Assembly (NCBI GenBank): GCA_029556545.1 | Contig: JAKQEQ010000085.1 | Location: forward strand, 19,069 to 83,068 | Length of the DNA: 64,000 nt | Direction: 5' to 3' | From: Candidatus Hydrogenedentota bacterium | Lineage (GTDB): Bacteria; Hydrogenedentota; Hydrogenedentia; Hydrogenedentales; JAGMZX01 | Shown here: positions 1-64,000 of the stretch, one piece after another | How the letters are laid out: the number at the start of each line of letters is the position of its first letter | How positions within the stretch are numbered: the stretch's first letter is position 1 | The notes under the pieces: model-generated | The model's input: only the letters and a program-made list of their open reading frames with translations | What the model was told of the DNA's origin: nothing | The model's database searches: none | Translations under genes and position numbers: made by a program

Positions 1-987
1 TATCACGGCGGCAAATTCCGGCTGTTTCCCGTGCGTGAAAGCCGGGGGAGCGATCATCTCCCACACGCGACGCCGCGTCCGCCGTTCGAAGCGTTTCAGG
101 CGCGGGTGCGGTCGCCGCGCAAGGTGTGCGATGAGTTGCGTGGACTTGGGCGGGACTGCGGCGCGCGGGCGTTCCACTTCCTGGGCGATGCGACCCCGGC
201 GGCCACGTTCGACGCGCTGTGCTATGAGATACTCGCGGAGTGTCTGCACGTGTTCTATAGCCGTTCCGCGCATGTCCACGACACGGACCCGACGACCCTG
301 TCCACGCTGCACGCCTCGGGGTGTCGCGCCGTTTCGTTTCGGATCGATACGGGCAGCCAACGGTTACTCGAGGACTATTACGGTCATGAATTCGGCGTGA
401 CTCAGATCGAGACGGTGCTGAGCGCTTGCCGCGAGGCGAACCTTTTCACCGTGGCGGCGTTTACGTATCCGTGTCCCGAGGACGATTACCACGCGCGGGC
501 GGAGACGCTGCGGCTGGTGCGGCGGGCGCGGCCGCACGCGGTGCGGCTGGGACTGCCCGAGGTGCTGCCCGACTCGGATTGGTGGGACTTCGCCCGCGAG
601 TTCGGGTTCAAGATCGACGCGCGCGCCGTCGCGCGTTTGGCGACCACGGCGCCCGATCCGTTCGCGACGCCCGGCGCGGACCTCGCCTACGCAATGAAAG
701 GGCGGTCCGCCGCGGCCGTTGGCCAAGAACACACCGGACTTCTCGATGATTTCCGTTTTGAGGGCTTCGCGACGGCGGTGTCGGTCCATGAGGCGCTGCT
801 TGCGCGAGTGTGCGGGCGGCACGACGCCGAGGCGGAGTACGCCGAACGCCTGCGCGAACTTCTGTTCCTGGGCGACGCGGAGGAGCTTGCGGCGGCGGTG
901 CGCGCGTTCAACGATCGGGCGGTGGCGCCCGCGAACACGATTCCGTTCGTGCCGTATGCCACGGTGCGCGCCGCCGTGGGGAACTGA
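1..987 (+). CDS. Radical-SAM-like protein lacking the cluster cysteines (5' truncated by window edge)
   Basis: The frame is open to the left edge, so the ORF-track GTG at 31 is probably internal and the N-terminal part (often a B12-binding domain in this group) lies outside. The visible part reads like the radical SAM core of B12-type enzymes: a start like 'PVRESRG', then 'RVRSPRKVCDEL', a GxExGS-like 'RIDTGSQRLL', and a late 'CREANLFTVAAF' helix. Where the family has CxxxCxxC after 'SRG', this protein has S, P and T (codons 49-51, 61-63, 70-72), so no [4Fe-4S]/SAM cluster could be bound there. It ends 3 nt before a ketosynthase gene, suggesting a shared lipid or polyketide-like pathway. Function is unknown; a structural or regulatory role is inference. 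The fold assignment is fairly confident, the loss of cysteines is directly seen. Confidence 0.75.
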   Translation, partial: YHGGKFRLFPVRESRGSDHLPHATPRPPFEAFQARVRSPRKVCDELRGLGRDCGARAFHFLGDATPAATFDALCYEILAECLHVFYSRSAHVHDTDPTTLSTLHASGCRAVSFRIDTGSQRLLEDYYGHEFGVTQIETVLSACREANLFTVAAFTYPCPEDDYHARAETLRLVRRARPHAVRLGLPEVLPDSDWWDFAREFGFKIDARAVARLATTAPDPFATPGADLAYAMKGRSAAAVGQEHTGLLDDFRFEGFATAVSVHEALLARVCGRHDAEAEYAERLRELLFLGDAEELAAAVRAFNDRAVAPANTIPFVPYATVRAAVGN

Positions 988-990
988 GCC

Positions 991-2235
991 ATGACGCCGG
1001 TCCCGGTGGTGATAACGGGGCTGGGCGTGTTAGCCTGCAACGGGATCGGGCGACGCGCCTTCTGGGACGCCCTGGCCGCCGGCAAATCGGGGATACGGCC
1101 CCTGAGCCGTTTCGATGCTTCGGAGTTTCCGTGCCGGATTGCGGGGGAACTCTGGGACTTCCGCCCCGAGGATTTCATGAGCAAGCGGGTGGTGCAGCAC
1201 TGGCATCGCCACGTGCATCAAGCCGTGGCCAGCGCGCGGCTCGCGGTCGAGGACGCGGGGCTGGCGGCGGCCGCGTATCCCGATGATCGCGTCGCGGTGG
1301 CTGTAGGCACGAGCATAGGATCGCCCAATGAGGCGTATCAGGAACAAGTCGAGGCGCTTCAGTCGGGCGGCTTCCGGAAGGTGAGCAAGTTCGCGTCATC
1401 CGCCTTTTCCGGGCACTCGGCCACGGCCCATGTATCGGTCGATTTTGGATTGCGCGGCCCGGCGATTACTATTGCAAGCGGTTGCGCCACCGGCCTGGAC
1501 GCGCTGGCCTGGGGCGTAAATCAGATACGGCTGGGCAACGCCGACGCGGCCGTCGTCGGCGCGACCGAGTCGCCGTTGTTCCCGATGTCCTTCGCGACGC
1601 AATGTTCGCTGGGTATTCTCTCGCGGCGTAACGACGAACCCGAGAAGGCGATGCGCCCCTTCGACCGGGGCCGGGACGGCATTGTGCTGAGCGAGGGCGC
1701 ATGCACCGTGGTGCTCGAACGGCTGGACCACGCGCGATCGCGCGGCGCGCGCATTCTCGCCGAAGCGGCGGGCAACGGGTCCGCGGCGGAAGCGCGTAAT
1801 CCGCTGTTGCTCGAACAGGACGGCAAGGCGCTGTCGCGCGCGGCGCGCATCGCGATGCGCGAGGCGGGAGTCGCCCCCGGGGATATCGACCACATCCAGT
1901 GTCATGGCGTATCCATCGAGATGTATGATCGGTGCGAGACGAACGCGTACAAGGAGATTCTCGGCGACCGCGCGTACCGGGTCCCGATCTCGGCGGCGAA
2001 ATCGATGGTGGGACAGGCGTATGCCGTGGGCGGGTTGTTTGGCGTGGCTGGCGCGCTGCTGGCGCTTGTCGAGGATATCGTGCCGCCGACGCGCAATCTG
2101 GACGACCCGGACCCGCGGTGCGACCTGGATTACGTGCCTCACCAGGCGCGGCTGAACGACGTGCGCACGGCGCTGGTGGCGGCCATCAGCTTCGGCGGCA
2201 CGCACAGCGCGGCCGTATTACGGCGATGTAACTGA
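991..2235 (+). CDS. FabF-like beta-ketoacyl synthase with altered active site
   Basis: Thiolase-fold condensing enzyme of 414 aa, the usual length for FabF/KAS II. The nucleophile is Cys165 in 'ASGCATG', the first histidine is His305 in 'CHGVS', and the lysine is Lys337 in 'AAKSMVG'. These are each two residues after E. coli FabF C163, H303 and K335. The second histidine (FabF H340) is replaced by Gln342 in 'KSMVGQAYAVGG'. Known family chemistry uses both histidines in decarboxylating the malonyl extender, so activity may be altered or lost. The gene follows a cysteine-less radical-SAM-like gene by 3 nt and its TGA overlaps the next ATG (TGATG). It is probably a secondary lipid or polyketide enzyme rather than the housekeeping FabF. 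Confidence 0.88.
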   Translation: MTPVPVVITGLGVLACNGIGRRAFWDALAAGKSGIRPLSRFDASEFPCRIAGELWDFRPEDFMSKRVVQHWHRHVHQAVASARLAVEDAGLAAAAYPDDRVAVAVGTSIGSPNEAYQEQVEALQSGGFRKVSKFASSAFSGHSATAHVSVDFGLRGPAITIASGCATGLDALAWGVNQIRLGNADAAVVGATESPLFPMSFATQCSLGILSRRNDEPEKAMRPFDRGRDGIVLSEGACTVVLERLDHARSRGARILAEAAGNGSAAEARNPLLLEQDGKALSRAARIAMREAGVAPGDIDHIQCHGVSIEMYDRCETNAYKEILGDRAYRVPISAAKSMVGQAYAVGGLFGVAGALLALVEDIVPPTRNLDDPDPRCDLDYVPHQARLNDVRTALVAAISFGGTHSAAVLRRCN

Positions 2236-4754
2236 TGTTTCCACTGGACCAGACGGCATCGGCGAGCGTGCTGCTGGGTCTCTCGGCGGTATCGAGCTTG
2301 GCCCTCGGCGGGGTGGTGCTGTATCGCAACCCGGCCAAGCTCGCCCACCGCGTATTCGCCCTCCTGACCGTAAACATCGCGCTGTGGGCGCTGGGCGTGC
2401 TCACCATCATCCATTCGCATACGCCGGAAACGGCCCGGTTTCTTATTCAGGTCACGTTTATCGTCGCGGGATTCCTGCCGGCCACCTTCTATCACTTCTG
2501 CGGGTGTTTCCCGAACAATCGCTTCTACGGTTCCCGGATCGCGCTCGTGGTGCTTTACGCCGGCGCGGCGCTCATGGCCATTATTTCGCAGACGCCGTCG
2601 TACATCCGCGATCTGCTCGTGTTTCCAGACCAGCCGCCGCGCGTCACCTACGGTCCGGCGTTTAACGCCTATGGACTGCTGGTACTGGCTTCGATGGTCG
2701 TTTCTTTCGGTAACCTGCTTGTGAAACACCGCACGGCGGCGGGGGTGCAACGCCGCCAGCTCCAACATGTTTTCCTCGGCATTTTCGCCTCGACCGTACT
2801 GGCCACCTTGACGAACGTCCTCGCGCCCGTCATGAACATCGGGTCGCTCGAATTGTACGGGCCGTGTTTTATGGTGCTCCTGATGGCCGTGCTCGCGTAC
2901 AGCATGGTCCGCTATCAGTTGCTCGACATCTGGGTCATCGTCTCGCGCAGCACCATCTATGCGGTGCTCACCGCCACCGTGGTCGCCATCTTCCTGGGCT
3001 CCGTGGCCATCGTCCATTGGCTGGTCAGCGCCACGGGCCACGCACGCGACGTGCTGACCACGGCGCTGGCCGCGATGCTCATCGCACTTGTGATTCAGCC
3101 GTTGAAGGAGCGGCTGCAACTGGTGCTGGACCGTCTCATCCTGAAGCGGCGCTATGACGCCCGGTTGATGACCGAGCGGATCAGCCGCGAAGCGGCGCAA
3201 TTCATGCATCTTCACGCCTTGCTCGAGCGGGTCTGCCAGGATATCCTCCATACCCTCGGCGTGGGACTGAGCAGGGTGTTGTTGGTGTGCGAGAAACAGC
3301 GCGACACCCTGATCACCGAGTACTCGACGCGCCCGGAGGAAATCGGCAGGGAAACCATCGACCTCGATATCCTGCTCGAATATGTGGCGAAGCACCCGGA
3401 GCCGATCGCGCTCGAGGAACTGCTGCACAGCCGCCCCACCGAGGAGCGCATACGCGTAGCGGAGCAATTGGCGGAACTGGACGCCTTTCTGTGCGTGCCG
3501 CTCAAGACGAAGTCAGGAATTGTCGGACTGCTGCTTCTGGGCGAGAAAACATCCCGCGACATCTACACCGCCGAGGACGTCACGATGTTCTCGACACTGG
3601 CCGGGCCGCTGGGCGCGGCAATCGAGAACGCGCGACTCTATCGCAAGATCGAAGAGGTGAACCTGCACCTCGAGCGCATCATGGACAACATGCGCGGCGG
3701 CGTGATCGCCGTGGACGTCAACGGCGTGATCACGACGGTAAACCAGGGCGCGCGCGACATCCTGGGCAAGATCAACGTCGGAGACCGCATGGACGGCCTG
3801 CGACCGCCCCTGGCGGACCTGCTGCGACGCACCCTCGCCGAGCAACGCTCGATCAGCGACTTCGAGACCGTCATCGCTGGTCCGGACGGTGAGCGCATCC
3901 CCGTGCTGCTATCCGCGTCGTTACTGGCCCGCAGCGAGTGGGAAAGCCTCGGTGCGATGGCGTTGCTCTTCAATCTGACGCAGATCAAGCGGCTCGAGGC
4001 GAATGTGCAGCGCGCGGACCGTCTTTCGTCGCTGGGCACGGTGGCGGCGGGCATGGCGCATGAGATCAAGAACCCGCTCGTATCGATTCGGACCTTTACC
4101 CAACTGCTGCCGACCCGGTATCAGGACCCGGAGTTCCGGGCGAGTTTCTCGGAGATCGTGCTTCAGGAGGTGGACCGGATCAACACGATCGTCTCGCGGC
4201 TGCTCGACTTTGCCCGCCCGAGACCGGTCCAGTTCGCGCCGCAGAACCTGCACCGCATTCTTAGCGACACGCTGGCGCTCATCGAAAGCCAGACCCGCAA
4301 GTCCAACATCAAAGTCAACGCGGTCTTTCCGGAAAAGGATCGCGAGGTCAGCGGCGATGAGCAGCAGTTGCACCAGGTGTTTCTGAACCTCCTGCTCAAT
4401 GCGATCGAAGCGCTCCAAGAAAGCCGCGAGCGCCAGATCACCGTCACCATGCGGTATGATCGGGCGCATCTGCGGCGCAAAGACGCGCCCCCGCTCTTTG
4501 ACGCGGAATGTGTTAAGGTGTCGATTGCGGATACGGGATGCGGTATCCCGCAGGACGCGCTGGACCAGGTGTTTACTCCGTTTTTCACGACTAAGGCCAA
4601 CGGCAGCGGGCTCGGATTGTCCGTCGTGCAGGGCATCGTCACGAGTCATGGCGGCGTGATTGATGTGTCGAGCATTCCGGGCATGGGCACGCTGTTCACC
4701 GTCACTTTCCCGCTCATGACCGCCGGACGACCGGCCCAGAGGCAGACACAATGA
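2235..4754 (+). CDS. Membrane sensor histidine kinase (multi-TM, GAF, PAS, HisKA, HATPase)
   Basis: 839 aa. Residues about 1-290 hold 8 or so hydrophobic helices, followed by a GAF-like region (about 320-480), a PAS domain (about 485-590), a HisKA dimerisation domain with phospho-acceptor His609 in 'MAHEIKNPL', and an HATPase with N box 'NLLLNAIEAL', G1 'DTGCGIP' and G2 'GSGLGLS'. All catalytic boxes look intact. The ATG overlaps the ketosynthase stop (TGATG) and the gene's end overlaps the next kinase (ATGA), so these genes are probably co-translated. With the sigma54 activator two genes later it likely forms a two-component system. The architecture resembles PrsK-type kinases of exosortase systems, but no exosortase is visible here, so that link is weak. 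Confidence 0.93.
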   Translation: MFPLDQTASASVLLGLSAVSSLALGGVVLYRNPAKLAHRVFALLTVNIALWALGVLTIIHSHTPETARFLIQVTFIVAGFLPATFYHFCGCFPNNRFYGSRIALVVLYAGAALMAIISQTPSYIRDLLVFPDQPPRVTYGPAFNAYGLLVLASMVVSFGNLLVKHRTAAGVQRRQLQHVFLGIFASTVLATLTNVLAPVMNIGSLELYGPCFMVLLMAVLAYSMVRYQLLDIWVIVSRSTIYAVLTATVVAIFLGSVAIVHWLVSATGHARDVLTTALAAMLIALVIQPLKERLQLVLDRLILKRRYDARLMTERISREAAQFMHLHALLERVCQDILHTLGVGLSRVLLVCEKQRDTLITEYSTRPEEIGRETIDLDILLEYVAKHPEPIALEELLHSRPTEERIRVAEQLAELDAFLCVPLKTKSGIVGLLLLGEKTSRDIYTAEDVTMFSTLAGPLGAAIENARLYRKIEEVNLHLERIMDNMRGGVIAVDVNGVITTVNQGARDILGKINVGDRMDGLRPPLADLLRRTLAEQRSISDFETVIAGPDGERIPVLLSASLLARSEWESLGAMALLFNLTQIKRLEANVQRADRLSSLGTVAAGMAHEIKNPLVSIRTFTQLLPTRYQDPEFRASFSEIVLQEVDRINTIVSRLLDFARPRPVQFAPQNLHRILSDTLALIESQTRKSNIKVNAVFPEKDREVSGDEQQLHQVFLNLLLNAIEALQESRERQITVTMRYDRAHLRRKDAPPLFDAECVKVSIADTGCGIPQDALDQVFTPFFTTKANGSGLGLSVVQGIVTSHGGVIDVSSIPGMGTLFTVTFPLMTAGRPAQRQTQ

Positions 4755-6700
4755 GGGTAATTCTCGTCATAGCCCAGGACCGGGCCGTGCGCGAGTCCAT
4801 ACGCGCCGCCTGGCCCGAGGGGGACCTGCTGCTCTTCGAGGACCGCATCGATGCGGCCGGACGCCGCCTGGTGTCGCTGCAAGCCGACGCCATCGTGCTC
4901 GACGACGCGCCGGGTCTCGGCATGGAAGCCCTTGCGCCCATCAAGGCGCTCGCGCCCGGCACGCCCGTCATCGTGATTGCATCACGCGGCGACCTGGTCA
5001 CGCAGGCCGCGTTTACCCGCGGCGGCGCGGACGCCAGCGTGGCGAAGCCGTTCTCCTGCGAGACGCTGCGCGCGGAAGTAGACCGGCTGACGATGCCCGT
5101 ACCGACGCAGGACGTCGCGCCCGCGCCCGCGGCGCCCGGCGGAACCGGGGGCGGCCTGCTGCTTCAACAACACCAGATGGCCTTACGTTGGCTGAGCCGG
5201 GCTTCGAGTCACAGCGAGGACCCTTGCCGCCTCAGCCAAGCGCTTATCGAGGCGACGGTGGATATCTTCGGCGCGGCGCGCAGCGCGGTTCTCCTGGAGG
5301 AGGAAGGCCTGGTGCGCGTGGCTGCCAGTCAGGGGTTGCCCGAGAACGTGGCGCAGCCGCTTCGGTTGAGTTTCTCGACAGGACTCATGCGGTGGTTTGA
5401 CGCACACGCGTGTCTTATAGACCGCCGCGCCGTCGAGGATCCGAGCGCGCAGGCGGACCCGCACGCGGCGGCCGCGGCGAAGGAGATGCGCCTGCTCCAC
5501 GCGGTGCTCGGGGCGCCGCTGCTTCGCGTGGGCCAGGTGTTCGGCGCCGTGTTGCTGGGTGAGCGCGTGGCGGGCGGGGCCTATACCCTCGAGGAACGGG
5601 AAATCCTGGCCCTCGTGTGCCGCTGTGTCTCGCTCGCCTTCGAACGCGCCCACGTCCACGCGGAAACGGCGCGGGGCCAGGCGCGGCTGGACCGCATACT
5701 GGCCCACATCAACGCCGGCGTGGTTACGGTGGGCTCGAACAAGATCATTGTGATGATGAACCGGAGCGCCGAGCAGTTGCTTAACGTGCGCGCTATCGAC
5801 ATGGTCGGGCGTAGCGTGCAGCGGCTGGGCTCCGCGTTCGCCGACCTTGCCCTGCGCACGCTGGCCGACGGCGCGCCGCGCCTGCGTCAGGAATTTCATG
5901 ACCCCGCGATCAACGCGACACTCGGCCTTAGCGCGACGCCGCTGGGCGACGAGGGTGTCGTTATCGTATTTGCCCGTCTTCCGGCGCGGGACGGGAACCG
6001 GGAGGATCTCGCGCTCAGCCCGGTGTGGGGGTATCTGGCCTCGCGCGTCGCGCAGGAAATCAAGAATCCGATGGTAGCCATTAGTACCTATGCGCAGTTG
6101 CTCCCCAAGAAATATGACGCACCGGACTTCCGTGACTCCTTCTCGGAGGTTGTCCAGAAGGAAGTTGCCCGCATCAACGCGGTGGTCGAGACGCTGTATG
6201 CGTTCGCGGAAACGCCGCGCCTCGCGCTCGAAGCCGCCGACGTGGACGAGGCCGTGCGCGCCGTGCTCGATTCCATGCGCGATGAGATGCGCGAGCACGC
6301 GATCACGGTGGACGCCGAGTTCCAGGCGGGCGGCGCGCTGGCGGAGATTGATCGGAGCCGCTTCGCGACGGCGCTGGCGCACGTCGTGCGCAACGCCATC
6401 GACGCCATGGCGCACGGCGGCACACTTTCGGTGCGCACGAGCCGCGAGAACGGGTGCGTCGAAGTGCGCGTCACGGACACCGGCCCCGGTATCCCGGAAG
6501 AGGATGCGGCCAACATCTTCCTGCCGTTCTTCAGCACGCGCGAGAGGGGTATGGGACTGGGGCTCGCCATCGCGGGACGCATCCTGAAACAACACCAAGG
6601 CGAACTGAGGCTGCTGCACAGCGAGCACGGCGGGAGCTGCTTCGCCCTCGAACTCCCGGCGTCGGAAAAGACTCATGCAAACCATACTCGCGGTGGATGA
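4751..6700 (+). CDS. Receiver-GAF-PAS-histidine-kinase-like protein with phospho-His replaced by Gln
   Basis: 649 aa, soluble. A receiver-like domain (1-115) has Asp51 in 'IVLDD' and Lys99 in 'VAKPF' but only one acidic-pocket residue. GAF and PAS-like regions follow. The dimerisation domain (about 425-490) is clearly paralogous to that of the upstream kinase (shared 'QLLP', 'DSFSEVV', 'EVARIN' pattern), but its H box reads 'VAQEIKNPM': the phospho-acceptor His is Gln435. The HATPase keeps N box 'VVRNAIDAM', G1 'DTGPGIP' and G2 'GMGLGLA', so ATP binding is likely retained. It may phosphorylate or modulate the partner kinase as a heterodimer, or be a pseudokinase; this is inference. It overlaps both neighbours, so the three signalling genes form one unit. 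Confidence 0.9.
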   Translation: MRVILVIAQDRAVRESIRAAWPEGDLLLFEDRIDAAGRRLVSLQADAIVLDDAPGLGMEALAPIKALAPGTPVIVIASRGDLVTQAAFTRGGADASVAKPFSCETLRAEVDRLTMPVPTQDVAPAPAAPGGTGGGLLLQQHQMALRWLSRASSHSEDPCRLSQALIEATVDIFGAARSAVLLEEEGLVRVAASQGLPENVAQPLRLSFSTGLMRWFDAHACLIDRRAVEDPSAQADPHAAAAAKEMRLLHAVLGAPLLRVGQVFGAVLLGERVAGGAYTLEEREILALVCRCVSLAFERAHVHAETARGQARLDRILAHINAGVVTVGSNKIIVMMNRSAEQLLNVRAIDMVGRSVQRLGSAFADLALRTLADGAPRLRQEFHDPAINATLGLSATPLGDEGVVIVFARLPARDGNREDLALSPVWGYLASRVAQEIKNPMVAISTYAQLLPKKYDAPDFRDSFSEVVQKEVARINAVVETLYAFAETPRLALEAADVDEAVRAVLDSMRDEMREHAITVDAEFQAGGALAEIDRSRFATALAHVVRNAIDAMAHGGTLSVRTSRENGCVEVRVTDTGPGIPEEDAANIFLPFFSTRERGMGLGLAIAGRILKQHQGELRLLHSEHGGSCFALELPASEKTHANHTRGG

Positions 6701-8060
6701 CGAATTCAGCGTCCGCAAGTCCTACGAACTGGTTCTCGGCGATGCCTACCGGCTCCTGCTGGCGGAAGACGTCGCGAAAGCGTTCGCCGTGCTTGAACAA
6801 CAGCACGTCGATCTCATCCTGCTCGACCTGATCCTGCCCGGCATGACGGGGCTCGAATTTCTTGCTCAACTGCAGGAACGGGGCGAATTGACGCCGGTCA
6901 TCGTGGTAACCGGTTCGAACACCGTGCAGACGGCGGTCGAAGTGATGAAGCGCGGCGCGCGCGATTTTGTCGTCAAGCCGTTTGACGTGGAGGATTTGCT
7001 CCGGCTGGTCGATCGTGTGCTGCGCGAGCGGCGTGAGCAACTGGAGCTTTATGCGCTCCGGGAGCGCGACGCCGCGGGCTTCGAGCAGATCATCGGCGAC
7101 GCGCCCGCCCTGCGCGAGGCGTTGGCCAAGGCGCGTCAGGCCATGCAGGTGGACTCCACGGTGTTGATCACCGGAGAGAGCGGCACGGGCAAGGACCTGC
7201 TCGCGCGCGCCATTCATTGCGGCGGCAGGCGCGCCGCGGGCCCCTTTGTGCCCATATCCTGCTGCGCGATCCCCGAGCAACTGGTCGAGAGTGAACTGTT
7301 CGGCCACATGAAGGGCGCGTTCACCGGCGCGACCGAAACGCGCGTCGGCAAACTCGAAGTGGCGGACGGCGGCACCTTGTTCCTCGATGAGATCGGCGAA
7401 ATGCCGCTCGACGCCCAAGCCAAGCTGCTGCGCGTGCTCCAGGACGGCGCCTTCTATCCGGTCGGCGCGACCAAGACGATCCACGTGGACTTGCGCGTTG
7501 TCTGCGCCACCAATCGCGACCTGTGGCGGACCGTGCGCGAGGGCGGGTTCCGGGAAGACCTTTTCTATCGCGTGAACGTGCTGCCCATCGAGATGCCGCC
7601 GCTGCGCAAGCGGCGCGAGGACATCCCCCGGCTTGTCGCGCATTTCGTCGCGAAGCACGCGCCTCACGTGAACGCGCGTTGCGAGAGCGTGGCGCCGAAG
7701 GCGCTGGCGCATCTGGCGGCGTACGGGTGGCCGGGGAACGTGCGCGAGCTGGAGAACACGATCGAGCGTCTGCTCGTGATGCACAGCGCCGAACCGGTAT
7801 TGCAGGCCGAGCATCTCGAGGGCATATTGCCGGGCACCGGCCGCGAGGCCGCGCGCGGGGTTGATGAATTCGAGGGGCTCCCGCTCACGGAGGCGACTGA
7901 CCGCCTCGAGCGACATTTGATACTGCGCGCGCTGGATCGAGCGGATTACGTGCAGTCGCAGGCCGCCGAACTCTTGGGCACGACGCGCCGCATTCTCAAG
8001 TATAAGATGGATCATTTGGGCATAACGCCTCCCGGCGAACCGGACGACGAAGCCGGGTAA
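6675..8060 (+). CDS. NtrC-family sigma54-dependent response regulator
   Basis: 461 aa with the standard three-domain layout. The receiver (1-120) has acidic pair 'DDE', phospho-acceptor Asp51 in 'ILLDLILPG' and Lys in 'VVKPF'. The AAA+ domain (about 135-375) has Walker A 'GESGTGKD', the sigma54-contacting loop 'GAFTGA', and Walker B-like '[11 protein letters not shown]'. A C-terminal Fis-type helix-turn-helix ('[17 protein letters not shown]') binds enhancer DNA. It starts inside the end of the kinase-like gene (26-nt overlap) and should be the output of the two kinases. I could not find a convincing -24/-12 promoter in the window, so its targets are unknown. Confidence 0.96.
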
Positions 8061-8073
8061 ACGCAAACGAAGG

Positions 8074-8090
8074 CGCGGCGCAACGCCGCG
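8074..8090. terminator. GC hairpin after the response regulator
   Basis: Seven-base-pair stem CGCGGCG/CGCCGCG with a CAA loop, lying 14 nt after the regulator stop and before the PfkB gene. There is no T tract, so it may only be an RNA hairpin or a weak terminator separating the signalling operon from the kinase gene. Confidence 0.3.
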
Positions 8091-8121
8091 GCCCGGGCGT
8101 AATCATCAAGGAGAAGTTGCT

Positions 8122-9021
8122 GTGAGCATTACGGTAGTGGGATCGGTGGCGCTGGATACGGTGGAAACCCCGTGGGGAAGGAACGAGGACGGCTTGGGCG
8201 GCGCGGCGGTCTATTTTGCCTTGGCGGCGGCGAACTTCACGCCTGTGCACATGGTGGGCGTTGTGGGCGACGATTTCCCGGATCGGCACATGCAATTGCT
8301 GGCTGCGAAGGGCATCGATCTCACGGGACTCGAACACGCCTCGGGTGCGACGTTCCGCTGGTCGGGCCGCTACCACGAGGACGTGAACATTCGCGACACC
8401 CTCGATACGCAATTGAATGTGTTCGAACAGTTCCATCCCAGCATTCCCGAGACCGCCCGGACCGCCGAGCTTCTTTTTCTTGGAAACATCCATCCGGCAC
8501 TTCAGGCGGAGGTGCTTGCACAGACGCGGCCTCGCTTCGTCGCGATGGATACGATGAATCTCTGGATCGCAACCACGCCGGATGCGCTGCGCGCCGTGCT
8601 GCGGGAGGTGGACGCCATTGTCATTAACGACGGCGAAGCCCGGCAGTTGACCGGAGAGGCCAACGTGGTGGCGGCCGCGCGGCAGGTGCAGGCGCTCGGG
8701 CCGAGGATCGTCGTTGTGAAGAAGGGCGAACACGGCGCTATGCTCTTCACCGAGGCCGACGCGGTCTTCGCCATACCCGCGCTGCCGCTGAAGACAGTGG
8801 TGGATCCGACGGGCGCGGGCGACAGCTTCGCGGGCGGATTCCTGGGCTGTGTCGCGCAATCGGGCGATACGTCCTCCGCCACACTGCGGCGCGCGGTGGC
8901 CTACGGCACGGTGGTCGCGTCGTTTACCTGCGAAGCATTCGGGCCGGCCCGGCTCGCCGAGATTGGGCCGGCGGACATCGAGGCGCGCGCGGCCCTGCTT
9001 CGGCGGCTCTCGGAATTCTGA
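8122..9021 (+). CDS. PfkB-family carbohydrate kinase
   Basis: 299 aa ribokinase-fold kinase. It has an N-terminal 'GSVALD' strand, a glycine pair in 'GLGGAAVYFA', and the family signature 'DPTGAGDSFAGG' whose Asp234 is the expected catalytic base. The GTG start is chosen because AAGGAG lies 7 nt upstream. The family phosphorylates sugars or nucleosides using ATP; the exact substrate cannot be read from sequence. It stands alone between the regulator and the secernin-like gene, with about 60 nt and 95 nt on either side, so it need not belong to either. Confidence 0.93.
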   Translation: MSITVVGSVALDTVETPWGRNEDGLGGAAVYFALAAANFTPVHMVGVVGDDFPDRHMQLLAAKGIDLTGLEHASGATFRWSGRYHEDVNIRDTLDTQLNVFEQFHPSIPETARTAELLFLGNIHPALQAEVLAQTRPRFVAMDTMNLWIATTPDALRAVLREVDAIVINDGEARQLTGEANVVAAARQVQALGPRIVVVKKGEHGAMLFTEADAVFAIPALPLKTVVDPTGAGDSFAGGFLGCVAQSGDTSSATLRRAVAYGTVVASFTCEAFGPARLAEIGPADIEARAALLRRLSEF

Positions 9022-9116
9022 GCGGCGTGGACAAGGGTGACTGCTCGCCGTTGGGCGCGCAAGAGACTTTCTAGAACAAGAATCCGCCGGCGACTGAGCC
9101 GCGTTAGGACCGAATT

Positions 9117-10298
9117 ATGTGCGATACCGTGGTGGCGATTACCGCCGAAGGCGTGCTGTTCGCCAAGAACTCCGACCGGGACGTAAACGAGGCGCAGTGC
9201 CTCGAGTGGCATCCCCGGCGTGAATACGCGGCGGATGCGTATCTTCGCTGCACCTGGATCGAGATTCCGCAGGTCCGCGAGACCTGCGCTCTGCTCATCA
9301 GCCGCCCGTTCTGGATGTGGGGCGCCGAGATGGGGGCCAATGAACACGGCGTCGTCATCGGAAACGAGGCGGTCTTCACGAACCAGCCCTACGCGCCCAC
9401 CGGCCTCACGGGTATGGACCTCGTGCGTTTGGCCCTCGAACGGGCCGACACCGCGCAACGCGCCTGCGAGACGATCGTGGCGCTCCTCGAGGAACACGGC
9501 CAAGGGGGCGGATGCGGTTACGAGAACCGGCGCTTCACGTACCACAACAGCTTCCTCGTCGCCGACGCCGGGGCGGCATTCGTCCTCGAAACAGCCGGGA
9601 GGCACTGGAGCGTTGCGCCTGTTGCCGACGTGCGCGCTATCTCGAACGGGCTGAGCATCCCGGGCTTCGCGCAAGAGCATGCCGACCCCTTGCGCACGCG
9701 CATTGCGGGCTGCGCCATCCGCCGAGCGCGGTCCGAAACCCTTGCGCGCCAGGACCCGACGGTCGCCGGGATGATGCGCCTCCTGCGCGATCACGGCGCG
9801 CCGGGCGCCCCGCCGAAATACAGCGCGCTGACTGGGGCGCTTTGCGCGCCGTGCGTGCATGCCGGCGGCCTGCTGACGGCCGTGCAGACGACGGGCTCCT
9901 GGGTCGCGGAACTCCGGCGCGACGGCGCGCGCCACTGGGTCACGGCCACGTCGGCCCCTTGCACGAGCCTCTTCAAGCCCGTGTCCGTGAACGATCCGTC
10001 GGATACCGGCCCCGCGCCGGGTCCCCACGCCGACGACTCGCTCTGGTGGCGGCACGAACGGCTCCAGCGCCGCATTGCCCGCGACCCCGCCGCCTGGACC
10101 GCCTATTTCGCCGAGCGCGACGCGCTTGAGGCGGCGTGGTTGGCCGCGCCGCCGCCCGCCGCCGTGGCATTTGCCGAGCACCAGGCGCTTCTTGACCGGC
10201 AGACCGGGATCGTCGACGAGAAGCCGGGGCGCGACCGACGGCCATGGTGGATGCGGCGTTTCTGGCGCGTCCGAGATCGCCTCGCGGGACTTTGCTGA
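9117..10298 (+). CDS. Secernin-like Ntn-hydrolase (peptidase C69 superfamily)
   Basis: 393 aa. It starts 'MCDTVVAI', so removal of Met would expose Cys2, the expected N-terminal nucleophile of this Ntn family, followed by 'LFAKNSDRD', which matches the secernin/dipeptidase hallmark. Other typical stretches are 'MWGAEMGANEHGVVIGNEAV', 'LTGMDLVRLALERA' and 'YHNSFLVAD'. No signal peptide is seen, so it is cytoplasmic. Family members include amino-acid dipeptidases and eukaryotic secernins, whose chemistry is poorly known. It converges with the UroD-like gene with only 12 nt between the two stops. Confidence 0.88.
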   Translation: MCDTVVAITAEGVLFAKNSDRDVNEAQCLEWHPRREYAADAYLRCTWIEIPQVRETCALLISRPFWMWGAEMGANEHGVVIGNEAVFTNQPYAPTGLTGMDLVRLALERADTAQRACETIVALLEEHGQGGGCGYENRRFTYHNSFLVADAGAAFVLETAGRHWSVAPVADVRAISNGLSIPGFAQEHADPLRTRIAGCAIRRARSETLARQDPTVAGMMRLLRDHGAPGAPPKYSALTGALCAPCVHAGGLLTAVQTTGSWVAELRRDGARHWVTATSAPCTSLFKPVSVNDPSDTGPAPGPHADDSLWWRHERLQRRIARDPAAWTAYFAERDALEAAWLAAPPPAAVAFAEHQALLDRQTGIVDEKPGRDRRPWWMRRFWRVRDRLAGLC

Positions 10299-10310
10299 TT
10301 CCGCGGCCGC

Positions 10311-11432
10311 TCAGTACGCGCCGAATTCGAGGGCGGCGTCGATCCAGGCGAAGTAGTTTCGCTCGGTCCGTGGGGACAGCGGCTCGTTGATGGGGGCGGC
10401 CGTGGGCATGATCACGTAGCCGCCGCCGGCCTTCGCGGCGTTCATCTGCTCGCGCACGGCTTCGCGGATCTGTTCGGGCGCGCCGTGTTCGAGCATCTTC
10501 AACTCCGTGTTGCCGAAGAGCACAAGCCTCTCGCCATAGCGCTCCTTCACTTCGCGGAGCGTGATGTCGCCATCGGGCGGGGGTTCGATGGGGTCGAGGC
10601 CGTGCGCGCCCGCCGCGACGATGTGGGGGAGCGCCTCGCGGATGCGCCCGTGACAGTGCGCGCGTACGAAGATGCCCGCATCGGAGAAGACGCGCGTCGC
10701 CGCCGCGAGACTGGGCAGGACCATCTCCTCGAAGAACGGCGGCGGAAGATAAGGCGGCGTGTAGTATTCGGGTCCGCAGAGGCGGATCATCGGCCCGAAC
10801 CCCAGTTCAGCGTCCAGGCGCAGCCGTTCGAGGACGGGGCCGGTGAAGGCGTCGATTAATTCCACTATTTTGTCGCGGTGTTCGTAGCACATCGTCGTGA
10901 ACAGGCCGAACTCGAAGAGGTCGGGCACGCATGCCGAGGGATCGCTGCCGTCGTTCATTAGGATTCCGCGGTCGCCGAGGCGTTCCAGCGCCTCCGCATA
11001 CTGGGCGACGGCCGCGGGCACGCGCGATTCATCGATGCGATAAAGATCCGGCAGCACGCGCAGGAACGCATCGACGTCGCGCGGGCCTTTGAGCAGGTGC
11101 TCCGTGGTCCAGACCGTGTGGACGTCGGGCCGCTCGACGGAGGCACGCGTGAGGTCGCCCAGCGGCGTGTGGAGGCGCGCATGTGTCACGCTCGCGCCGT
11201 CAGGGCGCGTCTCGCGGCGCGTGTCCCACAGTTCGGAATCGGCCCAGGCGTTCCAACCCCACATGTAGAGGCAGTCGGTGTCCGCGCGGATTCTGTCCAT
11301 GAGCCGTCGGTACGACGGCGCGCGGTTCTCGAAGTGGTCGGGATTCCAGCCGACGAGTTCATATGTCGAAATAGGGACGCGGTCGACGCGCTCGCGCCGC
11401 AACGTGCGCAGCAATCGCTCGCGTGGAGTCAT
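10311..11432 (-). CDS. Uroporphyrinogen-decarboxylase-like (methyltransferase-type) protein
   Basis: 373 aa from the ATG at 11432, which follows AAGGA by about 9 nt; the longer ORF in the track is a run-through of the YhhN gene region. It begins 'MTPRERLLRTLRRERVDRVP', typical of the UroD/MtaA superfamily rather than true HemE, with 'GPEYYTPP', 'RAHCHGRI' (candidate zinc or corrinoid ligands), 'GLDPIEPP' and 'LFGNTEL' later. Members of this branch transfer methyl groups to or from corrinoid proteins or are uncharacterised. Its gene lies 11 nt after a YhhN-like membrane protein gene on the same strand. Not likely a heme enzyme, as the context has no heme genes. Confidence 0.85.
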   Translation of the reverse strand: MTPRERLLRTLRRERVDRVPISTYELVGWNPDHFENRAPSYRRLMDRIRADTDCLYMWGWNAWADSELWDTRRETRPDGASVTHARLHTPLGDLTRASVERPDVHTVWTTEHLLKGPRDVDAFLRVLPDLYRIDESRVPAAVAQYAEALERLGDRGILMNDGSDPSACVPDLFEFGLFTTMCYEHRDKIVELIDAFTGPVLERLRLDAELGFGPMIRLCGPEYYTPPYLPPPFFEEMVLPSLAAATRVFSDAGIFVRAHCHGRIREALPHIVAAGAHGLDPIEPPPDGDITLREVKERYGERLVLFGNTELKMLEHGAPEQIREAVREQMNAAKAGGGYVIMPTAAPINEPLSPRTERNYFAWIDAALEFGAY

Positions 11433-11443
11433 CGTGCCGTCCT

Positions 11444-12154
11444 TTACGCCGGCGGCAACACGAGGCCCGCGGTATAGGCGAGGACCATCTGGCCGCCGTA
11501 ATAGAGCGGCAGGCCGATCCATCGGTTCCAGGCGTCGCTCTTGACGAATCGGTCGCGCGCCACCATGACATCGGACACGTAGAAGAGCACGGCGCCAATG
11601 ACCATCGGCGTCGCGCCGCCCCGGCCCACCGCACCGGCGGAAAACGCGACCATGAGACTGATCACGACGATATAGGCGTACACCGGCGCGCGCATGTTCC
11701 CGAGATTCGGTGCGAGCCACAAAATGACGGGGATGGCGACGACGACCAACGCCGCCGCCGCGCCGAGCGTCCAGGAGATCGCGATGCCGTGCAGCAGGAA
11801 CGCCGTCACGTAGGCCACGTGGCCGAGGAGAAAGCTGACCAACCCAGCCAGAAACACGCGCGGCTCGCGGAAAAAGAGAAACAAGTCGCCCCACCACGAC
11901 AGAAAGAGCCCCGCAAGCAGACCGCAGCCATACGGCGTATCGAGCGCGCCACGATGGACGGCCAGCGCCAGGAACGCCGTCGAAGCGATCATCTTCGCGA
12001 CGCACCCGAGCGCCTTGCCGCGACCCAGCGCGTCCGTTACCAGCAGTACCGCGACCCCGGCAACTACGACAAGAATGCTCCCCATGATCATATAGTGCTT
12101 CTCCATAGTCAGACGCGGATACTCACGCGGCGGCACGGACATCCGCTGCTCCAT
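11444..12154 (-). CDS. YhhN/TMEM86-family membrane protein (lysoplasmalogenase-like)
   Basis: 236 aa with about eight hydrophobic helices covering nearly the whole length, and conserved-looking 'SWWGDLFLFF' and 'YVSDVMVARDRF' segments typical of the YhhN family. Characterised relatives hydrolyse the vinyl ether bond of lysoplasmalogens. A start at Met17 (12106) is equally possible; neither start has a clear ribosome site. It lies upstream of, and probably in one transcript with, the UroD-like gene. Substrate here is unproven. Confidence 0.83.
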   Translation of the reverse strand: MEQRMSVPPREYPRLTMEKHYMIMGSILVVVAGVAVLLVTDALGRGKALGCVAKMIASTAFLALAVHRGALDTPYGCGLLAGLFLSWWGDLFLFFREPRVFLAGLVSFLLGHVAYVTAFLLHGIAISWTLGAAAALVVVAIPVILWLAPNLGNMRAPVYAYIVVISLMVAFSAGAVGRGGATPMVIGAVLFYVSDVMVARDRFVKSDAWNRWIGLPLYYGGQMVLAYTAGLVLPPA

Positions 12155-12230
12155 TCGCGAGGCAAGAACTGCTATGTCTTCCGAGTGCCCCGAGCTTATG
12201 CACGTCGACGGGGCGCCCGTTACTGCCTTG

Positions 12231-13196
12231 TTACGTTTTTCGGTTCTTGTCCGCCAGTTCGTTCTCGATGTTGCGGACCCGCCAGCGGAGGTCCTCGAGC
12301 AGTTGCCGGTTCACGCCGATCAGGTCGGCCAGGAGCCCGACGACAATCAGCGAGACGCCGGTGCCGAGGAACAACACGCCGAAAATCAGAGACTGGATGT
12401 GCCCTGCGCTGTTAGCGGTGAAGTAATAATAGAGAAAACGAATGCTCGGGATGAGGCCGACGGCCAGCGAACACAGGCCGAGCAGCGCGAAGAACCGGAA
12501 CGGGCGATAGGTCATGAAGATCCGCACGATGGTCAAGACCGACCGCCGCAGGTATTCCGGGATGCTGCTGATTAGGCGCGAGGGCCGCGTCTCCGGGTTC
12601 ACGCGCACGGGCACGGACATGATCGCCATGTTCTTGCGTCCGGCCTGGATGATCGTTTCCAGCGTGTAGGTATAGCTGTCGAAAACGTTGAGGCGCATGG
12701 CGGCTTCGCGCGTCATGGCGCGAAAGCCGCTCGGCGCGTCGAGCACGTCCGTCCGACTGGCCAGCCGAACCACCCACGAGCCCGCCTTCTGCAATAGCCG
12801 CTTGAACGGCGAGAAATGCGCGATTTCGTCGATCGGCCGCTCGCCGACGACGATTTCCGCCTTGCCTTCGAGAATCGGAGCAATCAGGCTTGGGATATCC
12901 TCCGCCTTGTACTGATTGTCCGCATCCGTGTTGACGATGATGTCCGCCCCGGCGCGCACCGCGAAGTCCAGCCCGGCCATGAAAGCCCGCGCAAGGCCCC
13001 GATTGACCGTGAAGCGAATGACGTGGTTCGCCCCGGCCTCACGGGCGACTTCGGTAGTGCGGTCCGTCGAGCCGTCGTCAATGACGAGCCATTCCACGAC
13101 GTCCACGCCCGGCAACTGCCGCGGCAGTTCGGCCAGCGTGACGCCGAGCATGGCCTCTTCGTTGTAGCATGGAATCTGGATGATCAGTTTCAGCAT
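12231..13196 (-). CDS. Membrane-anchored GT2 glycosyltransferase (DPM/GtrB-like)
   Basis: 321 aa. A GT-A domain (1-215) has 'IPCYNEE', 'IDDGSTDRT' and the metal-binding 'NTDADNQY', and 'DAPSGFRAM' near its end. Two hydrophobic helices follow (about 235-305), then a basic, probably coiled tail. This layout matches transferases that load polyprenyl phosphate with a sugar at the inner membrane. It is divergently oriented to another GT2 gene, about 170 nt apart. Sugar donor unknown. Confidence 0.92.
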   Translation of the reverse strand: MLKLIIQIPCYNEEAMLGVTLAELPRQLPGVDVVEWLVIDDGSTDRTTEVAREAGANHVIRFTVNRGLARAFMAGLDFAVRAGADIIVNTDADNQYKAEDIPSLIAPILEGKAEIVVGERPIDEIAHFSPFKRLLQKAGSWVVRLASRTDVLDAPSGFRAMTREAAMRLNVFDSYTYTLETIIQAGRKNMAIMSVPVRVNPETRPSRLISSIPEYLRRSVLTIVRIFMTYRPFRFFALLGLCSLAVGLIPSIRFLYYYFTANSAGHIQSLIFGVLFLGTGVSLIVVGLLADLIGVNRQLLEDLRWRVRNIENELADKNRKT

Positions 13197-13367
13197 GTAC
13201 AGTCCCCGACTTCCACAAGGAGCCGATTATAGCAGAAGCAGACCGGCATGTATTCCGAACGCCGCTTGGCGCGGTGGTCGCGCACGGTGGGGCGTGTTTT
13301 CGTTCGGCGGGGGTTGAATACCCCATCGAGCGCGGTGTAGAACGCCGGGATGGGGCAGGAGGCCGGC

Positions 13368-14111
13368 ATGTCGGGGTGGACGCAGGAACAGTTGGAACAG
13401 ATGAAACGCGCGTTGGCGTGCGTTGTGCCGAGCTATAACGCCGGGGCGCGGGTGCGGCCCGTCGTCGCGCGCTTGTGCGCGATGCTCGAACGGGTGATCG
13501 TCGTGGACGACGGCAGCACCGACGGTGCGGCGCAGGCGCTGTGCGATTTGCCGGTCCGGCTTTTGTCGTTCCCGGAGAACCGCGGAAAGGGCCATGCGCT
13601 GCTGGCGGGCTTTGCCGAAGCCCTGCGCGAACCCTGGGTCGAGGCCGTGTGTGTGTTGGACGCGGACGGCCAGCACGACCCGGAGGAGCTACCCGGGCTC
13701 TACGAGGTTTGCATCGAGCGGCAGGCGGACCTGGTCATCGGCGCGCGCACTTTCGACAAGAAGGGGGTTCCTTGGCGCAGCCGCGTCGGGAACCAGGTGA
13801 GTGCGGCGATCCTGCGGCGCGTGCTCGGCACGGACCTGACGGATACGCAGTCCGGTTATCGGGTGCTGTCGCGCCGGTTCGCCGAGGACGTGGTGCGGAG
13901 CGTCCCCGGGGGGCGGTACGAAACAGAGATGGCCATTCTCCTGAAAGCGCTGGGCGAGGGGCGCCGCGTCATGTCCATTCCCATTCGCACCATCTACGAG
14001 TCCGGCAATCCTTCCTCGCACTTTCGGAGGATCAGGGACTCCTATCGTGTCCTGTGGACTTTGCTTCGGGCCATCTTGGGGGCGAAGGCCCGACGCGCCT
14101 CGGCCCGGTAA
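13368..14111 (+). CDS. GT2 glycosyltransferase (dolichol-phosphate mannosyltransferase-like)
   Basis: 247 aa starting at the ATG preceded by AGGAGG 5 nt upstream (the ORF track start is 18 nt earlier). Single GT-A domain with 'VPSYNAG', 'VVDDGSTDG', 'DADGQHDPEE' and 'DTQSGYRVLSRRF', and no membrane helix. DPM-like enzymes without anchors make polyprenyl-phosphate sugars in cytoplasm. It is divergent from the membrane-anchored GT2 gene, suggesting a shared envelope glycan role, though this is inference. Confidence 0.9.
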   Translation: MSGWTQEQLEQMKRALACVVPSYNAGARVRPVVARLCAMLERVIVVDDGSTDGAAQALCDLPVRLLSFPENRGKGHALLAGFAEALREPWVEAVCVLDADGQHDPEELPGLYEVCIERQADLVIGARTFDKKGVPWRSRVGNQVSAAILRRVLGTDLTDTQSGYRVLSRRFAEDVVRSVPGGRYETEMAILLKALGEGRRVMSIPIRTIYESGNPSSHFRRIRDSYRVLWTLLRAILGAKARRASAR

Positions 14112-14425
14112 CGCGGGGCGAGAAGCCGGGTACAATTAGCGCAGGCAGGTCGCGGCGCTGGTAAACGGTATGGACGGCATGGTCAAGATGGACGGCAGGA
14201 GATTTCCATATGGGATGGACGACTTTTGCGGAGCATCCTGTCACCGATGCGGGCCGGTTGTGCGTTTCTGTTAGCGTGGGACGCGCGGTGTGCCTTTGGC
14301 ATAGTGATTTGGCCGCGACTAATGCGATCCCGTCAGCGCCACCGAGCCGCCCCGGACGTGGGAATGCCGTGGATGGTGGCGGTGTTACCAAGCGTTCCGC
14401 GAAAACGCAACAGCAAGGGCCTGCA
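14112..14425. other. Intergenic region before the first DUF5011 gene
   Basis: About 314 nt without a gene I can support. The frame of the downstream gene stays open through it but the product lacks a plausible start. It holds a -10-like TACAAT near 14130 and a short 'atggac' run (about 14169-14195) related to small repeats seen near 53632 and 61665. No RNA gene is evident. Confidence 0.5.
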
Positions 14426-15535
14426 ATGAAAGGTCAACTCGGCTTCGGTCTGCTCACGGGTGCGATGTGTGCCGCCATCGCGTTAGCGACGGCCCCCGCG
14501 CGTGCCCAGGATATCGATAATCCTTTGGGCATGACTGTGACTCATGACCTGCCCAACGGCTATACGGCGGGGCAGGACGTCACGGTGGCGGTAACCCTCG
14601 CCGTGGCCGAATCCGGGACGATCTTGGCGCTCGGGCTGGTCGAGGAACTACCTCCAGGATGGTCCTTCAAGGCGCTGGGAGAGTCTTCCGCACCGTTACC
14701 GGCAATCTTTCCCGCCGCCGGCGCTGGAGGCGAACTCGGGTTTGTCTGGATCACCGCGCCAAGCACGTTTCCCTACACGTTGCGTTTTGTGTTGACACCG
14801 CCAGCCACCCAGACGGAATCCCAGGAATTACGTGGCCAGGCGGAATATCGATTGGAGACGGGCGGAGCGCGCCGTACGGACGTGGCCGTGCTGGTGCTGG
14901 ACCCGGGTATCGACTATGAGCCGCCGGTGATCACGCTGCTGGGCGGGGAAATTGTAGCGGTCGAGCAGTATCAACCCTACATCGAGCCGGGCTACACCGC
15001 CGTCGATGATGTGGACGGCGACATTACCGGCTGGGTCGAGGTCGAGGGCGCAGTGGACACCGCGGTTCTGGGCGATTACGAACTGACGTACCGCGTCAGC
15101 GACAGCGCGGGCAACGCCGCCTCGGTAACGCGGACAGTCCGGGTCATCGACTATGAGCCGCCGGTGATCACGCTGCTGGGCGGGGAAATTGTAGCGGTCG
15201 AGCAGTATCAACCCTACATAGAGCCGGGCTACACCGCCGTCGATGATGTGGACGGCGACATTACCGGCTGGGTCGAGGTCGAGGGCGCAGTGGACACTGC
15301 GGTCCTCGGCGATTACGAACTGACGTACCGTGTCAGTGACAGCGCGGGCAACGCCGCCTCGGTAACGCGGACAGTCCGGGTCGTGGAACCGAATACGACG
15401 GTCAAGGGATTCTTCTGTTGTTCGGGGGACATGGCGGCCTCGGGGCCGGGCCGGTACTGCGATCTGGGTGTTCTTGTAGGTGTCGGACTGAGTCTTTTTC
15501 TGCTGCGTCGCCCGCGACGAGGCGAGATTTTGTGA
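14426..15535 (+). CDS. Exported protein with two near-identical DUF5011 (Ig-like) repeats and a C-terminal anchor
   Basis: 369 aa from the ATG at 14426, chosen because it gives a signal peptide ('LLTGAMCAAIALATAPARA'). Residues about 30-160 form a domain shared with the next gene ('GYTAGQDVTV', 'ELPPGWSFKALG'). Two 79-residue DUF5011 repeats follow ('PPVITLLGGE', 'GDITGWVEVEG', 'YRVSDSAGNAAS'). The C-terminus has a CC pair, a hydrophobic helix and 'RRPRRG', the layout of cleavable sorting tails such as MYXO-CTERM or JDVT-CTERM, though I cannot assign a class. It is probably a surface or periplasmic protein of unknown role, paired with the paralogue immediately downstream. Confidence 0.85.
   Translation: MKGQLGFGLLTGAMCAAIALATAPARAQDIDNPLGMTVTHDLPNGYTAGQDVTVAVTLAVAESGTILALGLVEELPPGWSFKALGESSAPLPAIFPAAGAGGELGFVWITAPSTFPYTLRFVLTPPATQTESQELRGQAEYRLETGGARRTDVAVLVLDPGIDYEPPVITLLGGEIVAVEQYQPYIEPGYTAVDDVDGDITGWVEVEGAVDTAVLGDYELTYRVSDSAGNAASVTRTVRVIDYEPPVITLLGGEIVAVEQYQPYIEPGYTAVDDVDGDITGWVEVEGAVDTAVLGDYELTYRVSDSAGNAASVTRTVRVVEPNTTVKGFFCCSGDMAASGPGRYCDLGVLVGVGLSLFLLRRPRRGEIL
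14912..15385 (+). repeat. Tandem 237-bp coding repeat (two copies)
   Basis: Two adjacent 237-nt units (14912-15148 and 15149-15385) encode the two DUF5011 domains. They differ at only a handful of mostly silent positions (for example catcgag/catagag), pointing to recent duplication or ongoing gene conversion. Confidence 0.92.
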
Positions 15536-15579
15536 TAGTATTCAAATGTGGACGAATGACCCGAACCAACGGGGTGATT

Positions 15580-17136
15580 ATGAGTCATTGGACGAGAATA
15601 TTGCATCGGCTGGCGCTGTGCGCGCTTGTGTTATGCCTTGTGTCGCACGGGTTTGCGGAGATCAAGCCGCCTGAGGGCAACACGGCGGACTATAACCCGT
15701 CCGGCATGTTTGTATCCCATGTGGTTCCGGGTACGTATGTGGCGGGACAGCCCGTCGAGGTGAGCATTATCATCAACTTCACGGTCGTGGATGGTATCAC
15801 CGCGATGGGTTTCACGGAGATCATTCCGCCCGGCTGGACTTTCCAGTCCATGGGCAACCTCATTGCCGGATTGATGCCGACCATCACGCCGCAACCCGGG
15901 GCGCAGGAGGAACTCGGGTTCGCCTGGATCACGATTCCCCCCGATTTTCCGTATCAATTCAGTTATTTCCTTATGCCGGACGAAGGGGCAGCGGGAGTCC
16001 AAAGTATCACCGGCCAGGGCATGTATCGGACGATCGCCGGCGAATTGAATTCCGATCCGGATACGGTGGTGATGAACGGCAGAGATACGACGCCGCCGCT
16101 CATCACGCTGTTGGGCGACAACCCCGTGACCGTCGAGCAGGGAAGCCCGTATTTCGAGCCGGGGTTCACCGCGACAGACAACGTGGACGGCGACGTGAGC
16201 AGCCGCGTGCAAGTGCAAGGAGCGGTGAACACGGCTGTCGTGGGCACGTACACCCTGACCTACAGCGTCCGCGACTCCGCGGGTAATGCGGCCACGCCGG
16301 CTTCGCGGACCGTGATCGTTGTGGAGCAGGCGAGTGAGGGCGGCGGAGGCGGCGGTACGGTGACCCCGGGCGGGGGGGGAAGCACCCCCCGGCGACCGCG
16401 CACCGCAAGCCGCGGCTACGGCTACTACGCGGGCAACTACGACCCAATGGAACAGTTCGACCGCTTGGCGGAGGGCAGTGGTCTCGATACGTTGCAGCAA
16501 GCCGTGCAACAGGCGCAGCAGGCGCAGGCGGAGCAAGCCAAGGCGCAGGCGGCGCAAGCCAAGCCGCCGCAGCCTCCAACTGTGGGTTCTTCGAACATGC
16601 CGGGCGTGTCGTCCGGCCCCATGACCGTTGCCGTGCCGCCGACAGCCGGCGCTCCCCAACCCGGCGCCCTCAACGCGGGGGGGGTCTGGCCCCTGCCGAA
16701 CGTCGCCGGCGAGACGCCCGGGAAAAACGATAAGGGCGGAACGCCCGACGCGGAGGAAAACCAACCGGCCGCAAACGCGCCCGTAACCGCAACGAATGCG
16801 CCGCGCATGGCGGCCCGCGACGCCGGGTCGCCGACGGATATCTCGGTCGCGGCCCCGCACTCCGAGCCGTCTGCTACGCCTCCCGCGGCGGCCCCCGCAA
16901 CGCCTCCATCCGCGCCGGCGTCGCCGGATGCGCCCTCACGCGGCTTTTTTGGCGGGATTGCCGCCGCTGTCGCGGCGATGCAAACGGCCGATTGGGTGCG
17001 CCTCGCCGTGGTGCTTGGCGTGCTGGGCGTGATTGCGGGCTTCGCGGCCGCGGCATGGCGTTTCGCGTACAGCCCGGCGCCCCAACGCAAGAACGGCCAC
17101 GGCAAGAATCCAGCTAACGGCACGCCCGCGCGGTGA
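15580..17136 (+). CDS. Exported DUF5011 protein with Gln/Pro-rich linker and C-terminal TM helix
   Basis: 518 aa from the ATG at 15580, preceded by GGGGTGA; an ATG at 15556 is also possible. Signal peptide 'LHRLALCALVLCLVSHG'. The N-terminal domain is paralogous to the upstream protein ('GTYVAGQPVEVSI', 'EIIPPGWTFQSMG'). One DUF5011 repeat follows ('PPLITLLGDNPVTVEQG'), then a Gly run, a 'QQAQQAQAEQAKAQAAQAK' stretch, a long Pro/Ala-rich linker and a TM helix near 470-495 with a basic tail. The linker suggests a cell-wall or periplasm-spanning protein. It differs from its partner in having a standard anchor and no Cys-bearing sorting tail. Function unknown. Confidence 0.85.
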   Translation: MSHWTRILHRLALCALVLCLVSHGFAEIKPPEGNTADYNPSGMFVSHVVPGTYVAGQPVEVSIIINFTVVDGITAMGFTEIIPPGWTFQSMGNLIAGLMPTITPQPGAQEELGFAWITIPPDFPYQFSYFLMPDEGAAGVQSITGQGMYRTIAGELNSDPDTVVMNGRDTTPPLITLLGDNPVTVEQGSPYFEPGFTATDNVDGDVSSRVQVQGAVNTAVVGTYTLTYSVRDSAGNAATPASRTVIVVEQASEGGGGGGTVTPGGGGSTPRRPRTASRGYGYYAGNYDPMEQFDRLAEGSGLDTLQQAVQQAQQAQAEQAKAQAAQAKPPQPPTVGSSNMPGVSSGPMTVAVPPTAGAPQPGALNAGGVWPLPNVAGETPGKNDKGGTPDAEENQPAANAPVTATNAPRMAARDAGSPTDISVAAPHSEPSATPPAAAPATPPSAPASPDAPSRGFFGGIAAAVAAMQTADWVRLAVVLGVLGVIAGFAAAAWRFAYSPAPQRKNGHGKNPANGTPAR

Positions 17137-17196
17137 CGTTCCTCCCCGGCAACTGAAGGATCAGCGCGGGTGCCCTCCGAACGGTTCCGGGAAAAG

Positions 17197-17207
17197 TGTG
17201 CTATTAT
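17197..17207 (+). promoter_or_regulatory. Extended -10 promoter candidate
   Basis: TGTGCTATTAT matches the extended -10 pattern TGTGnTATAAT, about 165 nt upstream of the 7TM kinase start. No good -35 box is seen, which extended -10 promoters can tolerate. Confidence 0.35.
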
Positions 17208-17370
17208 GGCTCGCGTAAGGGGTAACGCCCGCGCCATCGGCAGAGGGCGAGCGTCGCCAGCGCGCTGGCGGGAGTGAATGTGCTCCAGTCTGCTAGTGCG
17301 ACGTAAGTCTCGCCCGTTGCGACGGCGCTCGCGGGCGTGGCCCGCTTGACGTCGGGAAGGGGTCGGTGTC

Positions 17371-19107
17371 TTGTATTGGTTTCTTGCGGTCGAAGCGCTG
17401 ATACTGTGCAGCAGCGGAGCCGGTTTCTTTCTCGCTTGGTACGCCTGGCGCCAGCGTGCAATCCCCGGCAGCGCCTACTTTTCGGTCATAATGGCCGGTA
17501 TGGCGCTATACTCCCTGAGTGTGGCCTGTGAATTGGCGAGCAGCGGCATACCCGCGAAAATCCTCTGGTCGAAGATTCAATATCTTTTCACAGCCGCCTT
17601 TGCTCCGCTGTGGCTGCATTTCGCGTTGAGTTTTGGGCAGTATGGCGACTGGAGCAAGCGCCGCGGTCTCGCGGTGATCTGGCTTCTTCCCGTAGTCGTT
17701 CTGGCCTTGGTCTGGACCAACGAGCGGCACGGGCTGGCGTGGCCCGACGTTTATCCGATACCGAACCATCCCGCGGGCCTGGTGGTCTATGAACACGGCC
17801 CCGCGGTGTGGGCGCTGGTCGCGTACTCGTACCTGTTGCTCCTGATGGGGTGGGGCCTGTTGTTGCATAAGGCCTATCGTTCCGCCCACCTGTATCGCAG
17901 CCAGATGGCCGCGCTGCTGGCCGCGGTCGTGGTGCCGTTAGCCGTCAACATGATCTATCTGAGCGGGACCTACGAGGGGTTCGACCTGTCAAGCTTGGTC
18001 TTTGTGGCCTCGGGCGCCGTTATCATCTGGGCCATATTGCGTCTCCGGCTGCTGCGGGTCTTGCCTATCGCCTACGATGCGATGCTGGCGAACATGCGGG
18101 ACGGGCTTGTGCTCGTCGATGCGCAGGGCCGGCTTGTCGACGTGAATGCCGCCGCGAACACGCTGCTCCGCCTGCCTCCCGACGCCATCGGCCGCGACGC
18201 GGGGGAGGTGCTGCATGCGTGGCCCGCATTGTTGGGTCTCAAGGACGATGCCATCGAGATTTCGATACCGGCGGCGCCCGAGACGACGCGGTGGCTCGAA
18301 GCGGGGGTGACCCCGCTGCGCAACGCGCGCGGCGCCAACCTCGGCCGGTTGCTCCTGGTTCGGGACATCTCGGAACGAAAGAACGCTGAAGAGGCGCGAC
18401 GCAGGCTGGATGCGCAGTTGGTCCAAGCACAGAAGGTCGAGAGCCTGGGCGTCCTCGCCGGCGGCATCGCCCACGATTTCAACAACATGCTGATGGTGAT
18501 ACGCGGCAACATAGAACTCGCCGTGGCCGAACTGCCCGCGGATGCAAGCGTTCGCGATCACCTTGAGGTGGTAAACGCGACCGTCGAGCGCGCTGCGGAA
18601 CTCGCCCGGCACATGCTCGCCTATGCGGGCAAGGTACACATCCGGCTTGCCCGCGTGGACCTGTCGGAAGTAGTCCGGCACGTCGCCCCCATGGTCCGCG
18701 TTGTCGTCCCCGACCCCATAACGGTGCGCTGGGAACTGGCCGAAGGGCTTCCCCACGCCCAGATTGACGTCGTTCAGATGCGCCAGGTGGTCATGAATCT
18801 TGTCCGCAATGCCGTGGAAGCCATCGACACGCGGCCGGGCGTGATAGTCCTCAGGACGGGAGAGCAGAACGGGCCGGAGGAGCGCTGTGTCTTCCTCGAA
18901 GTGGCCGATACCGGGCCGGGCATCGATCCGTCCGTCATTGACCGAGTCTTCGACCCCTTCTTCACCACCAAGTTCATTGGGCGCGGGCTCGGTCTTGCGG
19001 CGGCACTCGGCGTAGTTCGCAGCCACAACGGGACTGTCGAGGTTACGAGCGTGCCCGGCCAGGGCGCCAAGTTCCGCGTGTCGCTTCCTGTCGAGACCAC
19101 CGCCTGA
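17371..19107 (+). CDS. 7TM sensor histidine kinase
   Basis: 578 aa starting at TTG, preceded by GAAGGGG at suitable distance. Residues 1-230 form seven helices of the HisKA_7TM type. A PAS domain (about 235-345) follows, then a dimerisation domain with phospho-His in 'GGIAHDFNNML' and an HATPase with 'NLVRNAVEAI', 'DTGPGI' and 'GRGLGLA'. The HDFNN form of the H box is typical of kinases that often signal to distant regulators. No response regulator is adjacent, so it is an orphan. The two exported DUF5011 proteins are its upstream neighbours, but about 230 nt separate them. Confidence 0.92.
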   Translation: MYWFLAVEALILCSSGAGFFLAWYAWRQRAIPGSAYFSVIMAGMALYSLSVACELASSGIPAKILWSKIQYLFTAAFAPLWLHFALSFGQYGDWSKRRGLAVIWLLPVVVLALVWTNERHGLAWPDVYPIPNHPAGLVVYEHGPAVWALVAYSYLLLLMGWGLLLHKAYRSAHLYRSQMAALLAAVVVPLAVNMIYLSGTYEGFDLSSLVFVASGAVIIWAILRLRLLRVLPIAYDAMLANMRDGLVLVDAQGRLVDVNAAANTLLRLPPDAIGRDAGEVLHAWPALLGLKDDAIEISIPAAPETTRWLEAGVTPLRNARGANLGRLLLVRDISERKNAEEARRRLDAQLVQAQKVESLGVLAGGIAHDFNNMLMVIRGNIELAVAELPADASVRDHLEVVNATVERAAELARHMLAYAGKVHIRLARVDLSEVVRHVAPMVRVVVPDPITVRWELAEGLPHAQIDVVQMRQVVMNLVRNAVEAIDTRPGVIVLRTGEQNGPEERCVFLEVADTGPGIDPSVIDRVFDPFFTTKFIGRGLGLAAALGVVRSHNGTVEVTSVPGQGAKFRVSLPVETTA

Positions 19108-19261
19108 CGACCGGTTTCGCAGCGCCGCCGGACCGCGGCGAACACCCGAACGCGTCACCGCGATCTGACGAGGGTTCCATGAACGCGTGTTTGACGCGCG
19201 TGTATGAGTCCGCGCACGATGGTCGCTTGCAGCCCGTGCGCTCGGCCCGTTGCTTACCTTG

Positions 19262-19357
19262 TAGCGACCATCCCTCGCGGAAGTCGCGGCGGAGGAAGCG
19301 GACCGCACCGGGTTCGTTGGCGAACGTCATGTTCGCCGCGTCCCACTCGATGCGGTT
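19262..19357 (-). pseudogene. Remnant of the C-terminus of a Gfo/Idh/MocA oxidoreductase
   Basis: The minus strand encodes 'NRIEWDAANMTFANEP' and '...FLRRDFREGWSL', which match the end of the Gfo/Idh/MocA family (pattern RLEWD...N.PEAN....YR.GW). The sequence before it in this frame is low-complexity Arg-rich and no Rossmann domain is present, so only the tail survives. It overlaps no live gene. Confidence 0.55.
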
Positions 19358-19549
19358 TCCGCCGTCTCCCCCTCTACGGCGAGACCGACCTCGCCGAACT
19401 CGCGTAATCCGGTGAGCGCGGCCAGTTCTAAGTGCGAGCATGATAACTGCTTACATCGCGTGGCACTTTCGCCATAAAGCTCTTGACTTGGCGGGTTGAT
19501 TGTTGGCGGGGGCGGCGGCTAGACTGCGGTTGGTGGGCGGTTGTCTCAT

Positions 19550-19599
19550 GTGGCATGAGCATCTTGCTCAGGGTCCACGGGCGGGACGCCCGTGCCACG
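19550..19599 (+). repeat. Dispersed palindromic repeat, family A
   Basis: A copy of the two-hairpin repeat: 'GGCATGAGCATCTTGCTCA' followed by 'CACGGGCGGGACGCCCGTG'. It lies about 35 nt upstream of the GH2 start. Other copies are at 26685, 30024, 32613, 41365 and 63821. Confidence 0.9.
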
Positions 19600-19633
19600 G
19601 TAGAAGTTCGGAACGTCGAAGCAAGTTGAACAC

Positions 19634-22600
19634 ATGATGGATGGCACGCGCAGGGAGTTGTCGCTGAATGGCGAGTGGCGCCTGGTTCTGGACCCGGAGG
19701 ACGTCGGGGTCGCGGGGCGTTGGTTCGAGGGGGATGCGGCGGGGGAGTCGCTTGCGGTGCGTGTGCCGAGTGTGTGGGATTTGTGGGTCCCGGATTATGA
19801 CGGGGTGGGCTGGTATTTCCGGGAGTTCGAGGTCGCGCCGGGTCTGATCGACGGGTGCGCTTTCCTTCGTTTCGAGGCGGCGGATTATTACGCCGAGGTC
19901 TGGCTGAACGGCCGGCGCCTGGGCGACCACGAGGGCGGCTATACCCCCTTTAACTTCGATGTCACCGGCGTGTTGCGCGCGGGCGAGAACCGGATCGCGG
20001 TGCGGCTTATCGACCCGCACGGCCCGGAGGGCTATGGGGATTTCCTGCCTCGGGAAATCCCGAGCGCGAAGGAGCACGGCTATTTCTCGTTTGCCGGCAT
20101 CTGGGGCGACGTTTCGCTCGAATTCATGGCGCCGGTTCACATCCGGGACGTGTTCGTGCAGCCGGACATTCGCCGGAAACTCGTGGTGGCGCACGTCGAG
20201 ACCTCCGGCTCCGGCGCGGTCGATCTGTCCATCGCGGGCACGCCGCACCGCGCGGCGGGCGGGCCGGGCAGGCACGTCATCGAGTTCCCCGATTGCGACC
20301 TGTGGTCGCCGGAGTCGCCCCGGCTCTACACGCTCGAGGCGCGCCTGACGGCCGCGGACGGGCGCGTGGACGCGGTGGCGGTCCGTTTCGGGATGCGCGA
20401 GTTTACAGTGAAGGACAACCGGTTCCACCTGAACAACCATCCGGTCCACGTGAAGGCGGCGCTGCACCAGCCGGATTACGCGCGGTCGCTGGTTGCGCCG
20501 GAGTCGGTCGAATTGGCCCGTCGCGAACTCGAATTGGCGAAGGAGGCGGGGTTCAACATGCTGCGCCTGCACATCAAGACGGCGCCGCGCGTTACGCTCG
20601 ACCTCGCAGACGAGATCGGCCTGCTACTCTACGCGGAGCCGCCCATCGGTTGGATCAAGGCGTCGCCGCACATGCGCCGCCGCTGCGAGAACGAGGTGCG
20701 CGAGATGGTCCTGCGCGACCGGAACCATCCGTCGGTCGTGGTCTGGGGCATGCTGAATGAAACGGGCAACGCGGGCTACGTCACGGGCGGCGGCGCGCAG
20801 GTAATCAAGGAAGACCTGTGCCGCCTGGCGCGGTCGCTCGATCCGACGCGGCTGATTATCGACGACAGCGGCGGCGTGAACGCGACGCGGGAGCCGGCGC
20901 GGTTCCTGCGGCCGTATCGCGACGAATTCGAGGTCTATGACGACCTGCACATTTACCAGCGCGCGCCGGTGGACCGCGACATCGAGTCGTACTACCAGCA
21001 CAACGGCGCGCCGGACCAACTGTATTTCCTGTCCGAGTTCGGGTTCGGCGGCCCGGAGAACCTCGCCGACGTGATCGCGCAATACGGGCCCGACGCGGAC
21101 CGTTGCAAGGACGCGCGTTTCCTGAAGAAGATGCTCGATGCCGGAGAACAAGGGTTCGCCGAGCGGGACCTCGATCGCATCTTCGGCGATTTCTCGGGGT
21201 TCCTCGAGGCGGCGCGGGAGCTCCAGTGCGACGCGGCCCGGTTCCAGATCGACGCCATCCGCGCGAACGCGAAGAACGCGGGGTATTGCTACACCCAGTT
21301 GTGCGACGCGGGCCACGAGTTTTGCGCGGGCGTGCTCGATCGGTGGCGCAGGCCGAAGCCGGTCTTCGAGACGATGAAGGAGGCGCAGCGGCCGCTCCGC
21401 CCGATTATCCAGATGTCGCGCACGAACCTCGTGATCCGCGAGGAGGTCCCGGTCGTGGTCCTCCTGGCGAACGAGGACCGCGTCGAGGGCCGCGCGGAAC
21501 TGAGCCTCCAGGTGGTCGGCCCCACGCAGCAGGTGTTGTGGAAGAAGGTGCGGTCCGCGAAAATCCCGCGTCATGGCAAGGAACTCTGGCGCGGCGACAT
21601 CGCGGCCTCGGGCTCGCCGGGCCCGCACCGCTTCGTGGTGCGCCTGCTGCAAGAGGGCCGCGTGATCGCCGAGAGTTCCGTCGCGTTCCACGTCCTGGTG
21701 AAGACCCCGCGCGGCGACCACGCGATATACGTGCTCGATCCCCAGGAGACGTGGCGGACCCGCTGCGCGGCGCTGGCCCCGATCGGCGGGCTGACCGCGC
21801 CCGTGCTTGTCGTGCCGCCGCTGGGCAACACCTTGCGCGCGTATCCCGAGACCGATCTCCCGCGCGTGCTGGCGCAGGTCGAGGGCGGCGCCGTGGCCCT
21901 GTTCTTCGGGCCGCCGGACGACTGGAACGACCTCGCCGCGCGCCTCGGGGAGGACATCCGGGCCACGTCGAAGGACGCCGTCGGCGCGTTCCTGCCCGTG
22001 TTCCACTACGTGAAGCTGCACCCCGTCTTCGACGGGCTTCCGACGCGCTGCCTCATGCGGCAGCCGTACCGCAACGTCGTCCCGGCGCGGACCTTCCTCG
22101 AAACCGGCGACGAGGACATCTGCGGCAGCTTCGATACGACGCCCATCGCCACCGGCCACTACATGATGGGCCAGACCGCATGGTGGGGCAGCGATATCCT
22201 CGTGCGGCGATTCGGGGCCGGGCGCGTCGTGTTCACGCACCTGCGGGTCCTCGAACACCTCGGAAGCGACCCGGTGGCGGACCGCCTCTTCGTGAATTTG
22301 ATCAACCACTTCGCGCGGCGGTCCGTGCCCGCGGACAAGGCGCTGCAGCACGACCCGCGCGCGGCGGAGTGGCTGCGCACCGAGCGGGCGGAAAGCGTGC
22401 GCAAATGGATGGTGCTCGGCGAATTCCCGAATTGGGAAAACGGAAAAGGGCACGATACCGCGTATCCGCCCGAACACACCATCGAATTCGACGCGATATA
22501 CCCCGGCTGGTACCGGTCGATTGCGTGGAAGCCGTGGTACTCGACGGCGGTTAACGACCACGTCGTGGACCTCCAGGCCGCGTTCACGCCCGTCTTCGAG

Positions 22601-22909
22601 TACTATCCCCGCTTCGACCACGGTACGGGCTACGCCTACGCCGAGTTCTCCGCCGAGAAGCGCCAGGACGTCACCGTGCGCCTCGGCGTGCAGAACGCGA
22701 TGAAGGTGTGGCTCAACGGCCGCCTTATCCATGAAAGCCGGAATCAAGTACCGCACGACCAGTTCGGCACGGAGATCGCCGAGGGCCAACTGCGTCAGGG
22801 ACGCAACACCGTGCTCGTGAAATGCTCGAAGGTCCCCGGCCCGTTCCGCTTCTCGATCCACTTCGAGAAGAAAGGCGACGTGCCGGTTCCCCTGAAGTGG
22901 TGGCGGTGA
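19634..22909 (+). CDS. Glycoside hydrolase family 2 protein (beta-galactosidase/glucuronidase-like)
   Basis: 1091 aa. Sugar-binding jelly roll (about 1-185), immunoglobulin-like domain (about 185-265), then a TIM barrel with acid/base Glu376 in 'WGMLNETGN' and nucleophile Glu468 in 'FLSEFGFGG'. The C-terminal half holds further beta-rich regions and a last segment with 'VKVWLNGRLIHESRN', like a second carbohydrate-binding jelly roll. No signal peptide is present, so it acts in the cytoplasm or leaves by an unseen route. The linkage specificity cannot be told from sequence. It is a single-gene unit behind a dispersed repeat. Confidence 0.92.
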   Translation: MMDGTRRELSLNGEWRLVLDPEDVGVAGRWFEGDAAGESLAVRVPSVWDLWVPDYDGVGWYFREFEVAPGLIDGCAFLRFEAADYYAEVWLNGRRLGDHEGGYTPFNFDVTGVLRAGENRIAVRLIDPHGPEGYGDFLPREIPSAKEHGYFSFAGIWGDVSLEFMAPVHIRDVFVQPDIRRKLVVAHVETSGSGAVDLSIAGTPHRAAGGPGRHVIEFPDCDLWSPESPRLYTLEARLTAADGRVDAVAVRFGMREFTVKDNRFHLNNHPVHVKAALHQPDYARSLVAPESVELARRELELAKEAGFNMLRLHIKTAPRVTLDLADEIGLLLYAEPPIGWIKASPHMRRRCENEVREMVLRDRNHPSVVVWGMLNETGNAGYVTGGGAQVIKEDLCRLARSLDPTRLIIDDSGGVNATREPARFLRPYRDEFEVYDDLHIYQRAPVDRDIESYYQHNGAPDQLYFLSEFGFGGPENLADVIAQYGPDADRCKDARFLKKMLDAGEQGFAERDLDRIFGDFSGFLEAARELQCDAARFQIDAIRANAKNAGYCYTQLCDAGHEFCAGVLDRWRRPKPVFETMKEAQRPLRPIIQMSRTNLVIREEVPVVVLLANEDRVEGRAELSLQVVGPTQQVLWKKVRSAKIPRHGKELWRGDIAASGSPGPHRFVVRLLQEGRVIAESSVAFHVLVKTPRGDHAIYVLDPQETWRTRCAALAPIGGLTAPVLVVPPLGNTLRAYPETDLPRVLAQVEGGAVALFFGPPDDWNDLAARLGEDIRATSKDAVGAFLPVFHYVKLHPVFDGLPTRCLMRQPYRNVVPARTFLETGDEDICGSFDTTPIATGHYMMGQTAWWGSDILVRRFGAGRVVFTHLRVLEHLGSDPVADRLFVNLINHFARRSVPADKALQHDPRAAEWLRTERAESVRKWMVLGEFPNWENGKGHDTAYPPEHTIEFDAIYPGWYRSIAWKPWYSTAVNDHVVDLQAAFTPVFEYYPRFDHGTGYAYAEFSAEKRQDVTVRLGVQNAMKVWLNGRLIHESRNQVPHDQFGTEIAEGQLRQGRNTVLVKCSKVPGPFRFSIHFEKKGDVPVPLKWWR

Positions 22910-23017
22910 GCGTCCACCTTCATATGGCCGCGCCGCTCGCCGAACAGCGCTGGGAATAACCGATGGGTGGCCGGTGTCCTAGCTGACAGCTCAACGCGGG
23001 ATTTCGAGTATTAAGTT

Positions 23018-23671
23018 ATGGTGGGAACGAAAGGACGCATCATGGGCGCAATAGTCGCCGGAGTTGTGGTGGTATTGCTGGGCGCTTGGACCGCTGTGGG
23101 ATATACCTCGGCCAAGGGTATCGAGACGCCGCAATATACCGTGGTGCGCGAGGCCGACGGGTACGCGATTCGCGAATACGCGGGGTATATCCGCGCGGAA
23201 GTCACGCTGACCGGGAAGTACCGGGAGACGTTGTACGGCGGGTTTCGCGAAGTGGCGGACTATATCTTCGGGAACAACTCCCAACGCGCGGACATCGCCA
23301 TGACGGCGCCGGTCATGTCGGAGAAGTCGGGCAAGATCGCCATGACCGCACCGGTCCTACACGAGAAGGGCGATAGTGAAGCCTCGTATAGCGTGGCATT
23401 CATCATGCCTCGTGAATACAGTATGGAAACGCTTCCGCGGCCCAACAACCCGAAGGTGCGCCTGCGCGAAATCGTTTCCCAGCGCTTCGCCGTGCTCGAA
23501 TTCGGCGGCTACGCCACGGAGCGCCGGGCGAGAAAGAAGACCGAGCGTCTCGTAAGCATGCTCGAACGGGATGGCGTTCGCGCGGTGGGAGAACCGATTG
23601 TGGCGCAATACGACCCGCCCTGGACGCCTTTCTACATGCGCCGCAACGAGATTCACGTTCCCGTGGAATAA
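23018..23671 (+). CDS. SOUL heme-binding family protein
   Basis: 217 aa with one N-terminal hydrophobic helix (about 9-27), so it is membrane-anchored or secreted, followed by a SOUL/HBP domain. Hallmarks are 'YAIREYAGYIRAEV', two 'IAMTAPV' motifs and 'YDPPWTPFYMRRNEI' at the end. Family members bind heme or tetrapyrroles; their role in bacteria is unclear. It converges with the membrane protein gene on the minus strand, 9 nt between stops. Confidence 0.92.
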   Translation: MVGTKGRIMGAIVAGVVVVLLGAWTAVGYTSAKGIETPQYTVVREADGYAIREYAGYIRAEVTLTGKYRETLYGGFREVADYIFGNNSQRADIAMTAPVMSEKSGKIAMTAPVLHEKGDSEASYSVAFIMPREYSMETLPRPNNPKVRLREIVSQRFAVLEFGGYATERRARKKTERLVSMLERDGVRAVGEPIVAQYDPPWTPFYMRRNEIHVPVE

Positions 23672-23680
23672 CCCGGCGGT

Positions 23681-24469
23681 TCAGGCTTGATCCGGCAGAA
23701 GCCGCTTGATCGCGCGTTCCAACCGAAACGCGATGTCTTTCCAGATCAGAACGGCCAGGAGCCACCAGACGACGATCCACAGCGGCACGCCGCCTATCCA
23801 CCCCAAGTGATACCGGTGAAGGCCCCCGACGTTGATGTAAAGGATTTCCACCAACGGCCCGACTATCAACACCACACCCAGAAGCCGCGCGTCGTGACGC
23901 TCCGGCGGGCACACGATCAGGTAGACGGCCAGCGCAAGCAGGAACGGCAGCCAGGACCAGACCGGGTCGAGATAGGCGCGGTAGATGGTGTATCGCGTGA
24001 CGAACACCAGCACCAGGAGGAATCCGACCTTCACCGCGCCGCTTTCGACGCGCCAGCGTCCGATCCCCACCGTGCTTGCGGGGCGCGGCGGCGGGCCGAG
24101 CGCCCGCCAGCGCGCGAATCGGGCCATGAATCGCAGAATCATGCCCCAGTACAGCAGCATCCAGACAGGAAGCGTGGAAAAGGCGAACTCATGCGGCACG
24201 GTGTAATCGTAGACGCCCCGCACGCATACCGTGCTCCAGTCATTGTACGCGCCGAGCAGCGTACATACGGTGTAGAAGGCCGCCTCGGCCCGGAAGTTGA
24301 CGCCTTCCGTCTTGCGCACGAGGTATAGCAGCAACAGACGGAGGATCAGCGTCAGCGGAACCAGAATGCTCATCAGGACCAATCGGTCGGCGGCCAGACA
24401 AATCGCAACGCTGATGAACAAAACGACGCCGGCGTCAAGGGCGGTGAGTCGGTTCGAGTCGGGTTTCAC
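23681..24469 (-). CDS. Polytopic membrane protein of unknown function
   Basis: 262 aa with about seven hydrophobic helices. A late segment 'GGVPLWIVVWWLLAVLIW' after 'EILYINVGGLHRY' vaguely recalls carotenoid-hydratase-like or DUF2878 membrane proteins, but I cannot assign it. It lies 15 nt after the radical SAM gene on the same strand, so it is probably in the same transcript and might act on that enzyme's product. Function is not known. Confidence 0.75.
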   Translation of the reverse strand: MKPDSNRLTALDAGVVLFISVAICLAADRLVLMSILVPLTLILRLLLLYLVRKTEGVNFRAEAAFYTVCTLLGAYNDWSTVCVRGVYDYTVPHEFAFSTLPVWMLLYWGMILRFMARFARWRALGPPPRPASTVGIGRWRVESGAVKVGFLLVLVFVTRYTIYRAYLDPVWSWLPFLLALAVYLIVCPPERHDARLLGVVLIVGPLVEILYINVGGLHRYHLGWIGGVPLWIVVWWLLAVLIWKDIAFRLERAIKRLLPDQA

Positions 24470-24484
24470 GACAGGTATGCTCCC

Positions 24485-25708
24485 CTATTGATCGCGGCTG
24501 CCCAGGGCGAACTCGCGCAATTCCTCGACGAACCCGCTGCGCAGCGGATGCACCAACCCCTCGATATAGCGCGAGGTCGTGTAATTCTGCATCCAGGCGC
24601 AATCGCCCCCGCACTGCCGATCACCGTTCCCATGAAAGCCGTCCGGGTTGATTTGGGCGCGCCCGGCTGCGTAGGCCTCGTCGAACGTCCGGTAATCCAG
24701 CAGATTGATGTCCACCGGCGGCACGTGTACGGACGCGCGACACGGCCAGCAGATCGCGCCGTTCGACCAGACATGCGGTTTGAGCGCGGTCAGGCACGCG
24801 TGCGGTTCCGCAAATAGTAGTCGGCGCAGCAGGGTTTCCGATCCGATGATCTTGCAGCCTTCCCGCTTGCGCGCGAGGATGAGCGCGGCGAAATCCCGGT
24901 AGTCCGCGCATTCGAGTAGCGCGGCCTCGGGCCGATGCTTGAAATTCACCGGCACCGGCACGAACCATAGGTCGAGATCGCATGCAAGATCGAACACGGC
25001 GCGCGCCTCCCCGATGGTCTCGGGTGTAATCACGGTGTTCACCGCAAGTTTGAACGTCACGTCGCGACGGAGTTCGCGCAACAGCAACAGATTCACGAGG
25101 ACCTGCCGCGCCGCGTCGACGCCCCAGAGCCGCGCGAGGGTGGAGGCGTCAAGCGCGTCCAGGCTCACGATCACGACGTCCATCTGCACGAGGAACTTCC
25201 GCCACGCCGGGTCCCGCAGGCGACGATGAACCAGGCTGCCGTTGGTGTTGATCATGTTGGGAAAATACCCGAGATTCCAGGCGTAATCGAGCAAGTCCGG
25301 CAGATCGTTTCGCAACATCGGCTCGCCGCCGCACCAATAGAGGGCGGGCGTGCCGGTGATCATGACATCCAGCAGGCGTTTCCCCTGTTCCGTGTTCAGA
25401 CGGTCTGAATCGGCGATGTCGTAGTAGTGCCGGCCCTGGTGATTGTCGCAATAGGCGCAGCGGAAATTGCAGCTATTGCACATGGTCCAGATTGCGTACA
25501 AGGGCCGCAGCGCGTGGTTGCCCGTCTTGTAGCGCCTTCGGTTGATCAGGTAATTTGCCGCCGTCTTGCACAGCGCCCGGAACTTGCGCCGCCGGTCCCG
25601 CAGGCGGTCCTGGAAGGTCAGGTCTTCATCCTTGAGAAGCCGCGGCCGGACCTCGTCCGCAAGACGGCGGGCGTCCGCCAGGCATTCCTTGATGTCCGGG
25701 TGTCCCAT
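24485..25708 (-). CDS. Radical SAM protein with C-terminal cysteine-rich domain
   Basis: 407 aa from the ATG at 25708 (the ORF track extends further upstream without support). The cluster motif is 'CNFRCAYCDN', followed by 'YWCGGEPML' and 'INTNGS', all typical of radical SAM enzymes. The C-terminal region has further cysteines ('ICWPCRAS', 'RQCGGDCAW') consistent with a SPASM or twitch-type auxiliary cluster. Such enzymes modify peptides, sugars or cofactors. No precursor peptide gene is obvious nearby. Downstream, 15 nt away, is a membrane protein of unknown role. Confidence 0.88.
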   Translation of the reverse strand: MGHPDIKECLADARRLADEVRPRLLKDEDLTFQDRLRDRRRKFRALCKTAANYLINRRRYKTGNHALRPLYAIWTMCNSCNFRCAYCDNHQGRHYYDIADSDRLNTEQGKRLLDVMITGTPALYWCGGEPMLRNDLPDLLDYAWNLGYFPNMINTNGSLVHRRLRDPAWRKFLVQMDVVIVSLDALDASTLARLWGVDAARQVLVNLLLLRELRRDVTFKLAVNTVITPETIGEARAVFDLACDLDLWFVPVPVNFKHRPEAALLECADYRDFAALILARKREGCKIIGSETLLRRLLFAEPHACLTALKPHVWSNGAICWPCRASVHVPPVDINLLDYRTFDEAYAAGRAQINPDGFHGNGDRQCGGDCAWMQNYTTSRYIEGLVHPLRSGFVEELREFALGSRDQ

Positions 25709-25917
25709 TGCAGGATGATAGTATCGAAATCTAACACCATTACCGGACACTGGCAACTCCTTGAACGTCTCGCAGGGGCGTCCCCTAAGAAACGGCCTGA
25801 GCGTACCATGCGTCGCGGGGACCGTCAAGCGGTGCGAGAAGGACGAAGCGGCGCGTTGACTTTGCGGGCGATTCCCGCAATACTGCCGACAGGCGCGGCG
25901 GAGAGGATTTTCCAGTC

Positions 25918-26927
25918 TTGCAAGGCGTACCCGGGCATAGCAGCGAACAGAAACGTCCTGGCAGACGCCGCATCGGGCGTTGCCGTATCGCCTTGTTTGC
26001 CGTTGTCGCGGTCGCGGCGGGATGGATTCTGTACTGCGGATACCGCTTCGAGATAGTGTTTCCCGCGCCCGTCGTCCGTCACGGCGGCGCCCCTGAAGAC
26101 AGTGTCCGTTTCGAGGCTGTGGTGCGTCCGTCGCTCGCAATGGACTGGCTCGAAGACCGAGCGGGGCTCGACGGCGGGGCCCGTTTCCTGGCGTCATTCC
26201 TTCCGCCCCGGGAGATCGGCGTGCTGCTGAAACCTGCTCCCGATGCGATGGTGCTGGTGCTCTACGCGAATTCGCGGCGTTTGACGCCGCTCATCGCGCA
26301 TGTGCTCAACCAAGGCCGCATACTTCCGGACCTGCCGTGTCTTAGTTGGGACGCGATGGGATTTCACGTCGCGCGACGCGGGCTTGTGGCCGCGCACGCG
26401 ATCATCGAGTCAGACGAAGCGTTCCAGGCATCGTTTGAAGACTACCGCGAGGTAACACCCGTCCCCGCACCCACGGGAGAAGCGGCCCTCATAGAAGTCA
26501 CCTTAGATAATCGCGATGGCCGCGCCCTCGCCGCGCTGATGACCCTGCACGCCGCTGTGGACGGACCGCCCTTCTATACCCCGCGCGAACTGGCCCGGAG
26601 CTTAGAGTCGATCGCGCGCATTGACGCCAAGGCAGACCTCGTAGAGGACGCTCTGGTCGGCCAAGGTCGGTTTGTTGCTGTCGGTGGTACGGGCGTCCCA
26701 GCCGTGTTTCAAGAACATGGGCAGGATGCCCATGCCACGCTCGACGCCGCGATGCGGGAATTGGCCTATCTCGTCGAGGTGGTCCGCGACGAGTTGCGGC
26801 CCGTTTTGCGCGACAACTGGGGACTCGCGCTGTTCGTGGACATCCGGCGCGAGGAGGCGGATATCATTTGCGAATTTCGCCTTGAAGGCATCACGCAAGC
26901 TCTCGAGCGCATGTGGGGGATTGAGCC

Positions 26928-26931
<4 letters not shown>
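25918..26931 (+). CDS. Membrane-anchored protein of unknown function with an in-frame repeat insertion
   Basis: 337 aa beginning at TTG, with GGAGAGG 11 nt upstream. One N-terminal helix (about 25-43) anchors an otherwise soluble domain with no motif I recognise. Residues about 257-274 read 'GTGVPAVFQEHGQDAHAT', which is the translation of the family A dispersed repeat, so the repeat has inserted in frame (54 nt, 18 codons). The stop overlaps the penicillin-acylase-like start (ATGA), so the two are co-translated and may act together in the periplasm. Confidence 0.8.
26685..26738 (-). repeat. Family A repeat inside a coding region
   Basis: Reverse-oriented copy, including 'CATGGGCAGGATGCCCATG' and 'GTACGGGCGTCCCAGCCGTG' parts, 54 nt long, in frame within the anchored unknown protein. 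It keeps the reading frame open. Confidence 0.85.
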
Positions 26932-29399
<2,468 letters not shown>

Positions 29400-30023
29400 G
29401 GAAGAGCTTGTCCGCGAGCCGTTCGGCCTCATGGCGGTCGTGGGTAACGTGCAGGACCGTGACGCCGAACCGGTCCTTGACCGAGGCGAGCAGCGCGTGC
29501 ATTTCGTGGCGCGTGTCCTGGTCGAGCGCGCTGAGCGGTTCGTCGAGGCACAAGACGCGGGGCCGAAAAGACAACGCGCGCCCGAGGGCCACGCGCTGGG
29601 CTTCGCCGCCGCTGAGCCCCGCCGGTTTGCGTGGCAGCAGATGCGTAATCCCGAGCGCGTCCGCCAGTTCCGCGACGCGATCCGCGACGTCGCGTCGGGG
29701 CCAGCGACGAATATGCAACGCAAAGGCGAGATGATCGCGCACGGACAGCGTCGAGAAGAGGGCGGTGTCCTGCGGAACGTAGCCGATACCGCGTTCCGCG
29801 GGCCGAAGCCGCGTCACGTCGCGTCCGTGCAGTTCGATGCGCCCGGCAGCCACGGCGCGCAATCCGCAGACGGCCTCGACGAGCGTCGTCTTGCCGCAGC
29901 CGGTCTTGCCCATAAGCACCGCGTACTGGCCGGTGGGCACAGCCAAGCTGACCTCGGGCAGAACAAACGCCCCCGCGCGTACAGTGACTTTGTCAAGAAC
30001 AATCACGCGACGCCCCCCACCGC

Positions 30024-30075
30024 GTGGCATGGGCATCTTGCCCATGTCTCTTCACGGGCGGGACGCCCGTGCCAC
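30024..30075 (+). repeat. Family A repeat between modB and modC
   Basis: Complete copy: 'GGCATGGGCATCTTGCCCATG' half followed by 'CACGGGCGGGACGCCCGTGC'. It occupies the gap between permease and ATPase genes and could form hairpins in their common mRNA. Confidence 0.9.
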
Positions 30076-30089
30076 AACCATGCCGTTGT

Positions 30090-30935
30090 TCAGCGCACAT
30101 ATTCCGCATATCCGAAAACTCTCACGATAACCAGCACAAACAGCGACGCGATGATCATCAGGAGCGAGACCGCGACGGCGGCCTCGACGTTGCCCACGCT
30201 CATTTCAAGAAAGACCGTGGTGGACAGCACCTCCGTCTTGAGGCGGGTCGCGCCCGCGAAGATCAGGATCGGCCCGAACTCGCCGAGCGAACGGGCCCAG
30301 GCGAGCGTGGCCGCGACGACGATTCCCTTGCGCGCCTCGGGCAGCGCGACGCTCCAGAACGCCTGGCCGCGCGAGCAGCCAAGCGTGAGTGCGACCTGCT
30401 CGCGGCGGGGGCTGATCCCGTCGAAAGTGGCGCGCATCGTGCGCACGGCAAACGCGCAGGCGACCATGAACTGCGCCAGCACGACGCCGGCGACGGCGTA
30501 GGTGATGCGCGCGCCGGTCGCGCGCTCGTACAGGGTCTCGAAGGCGATGCCGGGCGCGGTGCGGAACAGGATCAGCAGGCTCAATCCGACCACGAGAGGC
30601 GGCAACACAATCGGGATATCGAGCACGGAGTCGAGCAGCGCCTTACCGCGAAACTTGTAGCGCGAAAGTAAATAGCCGGTCGGCGCGGCGACCCACAGCG
30701 AGAAGATCGTGGTGATCGTGCACGAAACGAGGCTCAGCTTGATGGCGTAGCGCGTCTCGGGCGAGGTCAACGCGCGCAGCAACGCGCCGGGCGTGGTGTA
30801 CGCGAGGTCCGCAAGCAACATGGCCGAGATCAGGAACACATACAGGCCGCTCAACACGAACAGGCCGATATAGAACGGGAGGTCGGATCGCACGGGCGGC
30901 TCGGGACCGGCTTGTGAGGGCGGCGGCGCGTTCAT
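30090..30935 (-). CDS. modB: Molybdate/tungstate-type ABC transporter permease
   Basis: 281 aa, about six helices, with the EAA loop 'LPEARKGIVVAATLAWARSLGEFGPI' that couples to the ATPase (shortened here in quotation: the 'LPEARKGI...GEFGP' region). The length is somewhat longer than E. coli ModB because of an N-terminal cytoplasmic extension. Its ATG overlaps the stop of the upstream binding-protein gene by 4 nt, so the two are co-translated. Together with the ATPase it forms one importer. Confidence 0.92.
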   Translation of the reverse strand: MNAPPPSQAGPEPPVRSDLPFYIGLFVLSGLYVFLISAMLLADLAYTTPGALLRALTSPETRYAIKLSLVSCTITTIFSLWVAAPTGYLLSRYKFRGKALLDSVLDIPIVLPPLVVGLSLLILFRTAPGIAFETLYERATGARITYAVAGVVLAQFMVACAFAVRTMRATFDGISPRREQVALTLGCSRGQAFWSVALPEARKGIVVAATLAWARSLGEFGPILIFAGATRLKTEVLSTTVFLEMSVGNVEAAVAVSLLMIIASLFVLVIVRVFGYAEYVR

Positions 30936-32428
30936 GGAGCGCTCGCGCCTTCCACAATCTCGAATCCGGCGGCGAGGAAGCGCTCGCGGCCCGCTTCCGA
31001 GCGAAGTCGATCGAGGAACCGCCCCATAAGCTGGGGATAGCGGCTGCTCTTCCCGATGGCGTAGGTTTGCGTGGCGACGGCGTTCGGGCGGTCGATGGCG
31101 ACGACTTCGGCCTTATCGCGCACGGACTTGGTGTTTGCCTCGTAAACGATCGCGGCGTCGAGACCGCCCGCGACCAGTTGCGCTACGAGGAGATCCGCCG
31201 TAGGCGTATTCACCACGACGTTCGGCGTCACGCGCTCGTAGAGCCCTTCCTGCCGCAGCAGGCGCGCCGTCAGCCAACCAAGCGTGCTCTGCTCCTCGTG
31301 CGCAAGGCCGAGGCGAAGCCCCGCCGCGGCGAGGTCTTCGAGCGACGCGATGCCGCGCGGGTTGCCCTTCGGCGTGAGGACGACCATGTCCGTGCGGCTG
31401 AGTTCCAGCGGGGCCGTAAAACGGTCCTCGACGCCCTGCATGAACGCGCCGTCGCAAGTGTGATACACGTCGGGCTGTTCCCCAAGCTTCAACTGGCCCA
31501 GAAGGATGCCGCAGCCGTTGTACACCGTCGTGACCTTGCATCCCTCCCGCTGCTCGAAGTTACGGATAAGATCCTCGATCGCGACCCGGTTCACGCCACC
31601 GCTGAAGTAAAGGATTTCCGGGGTCCAGACCCAGGCATCGCCCGCGAGGGGCGTGAAACCGTTGCGCTCGAAGACCGGCAGGCCGCGGTCGCGGGCGGCG
31701 AGATACCGGGCGAAGCGCAGGGCGTCCGTGGGCCGCGCGCTGCACGTAAGCACGCCAACGCTGACTTCCTGCTCGTAGCGGTCGGCGGCCGCGATGGGCA
31801 CGGCTTCAATGGGAGCGAATTGCGGCACGAGAACGTCCCAGATGATCGCCGCGTCCACCGTGCCCAACTTCACGTCGTTGGCCAAGTCGTTTACCGTGGG
31901 CTTGAACACGCCCCGGGCCGTGACCGCCGCGTGCGCCCCGTCCCATAGGCCGAGGTCCTGCAACATCCGGCGCGTCACCTGTCCCACGGAAGCCGCGTCC
32001 GGGTTCGCCAGGGCAACGCGCAAGTCGTCGCGCAAGAGGTCCTCGATCGCGCGCACGCCCTTGGGATTGCCCGGCGCGACGGCAATCACGGGGCGCATCC
32101 GCGCGACGGGTATCGTTTCCGCCACAAGGCCCTTCTCGCGGGCGAGCGTGGTGTAGGTGGCGTCCGCGGCCAGATACAGGTCCCCTTGCCGGGCGACTTC
32201 GAGGTTGCTCAGCAGCGTGCCCGATCCGCCGAACTGGAGGGCTACCTTGACGCCGTGTTCCCGTTCGTATTGGGCTGCAATCTGTTCGACGGGGGCGGTC
32301 ATCCCGGCGGCGCAGTAGAGCAGCAACGCCGGCGCCTTCTGCTCCTCGCCCACCTCGACCACGAGGAGGCCAATCAACACGACGCATGCAATGAGGCTTA
32401 TCGCTAAAGCTTTCCAGAGTCCGCGCAT
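30932..32428 (-). CDS. Tandem (two-domain) ModA-like oxyanion-binding protein
   Basis: 498 aa from the ATG at 32428 (GGGGAG upstream), about twice the usual ModA length. An N-terminal hydrophobic helix serves as signal or anchor. Domain 1 (about 34-255) starts 'LLLYCAAGM' and has 'FGGSGTLLSNLE' and 'AADATYTTLA'. Domain 2 (about 275-490) starts 'ILYFSGGV' and has 'YNGCGILLGQLK' and 'TCDGAFMQGVE'. Both fit the ModA fold, so the gene probably arose by internal duplication. It lies first in the operon with modB and modC. Two binding sites per chain might raise capture or distinguish two anions; this is inference. Confidence 0.88.
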   Translation of the reverse strand: MRGLWKALAISLIACVVLIGLLVVEVGEEQKAPALLLYCAAGMTAPVEQIAAQYEREHGVKVALQFGGSGTLLSNLEVARQGDLYLAADATYTTLAREKGLVAETIPVARMRPVIAVAPGNPKGVRAIEDLLRDDLRVALANPDAASVGQVTRRMLQDLGLWDGAHAAVTARGVFKPTVNDLANDVKLGTVDAAIIWDVLVPQFAPIEAVPIAAADRYEQEVSVGVLTCSARPTDALRFARYLAARDRGLPVFERNGFTPLAGDAWVWTPEILYFSGGVNRVAIEDLIRNFEQREGCKVTTVYNGCGILLGQLKLGEQPDVYHTCDGAFMQGVEDRFTAPLELSRTDMVVLTPKGNPRGIASLEDLAAAGLRLGLAHEEQSTLGWLTARLLRQEGLYERVTPNVVVNTPTADLLVAQLVAGGLDAAIVYEANTKSVRDKAEVVAIDRPNAVATQTYAIGKSSRYPQLMGRFLDRLRSEAGRERFLAAGFEIVEGASAP

Positions 32429-32528
32429 GCCATTCACTCCCCACGCGATCGTCGCGCGCCCCATGGCGCATGATCCAAGCTATTACTCTATCGTATTGCC
32501 TGCATCCTCCGCGACCTCGCGGCAAGCA

Positions 32529-32636
32529 TCCCCTCTCCCTCGGGGAGAGGGTAAGGGTGAGGGCAAAATATCCCCTCTCCCCGAGGGAGAGAGTTGGTGT
32601 GGGGGTGCAAGACCACGGGCGGGACGCCCGTGCCAC
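32529..32636. repeat. Cluster of short repeats upstream of the mod operon
   Basis: Two copies of a 'CCCTCTCCCTCGGGGAGAGG'-type repeat (about 32529-32564 and 32571-32608) followed by a half copy of family A (32613-32636). The stretch 32429-32644 holds no gene. The repeats lie behind the start of the mod operon and after the end of pgeF, which is read towards them. Confidence 0.8.
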
Positions 32637-32644
32637 AGGCCGGA

Positions 32645-33397
32645 TTAGAGCATAAACAGGGCCAACTGGCGGGCGGCGGCGCCGTCGCGTCGATACGAAA
32701 AGAAATCCGGGTCGCATATCGTGCATCGGCCCGCGACCGTGATGTTCTCGAGCGGCACCCCCGCCGTCATCAACAACATCCGGTTCGACTCCCACAAATC
32801 GAGCAGGAGGCCCCGGGTAAACAGGCACGCCGCCGTGAACGTATCCGCCAGTTCCTCCGATACCTCGTAGCAACACGGTCCCGCAGACGGCCCGATGACC
32901 GCATGGATGTCGCGCGGGTTCGCGTGCAGGTCCGTTTCAAGACGCCGGACCGCCGCGCCCGCCGCGTCGCGCAGGGTTCCCTCGCGGCCCGCATGCACCA
33001 CCCCGCCCACGTTCCGGCGCGGGTCATACAGGTAAATGGGCGCGCAATCCGCGCAGGTCACCCCGAGCGGCAACGCCGTCGCCGCAGTAATCAATCCGTC
33101 CGCCTCCCCGACGGCGGTTTCGGGGGACAGCGCGCCCCGTCCGGCGTCGCCCTGTTCCACCAGCAGGATTTCCGCGCCATGCACCTGTATCGGGCAGACC
33201 AGGTCCTGCCACGCTGCGTCGCAGCGCCGCAGGACGCCTTGCCGCGCTTCCGCTTGCGGCGCGGACCACGCGCAGTCACCGTCCGCCTTGTCCGAGAAGG
33301 CCGCGACGGCTACACCCAGATTTTCCAGCACTTCAAAACGTATCATGGCTTGTTTCCCGATAGGCAACGGCCTCATAGGCCGTCCCGGGCCGCTCAT
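32645..33397 (-). CDS. pgeF: PgeF/YfiH multicopper-oxidase-like purine nucleoside phosphorylase or peptidoglycan editing factor
   Basis: 250 aa. Typical family motifs in order: 'QVHGAEI', 'TCADCAPIYLYD', 'GVVHAGREGT', 'GPSAGPCCYEVS' and 'CTICDPDFFSYRRDG', supplying zinc-binding His and Cys residues. Relatives have been shown to cleave purine nucleosides and to correct L-Ser misincorporation in peptidoglycan. The start at 33397 is chosen since AAGGA lies 6 nt before it; a start at 33346 is possible. The gene is divergent from imuA, which lies about 230 nt away. Confidence 0.92.
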   Translation of the reverse strand: MSGPGRPMRPLPIGKQAMIRFEVLENLGVAVAAFSDKADGDCAWSAPQAEARQGVLRRCDAAWQDLVCPIQVHGAEILLVEQGDAGRGALSPETAVGEADGLITAATALPLGVTCADCAPIYLYDPRRNVGGVVHAGREGTLRDAAGAAVRRLETDLHANPRDIHAVIGPSAGPCCYEVSEELADTFTAACLFTRGLLLDLWESNRMLLMTAGVPLENITVAGRCTICDPDFFSYRRDGAAARQLALFML

Positions 33398-33520
33398 TTC
33401 AATTCCTTATAGCATATACGGGGGAGGGCCTTCTCTGTGTAGCCTGTGGGGAGGATGCGGGTGAGCCGGTGGACGGGGTGGATGTTATGGGTGCGCCCAT
33501 GCCAAGGAGTTTTTTGGGGT

Positions 33521-33549
33521 TTGAATACTGAATATTTATTCAGTATAAT
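33521..33549 (+). promoter_or_regulatory. Sigma70-type promoter of the imuA-imuB-dnaE2 operon
   Basis: TTGAAT (33521-33526), a 17-nt spacer, and a consensus TATAAT (33544-33549). It is directly upstream of imuA, giving an mRNA leader of roughly 75 nt. It is AT-rich in an otherwise GC-rich stretch. Confidence 0.8.
33526..33545. promoter_or_regulatory. LexA-like operator
   Basis: Palindrome TACTGAATA-TT-TATTCAGTA with perfect 9-nt arms. Its core is CTG-N10-CAG with an AT centre, as in E. coli LexA boxes (CTGT-N8-ACAG). It fills the spacer between -35 and -10, so a bound repressor would block RNA polymerase. imuA-imuB-dnaE2 cassettes are known LexA/SOS targets in other bacteria, which fits. Confidence 0.75.
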
Positions 33550-33628
33550 AATCGATTGGCGCCTGTCCCGGGTCCGTCAAGGCATGGGGCGTGGCGCGTG
33601 GATTCGACCGATGATAGGAGTGCGCTTT

Positions 33629-34255
33629 ATGGGCGCTTTGCCGGGTTATGTTCTGGAGACGAGATCGATCCCTGCCGCGCCGCATCGGGTCTCGGACCAA
33701 GCGTCGCTACGGCTGGAGACGTTCCTGGGGCGCTTTGTGGAAATCGGGGGCGGTTCGGCGACGGCGGGGCTGACGCTGTGCGCGCGGCTGATATGCGAGG
33801 CGCAGCGCGACGGCGGCATGGCGGCGTGGGTCGGGGGAACGTGTTCCAGTTTCTTTCCGCCGGACCTGGCGGCGGCCGGCGTGGACCTTGCCGCGCTGGC
33901 CGTGGTGCGGGTGGAGGACAGTGGGCAACAGTGGCGCGCATGCGACATCTTGCTGCGCTCGGGCGGGTTCGTGCTGGTCGTGGCGGACATGGCCGGCGGC
34001 ATCGGGCTGCCGCTCTCGGCGCAGTCGCGACTGGCCGGTCTGGCGCAGCATCACCACGCGGCGTTGATCGCGCTGACGCGGGAGATCCGGCGGGAAGTTT
34101 CGCGTGGTTCCCTGGTGTCCCTGCGCGCGGAGACGACGAAGCGCCGCGCGGGCCATGATTGCTTCGTGTGTGAGGCGCGGGTGGTAAAGGATAAGCGCCG
34201 CGCGCCCGGTTGGGCGCATGAGGAACTTCGCCGTGGAACGGACGGCCTGTGTTGA
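33629..34255 (+). CDS. imuA: ImuA-like RecA-fold mutasome protein
   Basis: 208 aa from the ATG at 33629, preceded by AGGAG 8 nt upstream; the track's earlier start would place the promoter and operator inside the gene. The product resembles the degenerate RecA-like ImuA/SulA-related proteins: an 'LETFLGRFVEIGGG' opening, 'WVGGTCSSFFPPDLAAAG', and a basic tail. No full Walker A is seen. It works with ImuB and DnaE2 in damage-induced, error-prone translesion synthesis. Its end overlaps imuB by 38 nt. Confidence 0.8.
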   Translation: MGALPGYVLETRSIPAAPHRVSDQASLRLETFLGRFVEIGGGSATAGLTLCARLICEAQRDGGMAAWVGGTCSSFFPPDLAAAGVDLAALAVVRVEDSGQQWRACDILLRSGGFVLVVADMAGGIGLPLSAQSRLAGLAQHHHAALIALTREIRREVSRGSLVSLRAETTKRRAGHDCFVCEARVVKDKRRAPGWAHEELRRGTDGLC

Positions 34256-35717
34256 TATCCGGGCGCTGCCGCTCCAACTGCTGCTGCGGGCGCATCCCGA
34301 ATGGAGGGCGCGCCCCGTGGTGGTGGTGGACCGCGACCGGCCGCAGGGGATTATTCTTTGGGCCGACCGGCATGCGTGGGCCTGCGGCATTCTCCCGGGC
34401 ATGCGTTACGCGGCGGGCTTGTCCCTTTCCCGCGCATTGTGCGGCGGGGTGGTGTCCGACATGGCAATCAGCGAGGCCGTCGCCGGCATTCTTGGGCGTC
34501 TCTGGCGTTTCAGCCCGCGCATCGAGCCGTCTGCGCGCGAGGCGGGGGTTTTCCGGCTTGACGCATCGGGGCTGCGTTTCCTTTACCCGTCGCTGGATCA
34601 GTGGGCGGCAAGTATCCGTGACGATCTGCGCGAAGCGGGCTTCCACGCGGTAGTCGCCGTAGGGTTCTCGCGCTTCGGCGTCTACGCCGCCGCGCGGGCC
34701 GGCATGCACAACGTCGTTTTCCAGGACGTGGTCGAGGAACGCGCGCGGGTGCGCCGCGTGCCCCTCGTCCGGCTTGGCTTCGATCCCGCACTGGTGGACA
34801 CGCTCCTCAAACTGGGCGTCGAGACGCTGGGCGGCTTTATCGACCTGCCCCCGGCGGGAGTAGTCCGGCGTTTTGGCGCGGAAGCGGGAGAATGGCATCG
34901 TCTCGCCCGGGGCGACACTTGGTCGCCGCTCGATCCCGTGCCGCCGCAAGAACCGATCGAAGCGGGCATGGGGCTGGACTACCCCGAGAACAATGTCGAG
35001 CGGTTGCTGGCGGTGCTGGCCGTCCTGTTGCAGTCCTTGCTCCGGGAACTCGCCGTCCGGCACGAGCAATTGGCCTCGCTGCGGCTCCGGCTGAAGCTCG
35101 ACAACGGCGAGGAACAGCGTGAGGAAGTGTCGCCCGCCGCGCCCACGCTCGAGGCCGCTCACATTCTCGCGCTCTGCCGCCTGCGAATCGAGGGTCTCTC
35201 GCTACGTTCCGGGGTGGTCGAGGTGAAGGTGCGGGCCGTGGGCGCGGAAAGGGTCGAACAGCAGGACACGCTCTTCCCCGAGGGGTCGGCCCGCGGCCTC
35301 GAAGCGGCGGAGCGGGGTCTGGCCAAGGTCCGCGCGGCGTTCGGCGACGGCGCGGTCGTTCGTGCCTGCCTGCACGAAGGCTACCTGCCCGAGGCGCGCT
35401 ACGGCTGGGAACCGCTGCGCCGTCTCAGCCCGCCCCAACCCGGTATGCCGCTTGTCGCTCCCGTCGTGCGCCGCATCTATACCCCGCCGCGCTCGCTGCC
35501 GCCGCGCGAGCACCGCGAGCCGGACGGCTGGCTGGTGGCGGGAGTGACCGAAGGGCCCGTCGAGGAGGTCATCGGCCCGCACCTGGTAAACGGGGGGTGG
35601 TGGCTGCGCGAGGCGGCGCGGGCCTACTACTACGTGCGCACGCGCAGCGGGCGCTGGCTGTGGATATACCACGATCAGAAACGCCGCCGCTGGTTTCTGC
35701 AAGGGGAAGTGGAATGA
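34218..35717 (+). CDS. imuB: ImuB, catalytically degenerate Y-family polymerase
   Basis: 499 aa. The Y-family fold is visible ('[13 protein letters not shown]', '[19 protein letters not shown]', '[17 protein letters not shown]'), but the metal-binding residues are altered: the usual SIDE-type motif is '[11 protein letters not shown]'. This is the norm for ImuB, which lacks polymerase activity and links DnaE2 to the beta clamp. The C-terminal third is ImuB-specific. It overlaps imuA by 38 nt and dnaE2 by ATGA. Confidence 0.9.
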
Positions 35718-38700
35718 GCGCGTGGTCTCCACTGGACACACCGTATGCGCCGTTGTGGTGCAAGAGCAACTATTCCTTCCTCGAAGGGGCCAGCCACCCG
35801 GACGAATTGGTCGAGGAAGCGCATCGACTGGGATTGCAGGCGCTGGCCTTGACCGACCGGGACGGCGTCTACGGCGTGGTGCGCGCGCTGGTGAAGGCGG
35901 AGGAATTGGGCGTGCAACTAATCGTGGGCGCGGAGGTTACGCTTTTCGACGATTCCCACCTCGTGTTGCTCTGCGGCGACCGCGCCGGCTACGCGAACCT
36001 CTGCCGCCTGATCTCGAAGGGGCGGCTGCGTTCGCCCAAAGGAACGAGCCGGGTAAGCGTCGAGGAGGTCTGCGAGCACGCCCCCGGCCTGATTGCCCTA
36101 TGGGGCGGCGACCGCAGCGCGCTGGCGCGGGAACCGGAGCCCGTCCTCATGGCCCGGCAATTGCGCGAGGCCTTCGGCGATCGGCTCTACGCCCTGCTGA
36201 CGCGCCATCACGAAGAGGGCGAACAGCGTCGGGAGCACCGCCTTCGCGAGCGCGCCACGCGCTGGGGCATGCCGCTGGCGGCGGGCGCCGAGGTGCTCTA
36301 CCACACGCCCGCGCGACGTCCCCTGCAGGACGTGCTCACCTGCATTCGCCACGGCGTTACGCTCGCCGCGGCGGGCCGCCGCATCCGCCCCAACGCCGAG
36401 CACGCGCTGCGCGCTCCGCGCGGCTTCGCCATGCTCTACCCGGACGATTCCGGCGCGGTGTCGCGCACGGCGGAAGTGGCGGCGCGCTGTCGCTTTTCCT
36501 TGCGGGAAATTCGCTACCGGTACCCCCTCGAACGTCTGCCCGATGGAACCAGCCCCGCCGAATGGCTGCGGGAACTGGTTCTCGAGGGCGGGCGGCGGCG
36601 CTGGAACGGCCCCATGCCCGCCGAAGCGCGCCGGCAAATCGAGAAGGAACTCGCGCTCATCCGCGAACTGCAATTCGAGGGCTATTTTCTCACCATGCGG
36701 GAGATTGTCGCGTTCTGTCGGCACAAAGACATTCTCTGCCAGGGTCGCGGATCCGCCGCGAACTCCGTCGTGTGCTACTGCCTCGGGATTACCGCTGTGG
36801 ACCCCATTCGCATGGGGCTGTTGTTCGAGCGGTTTCTCTCGCGCGAGCGGGCCGAGCCGCCGGACATCGATCTCGACATCGAACACGACCGGCGCGAGGA
36901 GGTTATCCAGCACGTCTACGCGAAATACGGGCGCACCCACGCGGCGATGGTGGCCAACTTCATCCGCTATCGCGCGCGGTCCGCCGTCCGCGACGTGGGG
37001 AAGGTCCTGGGTATTCCCGAGACGGGACTCGAGCGCCTGGCCCGCCTGTTGGCCCATCACGACTTTCCCTCGCCGGAACTCTGCGGGCAGGCGGGCTTCG
37101 ACCCGACGAGTCCCGTCAACGAACATTTCTTCCGGTTGACGAAGGAAATCGAGGATTTTCCCCGCCATCTTTCGATTCACCCGGGCGGTTTCCTCCTGGG
37201 TCACGAGCCGGTCCATGACCTCACGCCTATCGAGAACGCCACGATGCCCGACCGCACGGTCATCCAATGGGACAAGAACGACGTCGAGGACTTAGGCCTC
37301 TTCAAAGTGGACCTGCTTGGGCTGGGCGCGCTGAACGTGGCCCATCGAACGTTCGACCTGATTGAACGCCACGGGGGGCCGGCGCTCTCGCTGGCGACGA
37401 TTCCGCCCGCGGACCCGCCCACTTTCGAGATGATCCGGCGGGCCGACACGGTGGGCGTCTTTCAGATCGAGAGCCGCGCGCAGATGTCGATGCTCCCGCG
37501 CCTGCGCCCCGAGAACTACTACGACTTGGTCGTGCAGATCAGCATCGTGCGGCCCGGCCCCATCACCGGCGGCATGGTGCATCCCTATCTCCGGCGACGG
37601 CGCGGCCTCGAGCCCGTCACGTATCCCCACCCCTGCCTGAAGCCGGTGCTCGAGAAGACCCTCGGCATTCCGCTGTTTCAGGAACAGGTCATGCAACTGG
37701 CGATGGCGGCGGCGGATTACACGCCCGGCGAGGCGGACCAACTTCGGCGCGACATGGCCGCATGGCGCAGCGCGGGCCGCATCGAACGCCACCGCGAGCG
37801 CCTCATCGCGCGCATGATGAAGAAGGGCATCGAGAGGGAATTTGCCGAGCGGGTTTTCGAGCAGATTCGCGGTTTCGGCGACTACGGTTTCCCCGAGAGC
37901 CACGCCGCGAGTTTCGCGCTCATCGCCTACGCCACCGCGTGGCTCAAGCGCCATTACCCGGCGGCCTTCCTGTGCGCCCTGCTCAACGCGCAGCCCATGG
38001 GGTTCTACAGCCCGTCCACGTTGGTCGAGGACGGGAAACGCCGCGGGATTGCGGTCCGGCCGGTGGACGTGCGCCACAGCGCTTGGGGCTGCGCCCTCGA
38101 ACCGTGCCCCGAAAGCGGCGAGGGCTTCGCCGTGCGGATGGGTCTGCGCTACGTGAAGGGTCTCCGCGAGGAGGACGCCGGACGCATCCTCGACGCGCGG
38201 CAGGGCGATGGCTGCCGCACCGTCGACGCGCTGGCGGCAAAGGCCAGGCTCGATAGGGCCGTGTTGGCGCGTCTCGCGGAGAGCGGCGCACTGCAAGGAC
38301 TGCGCGCCGATCGGCGCGATGCGCTATGGGAGGCGCTGGGCGCGGACGGTGGACAAGACCGGCTGGCGCTCGATCGCGCCGAGGCCGATACGGCCTTCGC
38401 CCCGCTCGACGCCTTCGAGGAAATCCACTGGGACTACGCCTTCACCGAGCACAGCACGCGCGGCCATCCGCTGGCGCCCCTGCGCGAGGACCTCGCCGCG
38501 CAAGGTCTGCCCGCCGCCGCCGCCGTGCAACACATGAAGAACGGCAGCCGCGTGCGCTACGCGGGCATGGTGATCTGCCGGCAGCGCCCCGGCACCGCCA
38601 AAGGCGTGCTCTTTATGACGCTCGAGGACGAGACCGGCCTCGTCAATCTCGTCGTCTGGCAAAAGGTCCTCGAAAAGTACGAACTGATCGCCAAGACCCA

Positions 38701-38827
38701 ATCCTTTCTCGGCGTCACCGGCAGGCTCCAAATCGAGTCCGGCGTCGTCCACGTCGTCGTCGAGGAACTCTGGCGGCCCCGACTCGACCGGCGACCCACT
38801 GAAACCAAGAGCCGGGACTTCCACTAA
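35714..38827 (+). CDS. dnaE2: Error-prone DNA polymerase III alpha subunit DnaE2
   Basis: 1037 aa from the ATG at 35714, which overlaps the imuB stop; the track start further upstream lies in imuB. An N-terminal PHP domain ('[18 protein letters not shown]') is followed by the polymerase core with catalytic aspartates in '[11 protein letters not shown]', a helix-hairpin-helix region with '[20 protein letters not shown]', and a C-terminal OB fold ('[16 protein letters not shown]'). Length matches DnaE2 and is shorter than replicative DnaE. It is the active polymerase of the SOS mutasome encoded here. Confidence 0.97.
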
Positions 38828-38835
38828 GAGACGCC

Positions 38836-38892
38836 CCCGCGGCAGGGCATCCCGCCCGGAACACACCATGAACAAGATACTCATGAACCTTG
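38836..38892 (-). repeat. Degenerate family A repeat after dnaE2
   Basis: 'GGGCATCCCGCCCG' followed by 'CATGAACAAGATACTCATGA' resembles the two hairpin halves of family A in reverse order, with several mismatches. Located between the dnaE2 stop and the convergent lipoprotein gene. Confidence 0.5.
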
Positions 38893-38939
38893 CGCCGGGC
38901 ATAGCAGCGGGCCCCGGCGACTGCAGATGGCGACCGCTG

Positions 38940-39932
38940 TCACATCCGCCAGCCGTTGAGGGCGAGAAAACCGGCGTAGTCCGACATGTCGGAGGCTTCT
39001 TTCTTGTTGGGGTTCAGCGTCGTGTAGAAGAGTTGTCCGGTTTCCTCTCTCGATCCGAATTCGCGGTCTTGACCGACGCGGCTGTCCTGGACCCATGCGC
39101 CAAGCAACGCGGTTTCCCACGGCTTGCGCGCGCCCTTGACAAGCCCCTTCTTATCGCCTTCCTCGTAGTAGAAGGAAGTCTCCTCGCCGTCGCCGAGGGG
39201 CAGGTGTTTGAGGGCCTCCATCGGGGCCAGGGGCGCCGTCACGACGTCGCCGTGGGCGGAGGTAATCGCAAGGGTCCCTGCTTCGAGATTCTTGACCCGG
39301 TGCGTCTTCGCGCGCAGGTACAGGACGGGCCGCACCGCAGGATCGAACATTTCGGGATACCGCACGACACCCGGGAGGCGCTCGCCGTAGTTGGCGAATT
39401 CGTCGATGTTCCATTTCTCGGGAAGCGCGTCTTGCGGCAGGTAGCTGGTCGGGATCACGGCGTGGTAGCAGCCGCAGGTGTGCACGGTGTTGATGAGCAG
39501 AGGCGATCCCGCGTCGTCGATAGTAATCACCGTCATGAGGCCGACGTTCTTGCCCGCCGACGGATTGAAATTGCCGAAGCTGAACGGGCTTTCCTCGAAG
39601 TGCACGCGGTAAATCAGATTGGTGTAATGTCCGTGTTCCGTTTCGAACTCCTGTTCATCGACGTAAATTGTCGGCGTGCTCGCGTCGACGTATACGTCCT
39701 CCTGGCCATCGGCTTTGTACCGCGCCGCGGGGGCGCCGATGCGGTTGTAGGCGTTCTCCGCGTGCTCGACGACAAAAAGAGGCGCGTACCGCGCGAGGCG
39801 GCTGCCGTCGTCTTCGGCGCTGTACACGCGGACCGGGCCGCGCGTATCGAGGTCGCGATTGCCGCCGCCGGCGGTCATGCAACCCGAGAGTGCGCCGGCC
39901 ATGACAAGCATGCAGTAACCGATGTTGCGCAT
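38940..39932 (-). CDS. Lipoprotein of unknown function
   Basis: 330 aa. The N-terminus 'CMLVMAGALSGCMTAGG' is a lipoprotein signal with Cys18 as the likely lipidated residue. The mature chain is soluble and rich in Tyr; 'HTCGCYHAVIP' holds a Cys-Gly-Cys-Tyr-His cluster that could bind metal. I recognise no family. The next gene on the strand upstream ends 3 nt before this start, so they form an operon. Role unknown, at the inner face of the outer membrane or the periplasm. Confidence 0.8.
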   Translation of the reverse strand: MRNIGYCMLVMAGALSGCMTAGGGNRDLDTRGPVRVYSAEDDGSRLARYAPLFVVEHAENAYNRIGAPAARYKADGQEDVYVDASTPTIYVDEQEFETEHGHYTNLIYRVHFEESPFSFGNFNPSAGKNVGLMTVITIDDAGSPLLINTVHTCGCYHAVIPTSYLPQDALPEKWNIDEFANYGERLPGVVRYPEMFDPAVRPVLYLRAKTHRVKNLEAGTLAITSAHGDVVTAPLAPMEALKHLPLGDGEETSFYYEEGDKKGLVKGARKPWETALLGAWVQDSRVGQDREFGSREETGQLFYTTLNPNKKEASDMSDYAGFLALNGWRM

Positions 39933-39935
39933 GAC

Positions 39936-40481
39936 TCAATCTCCTTTCCAGTGGAAGTCGTCCGGCACGTTCATGAGCACGCCCGCGCCGAACATGCGGT
40001 CGAGGGCCTTCCAGAAGTTGCGAATCCAGATTTCCGAGGCCTTCCGATTGCCCAGTTCGAGTTCGTCCAGGAGAAACTTGCCCCACGCGGCCTGCTTCCA
40101 CGCCACGAAGTGCAGCACGGCTCTTTCACCCGCCGCGCCGGGCTGGGGCGTCGCCTTGCCGAGCGGCGCATGGATCGCGCGCAGGAGCGCGTTTACACCC
40201 GGCCCCGCGCAGATCGTGTGGCCGTAGATATTGACGTTCTCTTTTCGGTCGAATAGGCACGTAATCGCGATGACCGAGCCTTCCTCGAGGTTCGTAACAT
40301 CGGTCGGGAACACCACGCGCACGTGGTCGTCCTCGAGTTCCTTGTACAGCCGCGGATCGGGCAACGTACGGTAGCCGCCGCGCGCGGCGTAGGCCTCTTC
40401 GGCCTGAAAACACGCGCTTTCGCGCACCGCCTCGATCACTTCTTCCTTCGTTAAGGTTCTCGTTTGTTTCATGCGTTCCAT
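39936..40481 (-). CDS. Conserved-looking cytoplasmic protein of unknown function
   Basis: 181 aa without signal or TM helix. It starts 'MERMKQTRTLTKEEVIEA', with a second Met at residue 4 as alternative start. The chain is mixed alpha/beta in appearance, with 'AITCLFDRKENVNIYGHTI' and 'LHFVAWKQAAWGKFLLDEL'. I recognise no domain. It is encoded directly upstream of the lipoprotein gene, with a 3-nt gap, and about 40 nt after mqnD. The pair probably functions together. Confidence 0.75.
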   Translation of the reverse strand: MERMKQTRTLTKEEVIEAVRESACFQAEEAYAARGGYRTLPDPRLYKELEDDHVRVVFPTDVTNLEEGSVIAITCLFDRKENVNIYGHTICAGPGVNALLRAIHAPLGKATPQPGAAGERAVLHFVAWKQAAWGKFLLDELELGNRKASEIWIRNFWKALDRMFGAGVLMNVPDDFHWKGD

Positions 40482-40523
40482 GTCCTTTCTTTACTCGTAT
40501 TCTCGAATGCTTTTCGCTCTCGG

Positions 40524-41324
40524 CTAGGCCGCGGGGCGAAGATATTCCTTTCGAATGATCTCGACAGACGCGCGCAGTTCGTCGTTGAATGCGAGACTGT
40601 CGGTATTCACGTACATGCCGACGAAGCGGTCCGCCAGATCGCGCGAAAGGCCGCGCGCGAATTGCAGGCTGTACGCGACCGCCGCGTCGCGTTGCGCGAG
40701 CGCAATCTCGACGGATCGGCGGTAGGCGTCGGCGACCGCCGCGCGCAAGTCCGGCGGGAGATCGCCGCGCACGCAATTCACGCCCAACGGCAGCGGCAGC
40801 CCGCCGTGCCGCTCGGCGAACAGTTCCCCGAGGTCGGCGAGGAGCACGAGCCCCGCCGCCGCATAAGTCAACTGGCCCTCGTGGATGAGGACGCCCGCGT
40901 CGACGTCGCCCGCCGCCACCGCGTCCATGATGGTCGTAAAATCCATGTGGACTTCGTTGAACGGCGGCAACAGGCCACCCGCGACAAGTGTCGCCGTGGT
41001 GCTCGGTCCGGGCAGGGCGACGCGCTTACCGGCCAGCGCATCGAGCGGTACGGCATCGCGCGCCACAAGGCGCGGGCCGTAGCGCCGCCCGACGCTTGTG
41101 CCCACCTCGAGCAGGGAATAGCGGCTTTCGAGGTGGAGAAATGCATGAAGCGACAGGGCCGTCACCTCGAGCGGGTCGTCGCCCGCCGCCCGCTCATTGA
41201 GTGATTGAATATCCGCGAGCACGTGCTCGATGGCGCAGCCCGGCACGGCGACCTGGCCGGATGCGAAGCCGTAGAACATAAAGGCGTCGTCAGGGTCCGG
41301 GCTGTGTCCGATTCGGAGTCGCAT
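40524..41324 (-). CDS. mqnD: 1,4-dihydroxy-6-naphthoate synthase
   Basis: 266 aa from the ATG at 41324, with GAGGAA 5 nt upstream. It begins 'RIGHSPDPDDAFMFYGF', the hallmark of MqnD, and contains 'ALSLHAFLHL' and 'VALPGPSTTATLVAG'. It opens cyclic dehypoxanthinyl futalosine to 1,4-dihydroxy-6-naphthoate, the last dedicated step of the futalosine route to menaquinone seen here. It is the last mqn gene on the strand, separated from mqnC by about 130 nt that include a family A repeat. Confidence 0.94.
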   Translation of the reverse strand: MRLRIGHSPDPDDAFMFYGFASGQVAVPGCAIEHVLADIQSLNERAAGDDPLEVTALSLHAFLHLESRYSLLEVGTSVGRRYGPRLVARDAVPLDALAGKRVALPGPSTTATLVAGGLLPPFNEVHMDFTTIMDAVAAGDVDAGVLIHEGQLTYAAAGLVLLADLGELFAERHGGLPLPLGVNCVRGDLPPDLRAAVADAYRRSVEIALAQRDAAVAYSLQFARGLSRDLADRFVGMYVNTDSLAFNDELRASVEIIRKEYLRPAA

Positions 41325-41364
41325 GGGGTTCCTCGCTGTTTGAGTAATAACGTTCAACTTCCAC

Positions 41365-41413
41365 GTGGCATGAGTATCTTGCTCATGGTCCACGGGCGGG
41401 ACGCCCGCGCCAC
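41365..41413 (+). repeat. Family A repeat between mqnC and mqnD
   Basis: Copy with 'GGCATGAGTATCTTGCTCATG' and 'CACGGGCGGGACGCCCGCGC' halves. Its hairpins would lie in the mqn mRNA between the two genes. Confidence 0.88.
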
Positions 41414-41456
41414 GCGATAATGCTTCTCGGCATTCCCGACAGGGCTCATGGCGGCT

Positions 41457-42596
41457 CTACGCTCGGGCAATGAGTACGGGCTCGGCCTCCGGCGCGCCGT
41501 CGTGGCCGCGCGCACGCAAGATCGGGCCGTCGAAAGGATTGTCGGCATCATCGAATCGGCGCAGGCGCTCGTATGTCGTCGTGCGCTGCACCGGCGTGAA
41601 GCCCGCGTCGCGGATGGCGGTCAACACCGCATCGAGCGTGGTCGCCACGTTATGGTCGGCCTGCCGCAGCACGTTTTCCTCGAGCAGCAGCCCGCCGAAA
41701 TCGTCGGCGCCTGCGTGGAGCGCCAATTGCCCCGCGCGCCACCCCTCGCCGAACCACGACGCCTGGATGTGCGGGAAGTTGTCGAGCACAAGCCGCGCGA
41801 CGGCGATCACGCGCACGTAGAGGCTCGGCAGTTCCTCCTCCGCCACGAGGCGGCTCAACGGCGAACGGCCCGGCTTCAAACTCCACGGAATAAAGGCGTA
41901 GAAGCCGCCGGTCTCGTCCTGCAGCCGACGCAGACGCAGGAGATGGTCGATAATGTCCTCGGGCGACTCGCGATGTCCGTAGGTCATAGTGGCGCTGGTC
42001 TTCATGCCGATGCGGTGCGCCGCGCGCATGATATCGATCCAATCGTCGCTCGAAATCTTCTTCGGCGAGACCCCGCGCCGCACGTCGTCCACCAGAATTT
42101 CCGCGCCGCCGCCGGGCATGGTTCGCATGCCCGCGTCCCAGAACGCGCCCAACACCGCTTCCCGGGTCCTGCCGCAGGTCTCGGCGATGTGGGCGATCTC
42201 GGGCGGCGAGAATAGGTGCAGGTGGATATCAGGCGCGGCGGCGCGGATGGCGGCGATCAAGTCGAAGTAATAGTGAAAAGGCAACGCGGGATTGTGGCCG
42301 CCCTGAAGCAGTACGGTCGTCGCGCCGAGCGCGTGCGCGCGCGCCACCTTCGCCGCCACCTGTTCAGGCGTCAACGTATAGGCTTCCGGATGGCCGGGCT
42401 TGCGGTAGAAGCTGCAAAACGTGCATTCGGTCACGCACACGTTTGTATAGTTCGGGTTCGTGTCGATGACGAAGGTAACGTCATCGCCGGGATGCCGCGC
42501 GCGGCGCACGGCGTCGGCCTGCTCCATCAAGGCCAGTTGCGGCGCATCGAGCAGCAAGTACAGGGCTTCGCGAAAACCTATGCGCTCTTGACCCAC
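41457..42596 (-). CDS. mqnC: Cyclic dehypoxanthinyl futalosine synthase
   Basis: 379 aa radical SAM enzyme. 'NYTNVCVTECTFCSFYR' carries the CxxxCxxC cluster motif; 'TVLLQGGHNPALP' and 'RTMPGGGAEIL' are typical of MqnC/MqnE. It cyclises dehypoxanthine futalosine using SAM. The start overlaps the end of mqnA by 19 nt. Confidence 0.96.
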   Translation of the reverse strand: MGQERIGFREALYLLLDAPQLALMEQADAVRRARHPGDDVTFVIDTNPNYTNVCVTECTFCSFYRKPGHPEAYTLTPEQVAAKVARAHALGATTVLLQGGHNPALPFHYYFDLIAAIRAAAPDIHLHLFSPPEIAHIAETCGRTREAVLGAFWDAGMRTMPGGGAEILVDDVRRGVSPKKISSDDWIDIMRAAHRIGMKTSATMTYGHRESPEDIIDHLLRLRRLQDETGGFYAFIPWSLKPGRSPLSRLVAEEELPSLYVRVIAVARLVLDNFPHIQASWFGEGWRAGQLALHAGADDFGGLLLEENVLRQADHNVATTLDAVLTAIRDAGFTPVQRTTTYERLRRFDDADNPFDGPILRARGHDGAPEAEPVLIARA

Positions 42597-43363
42597 AGGT
42601 CGTGCTCCCGCTCTTCCTGCAAGCGCAGGAAGGCGCTCAGTCCGTGAAGATCAGCCAGTGTCAGGCGCGCGTGAATGCTCGAGAAATAGCGGCGCGCCGC
42701 CGATTCAGCCTCCGCGGCGTCCACGCCGGGAATGCCCGCCTCAGCGAGACAGCGCATGCCGTCGGGCGACTCCGCGAGGGCGGTGGTCTCCTCGAGCCAC
42801 CGCCGCAACAAGTCGCGCTCATCTCCTGACAGGTCGCGTCGCACGATCCAACGCGCGAAGACGAAGGGGAGCCGCGACCTGTCGAACCACCACTGCCCCA
42901 AATCGCACTGGTGGGACCAGGTCAATTCTTCGCGCGAGGTGTCCAAGGCCTCATCGCCGATGAGCAGGCGCGCGGCCGCCTCTTCGGCATGGATGGTGGT
43001 TACAGGTTCACAGCCGAAGTCGCGCCGACAAAGCAGCGCGAAAAGCTCCCTCGAAGTCTGCGATTTAGGGGTCAAATATACGGGGCGGCCCGAGGTCACC
43101 GCGGATTCGAGCCGGGTCCTTGAAAAGACCCGCACGCTATACGCCGGGCCGTGCGCGGCGATGCCGTAGGGGCCGAACGGCTCGTAGCGGTCCTGCAACT
43201 CGCGGAGGCGCGCCACCGGCAACAACGCGGCGTCGCACATGCCTGTCACCGCGCGGCTGTACACCTCGCTCGGCGTGCAGGGCATCACGTCGGCGGGAAA
43301 CGCCGGCGCAACCAGTGTGTAGGGCCGCGCGGAGAGATTATCGATACGCGCTATACGCAGCAT
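42578..43363 (-). CDS. mqnA: Chorismate dehydratase
   Basis: 261 aa. The fold is periplasmic-binding-protein-like, with 'NLSARPY', 'MPCTPSEVYSRAVTGMCDAALLPV' (abridged: 'CTPSEVYSRA'), 'YLTPKSQTSRELFALL' and 'GDEAL'. MqnA dehydrates chorismate to 3-enolpyruvylbenzoate, the first step of the futalosine pathway. It lies 11 nt after mqnE and overlaps mqnC, so all are in one operon. Confidence 0.92.
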   Translation of the reverse strand: MLRIARIDNLSARPYTLVAPAFPADVMPCTPSEVYSRAVTGMCDAALLPVARLRELQDRYEPFGPYGIAAHGPAYSVRVFSRTRLESAVTSGRPVYLTPKSQTSRELFALLCRRDFGCEPVTTIHAEEAAARLLIGDEALDTSREELTWSHQCDLGQWWFDRSRLPFVFARWIVRRDLSGDERDLLRRWLEETTALAESPDGMRCLAEAGIPGVDAAEAESAARRYFSSIHARLTLADLHGLSAFLRLQEEREHDLWVKSA

Positions 43364-43374
43364 GGCGGGAATCC

Positions 43375-44445
43375 TTACGTCGCCGCGAGCGCCGGCGATG
43401 CATTCGCAACCGGGTCGAAGACTCCGTCGCGCTCGACCGGCGTCTGGCCGGCCTGGCGAATCATGCGGTCCATCAAACGCGCGGACATTGCGGCGGGCGC
43501 GGCGGTCCCCGCGTATTGCATGATCCGCTCGTGACCGAGCGTGCCGTCGAGATCGTCGGCGCCGAAGGTCAAAGCGGCCGCGGCGGTCTCGACGCCGAGG
43601 GTGGGCGTATAGGCTTTGACATGCGGCACGTTATCGAGAACGAGCCGCGCCAGCGCGACGATGCGCAGGCAGCGCGGCGCGCCCGGCGGCCGCGGCGCGA
43701 GTCGGGTAGTACCAGGTAAATAAGCGAGTGGAATAAAGCTCTGGAAGCCCGGCGCACGGTCTTCGAGTTCGCGAAGCCGCAGCAGGTGGTCCACAATCTC
43801 CTCATCCGTCTCGATATGGCCGAAGAGCAGTGTGGCGTTGCTCGGGAGCCCCAGGCAGTGCGCCTTTTCGTGTATCTCGATCCACTCGTCAGGCCCGATC
43901 TTGTCCGGGTAAAGCGCCCGATGCACGCGCGCGCTCAGCACCTCCGCCCCGCCGCCAGGCATCATGTCCACGCCCGCGTCGATCATCTCGCGCAGCACGG
44001 ACTCGGCATCGGTCTGTTCCATGCGCGCGAAGTAGGCGACCTCGACGGCGGTGAACGCCTTGATGTGCAGGTCGGGCCGGGCCGCGCGGATGCGCCGCAC
44101 CAGCGCTGTCGAGCGATCGAAGCCCCACTTGGGCCAGAGGCCGCCGACGATGTGCGCCTCGCGGATACTCGGGTCCGCGAGTCCGGCGAGGATTTCGTCG
44201 TCCGTCAGGGAATAGGCGTGGTCGTCGCCGCGTTTTGCGGCAAAATCGCAGAATGCGCATGCGTAGACGCACAGGTTCGTGGGATTAACGTGCCGGTTGC
44301 GCACATAAGTGACCCGGTCACCGCACAGGGCCCGCTTGCGGTCGAAGGCGCGGCGGCCCAGTTCGAGCAGAGGTGCGTTGCGCAGGGCGTCCAGCGAGGC
44401 GCCGCGATCGAGTCTATAAGCCGATGGCTCGGTCTCCGAAGACAT
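43375..44445 (-). CDS. mqnE: Aminodeoxyfutalosine synthase
   Basis: 356 aa from the ATG at 44445, preceded by AGGAG 8 nt upstream; the 570-aa ORF in the track runs upstream into non-coding sequence. The radical SAM motif is in 'NPTNLCVYACAFCDFAA', with 'HIVGGLWPKWGFD' and 'DMMPGGGAEVLS' as MqnE hallmarks. It joins SAM's adenosyl radical to 3-enolpyruvylbenzoate. First gene of the mqnE-mqnA-mqnC-mqnD operon. The nucleosidase step (MqnB or MTAN-type) is not encoded in the window. Confidence 0.95.
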   Translation of the reverse strand: MSSETEPSAYRLDRGASLDALRNAPLLELGRRAFDRKRALCGDRVTYVRNRHVNPTNLCVYACAFCDFAAKRGDDHAYSLTDDEILAGLADPSIREAHIVGGLWPKWGFDRSTALVRRIRAARPDLHIKAFTAVEVAYFARMEQTDAESVLREMIDAGVDMMPGGGAEVLSARVHRALYPDKIGPDEWIEIHEKAHCLGLPSNATLLFGHIETDEEIVDHLLRLRELEDRAPGFQSFIPLAYLPGTTRLAPRPPGAPRCLRIVALARLVLDNVPHVKAYTPTLGVETAAAALTFGADDLDGTLGHERIMQYAGTAAPAAMSARLMDRMIRQAGQTPVERDGVFDPVANASPALAAT

Positions 44446-44545
44446 ACTCGTATCTCCTGGCGTCGGCGTCGTTTCGCGTCGGCGCGTAGTCAAGCTTTCC
44501 AGGCATCCGGAAACGGCGCTCCCCCGTTCCGACTCAGGCTTCTTC

Positions 44546-44590
44546 CGCCAAAACACGGTGGCCGAAACGGAAATTCCCCGTTTTTTGGCG
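44546..44590. repeat. Imperfect inverted repeat
   Basis: Arms CGCCAAAACACGG (44546-44558) and CCGTTTTTTGGCG (44578-44590) pair at 12 of 13 positions around a 19-nt loop. The run of T in the right arm is not after the stem, so it is not a standard terminator. Confidence 0.6.
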
Positions 44591-44633
44591 CGGGCTGCAT
44601 CACAAGCGGAAATAAGCGAATCGGACCGCCTAC

Positions 44634-44667
44634 GAATACAAAGGACGCGCGACGCACGTTTGTATTC
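44634..44667. repeat. Perfect 9-nt inverted repeat
   Basis: Arms GAATACAAA and TTTGTATTC separated by 16 nt. It may be a regulator site serving the divergent mqnE and SCP2 genes, or a hairpin. Confidence 0.55.
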
Positions 44668-44796
44668 AGCGCGCGGCGGATTTCGCTTTGGCGGCGCGAC
44701 TGTGCTATATGCGCATAGAGACGCGGATTGCGCGGCGGCGGCACGGAACCATACCATGTGGCCCGCCGCGACAAGACGGAAGGGCGGACCTTCGCT

Positions 44797-45168
44797 GTGA
44801 ACGATGCTATAACAGATGCACGTAACTATTTCACCGTATTTCTGCAGAGCATTCTGGGGCAACTTCTGATCGAGGACCTGCGGGCGTTGAGCGTGTGCTT
44901 CGAGATCGCCGTGAGCGACGGCGGCGATCCCCCTTGGCGACTGGTCGTTACCGAGGGCCGCCTGACCGCCGTCGGGCATGAGGGACCGCCTGCCGCGTGC
45001 AGGTTCACGCTGGACGCGGCGACTCTCCTCGAGGTCGCGGCGGGACGTATAGCGCCGCAGGAGGCGTTCTTCGATTTGCGCGTCCAACTCGAGGGCGACA
45101 TGGAAACGGGCCTCAAACTCAGCACCGTGCTCGCGCCATTCTTCCAGCGGTATGCGTATCTCCCATGA
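44797..45168 (+). CDS. SCP2 sterol-carrier-type lipid-binding domain protein
   Basis: 123 aa from a GTG at 44797. The sequence 'CRFTLDAATLLEVAAGRIAP' and 'GDMETGLKLSTVLAPFF' matches the SCP2 fold, which holds a lipid or acyl chain in a hydrophobic tunnel. It is a single domain with no signal. The stop overlaps the MMPL start (ATGA), and the next two genes are also coupled, so it probably carries a lipid for the operon's exporter or enzymes. Confidence 0.85.
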   Translation: MNDAITDARNYFTVFLQSILGQLLIEDLRALSVCFEIAVSDGGDPPWRLVVTEGRLTAVGHEGPPAACRFTLDAATLLEVAAGRIAPQEAFFDLRVQLEGDMETGLKLSTVLAPFFQRYAYLP

Positions 45169-47507
45169 GCGCCGGTCGGGAACATATCGTTTTCGGGCGT
45201 CTGTCGCGATTTGCCGCGTATGGCCTTATCGCGCTTTCGCTCGCGGCGATTCCCGCGGCGTTGCGCGTGCGAATCGACAACCGGCTCGAGCGATGGATCG
45301 AGCCCGAGGGCCAGGCCGCGCGGGACTATGAGCGGTTTCGCGAGTTGTTCGGCGGCGACGAATTCGTGCTCGTGGCCTACACGGGTAAGGAACTGGTCGA
45401 CGAAGCCGGGCTCGAGGCGCAACTCGCCGCACTCGAGGCAATCGAAGCGGCGCCCGGCGTGCTCGGCGTCTGGGGACTGCCCGTCTTGTATCGCGACGTC
45501 TTCGGCGGCGAGGACCTGGACGCGCTGCGCGAGGAACTCCACGCGACCCCGTTCTACGAGAATTTCATTATCTCCGAGGACGGCGCCGTCGCGGGACTGT
45601 ACATCGAGACCGCGCCGCCGGTCGGACCCAAGGGCCGCCAGATGCTGGTGCGCCGCGTGGTGGACGCCCTCGCTCCCCTATGGGCGCACGGCTATGATGT
45701 GCACTTGGTGGGCTCGCCCGTGTTGAATGCCGTGCTGGACCAGATTTCGGATCGGGAGGCGTGCCGCATCTTCCCGGTGGCCGCCGTGTGCGCCCTCGTG
45801 ATACTGGCGCTGCAATTTCGGTCGTTTCGCGCCACCTTGGTCGCCGTCGCATGCGCCTCCTTGTCCGTCCTGCTGACCGTGGCCGCCATGGGCCTTTCGG
45901 GCCGCGACATGAACATGGTGACCTCAGTATTGCCGTCGCTGCTGTGGGTGCTCGCGCTCGCGAGTATCGTCCACATCCTGCGCCGATATCAGCGGCGGCG
46001 GAACGACACGGCCTCCCGCGAGGAGGCGATAGCCGCCGCGCTGCGCGAGACGGCCCGGCCCTGCGCGATTGCCTCGATAACGACCGCGTGCGGCTTTGCC
46101 ACGCTGCTGCTTGCCGACATGACGCCGGTTCGGGAACTCGGCGCGTTCGCCGCGCTTGGCATGCTTATAGCCCTCGCCGTGAGCCTGACCGTCGGCCCAC
46201 TGCTGATTCGGCGGCTCCGCGTGCCCGCCCGCAACGGAGGGGACTGGCACAAGCGAGTCTTCGAAACGGGCCTGTCCCCGATCCCCAGGGGGAGACCTTC
46301 GGTCGGTCGGGTGGCTCGGTCAGGAGATCGGCCACAACAAGAGTGCCTGTCCCCGATTCCGAGGCGGCCATGGGCGAGACGCCTGTGCCGCGACTGGACC
46401 GATACCGTGGCGCGGTTCGCAACGCGCCGGGCGTCCTCCATCACGCTTGTCACTTTCGTTCTTGGCGCACTGGCCCTGGGCGCGCTTCGCTGGGTGCGCG
46501 TCGAAGCCGATCCGCTGACGTTCCTGCCGGAGACGTCGCCGACCGTTCAGGATTACCGCTTTGTCAGCGATCGCCTCACCGGTTATTACACCGTCGAGAT
46601 GCTGATTGATACGCCGGACGGCTGGCTCGACCCCGCTGTCTGGCCCGCGCTCGACCGCGCCGCCTCGGAAGTCGCGGCATCTCCGGGCGTGGCGCGCGTG
46701 CTGTCGCCCCTCGACCTGCTCCGGACGCTCAACCGCTGGGAGCAGGATTTCGATGAGGCGGCTTATACGTTGCCGGTGGACCGCGCCGCCGCCGAGTCGC
46801 TGATTGCGGAACTTGACGACGCAGACCACGCGCGCCTGGCGCGCTTTGTCGCGGCGGACGGCCGGACATTGCGGCTCTCCGCCCTCGTGCGTGTGATGGC
46901 CTCGAACGAGTTTCTCGATATTCCGCGGGCCGCCGAGCGGGCGATTACGGCCTTGCCCGAGCCGCTTTCGGGATACGTCACGGGGATTGTGCCGCAACTG
47001 GTTCAGGCGCAACTCGACCTGGTGCGCACGCAACTGCGCAGTTTCGGCTGGGCCTTTGTCATCGTGTTCTGCTGCATTCTGGCCGGGCTGCGGTCCTGGC
47101 GGCTCACCCTCGTCTCGGTCGCGCCGAACGTAATTCCCATTTTGGTCGCGTTCGTGATCATGGCCGCGGCGGACATTGCGCTCGACGCCGCCACCGTCAT
47201 GATGGCGAGCGTGGCGCTCGGTATCGCGGTGGACGACACGGTCCACCTGATCGCCACGTGGCAGCAACTTCGCCGCGCCGGCATGGCGAAGGAAGATGCG
47301 GTGCGGACCACGCTCGGGCACGTCGGATCCGCCATGCTTATCACCACCGTCACGGCCTGCTGCGGGTTCTTCACGCTGTGCGCGTCGCGCTTCGTCCCGA
47401 TACAATACTTCGGACTGCTGGCCGGCGCGGCCATGATCGCCGCCCTTGTTGCCGATCTGGTCTTGACGCCCGCATTGTTGATCCGATTCGGGGAGGACGC
47501 CCCATGA
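45165..47507 (+). CDS. MMPL/RND-family lipid exporter with in-frame repeat insertion
   Basis: 780 aa from the ATG at 45165. Two repeats of a TM helix, a large periplasmic loop and a five-helix bundle give about twelve helices, as in MMPL and hopanoid exporters. 'SGRDMNMVTSVLPSLLWVLA' and 'VALGIAVDDTVHLI' are the paired helix-4 type motifs. Between the halves, about residues 358-410, is 'GDWHKRVFETGLSPIPRG' and related sequence that is translated from dispersed repeats; it lies in the cytoplasmic linker. Neighbour genes suggest the substrate is an acylated lipid. Overlaps both neighbours by ATGA. Confidence 0.9.
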   Translation: MSAGREHIVFGRLSRFAAYGLIALSLAAIPAALRVRIDNRLERWIEPEGQAARDYERFRELFGGDEFVLVAYTGKELVDEAGLEAQLAALEAIEAAPGVLGVWGLPVLYRDVFGGEDLDALREELHATPFYENFIISEDGAVAGLYIETAPPVGPKGRQMLVRRVVDALAPLWAHGYDVHLVGSPVLNAVLDQISDREACRIFPVAAVCALVILALQFRSFRATLVAVACASLSVLLTVAAMGLSGRDMNMVTSVLPSLLWVLALASIVHILRRYQRRRNDTASREEAIAAALRETARPCAIASITTACGFATLLLADMTPVRELGAFAALGMLIALAVSLTVGPLLIRRLRVPARNGGDWHKRVFETGLSPIPRGRPSVGRVARSGDRPQQECLSPIPRRPWARRLCRDWTDTVARFATRRASSITLVTFVLGALALGALRWVRVEADPLTFLPETSPTVQDYRFVSDRLTGYYTVEMLIDTPDGWLDPAVWPALDRAASEVAASPGVARVLSPLDLLRTLNRWEQDFDEAAYTLPVDRAAAESLIAELDDADHARLARFVAADGRTLRLSALVRVMASNEFLDIPRAAERAITALPEPLSGYVTGIVPQLVQAQLDLVRTQLRSFGWAFVIVFCCILAGLRSWRLTLVSVAPNVIPILVAFVIMAAADIALDAATVMMASVALGIAVDDTVHLIATWQQLRRAGMAKEDAVRTTLGHVGSAMLITTVTACCGFFTLCASRFVPIQYFGLLAGAAMIAALVADLVLTPALLIRFGEDAP
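46236..46394 (+). repeat. Composite dispersed repeat inside the MMPL gene
   Basis: One family B element (GGGGACTGGCACAAGCGAGT ... GCCTGTCCCC), a second partial one ending GTGCCTGTCCCC, and a family A-like half 'CATGGGCGAGACGCCTGTGC'. About 159 nt (53 codons), in frame. Confidence 0.8.
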
Positions 47508-48538
47508 ACGCAGGCCCGATGCGTGCGCACCTGTCGCGGATCATGGATGTTCATTTCGACCCGCGGTGGGGCGCGCCTTACTGGCTCGAGCGAGCGCCGC
47601 AACTGGGCTTCGACCCGCGCAGACACGTTGCTTGCCTCGACGATCTTGACCGGTTCGGGCCGTTTCCAACGGACGTGCTCGCTACGCGGCCCATAGAGGA
47701 CTTCATCCCGCGTCGGTTTCACGACCGCCTTCCCGAGTTCATCACGACCGAAACCGGCGGCGCGACGGGGCCGCCGAAACGGACCGCGTTCCGCCGCGAC
47801 GAGTTCGAGGCGGCGTTTGTCGCGCCCTTTCTCGAAGCGGCGGCGCGCGCGCGCTTTCCGCGCAACGTCCACTGGCTCTACATCGGTCCGTCCGGCCCGC
47901 ACGTAATCGGCAAGGCGGCCCGCGCCTGCGCCGTCGCGATGGGCTCGGTTGACCCGTTCATGGTCGATTTCGACCCGCGCTGGGCGCGGCGACTGCCGGA
48001 CGACTCGCTCGCCCGGGAGCGGTATCTCGAACATGTGCTGGCCCAGGCGGGCGCGGTCCTGCGCTCGCAGCGTATCGCCGTGATATTCGCGACACCGCCC
48101 GTGTTGCGCGCCCTCGGCGAACGCCTTCCGCCCGAACTTCGGGAAGCCGTTACGGGCATCCACCTCGGCGGCATGGCGACGGACCCGGAGTTCCAACGTC
48201 GCCTCGGCGAGGAATGGTTTCCGAACGCGGTCGCCCTGTCCGGTTACGGCAACAGCCTCGCGGGGATGTGCCCGCAATTGAAATGTGGTTCCGACGCGCC
48301 GCCGGAATATTATCCGTATGGAAATCGCCTGGTGCTGCGCGTGGATGTCCCCGAGGGCGCGACGCGAGGTCGGGTCCGGTTTCATCGCCTGGACGAGAGC
48401 GCGTTCTTGCCGAACGTGGTCGAGCGCGATGAGGCGGAGCCTGCTGTGGCTGACGCACAAACGCCGGGATTTCAGCGCGAAGGCGTGCGCGATCCGCGCC
48501 CCGCGCGCGATGCGAACGTAAAGACGGGCCTCTACTGA
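47504..48538 (+). CDS. ANL-superfamily (PaaK-like) acyl-activating enzyme, short form
   Basis: 344 aa from the ATG at 47504, which overlaps the MMPL stop; the track's longer version starts inside that gene. 'TTETGGATGPPKRTAF' is a variant of the phosphate-binding loop of adenylate-forming ligases. It is shorter than PaaK (about 430 aa), and the C-terminal swing domain seems reduced, so it may lack the second half-reaction. It might activate a fatty or aromatic acid for the pathway in this operon. The stop overlaps the hydrolase start (TGATG). Some doubt remains about catalytic competence. Confidence 0.7.
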   Translation: MNAGPMRAHLSRIMDVHFDPRWGAPYWLERAPQLGFDPRRHVACLDDLDRFGPFPTDVLATRPIEDFIPRRFHDRLPEFITTETGGATGPPKRTAFRRDEFEAAFVAPFLEAAARARFPRNVHWLYIGPSGPHVIGKAARACAVAMGSVDPFMVDFDPRWARRLPDDSLARERYLEHVLAQAGAVLRSQRIAVIFATPPVLRALGERLPPELREAVTGIHLGGMATDPEFQRRLGEEWFPNAVALSGYGNSLAGMCPQLKCGSDAPPEYYPYGNRLVLRVDVPEGATRGRVRFHRLDESAFLPNVVERDEAEPAVADAQTPGFQREGVRDPRPARDANVKTGLY

Positions 48539-49317
48539 TGAAAGAACACGAGATACTGGAAGAGCGGATCGGTTTCGATGCCGAGGGTCTGCGGCTGGAG
48601 GGCGTCCTCGCCTTTCCCGATACGGGTGCGCCGGACACGGCGTTCCTGGTCCTTGCGCCGCACCCGCACATGGGCGGCACGATGGACAACAACGTCGTGC
48701 GACACCTCGCCCGGCGCGGCGCGGCGGCGGGCGCGCTGACGCTACGGTTCAATTATCGCGGCACGGGCGCGAGTGAAATCCAACTGCCGCCCGGCAAGAG
48801 CGTATTCGACCACTTCTCCGAGATGGAGGCGCAACAACGGTACGAGGAACTGCTGCCCGACGCGATCGGCGCGTTTCGCGCACTGCGCGGGGGACTGGCA
48901 CAAGCGAGTCTTCGAGACGTGCCTGTCCCCGACTTACCCCCGCAAGCGGGGGGGACTGGCACAAGCGAGTATTCGAGACGTGCCTGTCCCCGACTTACCC
49001 GGACCGTGGTTGTCGGGTACTCGCTCGGCGCGGTGATTGCCGGCATGTTGGCCACCGAGGTCTCGCCCACGGCGGTAATCGCAATCAGCCCGCCCGTGCT
49101 GCGCGTGCCGTTGACCGCGTATCGGAAATGCGCCGCGCCAAAATGTTTTGTTGCCGGCGACGACGATTTTGCGTTCGCCTGGGAAGTGTTCTTGCGGGAA
49201 TATGAGCAATTGCCGCAGCCGAAAACCTACCGAAGGCTTGAAGGCTGCGATCACTTCTTCCGCCGCGAGGAAGACCGCGTTTTTCAGGCAATTGCCGATT
49301 GCATCTTTGGTGTTTGA
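48538..49317 (+). CDS. Alpha/beta hydrolase (COG2945-like) with in-frame repeat insertion
   Basis: 259 aa. The family signature 'PHPHMGGTMDNNVV' and 'LRFNYRGTGASE' precede the nucleophile elbow 'GYSLG' with Ser162; acid and His candidates are in 'GDDDFAF' and 'GCDHFF'. Relatives of this group are about 220 aa. The excess is residues about 118-154, 'GGLAQASLRDVPVPDLP' onward, translated from two copies of a dispersed repeat just before the elbow strand. Last gene of the SCP2-MMPL-ANL operon, possibly a thioesterase or lipase for the same lipid. Confidence 0.87.
   Translation: MKEHEILEERIGFDAEGLRLEGVLAFPDTGAPDTAFLVLAPHPHMGGTMDNNVVRHLARRGAAAGALTLRFNYRGTGASEIQLPPGKSVFDHFSEMEAQQRYEELLPDAIGAFRALRGGLAQASLRDVPVPDLPPQAGGTGTSEYSRRACPRLTRTVVVGYSLGAVIAGMLATEVSPTAVIAISPPVLRVPLTAYRKCAAPKCFVAGDDDFAFAWEVFLREYEQLPQPKTYRRLEGCDHFFRREEDRVFQAIADCIFGV
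48889..49000 (+). repeat. Two family B repeats inside the hydrolase gene
   Basis: Copies of GGGGGACTGGCACAAGCGAG...GTGCCTGTCCCCGACTTACC spaced 61 nt apart. Ends form a 12-nt inverted repeat (11 of 12 paired). Because 61 is not a multiple of 3, the copies are read in different frames, yet neither creates a stop. Confidence 0.88.
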
Positions 49318-49326
49318 GGATGGTCA

Positions 49327-49349
49327 ATTCCGCGGGTCCCACCCGGAAT
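49327..49349. terminator. Hairpin between convergent genes
   Basis: ATTCCG(C)GGGT and ACCCGGAAT pair around a short loop with one bulge, between the hydrolase and obgE stops. No T tract on either side, so function as a terminator is only possible. Confidence 0.35.
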
Positions 49350-49389
49350 CGGCCGCTACGTGTCGTCGCACGCCAGGGGTGCGTCTCCG

Positions 49390-50935
<1,546 letters not shown>

Positions 50936-50947
50936 GACGCCTCTCCT

Positions 50948-51259
50948 CTAGGCCTGAATGTCCTGCACGCGCAGGGCCGTGTAGTATTGCCGATGTCCGC
51001 GGGTCTTGTGGTAGTTTTTCCGCTTCTTGTACTTGAACACGCGGATTTTCTTGGCGCGGTCCTGCTCGACGACCCGGCACACGACCTTCGCCGCCGCCAA
51101 GGCCGCCGGGTCGGTCACGATCGCGTCGTCCGTGGCGATAAGCGCCACCTGATCGAGTTCGACCGTATCGCCTTCCGCCGCGTCGATTTTCTCGACGCGG
51201 ACCGTGTCGCCCACGGCCATCTTGTACTGTTTACCGCCCGTATTCACTACCGCGTACAT
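50948..51259 (-). CDS. rplU: 50S ribosomal protein L21
   Basis: 103 aa, typical length. '[20 protein letters not shown]' at the N-terminus and '[14 protein letters not shown]' near the C-terminus are L21 signatures; GGAG lies 8 nt before the ATG. It is followed after 12 nt by rpmA. nadX, 45 nt upstream on the same strand, may share the transcript. Confidence 0.99.
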
Positions 51260-51304
51260 GTGTTGTCTCCGTTCTCCGAGCCGGTTCCGTCCGCCTTGCG
51301 ACGC

Positions 51305-52117
51305 TTACCGGCGACGCGCCTCGAAGGCCCTTGCGGCGGCGCGCAGCTCGGCTATCGCCGAGAGCGAGGCGAGATAGCTCGACTTCGCGTTGCGGGGCGA
51401 CGGCAGGTTGATCGTCGTCGTCTGCAACCGGCCGAACGCGCCTTCCGCCACGACCTCGTGGCTGTTTTCCGTTGCCTTCGGGTCCGCGATAATCCGAACC
51501 CGCGTTTCCGTCGGCCCGATGCCCACGAGGCTGAGCGCGCCGGCCACGTTCACATTCGCCGGGAACGCCTTGCACGCCTCGAGGGCCGAACCCTCGAACA
51601 CGACCTTCGGCTCTTTCAACGCCGAAAGGTCGATGTTATGATCCTTCAAGTACGGCGCGCCCTCGAGGCCCTTCGGCGGCTTGCGCGTCGTCAACGTCAC
51701 GCTATGCAGCCCGGCTTCTATCGCCGCGCGCACCGCATCCAGACCGGCCAGCGCCCCCGAAGGGATGCGCACCTCGATCTTGCGCGCCCGCGCTTGCTCG
51801 AGCAGGTCGGGCCGCTGCATCAAACCGCCCACGCTCATGATCAGGCAGTCCCGATAATGCCGGATTGCCGCCTCGATCACGGCAGGCACCGCGTCCGCCA
51901 CCGCGCACTCGACCAGGAAGTCCACCCGTCCCGCGTTCTCCTCGAGAGAGCAAACCTCCGCTTCGAGCTGGAACGACCGCTTGAGCAGTTGCGCTTTCTT
52001 CTCGTCTGTATCCGTCAGGGCGACCAATGCCGCCGGAATATCGCCCTTTTGTAAGGCAATACACAAATCGGCGCCAATGTTTCCGCACCCGATCAAGCCC
52101 ACGCTCATCTTGACCAT
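51305..52117 (-). CDS. nadX: L-aspartate dehydrogenase
   Basis: 270 aa from the ATG at 52117 (GGAGACG upstream). Rossmann motif 'GLIGCGNIGADL', then 'SVGGLMQRPDLLEQA', 'PSGALAGLDAVRAA' and 'ANVNVAGALSLVGIGP', matching archaeal/Thermotoga-type aspartate dehydrogenase. It oxidises aspartate to iminoaspartate, which can feed quinolinate and NAD synthesis in place of NadB. nadA and nadC are not in the window. Confidence 0.92.
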   Translation of the reverse strand: MVKMSVGLIGCGNIGADLCIALQKGDIPAALVALTDTDEKKAQLLKRSFQLEAEVCSLEENAGRVDFLVECAVADAVPAVIEAAIRHYRDCLIMSVGGLMQRPDLLEQARARKIEVRIPSGALAGLDAVRAAIEAGLHSVTLTTRKPPKGLEGAPYLKDHNIDLSALKEPKVVFEGSALEACKAFPANVNVAGALSLVGIGPTETRVRIIADPKATENSHEVVAEGAFGRLQTTTINLPSPRNAKSSYLASLSAIAELRAAARAFEARRR

Positions 52118-52218
52118 GGGGCGTCTCCACACAAGGGGGAAAATAAAGACGGCATTTCGCGTGCGGGAACAACGTTCAGCCGCCGCCCGCGCAAGGCCGT
52201 AACCGCACACGGAGCCGA

Positions 52219-52248
52219 AAGATAGCATATGCGCCCGGAATGTGTCAA
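52219..52248 (-). promoter_or_regulatory. Sigma70-type promoter upstream of nadX-rplU-rpmA-obgE
   Basis: On the minus strand: TTGACA, 18-nt spacer, TATCTT. It lies about 100 nt upstream of nadX and is the likely promoter for the ribosomal-protein operon too. Confidence 0.6.
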
Positions 52249-52345
52249 CTTTACGAACCAGTCCGCGAATCGCGGCCCGGAATTCCGTCACGGGAGGTAA
52301 CGTCGTGCCAATTGCGAACTTAGCCGCTGCCGCTGCCGCGCTCCG

Positions 52346-53581
52346 TCAGCCGCCAACCACCGCCATCGCCGCTTCGGCCCACTGGAACAGGCGCTCAGGC
52401 TGATAGCGCACCGTGCTGATGTCTTTGAGGATGATTTCCAGCGGGCATCCGTACTGTTCGCAGACGGTCCGGGTCGCCAGCAGGTCCTGCCGCACACGCT
52501 CGGGCTCGAAGGTGTCGAAGGCCAGGAACGCCGGGTTGGGTTTCCGCGAATAGACAAAGTCCCGGCCAATCGCCGCCGCGCCGCGATCCTCGTTGACCCA
52601 CGGGCTCATCGAGACCTTGCGCACGTTGGGGATCATGCGCACCTCGTCCATCTTCCCGTCCAGCGGGTCGCAGCACCCGTAGTAGACCAGTCCAAAGCGT
52701 TCGCATATGCGGCTTGCGTAGTCCACCTCAAATTCCTTGAACATCCGCGGCGAGACCGTCGAGAACATCTGCGCGAGGCCGAACATCCAGAGGTCCCTTG
52801 TCCGCGGGCGCCCGGGGTCGTAGCCCGGAGCGGGCAGCTCGTCGGTATATGCGCCGGTGCAGTGAATGACGCTCTGGGGTTCGCACAGGAGTCCCTGTTC
52901 CTCCAATTGGTCCAGCATGGATAGGTAGCCTTCGGTCATGCGGTCCGCCAGCCGGTGCATGTAGTCCGGTTTCTCGATGAGGGCGTAGAGCGCGTTTTCG
53001 ACGCCCATCCACGTGCTGATCGGGTCCCATAACGAGAGGTACGGGTCCTCGCCCCAGGGCCGCACTTCCAACAAGCCGTCGAATAGCTCGTGCGCCACCG
53101 CAAGGCGACGGTTGGTCTCCGTCGCGTCGTGGCTTATCCGGGGCGTCTGAATTCGTTCGAGGTCCGCTTCGGTCTGAAATTGGTTATGGAAGTGATGTCC
53201 CAGGACCGCGCTCGTCGGGTCCATTGCCACGGTGTCCTCAAGTACAAGGATACCGAAGCCAGTGTTGTGGATTGCCTTGGGCACGCGAACGAACGGCTCG
53301 ACCACCATGTCCACTCGGAAGTGGTTCCACTGAAAGAGGGTACGCCGGAATTGTTCCTCGTAACCGCGGCATTCCGGGTCCGCGCAGCGCGGCGTCAACT
53401 CGTCGGCTACATTCATTTCATTCCAACAGACCTGGTCGATCATCACCATCGGCCGCGCCGGGTCACGGGCGTTCAACCTGCGCCAAAGCGTCCGTTTTTC
53501 CTCCTGCACCGGCAGCGCGGCGATATCCGCGACACGCGCCGCGAGTTCGCGCACGATGGCCGCATCATTCTTGTTCAGCAT
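52346..53581 (-). CDS. Uroporphyrinogen-decarboxylase-like protein
   Basis: 411 aa from the ATG at 53581. It has the UroD superfamily look ('VVEPFVRVPKAIHNTGFGI', 'YYGCCDPLDGKMDEV', 'MSPWVNED') but not the residues of true HemE. Relatives act as corrinoid-linked methyltransferases or are uncharacterised, and they are often abundant in Hydrogenedentota, Lentisphaerae and Planctomycetota. It differs strongly from the UroD-like protein at 10311, so the two are not recent duplicates. No corrinoid-protein gene is beside it. A -10-like TACAAT lies about 40 nt upstream. Confidence 0.83.
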   Translation of the reverse strand: MLNKNDAAIVRELAARVADIAALPVQEEKRTLWRRLNARDPARPMVMIDQVCWNEMNVADELTPRCADPECRGYEEQFRRTLFQWNHFRVDMVVEPFVRVPKAIHNTGFGILVLEDTVAMDPTSAVLGHHFHNQFQTEADLERIQTPRISHDATETNRRLAVAHELFDGLLEVRPWGEDPYLSLWDPISTWMGVENALYALIEKPDYMHRLADRMTEGYLSMLDQLEEQGLLCEPQSVIHCTGAYTDELPAPGYDPGRPRTRDLWMFGLAQMFSTVSPRMFKEFEVDYASRICERFGLVYYGCCDPLDGKMDEVRMIPNVRKVSMSPWVNEDRGAAAIGRDFVYSRKPNPAFLAFDTFEPERVRQDLLATRTVCEQYGCPLEIILKDISTVRYQPERLFQWAEAAMAVVGG

Positions 53582-53631
53582 GTCGAAATCCGTCTTTCGG
53601 TTGTTCCCACCGAATGGGGATTGTACACCAG

Positions 53632-53655
53632 GCATGGACGATAGGGACGATATGG
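53632..53655. repeat. Short 'atggac' repeat
   Basis: 'ATGGACGATAGGGACGATAT' plus GGAC, related to runs near 14169, 61665 and 61767. It is in the gap between the UroD-like and Fe-ADH genes. Confidence 0.55.
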
Positions 53656-53747
53656 ACAGCCTCGACCCGGACATTTCCAGGACATAGTGCAAGCACAATG
53701 TCGTCGTGGGAAATCATGTCGGGGTTGCTGAGTGCTTCCGCGTGCGC

Positions 53748-54935
53748 TTACAGACACGCGCGGAGCAGCGCGGCGATCTCGCCGTCGGTAAGTGGCACGG
53801 GATTGTTCTTATTGCTCGCGCCGGCAACGAAGCCGGGCAGATCGGATTCCGCGATGCCGAACCGGGTCAATCGCGGCATGGCGAGCATTTCGGTCCAGTT
53901 CTCCAGCGCTTCGATCAGGACCGCACAGCCCGTCTCCGTGGCCTCCCGCGCGCGGTCCGAAAACAGGGCGCCTACCCGCGCGTACTTGATCAGGGCTGGA
54001 TGGTCGCGGCGCCCCTCGTCGAAAAGCCGCCGGATAGTGGCGCTTGTAGCCGCGGCGACAAGCGCGCCGCAGACCGCCCCGTGCGGCGCGTCGAAGCGCG
54101 CGCCAATCGGCGAGGCAAGGCCGTGCACCACACCGAGCCCCGCGTTTGCCAGCACGATGCCGGAGACAAGGGCGGCATAGGCCATACCGGTGCGGGCCTC
54201 GATGTCGTGGGATCCTTCCTGGAACGCGCGAGGTAGACCTCGGATAACGTGATCGAGCCCGCTGATCGCCAGAGCGTCGGTCATGGGCGAGGCCTTGATG
54301 GACACATACGCTTCGAGCAACTGGGTGAAGGCGTCCATGCCGCAGGCGGCGGTTACGTGCGGCGGGCACGTCAGTGCGAGTTCCGGGTCCACCAGGGCCA
54401 CGTCTGGCACAAGACCATCGTGGCGCAGCGATTTCTTGAAGCCGTCAGGCCCGACCCGACTCAGCACCGCGTTCTTGGTCGCCTCGCTGCCGGTGCCGGC
54501 GGTCGTCGGAACGGCTACAAAAGGAATCTTTGCGCCATCGGGGAGTTCCTTATTCCCAACGTCTTCCAGGTACTCCGCGACCGGTTCTCGACGGGGCAAC
54601 ATGGCGGAAATCGCCTTACCGGCATCGACTACGCTGCCGCCGCCCCAAGCGACAACTACCCGCACACCACGGTCCGCGTGTGCCGCTACCGCGGCGTCCA
54701 CCAGTTCCGGGGTCGGCTCGCCGTCCACGTGGACGTGTACGCAGTCCGTGCCTGCCTTCCGCACTTCGGCTATGGCGGCATCCCACGCCGGACCCGCATA
54801 CGAGGCCCTGCCCGTGACGAAGAGTGGCGGCCCGCCATATCCGGCGAGAATCCGGCCCAACTGACCCCGCGCGCGAACGCCGAAAAGAATGCGGGGCGTG
54901 CGCGCGAAGCCAAACGCGGGCACTGTGACACTCAT
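53748..54935 (-). CDS. Iron-containing (type III) alcohol dehydrogenase
   Basis: 395 aa. NAD(P)-binding 'GGGSVVDAGKAISA' and 'PTTAGTGSEAT', and metal-binding His residues in 'GLGVVHGLASPIGARF' and 'DAPHGAVCGAL'. The enzyme interconverts an alcohol and aldehyde or ketone; substrate not readable. Its ATG overlaps the stop of the ankyrin-repeat gene (ATGA), so translation is coupled to that exported protein, which is odd for a cytoplasmic enzyme. Confidence 0.94.
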   Translation of the reverse strand: MSVTVPAFGFARTPRILFGVRARGQLGRILAGYGGPPLFVTGRASYAGPAWDAAIAEVRKAGTDCVHVHVDGEPTPELVDAAVAAHADRGVRVVVAWGGGSVVDAGKAISAMLPRREPVAEYLEDVGNKELPDGAKIPFVAVPTTAGTGSEATKNAVLSRVGPDGFKKSLRHDGLVPDVALVDPELALTCPPHVTAACGMDAFTQLLEAYVSIKASPMTDALAISGLDHVIRGLPRAFQEGSHDIEARTGMAYAALVSGIVLANAGLGVVHGLASPIGARFDAPHGAVCGALVAAATSATIRRLFDEGRRDHPALIKYARVGALFSDRAREATETGCAVLIEALENWTEMLAMPRLTRFGIAESDLPGFVAGASNKNNPVPLTDGEIAALLRACL

Positions 54936-57586
54936 GAGCCCGTTTCGCCTCGGCCCGGCGAGACGAATGACCGAATGAGCGCGGCGGCGTCCTCTTGGCC
55001 GCTATCGCGCGCGACGTCCTCCGCCGTCTTGCCGGTTCCGTCCTTCAACGCCTTGTCCACGCCGCGCTCGAGCAGGAATTGCGCCACCTCGATGTGGCTG
55101 GCGGCCGCCGCGTCATGCAACGGCGAACGCAGGCACACGTCACCCGGCGCGGGGACTAATCGGGCGCCTATGTCGGCGAGCCATTCGACGATATCGAGAT
55201 GTCCCTCCTGCGCAGCGATGTTGACGAGGGGGACGCCGAAGACGGCGGCGTCGATGAACTCGGGATGTCGTTCCAGAAGGCGCTGCATGGCCGGCAAGTC
55301 GCCGGTCTGCGCGGCCTGGCCCAAATCGTCCAACAAGACGGCGCGCAGGTAGTTCGCCGATTGATCAAGCCCTCGAATCTGGCCGATTTGGAAGGGCGTC
55401 AGTCCGACGGGACTCGGGCGGTCCTCCGCCAGTTCGAGGACGACCGCCAAGGGCGTCTTGTTGGCGTGATTGACAGCCACAATATCCGCACCCCGGCCAA
55501 TCAGCAGGCGCGCCAGCCGGTGGAAACCGCCCGCCACGGCCAAGTGAAGGGGGGTATTGCCGTCGGCGTCGCAGGCATTGATATCGACGCCCTGGAGGAT
55601 GAACAACTGGCCCGGGCCCCAGTGGCCGTGGGCGGAAGAGATATGCAGCGCGAGCTGCCCGTCCTTGGTCGGCACGTGCATGTCCGCGCCGTGCATGACC
55701 AGGGCCTTTACAATCACCACATTACCCCTCCTCGATGCGACATGCAGCGGCGTCCAGCCGCGATCATCGACCGCGTTAATATCAGACCCGAGCGTCAAGA
55801 GGTAATCGACCGTTTCCGGGGCGCCGCGTTCGACGGCCATGTGTAGCGGTGTGTAACGGGCGTGATCCGTATGCGAGACATCGGCGTCGAGAGAGACCAG
55901 GTACTTCACCGCCTCGCTTGTCTGAGAGTCCATGGCGGCGTAGAGGGGGGTCTGCCCCGCATGGTCTGTCGCCTTCGGGTCGGCGCCACGCTCCACCAGC
56001 ACCTTGGCGACTTCGAGCAAGTCCGCGCTCAGGGCGGTGAAAAGCGGTGTTCGGCCGGCGGCCGTGCGCGCTTCGATGTCGGCGCCGCGTTCGATCAGGA
56101 AAAGGGCGAGGTCTTTGTGTCCATGCATCAGCGCGGTGTGCAGCGGCGTGCAGTCATTGCGGTCGCGCGTTTCCAGGTTCACCCCGTAATCCAGCAGGAA
56201 GGCCGCCAGTTCCTGTTGCCCTGCCTCGACGGCCAATTGCAGGGTGTCACGCCCCTCCTTGTCCTGCAGCAGCGGGTCGGCGTCGCCGCGCAAGAGGAGA
56301 TCCACTATCCGCGTGTGGCCGGCCAGGGTAGCGACGTCCAGCGGCGCGCGCCGGAGCCGGTCCCGCGCGTTGACGTCGGCGCCGCGGTCGATCAACAACT
56401 GGGCGATTTCCCCACGGTTCATTTCAGAGGCCAGATGCAACGGCGTAAACGCCACGCGGTCCTTGGCGTCGATGTAGGCGCCATTGTCCAGCATAAGCGC
56501 GATCATGTCCGGGCGATTGGCCTCGACCGCCAAGTGCAGGATCGTATACCCTCGAAAATCAACCTGGTTGATGTTCGCGCCGCGGTCCAACAGGAAGGAT
56601 GCCATCTCCGTCGTGCCGGTTCGCGCCGTCCGCAACAAGACGGACTCGCTTCGAGCGGCGGGGGAGGATTCATTGATATCCAGGCCCTTTGACAGAAGAA
56701 AATCGATCATGTCGTATTGACTCTGGTCCACCGCAATGGAAAGTGCGGTCACGCCCTCGACCGTGGACGCGCGGATGTCCGCACCCCTGTTGAGCAGGTA
56801 TTCAACCATTTCCCGGTCATCCATGATCACCGCTGTCATGAGCGGCGTCACGCCCTGGGACATGCCCGCGCGGGGGCTGACGTCTGCATGGTCAACGGCA
56901 TCCCGCGATTCGGAAAAGTAGGCTTCGAGCGTGCCATAGTCACGGTACCTGACGGCCAGATCAATGCTGTAGCGAAAACCGCGGTCCCCCAACGCGCGCA
57001 CCACGTTCCACCGCTCATTCTTCGCGGCAAGAAACAGTGGTTCTGTGTGCGTCTCCTCATTGATGGTAAGATCGGGATCCGCGCGCGCATCGATCAGGGC
57101 CAGTACGGCCTCGGGAAGCCCCTGTTCGGCGGCCACGTGCATGGGCGTGTAGTGCGCGTCGTTCCGCGCGTTCAGGTCGGTGCCGCGCGCGGCAAGATGC
57201 CCAATCATATAGACATCATTCGCCGCTGCGGCGAGGTGCAGCGCCGAGTTGCCCAGCATATCCCGCACGTTGAGGTCGCAGCCCGCCTTCAGCAATTCCT
57301 CGACAAGATGGGCATTCCCGCTCTTGGCGGCGACAAGGAGCGCATCTTCCCCTGCCTCGTTTCTATCCGAGAGGTCTACCCCGGCCTCGATGAAATCAAT
57401 GCACGCATACAGGTCGCCCGCGGCCGTGGCGCTCAACAAGGTCGCGTATACGGCTTTTTCGGCAGCCGACTCCGCCGGGGACACCACTTCGGGCGGCGCG
57501 GGAGGTTCCGTCCCTTCCGGGGCGTCCACTTGCATCGCGCCCACAAGCACCAGCCACGCCGGAATCACCAAGTACCACGCCTTCAT
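54932..57586 (-). CDS. Exported ankyrin-repeat protein
   Basis: 884 aa from the ATG at 57586, preceded by AGGAG. Signal peptide 'WYLVIPAWLVLVGAMQVDA', then a short Pro-rich stretch and roughly two dozen ankyrin repeats ('TPLHVAARRGN'-type, with 'GADIEARTAAGRTPLFTAL', 'LLDRGANINQVDFRGYTIL'). The array is interrupted near residues 175-225 and 740-780 by less regular segments. It has no other domain and should bind partners in the periplasm or outside. The operon partner is an Fe-alcohol dehydrogenase. Confidence 0.9.
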   Translation of the reverse strand: MKAWYLVIPAWLVLVGAMQVDAPEGTEPPAPPEVVSPAESAAEKAVYATLLSATAAGDLYACIDFIEAGVDLSDRNEAGEDALLVAAKSGNAHLVEELLKAGCDLNVRDMLGNSALHLAAAANDVYMIGHLAARGTDLNARNDAHYTPMHVAAEQGLPEAVLALIDARADPDLTINEETHTEPLFLAAKNERWNVVRALGDRGFRYSIDLAVRYRDYGTLEAYFSESRDAVDHADVSPRAGMSQGVTPLMTAVIMDDREMVEYLLNRGADIRASTVEGVTALSIAVDQSQYDMIDFLLSKGLDINESSPAARSESVLLRTARTGTTEMASFLLDRGANINQVDFRGYTILHLAVEANRPDMIALMLDNGAYIDAKDRVAFTPLHLASEMNRGEIAQLLIDRGADVNARDRLRRAPLDVATLAGHTRIVDLLLRGDADPLLQDKEGRDTLQLAVEAGQQELAAFLLDYGVNLETRDRNDCTPLHTALMHGHKDLALFLIERGADIEARTAAGRTPLFTALSADLLEVAKVLVERGADPKATDHAGQTPLYAAMDSQTSEAVKYLVSLDADVSHTDHARYTPLHMAVERGAPETVDYLLTLGSDINAVDDRGWTPLHVASRRGNVVIVKALVMHGADMHVPTKDGQLALHISSAHGHWGPGQLFILQGVDINACDADGNTPLHLAVAGGFHRLARLLIGRGADIVAVNHANKTPLAVVLELAEDRPSPVGLTPFQIGQIRGLDQSANYLRAVLLDDLGQAAQTGDLPAMQRLLERHPEFIDAAVFGVPLVNIAAQEGHLDIVEWLADIGARLVPAPGDVCLRSPLHDAAAASHIEVAQFLLERGVDKALKDGTGKTAEDVARDSGQEDAAALIRSFVSPGRGETGS

Positions 57587-57620
57587 ACAGGCATTCTCCT
57601 TCGTACTGTCAAGATCACGG

Positions 57621-58991
57621 TCACGGCTTCCATCGAAACGTGGCCACCGACCGCGCGGGCGTCGTGGCGGCAAAACCGCGCGCGCCGCAGCGCACGGAGA
57701 ACTCGCGGGCGGCCCCGCTCGCATTTGCCACAACCAGAACAAGCGCGCCATCTGGATTGCGGACCGCAATGTTGTTGAAGCGGGTGTCCCCGAGCGTCGA
57801 GTCCACGCGGACGGCGTCGCGTCGAATGAACTTCATGAATTGCCCGTACATGTAGTAATCAAAGTGGTGCGTTACTTCGCGGGTCTTCGAGTCGAACTCC
57901 AGGCAGGTGCGGCTCGCGAAGTGAGGCCCGCTGTTTGGTTTGCGGTGCTCGTCCAGCATGATTACCCAGGCGTTGTAGGACCGCGCCCAGTGCCGTAGAA
58001 TCCCGATGATCTGGATGGCGCCCCGCGTGCGAAAGGTCGATCCCTCGGTAAAATAGATGTCCTTGTCGGGAAACTCGGCCTTGAGTTCCGACATGGCCTC
58101 CACCTTTCCCTCGTAGAAATGGAACGCGGTTCCGTCCACGTAGCGCGCCGCTTCCGGGTCGCTGAGCACGGCCCGAGGGAATTCGAGGCGGCTGTAATTG
58201 TGGTCCCAGCACCAGAGTTTGACGGCGGCCCCTTCCCGTGTGAAGAGCGGTCCGACGTGATCCCGGATAAAATCGCGTTGTTCTTCGCCATTCCAGAGAC
58301 AGGTCGGATAATTCGGGTCGATATGGGCCGGCTCGTTCTGGAGCGTCAGCGCGTGTATGGGAACGCCCTCGGCTTCGTAGGCCCGGATGAATCTCAGAAG
58401 GTACCGCGCGTAGACGTCGTAGAACTCCGGCTTCAACTTTCCGGCGAGCATGGTTCCGGTGGTCTTCATCCAGCCCGGAGGACTCCAGGGAGAGGCAAGA
58501 AACCGGAGGTCGGGATTCGCCGCCTGGGCCGCCTTCACGGCGGGCAGGATATAGTCGCGATCCTTCTCGATCGAGAACCGCCTGAGCTCGAGGTCGGTTT
58601 CCCCTTCGGGCAAATCGTTGTAGGAGTAGTACGGCTCGCCCACGAAGTCGGAAGTGCCGATGCACAGGCGCATCAGATTCATTCCGATGCCTTCCTCGCG
58701 GTCAAACAGCTTTCGTATCACTTCCGCGCGCGCCCCCTCGTCAAGAAGCGACCAGTTGTAGCAGGTCGCGTGATCAAACGAGGCGCCCATGCCGAGAATG
58801 GACTGATAGACTCGCGCGGGATCAATGACAATATCGGCTTCGGGCGCGATTTCCGTCAGCGGAATGGGCGGGCCCCCCGACAGCGCGTAGTCGCCATTTT
58901 CCGAACTTATCCACGCCTCTACCATCTCGCTTGACGGCGCCGACATCGCGAGGCAGCAGATCAGAAGAACGAGAGAGGTCGATGTTCTCAT
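57621..58991 (-). CDS. Glycoside hydrolase family 30 (glucosylceramidase-like)
   Basis: 456 aa from the ATG at 58991. Signal peptide 'TSLVLLICCLAMSAPSS'. A TIM barrel with 'GMGASFDHA', 'LASPWSPPGWMKT', acid/base Glu220 in 'LQNEP' and nucleophile Glu316 in 'YFTEGS', followed by the C-terminal beta domain with 'RFNNIAVRNPDGALVLVVAN' at its end. GH30 enzymes cleave beta-glucosidic or related bonds. Next upstream on the strand, 10 nt away, is a TlpA-like thioredoxin. Confidence 0.95.
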   Translation of the reverse strand: MRTSTSLVLLICCLAMSAPSSEMVEAWISSENGDYALSGGPPIPLTEIAPEADIVIDPARVYQSILGMGASFDHATCYNWSLLDEGARAEVIRKLFDREEGIGMNLMRLCIGTSDFVGEPYYSYNDLPEGETDLELRRFSIEKDRDYILPAVKAAQAANPDLRFLASPWSPPGWMKTTGTMLAGKLKPEFYDVYARYLLRFIRAYEAEGVPIHALTLQNEPAHIDPNYPTCLWNGEEQRDFIRDHVGPLFTREGAAVKLWCWDHNYSRLEFPRAVLSDPEAARYVDGTAFHFYEGKVEAMSELKAEFPDKDIYFTEGSTFRTRGAIQIIGILRHWARSYNAWVIMLDEHRKPNSGPHFASRTCLEFDSKTREVTHHFDYYMYGQFMKFIRRDAVRVDSTLGDTRFNNIAVRNPDGALVLVVANASGAAREFSVRCGARGFAATTPARSVATFRWKP

Positions 58992-59001
58992 GATGAAGCT
59001 T

Positions 59002-59529
59002 CTACGATTGCCTCGCCAACAGTGCGTCAATAGACTTGCCGAGTGTCGATTGCAGGTTCGAGGAATAGCCCACGTGCACATGCCGTATGTTCCCGTCCTT
59101 GTCTATCACCACAAGACGCGGGATCGATCGGGCGCCGTACTGCTCGCCCACCGTTCCGGTCTCATCCAACAGCACGGGCAGGTGTTCAAGGCCCGCGCTC
59201 GAAAGAAAAGCGCGCGCCGTTGCCGCGGATTCGCCCAGGTTGACCCCGAACACCGCCACGGCCTTGTCCCGGTATTGCGTCGCTACGGCGGCGACCGCCG
59301 GCATGGCCTGACGGCACGGGGGACACCAGGATGCCCAGAAATCAAGAACGATAACGTCTTTGCCCAGATGATCGGCCAGGTTGACTGTGTCGCCGTCGAG
59401 AGACGGCAACGAGAACGCCGGGGCGGCCCGCCCCTCCATGGGGTCAGGCCCGAGGGCGCAGTGCGCGCCCGTCACTATGGCCGCGACGACCAGTGCGTAG
59501 AGTGCGCGCCCATACCGCGTTGTTTGCAT
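59002..59529 (-). CDS. TlpA/ResA-like periplasmic thioredoxin
   Basis: 175 aa from the ATG at 59529 (AAGGACAG upstream). A signal or anchor helix 'ALYALVVAAIVTGAHCAL' is followed by an AhpC/TSA-like redoxin domain with the active site 'FWASWCPPCRQAMP'. It should reduce or form disulfides in exported proteins. The Cys in 'GAHCALG' might be a lipobox, though the surrounding residues fit poorly. It probably shares a transcript with the GH30 gene. Confidence 0.92.
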   Translation of the reverse strand: MQTTRYGRALYALVVAAIVTGAHCALGPDPMEGRAAPAFSLPSLDGDTVNLADHLGKDVIVLDFWASWCPPCRQAMPAVAAVATQYRDKAVAVFGVNLGESAATARAFLSSAGLEHLPVLLDETGTVGEQYGARSIPRLVVIDKDGNIRHVHVGYSSNLQSTLGKSIDALLARQS

Positions 59530-59627
59530 TGCCGCTGTCCTTTCCGTTGTCGTTGAATGGGAAGAGAATATCGCACAAGAGCCGGACAAGTCGTCAGATT
59601 ATTGTAACGAATCGCGCGGTGGTCCGG

Positions 59628-60587
59628 TTAACGCGCTTCCTCGCGCAGGTTCAGCCAAGCCGCCTCCTGATCCGTCAATGTGACGTCAAGGGCCGCGGCA
59701 CTCGCCGCGAATTCCTCCAGGGTGTAGGCCGCGACAAGCGGAAAAGCGTCGAAACCCTGGTGGAAAACGTATGCCAGGGCGATCTGTGCGGCGCTAAGGC
59801 CCCGTTCCCGGCCGAGTTCCCGGGCGCGTTCGAGACGCCGCCAGTTGTCCTCGCGACCGTAGCAGCGCATATACAGCGTGTCCGCGTGCTCGTCCGCGTT
59901 CTCACGGGTAAGTCTGCCCGAGAACCAGCCGCCCGCAAGGCTCGACCAACACAGCAGCGGGAAGTATTCTCGGCGATACCATTCCCGTTGCGCCTCGTTC
60001 GCCGCGCCCGTGATCGTGACGCAGTCGTCCCACGGCGCTTCGATCTGCTCCGCGAGGCTGAAATGGGGACTGCTCGCGACGAAGGGGCTCAGGCCATGCT
60101 CGCGCGCGTAGGCGTTCGCCGCGACGATGCGGTCCACCGTCCAATTCGACCCGCCGAAAGCATGGATGCGCCCCGCGGCCCGGTGTTCGTTCAGCACTTC
60201 GACGATGGGGCCCACGGGCACACTCGGGTCGTCCCGGTGCAGCAGGTACAGATCGATGTAATCCGTTTGCAGCCGCGCCAACGAATCGAAGACGTCCGCC
60301 GTGATGTCATAGGGCGTGACGCGCTTCCGATCGGCGTTATGATGGGCGCCCTTGTCGAGGATCACGACCTTGTCGCGGACGCCGCGCGACGCAATCCATC
60401 GCCCGAGCACCCGCTCGCAGTCGCCGTCGCCATAGACATGGGCCGTGTCGATGGTGTTGCAGCCCAGCGCGAAAACCGCGTCCATCAAGGCGAACCCGGC
60501 GGCCTCGTCCTCCGAATGGAGCATGACGCCGCCCTGAATGATTCGCGAGACCGGCTTGGTCACCCCGGAAATCTGACCGTACTGCAT
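59628..60587 (-). CDS. Aldo/keto reductase
   Basis: 319 aa from the ATG at 60587, with AGGAA 8 nt upstream. The TIM-barrel tetrad is present: Asp47, Tyr52 ('HVYGDG'), Lys79 ('LDKGAHH') and His117 ('LLHRDD'). It uses NAD(P)H to reduce a carbonyl. It is about 55 nt from the Gfo/Idh gene on the same strand, and the two may act on one sugar. Confidence 0.94.
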   Translation of the reverse strand: MQYGQISGVTKPVSRIIQGGVMLHSEDEAAGFALMDAVFALGCNTIDTAHVYGDGDCERVLGRWIASRGVRDKVVILDKGAHHNADRKRVTPYDITADVFDSLARLQTDYIDLYLLHRDDPSVPVGPIVEVLNEHRAAGRIHAFGGSNWTVDRIVAANAYAREHGLSPFVASSPHFSLAEQIEAPWDDCVTITGAANEAQREWYRREYFPLLCWSSLAGGWFSGRLTRENADEHADTLYMRCYGREDNWRRLERARELGRERGLSAAQIALAYVFHQGFDAFPLVAAYTLEEFAASAAALDVTLTDQEAAWLNLREEAR

Positions 60588-60644
60588 CGTCTGGGTTCCT
60601 TTCCGCATGGACCGTGTTGATTCGTGCGCGTCCGTGAAAGCGCC

Positions 60645-61637
60645 TCAAGACTTTTCGAAGGGGTACACCAACCCCCACTGGGCGCGGATGCCGTCCATAA
60701 CCCCCATGATCGCGAGCGATTCGTTCAACGGCATGATCTCGGATTCGATTCGTCCCTCCCGGACACATCGCGCCACCTCCGCGGCCTCGTAATTGTAGCC
60801 ATTGCCCTCCATCGGGAACTCGAACGTCTCCTCGTCCTTGCCGTCGAGCGTCAAAGTCGCCCGCGAACCGCGCCAGAACGGCGGGTGCAGCCGGATAATC
60901 CCCTCGGTCCCCATGATGATCGCCTCTTGGGGCGTGTTCGTGCGCACCGCGCTTGAGAGCAGCGCGAGCGCGCCGCCGTCATACCCCAGCACCACCGCGG
61001 ACTGCTCGTCCACGCGCGTCCGGCCCAGATGCGCGAGGCCGGCGATCCGACTCGGTTCGCGTCCGTAAACCATCGACGCCAGCGACACGCAGTAGACGCC
61101 CACGTCGAGCAGGCCGCCGCCGGCCAGCAGCGGATCGAGCAATCGGCTCTCTTCGTCCCAGCCGGCGCGGAAGCCGAAGTCCGCCTGCACCATCCGCACC
61201 TCGCCGATACGCCCCGAAGCAAGCCACGAACGGACCTGCGCCAGCATCGGCAGAAAACGGGTCCACATGGCCTCCATCAGGAAGCGCCGTTCGGCGCGCG
61301 CCGTCGCGACCATTTCCTCGGCCTGTTTGCGGTTGACCGCGAAGGGCTTCTCGCACAATACCGCCTTGCCCGCCCGCAGAAAAAGCACCGTGTTCTCCAT
61401 GTGCAACGGGTGCGGCGTCGCCACGTACACCGCGTCCACGTCGGGATCCGCCGCCAGCACCTCGTAGGAGGCATGGCGGCGCGGAACGCCGAATTCGTCG
61501 CCGAATCGCGCCGCGGCTTCCGCCGTGCGCGAGCCGACCGCCGCAAGTTCGGCGTCGGACAGCGCCTCGAGGCCGCGCGCGAACGCATGCGCGATGTTTC
61601 CCGTTCCGCAGATACCCCACCTGAACTTGCCTGTCAT
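60645..61637 (-). CDS. Gfo/Idh/MocA-family oxidoreductase
   Basis: 330 aa. Rossmann motif 'GICGTGNIAHAFA' and the signature 'CEKPFAVN' with Lys97; the fold continues with 'GGGLLDVGVYCVSLA' in the substrate domain. It resembles dihydrodiol-dehydrogenase-like members. It likely oxidises a sugar or inositol with NAD(P). Neighbouring aldo/keto reductase and glycosidase genes support a sugar role. Confidence 0.94.
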   Translation of the reverse strand: MTGKFRWGICGTGNIAHAFARGLEALSDAELAAVGSRTAEAAARFGDEFGVPRRHASYEVLAADPDVDAVYVATPHPLHMENTVLFLRAGKAVLCEKPFAVNRKQAEEMVATARAERRFLMEAMWTRFLPMLAQVRSWLASGRIGEVRMVQADFGFRAGWDEESRLLDPLLAGGGLLDVGVYCVSLASMVYGREPSRIAGLAHLGRTRVDEQSAVVLGYDGGALALLSSAVRTNTPQEAIIMGTEGIIRLHPPFWRGSRATLTLDGKDEETFEFPMEGNGYNYEAAEVARCVREGRIESEIMPLNESLAIMGVMDGIRAQWGLVYPFEKS

Positions 61638-61648
61638 GGCGTTCTTCC

Positions 61649-61782
61649 TTTCCCTCGCGCCGATGGACGACCTCGACCCTCGCTGCCCTTGTCCGCCCTG
61701 GTGATTCGGCCAATCCCACCGTCCTTTTCGTCCTTGAAGTCTTTTATGTCCTTTCCCTTCGCGCCGATGGACGATATGGACC
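61649..61782. repeat. Direct repeat of a 'cgatggacga' unit
   Basis: 'TTTCCCTCGCGCCGATGGAC' (from 61649) recurs as 'TTTCCCTTCGCGCCGATGGA' (from 61752). The gap 61638-61816 holds only this and no gene. Confidence 0.65.
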
Positions 61783-61816
61783 TGCGCTCACACCGCAACC
61801 GCCGCGTAATGCCCAG

Positions 61817-63820
61817 TCACCCAAACTGCACGGCCAGCATGCAGTGTCCCGCGATTTTCGGCACGGTAAAGCGCACGTAGCCATCGCCCGTTTCGCAGGG
61901 CAGGGCGGCGTCCTCCGGCACGCGACGCACCTCCGCCACGGGCCGCGGCGCGCGCAACGCGACGGGGACATCATACAACGGGATTACATCCTCCAGCACA
62001 TCGAAATCCCTCCCGCGACGCTCGGGAATATAGTGCAGCAGATGAACGACCCACCGGTTCTCGGCGTCCTGCGCGTTGACTGTCGCCAGGACCGTCGACG
62101 GCGCCTCGACGCGCAGCAGCAGATCGGGCAGCAACAGCGCGACGGCGTTCAGGACGACGTGCTTGCACCACAGCGGCGCGTTCGCGTGATACTGGGTAAA
62201 CACAGGATGGGCAAGGTAGACGACTTGCCCCCGTCGCACGATTCCGGGATACCCGATTTCCCGGGAAGAGGGCGTGTGCCGGTGCGAGCAGAAGTGCTGG
62301 AAAGTCCTGTTGAAGTAGGGCACGCTCACCTGCGCCAAGGTTTCCGCGTCCGACCTCGGGCATACCTCGAGGCCGCGCAGGTACATCACATAGGCTTCTT
62401 CGGAGAGCCCCTCCGCCATTGCGCCCCGCGGCACCAGGAAATCGGGACTGAACGGGGCTTCACCGATGAAGTCGACGCCGAACGCCTCCGACGCGAACCG
62501 TTGCCCCGTCGGGTCCAGTCCGGACCGATGCGAGGCAATCACCGCGCCGCCTTCGGCGACGTAGGTCTCCAACTTCCGCGCAAGCGCTTCGTTCACGGGG
62601 ATTGCATCGGGCAGTACGAGCAGGCGATAGGCGGAGAAATCGGCCTCGGAATCGACGACGTCAAACTGGTGTCGGCCTTCCTGAAGTATGCGCACTGCGC
62701 CGAGGGCCGCATCCGGTTGTCCGCCCGCCTCGAATTCCTCGGGCGTGAGCACCGCAATCTCGGTCACGGGCCGGGCGGCGCGGCACCAAGGCTCTTTCGC
62801 GGCGACCGATTCGTAGACCTTGCCGATAAGGGCGTAGGTCGTGGGGCAGATGCGCCCGTCGGGATGGAGTTGGTCGCCGATCGAGCACTGCGCGTTCAGC
62901 GCCAGCATGTGGAAACACTCGAATTCGAGGGCCGCCTGATTCTTGAACGAGTGGAAGTCGCCCCACGACGTGTGGAATTTCCCCGTCATGCCGAGACAGG
63001 GCAGCCCGAGCGTGCGCGCATACCGCGCCGCCAACGGGAAATGCAGGTAGCCCCAGCCGCCGCTCGGCAGAGATTCGAGTTCGAAATGCGTGTACGCATC
63101 CGCAAGAGCGCGGTGACGCGGCCCGATGTGCCCCGCGTTGTAGAAAATCGTGCAATTCTTGCTGAAACGACGCACAAACGCGGTCATGTCGCCCTGGAAC
63201 CGGTGCAGCACGCCGCGCGCGTAGGCGCGTCGCGCCTCGCCGTCGCTCGGGTCCAGATGCGCCGCCTCCATGCCCCGCCGACAGTGCGTGCATGAGCACT
63301 CTCTCGCGTCCACGATATCGAAGAAGAGGCCGTCGACGGGGAAGGTCTCAAGGACCTCCCGCGTGAATTTTTTCAGGAAGTCCACATACGGCGAGTTAAG
63401 GCACAAGCGCCGATAGAAGCCCGCCTCATAGGGCGGCGTTCCCTCGATGCGTCCGTCCGCGGTCTGAATCAGCCAATCCGGGCGCTCCTCGGCGGTGAAG
63501 CGGTCCCATTGCACCGTGATATAAATTGGAACACGAATGCCGCGCTGATAGCAGGCCTCGATCTGCTCGCGGAGCAGGTCGCGCGTTAAATGGGGATGCC
63601 GCCGCTCGGGAAACTGCTTAGTGTCATAATACACGTATCCGTGGTGACACCGCGCAAAACAGGTGATCGAGTTCACGCGGGCCCGCTTCAAAGTCGCCGC
63701 GAATTCCTCGGGATCGAAGGCCGATCCAATGTCCGGAATGTGTTCGCTCGTGTGAAAGTCGAGGTGAACCTGTCGAAATCGCAAACGACCGTCCTTCTTG
63801 CGGGATTGATGACCTGTCAT
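61817..63820 (-). CDS. GHL6-type glycosidase with beta-galactosidase trimerisation-like domain
   Basis: 667 aa from the ATG at 63820; the track's start lies in the preceding gene. N-terminal barrel matches the hypothetical glycosyl hydrolase 6 family: 'RQVHLDFHTS', 'TCFARCHHGYVYY', 'DGLFFDIVD' and 'HCRRGME'. From about residue 370 there is a GH42 trimerisation-type domain ('RLLVLPDAIPVNEALARKLE', 'GGAVIASHRSG') and a beta-sandwich C-terminus. No signal peptide. Its ATG overlaps the upstream stop by one base, and a dispersed half-repeat sits at that junction. Substrate unknown. Confidence 0.85.
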   Translation of the reverse strand: MTGHQSRKKDGRLRFRQVHLDFHTSEHIPDIGSAFDPEEFAATLKRARVNSITCFARCHHGYVYYDTKQFPERRHPHLTRDLLREQIEACYQRGIRVPIYITVQWDRFTAEERPDWLIQTADGRIEGTPPYEAGFYRRLCLNSPYVDFLKKFTREVLETFPVDGLFFDIVDARECSCTHCRRGMEAAHLDPSDGEARRAYARGVLHRFQGDMTAFVRRFSKNCTIFYNAGHIGPRHRALADAYTHFELESLPSGGWGYLHFPLAARYARTLGLPCLGMTGKFHTSWGDFHSFKNQAALEFECFHMLALNAQCSIGDQLHPDGRICPTTYALIGKVYESVAAKEPWCRAARPVTEIAVLTPEEFEAGGQPDAALGAVRILQEGRHQFDVVDSEADFSAYRLLVLPDAIPVNEALARKLETYVAEGGAVIASHRSGLDPTGQRFASEAFGVDFIGEAPFSPDFLVPRGAMAEGLSEEAYVMYLRGLEVCPRSDAETLAQVSVPYFNRTFQHFCSHRHTPSSREIGYPGIVRRGQVVYLAHPVFTQYHANAPLWCKHVVLNAVALLLPDLLLRVEAPSTVLATVNAQDAENRWVVHLLHYIPERRGRDFDVLEDVIPLYDVPVALRAPRPVAEVRRVPEDAALPCETGDGYVRFTVPKIAGHCMLAVQFG

Positions 63821-64000
63821 CACGGGCGGGACGCCCGTGCCGCGCGCCGCCGCCGCGACAGTGCCGCCGCTACGGCCAACACCAAGACCAACACGTTGCC
63901 CGCCTGCGCGGACAGCGCCGGCCCCGAGGCGTCCGCCGCCTTGAAACACCCGCAGCCGTCGGGCGGCGGCTGTGCCTTCTCCGCGCCCAGGGCGAACACC
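63820..64000 (-). CDS. C-terminal end of a surface-sorted protein (5' part outside window)
   Basis: Only 59 residues are inside the window: '...PPPDGCGCFKAADAS', a hydrophobic helix 'GNVLVLVLAVAAAL' and the basic tail 'SRRRRAARASRP'. A Cys pair before a TM helix and Arg cluster is the layout of MYXO-CTERM-like sorting tails, and resembles the tail of the DUF5011 protein at 14426. Not in the ORF track. The last few codons are made from a family A half-repeat. Confidence 0.65.
   Translation of the reverse strand, partial: VFALGAEKAQPPPDGCGCFKAADASGPALSAQAGNVLVLVLAVAAALSRRRRAARASRP
63821..63844. repeat. Family A half-repeat at a gene junction
   Basis: CACGGGCGGGACGCCCGTGC overlaps the final codons and stop of the right-edge gene and abuts the GHL6 start codon. 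Confidence 0.8.

Follow-up and report, generated by a model that had tools for sequence, protein, structure and literature searches.

A B12/radical SAM-like protein of Hydrogenedentota without cluster cysteines, encoded beside a modified ketosynthase

The 5′ edge of the window (the whole stretch of DNA analysed, 64,000 nucleotides long; G000:C87:19069-83068) cuts a gene for a Cys-less B12/radical-SAM-like protein, here named RSL. We regard it as solidly established that the cluster site of this protein has been lost, that its fold and the selection upon it have been kept and that the gene is not decaying. That cluster chemistry is lost in the RSL of the window's lineage is well supported. The original prediction of a conserved fold without its cofactor beside an altered ketosynthase is thereby supported by a confident structural model (mean pLDDT 90.7) and adjacency to the ketosynthase for at least 36 of 57 RSL copies, and low dN/dS shows the protein to be under selection. 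Most members of the RSL family would be misannotated if the family were labelled as radical SAM enzymes.

Loss of the cluster site from a complete gene

The window holds the 3′ part of RSL (1..987, forward strand; residues 235-562 of 562), with the 5′ 702 nt (L003:9368-10069) located upstream. The open frame at 1-987 is real: genome sequence upstream of the window, called for in the original prediction and since obtained, gave a complete gene of 562 codons (L003:9368-11056, 562 aa from ATG). Neither CxxxCxxC nor CxxxxCxxC occurs anywhere in this full frame, whose cysteines are at residues 78, 171, 277, 287, 308, 315, 342, 377, 392 and 505. RSL therefore lacks the CxxxCxxC, or variant, by which a catalytic radical SAM protein ligates its [4Fe-4S] cluster. 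A search of the same genome found no second copy, and most genomes searched carry one.

The former [4Fe-4S] site was located in an alignment of 57 near-complete RSL homologues, all from one phylum (Hydrogenedentota), with seven canonical B12/radical SAM proteins from that phylum. Here the columns of the cluster cysteines are occupied by Ser251 (window nt 49-51), Pro255 (61-63) and Thr258 (70-72), the RSL sequence SRGSDHLPHATPRPPFEAFQARVRSPRKV aligning with SRGCPWGRCRFC...YRRRSPENV in the canonical relatives. Replacement of all three cysteines is thus confirmed. The site, at 49..72 on the forward strand, had been correctly placed but was given in codons; it comprises nucleotides 49-72, which are window codons 17-24 and residues 251-258. 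A motif hidden in the N-terminus outside the window or in an alternative frame was rejected, as none is present there. A frameshift is likewise ruled out because no other frame carries the motif at the site, the single chance match being out of frame and far downstream. Sequencing error is excluded because a 70%-identical RSL copy from the same genus also lacks the triad.

Between the replaced positions lie His253 and His256 (window 55-57 and 64-66), an HxxH within the old cluster site that, from its sequence, may be a metal site. The same HxxH occurs in several relatives from families f1, f9 and f11 in the 57-row alignment. It was rejected as a universal replacement for the cluster, being present in only part of the Cys-less rows.

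An AlphaFold model built from 40 family members was of high confidence (mean pLDDT 90.7, pTM 0.91) and contains the partial TIM barrel of the radical SAM type. Its best matches in the PDB were TsrM (6wte, the top hit, E 7.8e-19), MgmA, AprD4, TokK, CysS and OxsB. From this model and its matches, the predicted RSL fold is that of a B12-type radical SAM enzyme. TsrM, TokK, CysS, OxsB and MgmA share with RSL the Rossmann-like N-terminal domain and the radical SAM barrel, and most of the chain is matched. However, RSL differs from these cobalamin-dependent enzymes in having no cluster cysteines, in the loss of the GxESG Glu and in new invariant P, D, H and E residues, whereas eight members of its own family retain CxxxCxxC.

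Sequence profiles matched RSL below their cut-offs. The radical SAM profile PF04055 scored 14.5 bits (15.9 for the part in the window) against a cut-off of 29.5. The B12-binding profile PF02310 scored 19.3 bits against 32.1, with the N-terminal Rossmann-like fold present in the model and the N-terminal domain retained across the RSL family. BzaD and other B12/radical SAM models of NCBIfam were the best profile matches, with RSL far below their cut-offs; BzaD itself (TIGR04385) matched residues 130-408 (E 2.4e-14, 53 bits against 450), and the ladderane-type B12/radical SAM model TIGR04072 scored 30.4 against 360.

Distribution of the loss, selection and a conserved pocket

The family was sought in 68 genomes of the phylum, all of one order, together with a search of that order. 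A scan with a single peptide pattern derived from 16 rows returned 16 loci, 15 of them titled as Candidatus Hydrogenedentota or Hydrogenedentes and one as 'uncultured bacterium'. The cysteine triad is absent from 49/57 homologues, an absence common to several families, and in several rows the entire loop of the cluster site is shortened or deleted. The other eight homologues carry CxxxCxxC at the same columns, and all of them belong to family f4.

In a tree of RSL only, the AU test does not reject one clade for all Cys-less rows (p = 0.27). However, a better resolved tree, built from the operon partners (30 rows, 2362 columns), does not allow the Cys-bearing rows to form a single clade (AU p = 3.2e-5), and one loss therefore fails to explain the pattern; a single loss was rejected on this tree, though not on that of RSL. 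The partner tree groups f1, the family of the window, with f7, f8, f9 and f11, all Cys-less, with full support, and places the Cys-bearing G056 as sister to this group. About five losses are counted on it if the triad was never regained, a number that depends on the root, which was set at the midpoint for drawing only.

None of the listed homologues has an internal stop in its frame. Pairwise dN/dS (NG86) was about 0.09 for L048/L049 (dN 0.038, dS 0.439) and for L053/L056 (dN 0.020, dS 0.231), about 0.10 for L071/L076 (dN 0.157, dS 1.497) and about 0.16 between the window and L044 (dN 0.209, dS 1.276), with dS near saturation in the latter two pairs. With frames open and dN/dS low (0.09-0.16), RSL is not decaying. 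Relaxation of the cluster loop after its loss was also considered and dropped, as dN by region was mixed between pairs. Of the original refutation, orthologues with normal cysteines combined with decay here, only the first half holds: eight such orthologues exist and signs of decay are absent. Loss without decay (49/57, low dN/dS) is therefore retained; that the family would be mixed had not been anticipated.

A closer inspection of the alignment revealed six residues, Ser353, Gln354, Pro391, Asp396, His398 and Glu402, that are identical in 57/57 homologues, Cys-bearing and Cys-less alike; Gly341 and Gly352 are found in 56/57 and Cys342 in 54/57. Three segments on the forward strand contain them: SGC (residues 340-342; 316..324), common to the canonical relatives, DTGSQ (350-354; 346..360), with Ser353 and Gln354, and YPCPEDDYHARAE (390-402; 466..504), which includes Pro391, Asp396, His398 and Glu402 and is specific to the family, with or without the Cys triad. 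In the seven canonical relatives the column of Asp396 holds Thr, that of Pro391 Gly or Ala and that of His398 Glu, Ala or Gln, while Gln354 is common and Glu occurs at 402 in several. The likeness of 'RIDTGSQ' to a GxExGS motif holds for the region and not for the canonical SAM-binding Glu of GxESG, which is Asp350 in this protein and in many relatives is Pro, Leu or Gly. Secondary-structure prediction places the DTGSQ and PCPEDDYH segments just after barrel strands 342-350 and 383-389, which would put the invariant residues on the side of the barrel where relatives bind SAM and substrate. As the six residues are invariant regardless of Cys and mostly different in the canonical relatives, we read them as a putative pocket that predates the cluster loss and outlived it.

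The ketosynthase and its operon

RSL is followed after 3 nt by a gene for a FabF-like ketosynthase (991..2235, forward strand). At 29 loci the gap likewise had a median of 3 nt, and both genes lay on the same strand in 29/29. That this ketosynthase is modified, as originally proposed, proved correct. Cys165 (nt 1483-1485) and His305 (nt 1903-1905) are retained and the second His is replaced by Gln342 (nt 2014-2016), giving C-H-Q in place of the Cys-His-His active site. Its closest solved relative is the FabF (KAS II) structure 1j3n; it differs from FabF in scoring 368 on TIGR03150, below the cut-off of 493.75, and in having C-H-Q, not C-H-H, in all operon copies read. In each copy read over this stretch, the KSMxGH of FabF is KSMxGQ (once KSLTGQ), whereas two other FabF-like genes, from the same search, retain the His.

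Downstream on the same strand are a membrane histidine kinase, HK1 (2235..4754; 7TM-GAF-PAS-HisKA-HATPase), and a second histidine kinase, HK2 (4751..6700; receiver-like-GAF-PAS-HisKA-HATPase), both assigned with the aid of synteny. An NtrC-type sigma-54 response regulator (6675..8060), assigned by domains and synteny, comes next, and a PfkB-family kinase (8122..9021) ends the conserved gene order. The order RSL-ketosynthase-HK1-HK2-NtrC, often then PfkB, recurs across families. At least 36/57 RSL copies lie directly upstream of a C-H-Q ketosynthase, a count in which the window is included, as are loci from G020, G030, G028, G061, G062 and G067; all eight Cys-bearing copies sit in such operons. 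Within the operon RSL evolves fastest, with a median identity to the window of 34%, against 67% for the ketosynthase, 52% for HK1 and 64% for NtrC.

Among 34 genomes searched, those of families f6 and f10 all lack the C-H-Q ketosynthase, although most of them have RSL; RSL is therefore not solely for the ketosynthase. In f6, G002 and G024 (loci L071, L076, L046, L073), PfkB adjoins RSL without the ketosynthase-kinase block. The region upstream of RSL shows no excess of sigma-54 promoters, its best scores averaging 4.95 against 4.96 for shuffled sequence.

The nearest parallel to this arrangement is found in the fatty-acid clusters of anammox bacteria (Kuenenia), where a B12/radical SAM protein lies near divergent FabF paralogues with altered active sites (PMC2649909; TIGR04072). 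However, the divergent Kuenenia copies lose the active-site Cys, whereas the window ketosynthase retains Cys and the first His and has Gln for the second. Moreover, the window operon continues with two kinases and a sigma-54 activator. PrsK/PrsR of PEP-CTERM systems also combine a kinase with a sigma-54 response regulator, but the window genes score below the respective cut-offs (PrsK, 117 against 300; PEP_resp_reg, 368 against 502.6). In the open-access literature, searched for the phylum and for Cys-less or pseudoenzyme forms of radical SAM proteins, we found no description of the RSL family or of an operon joining a ketosynthase to a two-component system.

Possible roles of RSL

RSL is most likely a pseudoenzyme with a retained ligand pocket, and we infer a role as sensor or scaffold. 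Its ancestor would have been a radical SAM enzyme of the cobalamin type. In most lineages, that of the window included, the [4Fe-4S] site has been lost, and radical SAM chemistry with it, but the two-domain fold has been kept, together with a putative polar pocket where the barrel opens. The protein may bind the ancestral substrate or cofactor and signal its own state through contact. In complete operons this signal would most likely be read by the co-translated ketosynthase and by the relay of 7TM kinase, second kinase and NtrC, which would tune sigma-54 transcription to the cell's acyl or lipid state. That RSL is a ligand-binding pseudoenzyme passing on its ligand state by contact, and so tuning its partners where the operon is complete, is in our judgement a strong candidate, if somewhat short of probable. 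The loss of the cysteines, the modelled fold, selection, the invariant residues and linkage in the operon were all observed; ligand binding, contact with the ketosynthase or kinases and the identity of what is sensed are the parts that we infer. A sensory role appears likeliest because the kinases share the operon, and the fast evolution of RSL is easier to reconcile with the sensing of ligands that vary than with a scaffold. Counted against a sensor and relay are the occurrence of RSL without the ketosynthase-kinase block in f6 and f10 and the lack of a sigma-54 promoter excess. Since RSL persists there without these partners, its basic role would be independent of them. Of the 'non-radical or scaffold role' originally suggested, the non-radical part is thus well supported, and service to the ketosynthase as a scaffold would be only part of the picture, given f6 and f10.

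Alternatively, RSL might still be an enzyme, with Asp396, His398 and Glu402 at the barrel mouth, together with the HxxH of this lineage, binding a single metal ion for non-radical chemistry. The three residues are invariant in 57/57, four f11 rows, two f9 rows and both rows of f1 have HxxH at positions +2/+5 of the former site, and His occupies +5 in 13/49 Cys-less rows. However, Asp396, His398 and Glu402 are just as invariant in Cys-bearing rows, and therefore did not arise as a replacement when the cluster was lost; moreover, the +5 His is far from universal, and the loop is shortened or deleted in several rows. We consider a metal enzyme unlikely. It is more doubtful still that RSL instead assists, without catalysis of its own, an intact radical SAM enzyme whose gene lies elsewhere, stabilising it or handing over substrate or cobalamin. 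Many genomes across the phylum encode canonical B12/radical SAM relatives, and that of the window has 37 PF04055 matches, but the conserved operon contains no intact radical SAM gene and eight lineages have the triad in RSL itself.

The retention of the N-terminal domain family-wide, and TsrM with its cobalamin as nearest solved fold, would suit a cobalamin carrier or a cobalamin-only methyltransferase, whose N-terminal domain binds B12 and whose barrel performs a cluster-free polar methyl transfer. Against this stand the weak B12-binding Pfam match (19.3 bits, cut-off 32.1), the identity of another close fold match, AprD4, as a dehydratase, and the retention of the cluster in known structures; we think this reading improbable to a similar degree. 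Rapid divergence and the shrinking motif loop might suggest a pseudogene on its way out. This was rejected as scarcely credible, being contradicted already by open frames without internal stops in the listed homologues and by low dN/dS, and also by the invariant residues and the conserved position in the operon.

The pseudoenzyme reading could be extended to a sensory module specific to the phylum, in which a radical SAM enzyme was repeatedly made into a ligand sensor by discarding the cluster and keeping the pocket and, with the C-H-Q ketosynthase, would feed an acyl or lipid signal to a two-kinase sigma-54 relay. In this full form we hold it to be speculative and unlikely. Triad-bearing and triad-less orthologues that share their operon and invariant pocket offer a natural series on the loss of a cofactor with retained usefulness, and siblings of the two kinds can be compared directly for their cluster content, their cleavage of SAM and the ligands they bind. 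The phylum is represented here by metagenome-assembled genomes.

Lastly, two further genes of the window were noted by eye. The one at 14210-15535 contains two near-identical repeats (YEPPVITLLGGE...) and ends in a tail, FFCCSGDMAASGPGRYCDLGVLVGVGLSLFLLRRPRR, that resembles a C-terminal sorting signal, and the product of that at 23018-23671 resembles a SOUL-type heme-binding protein.
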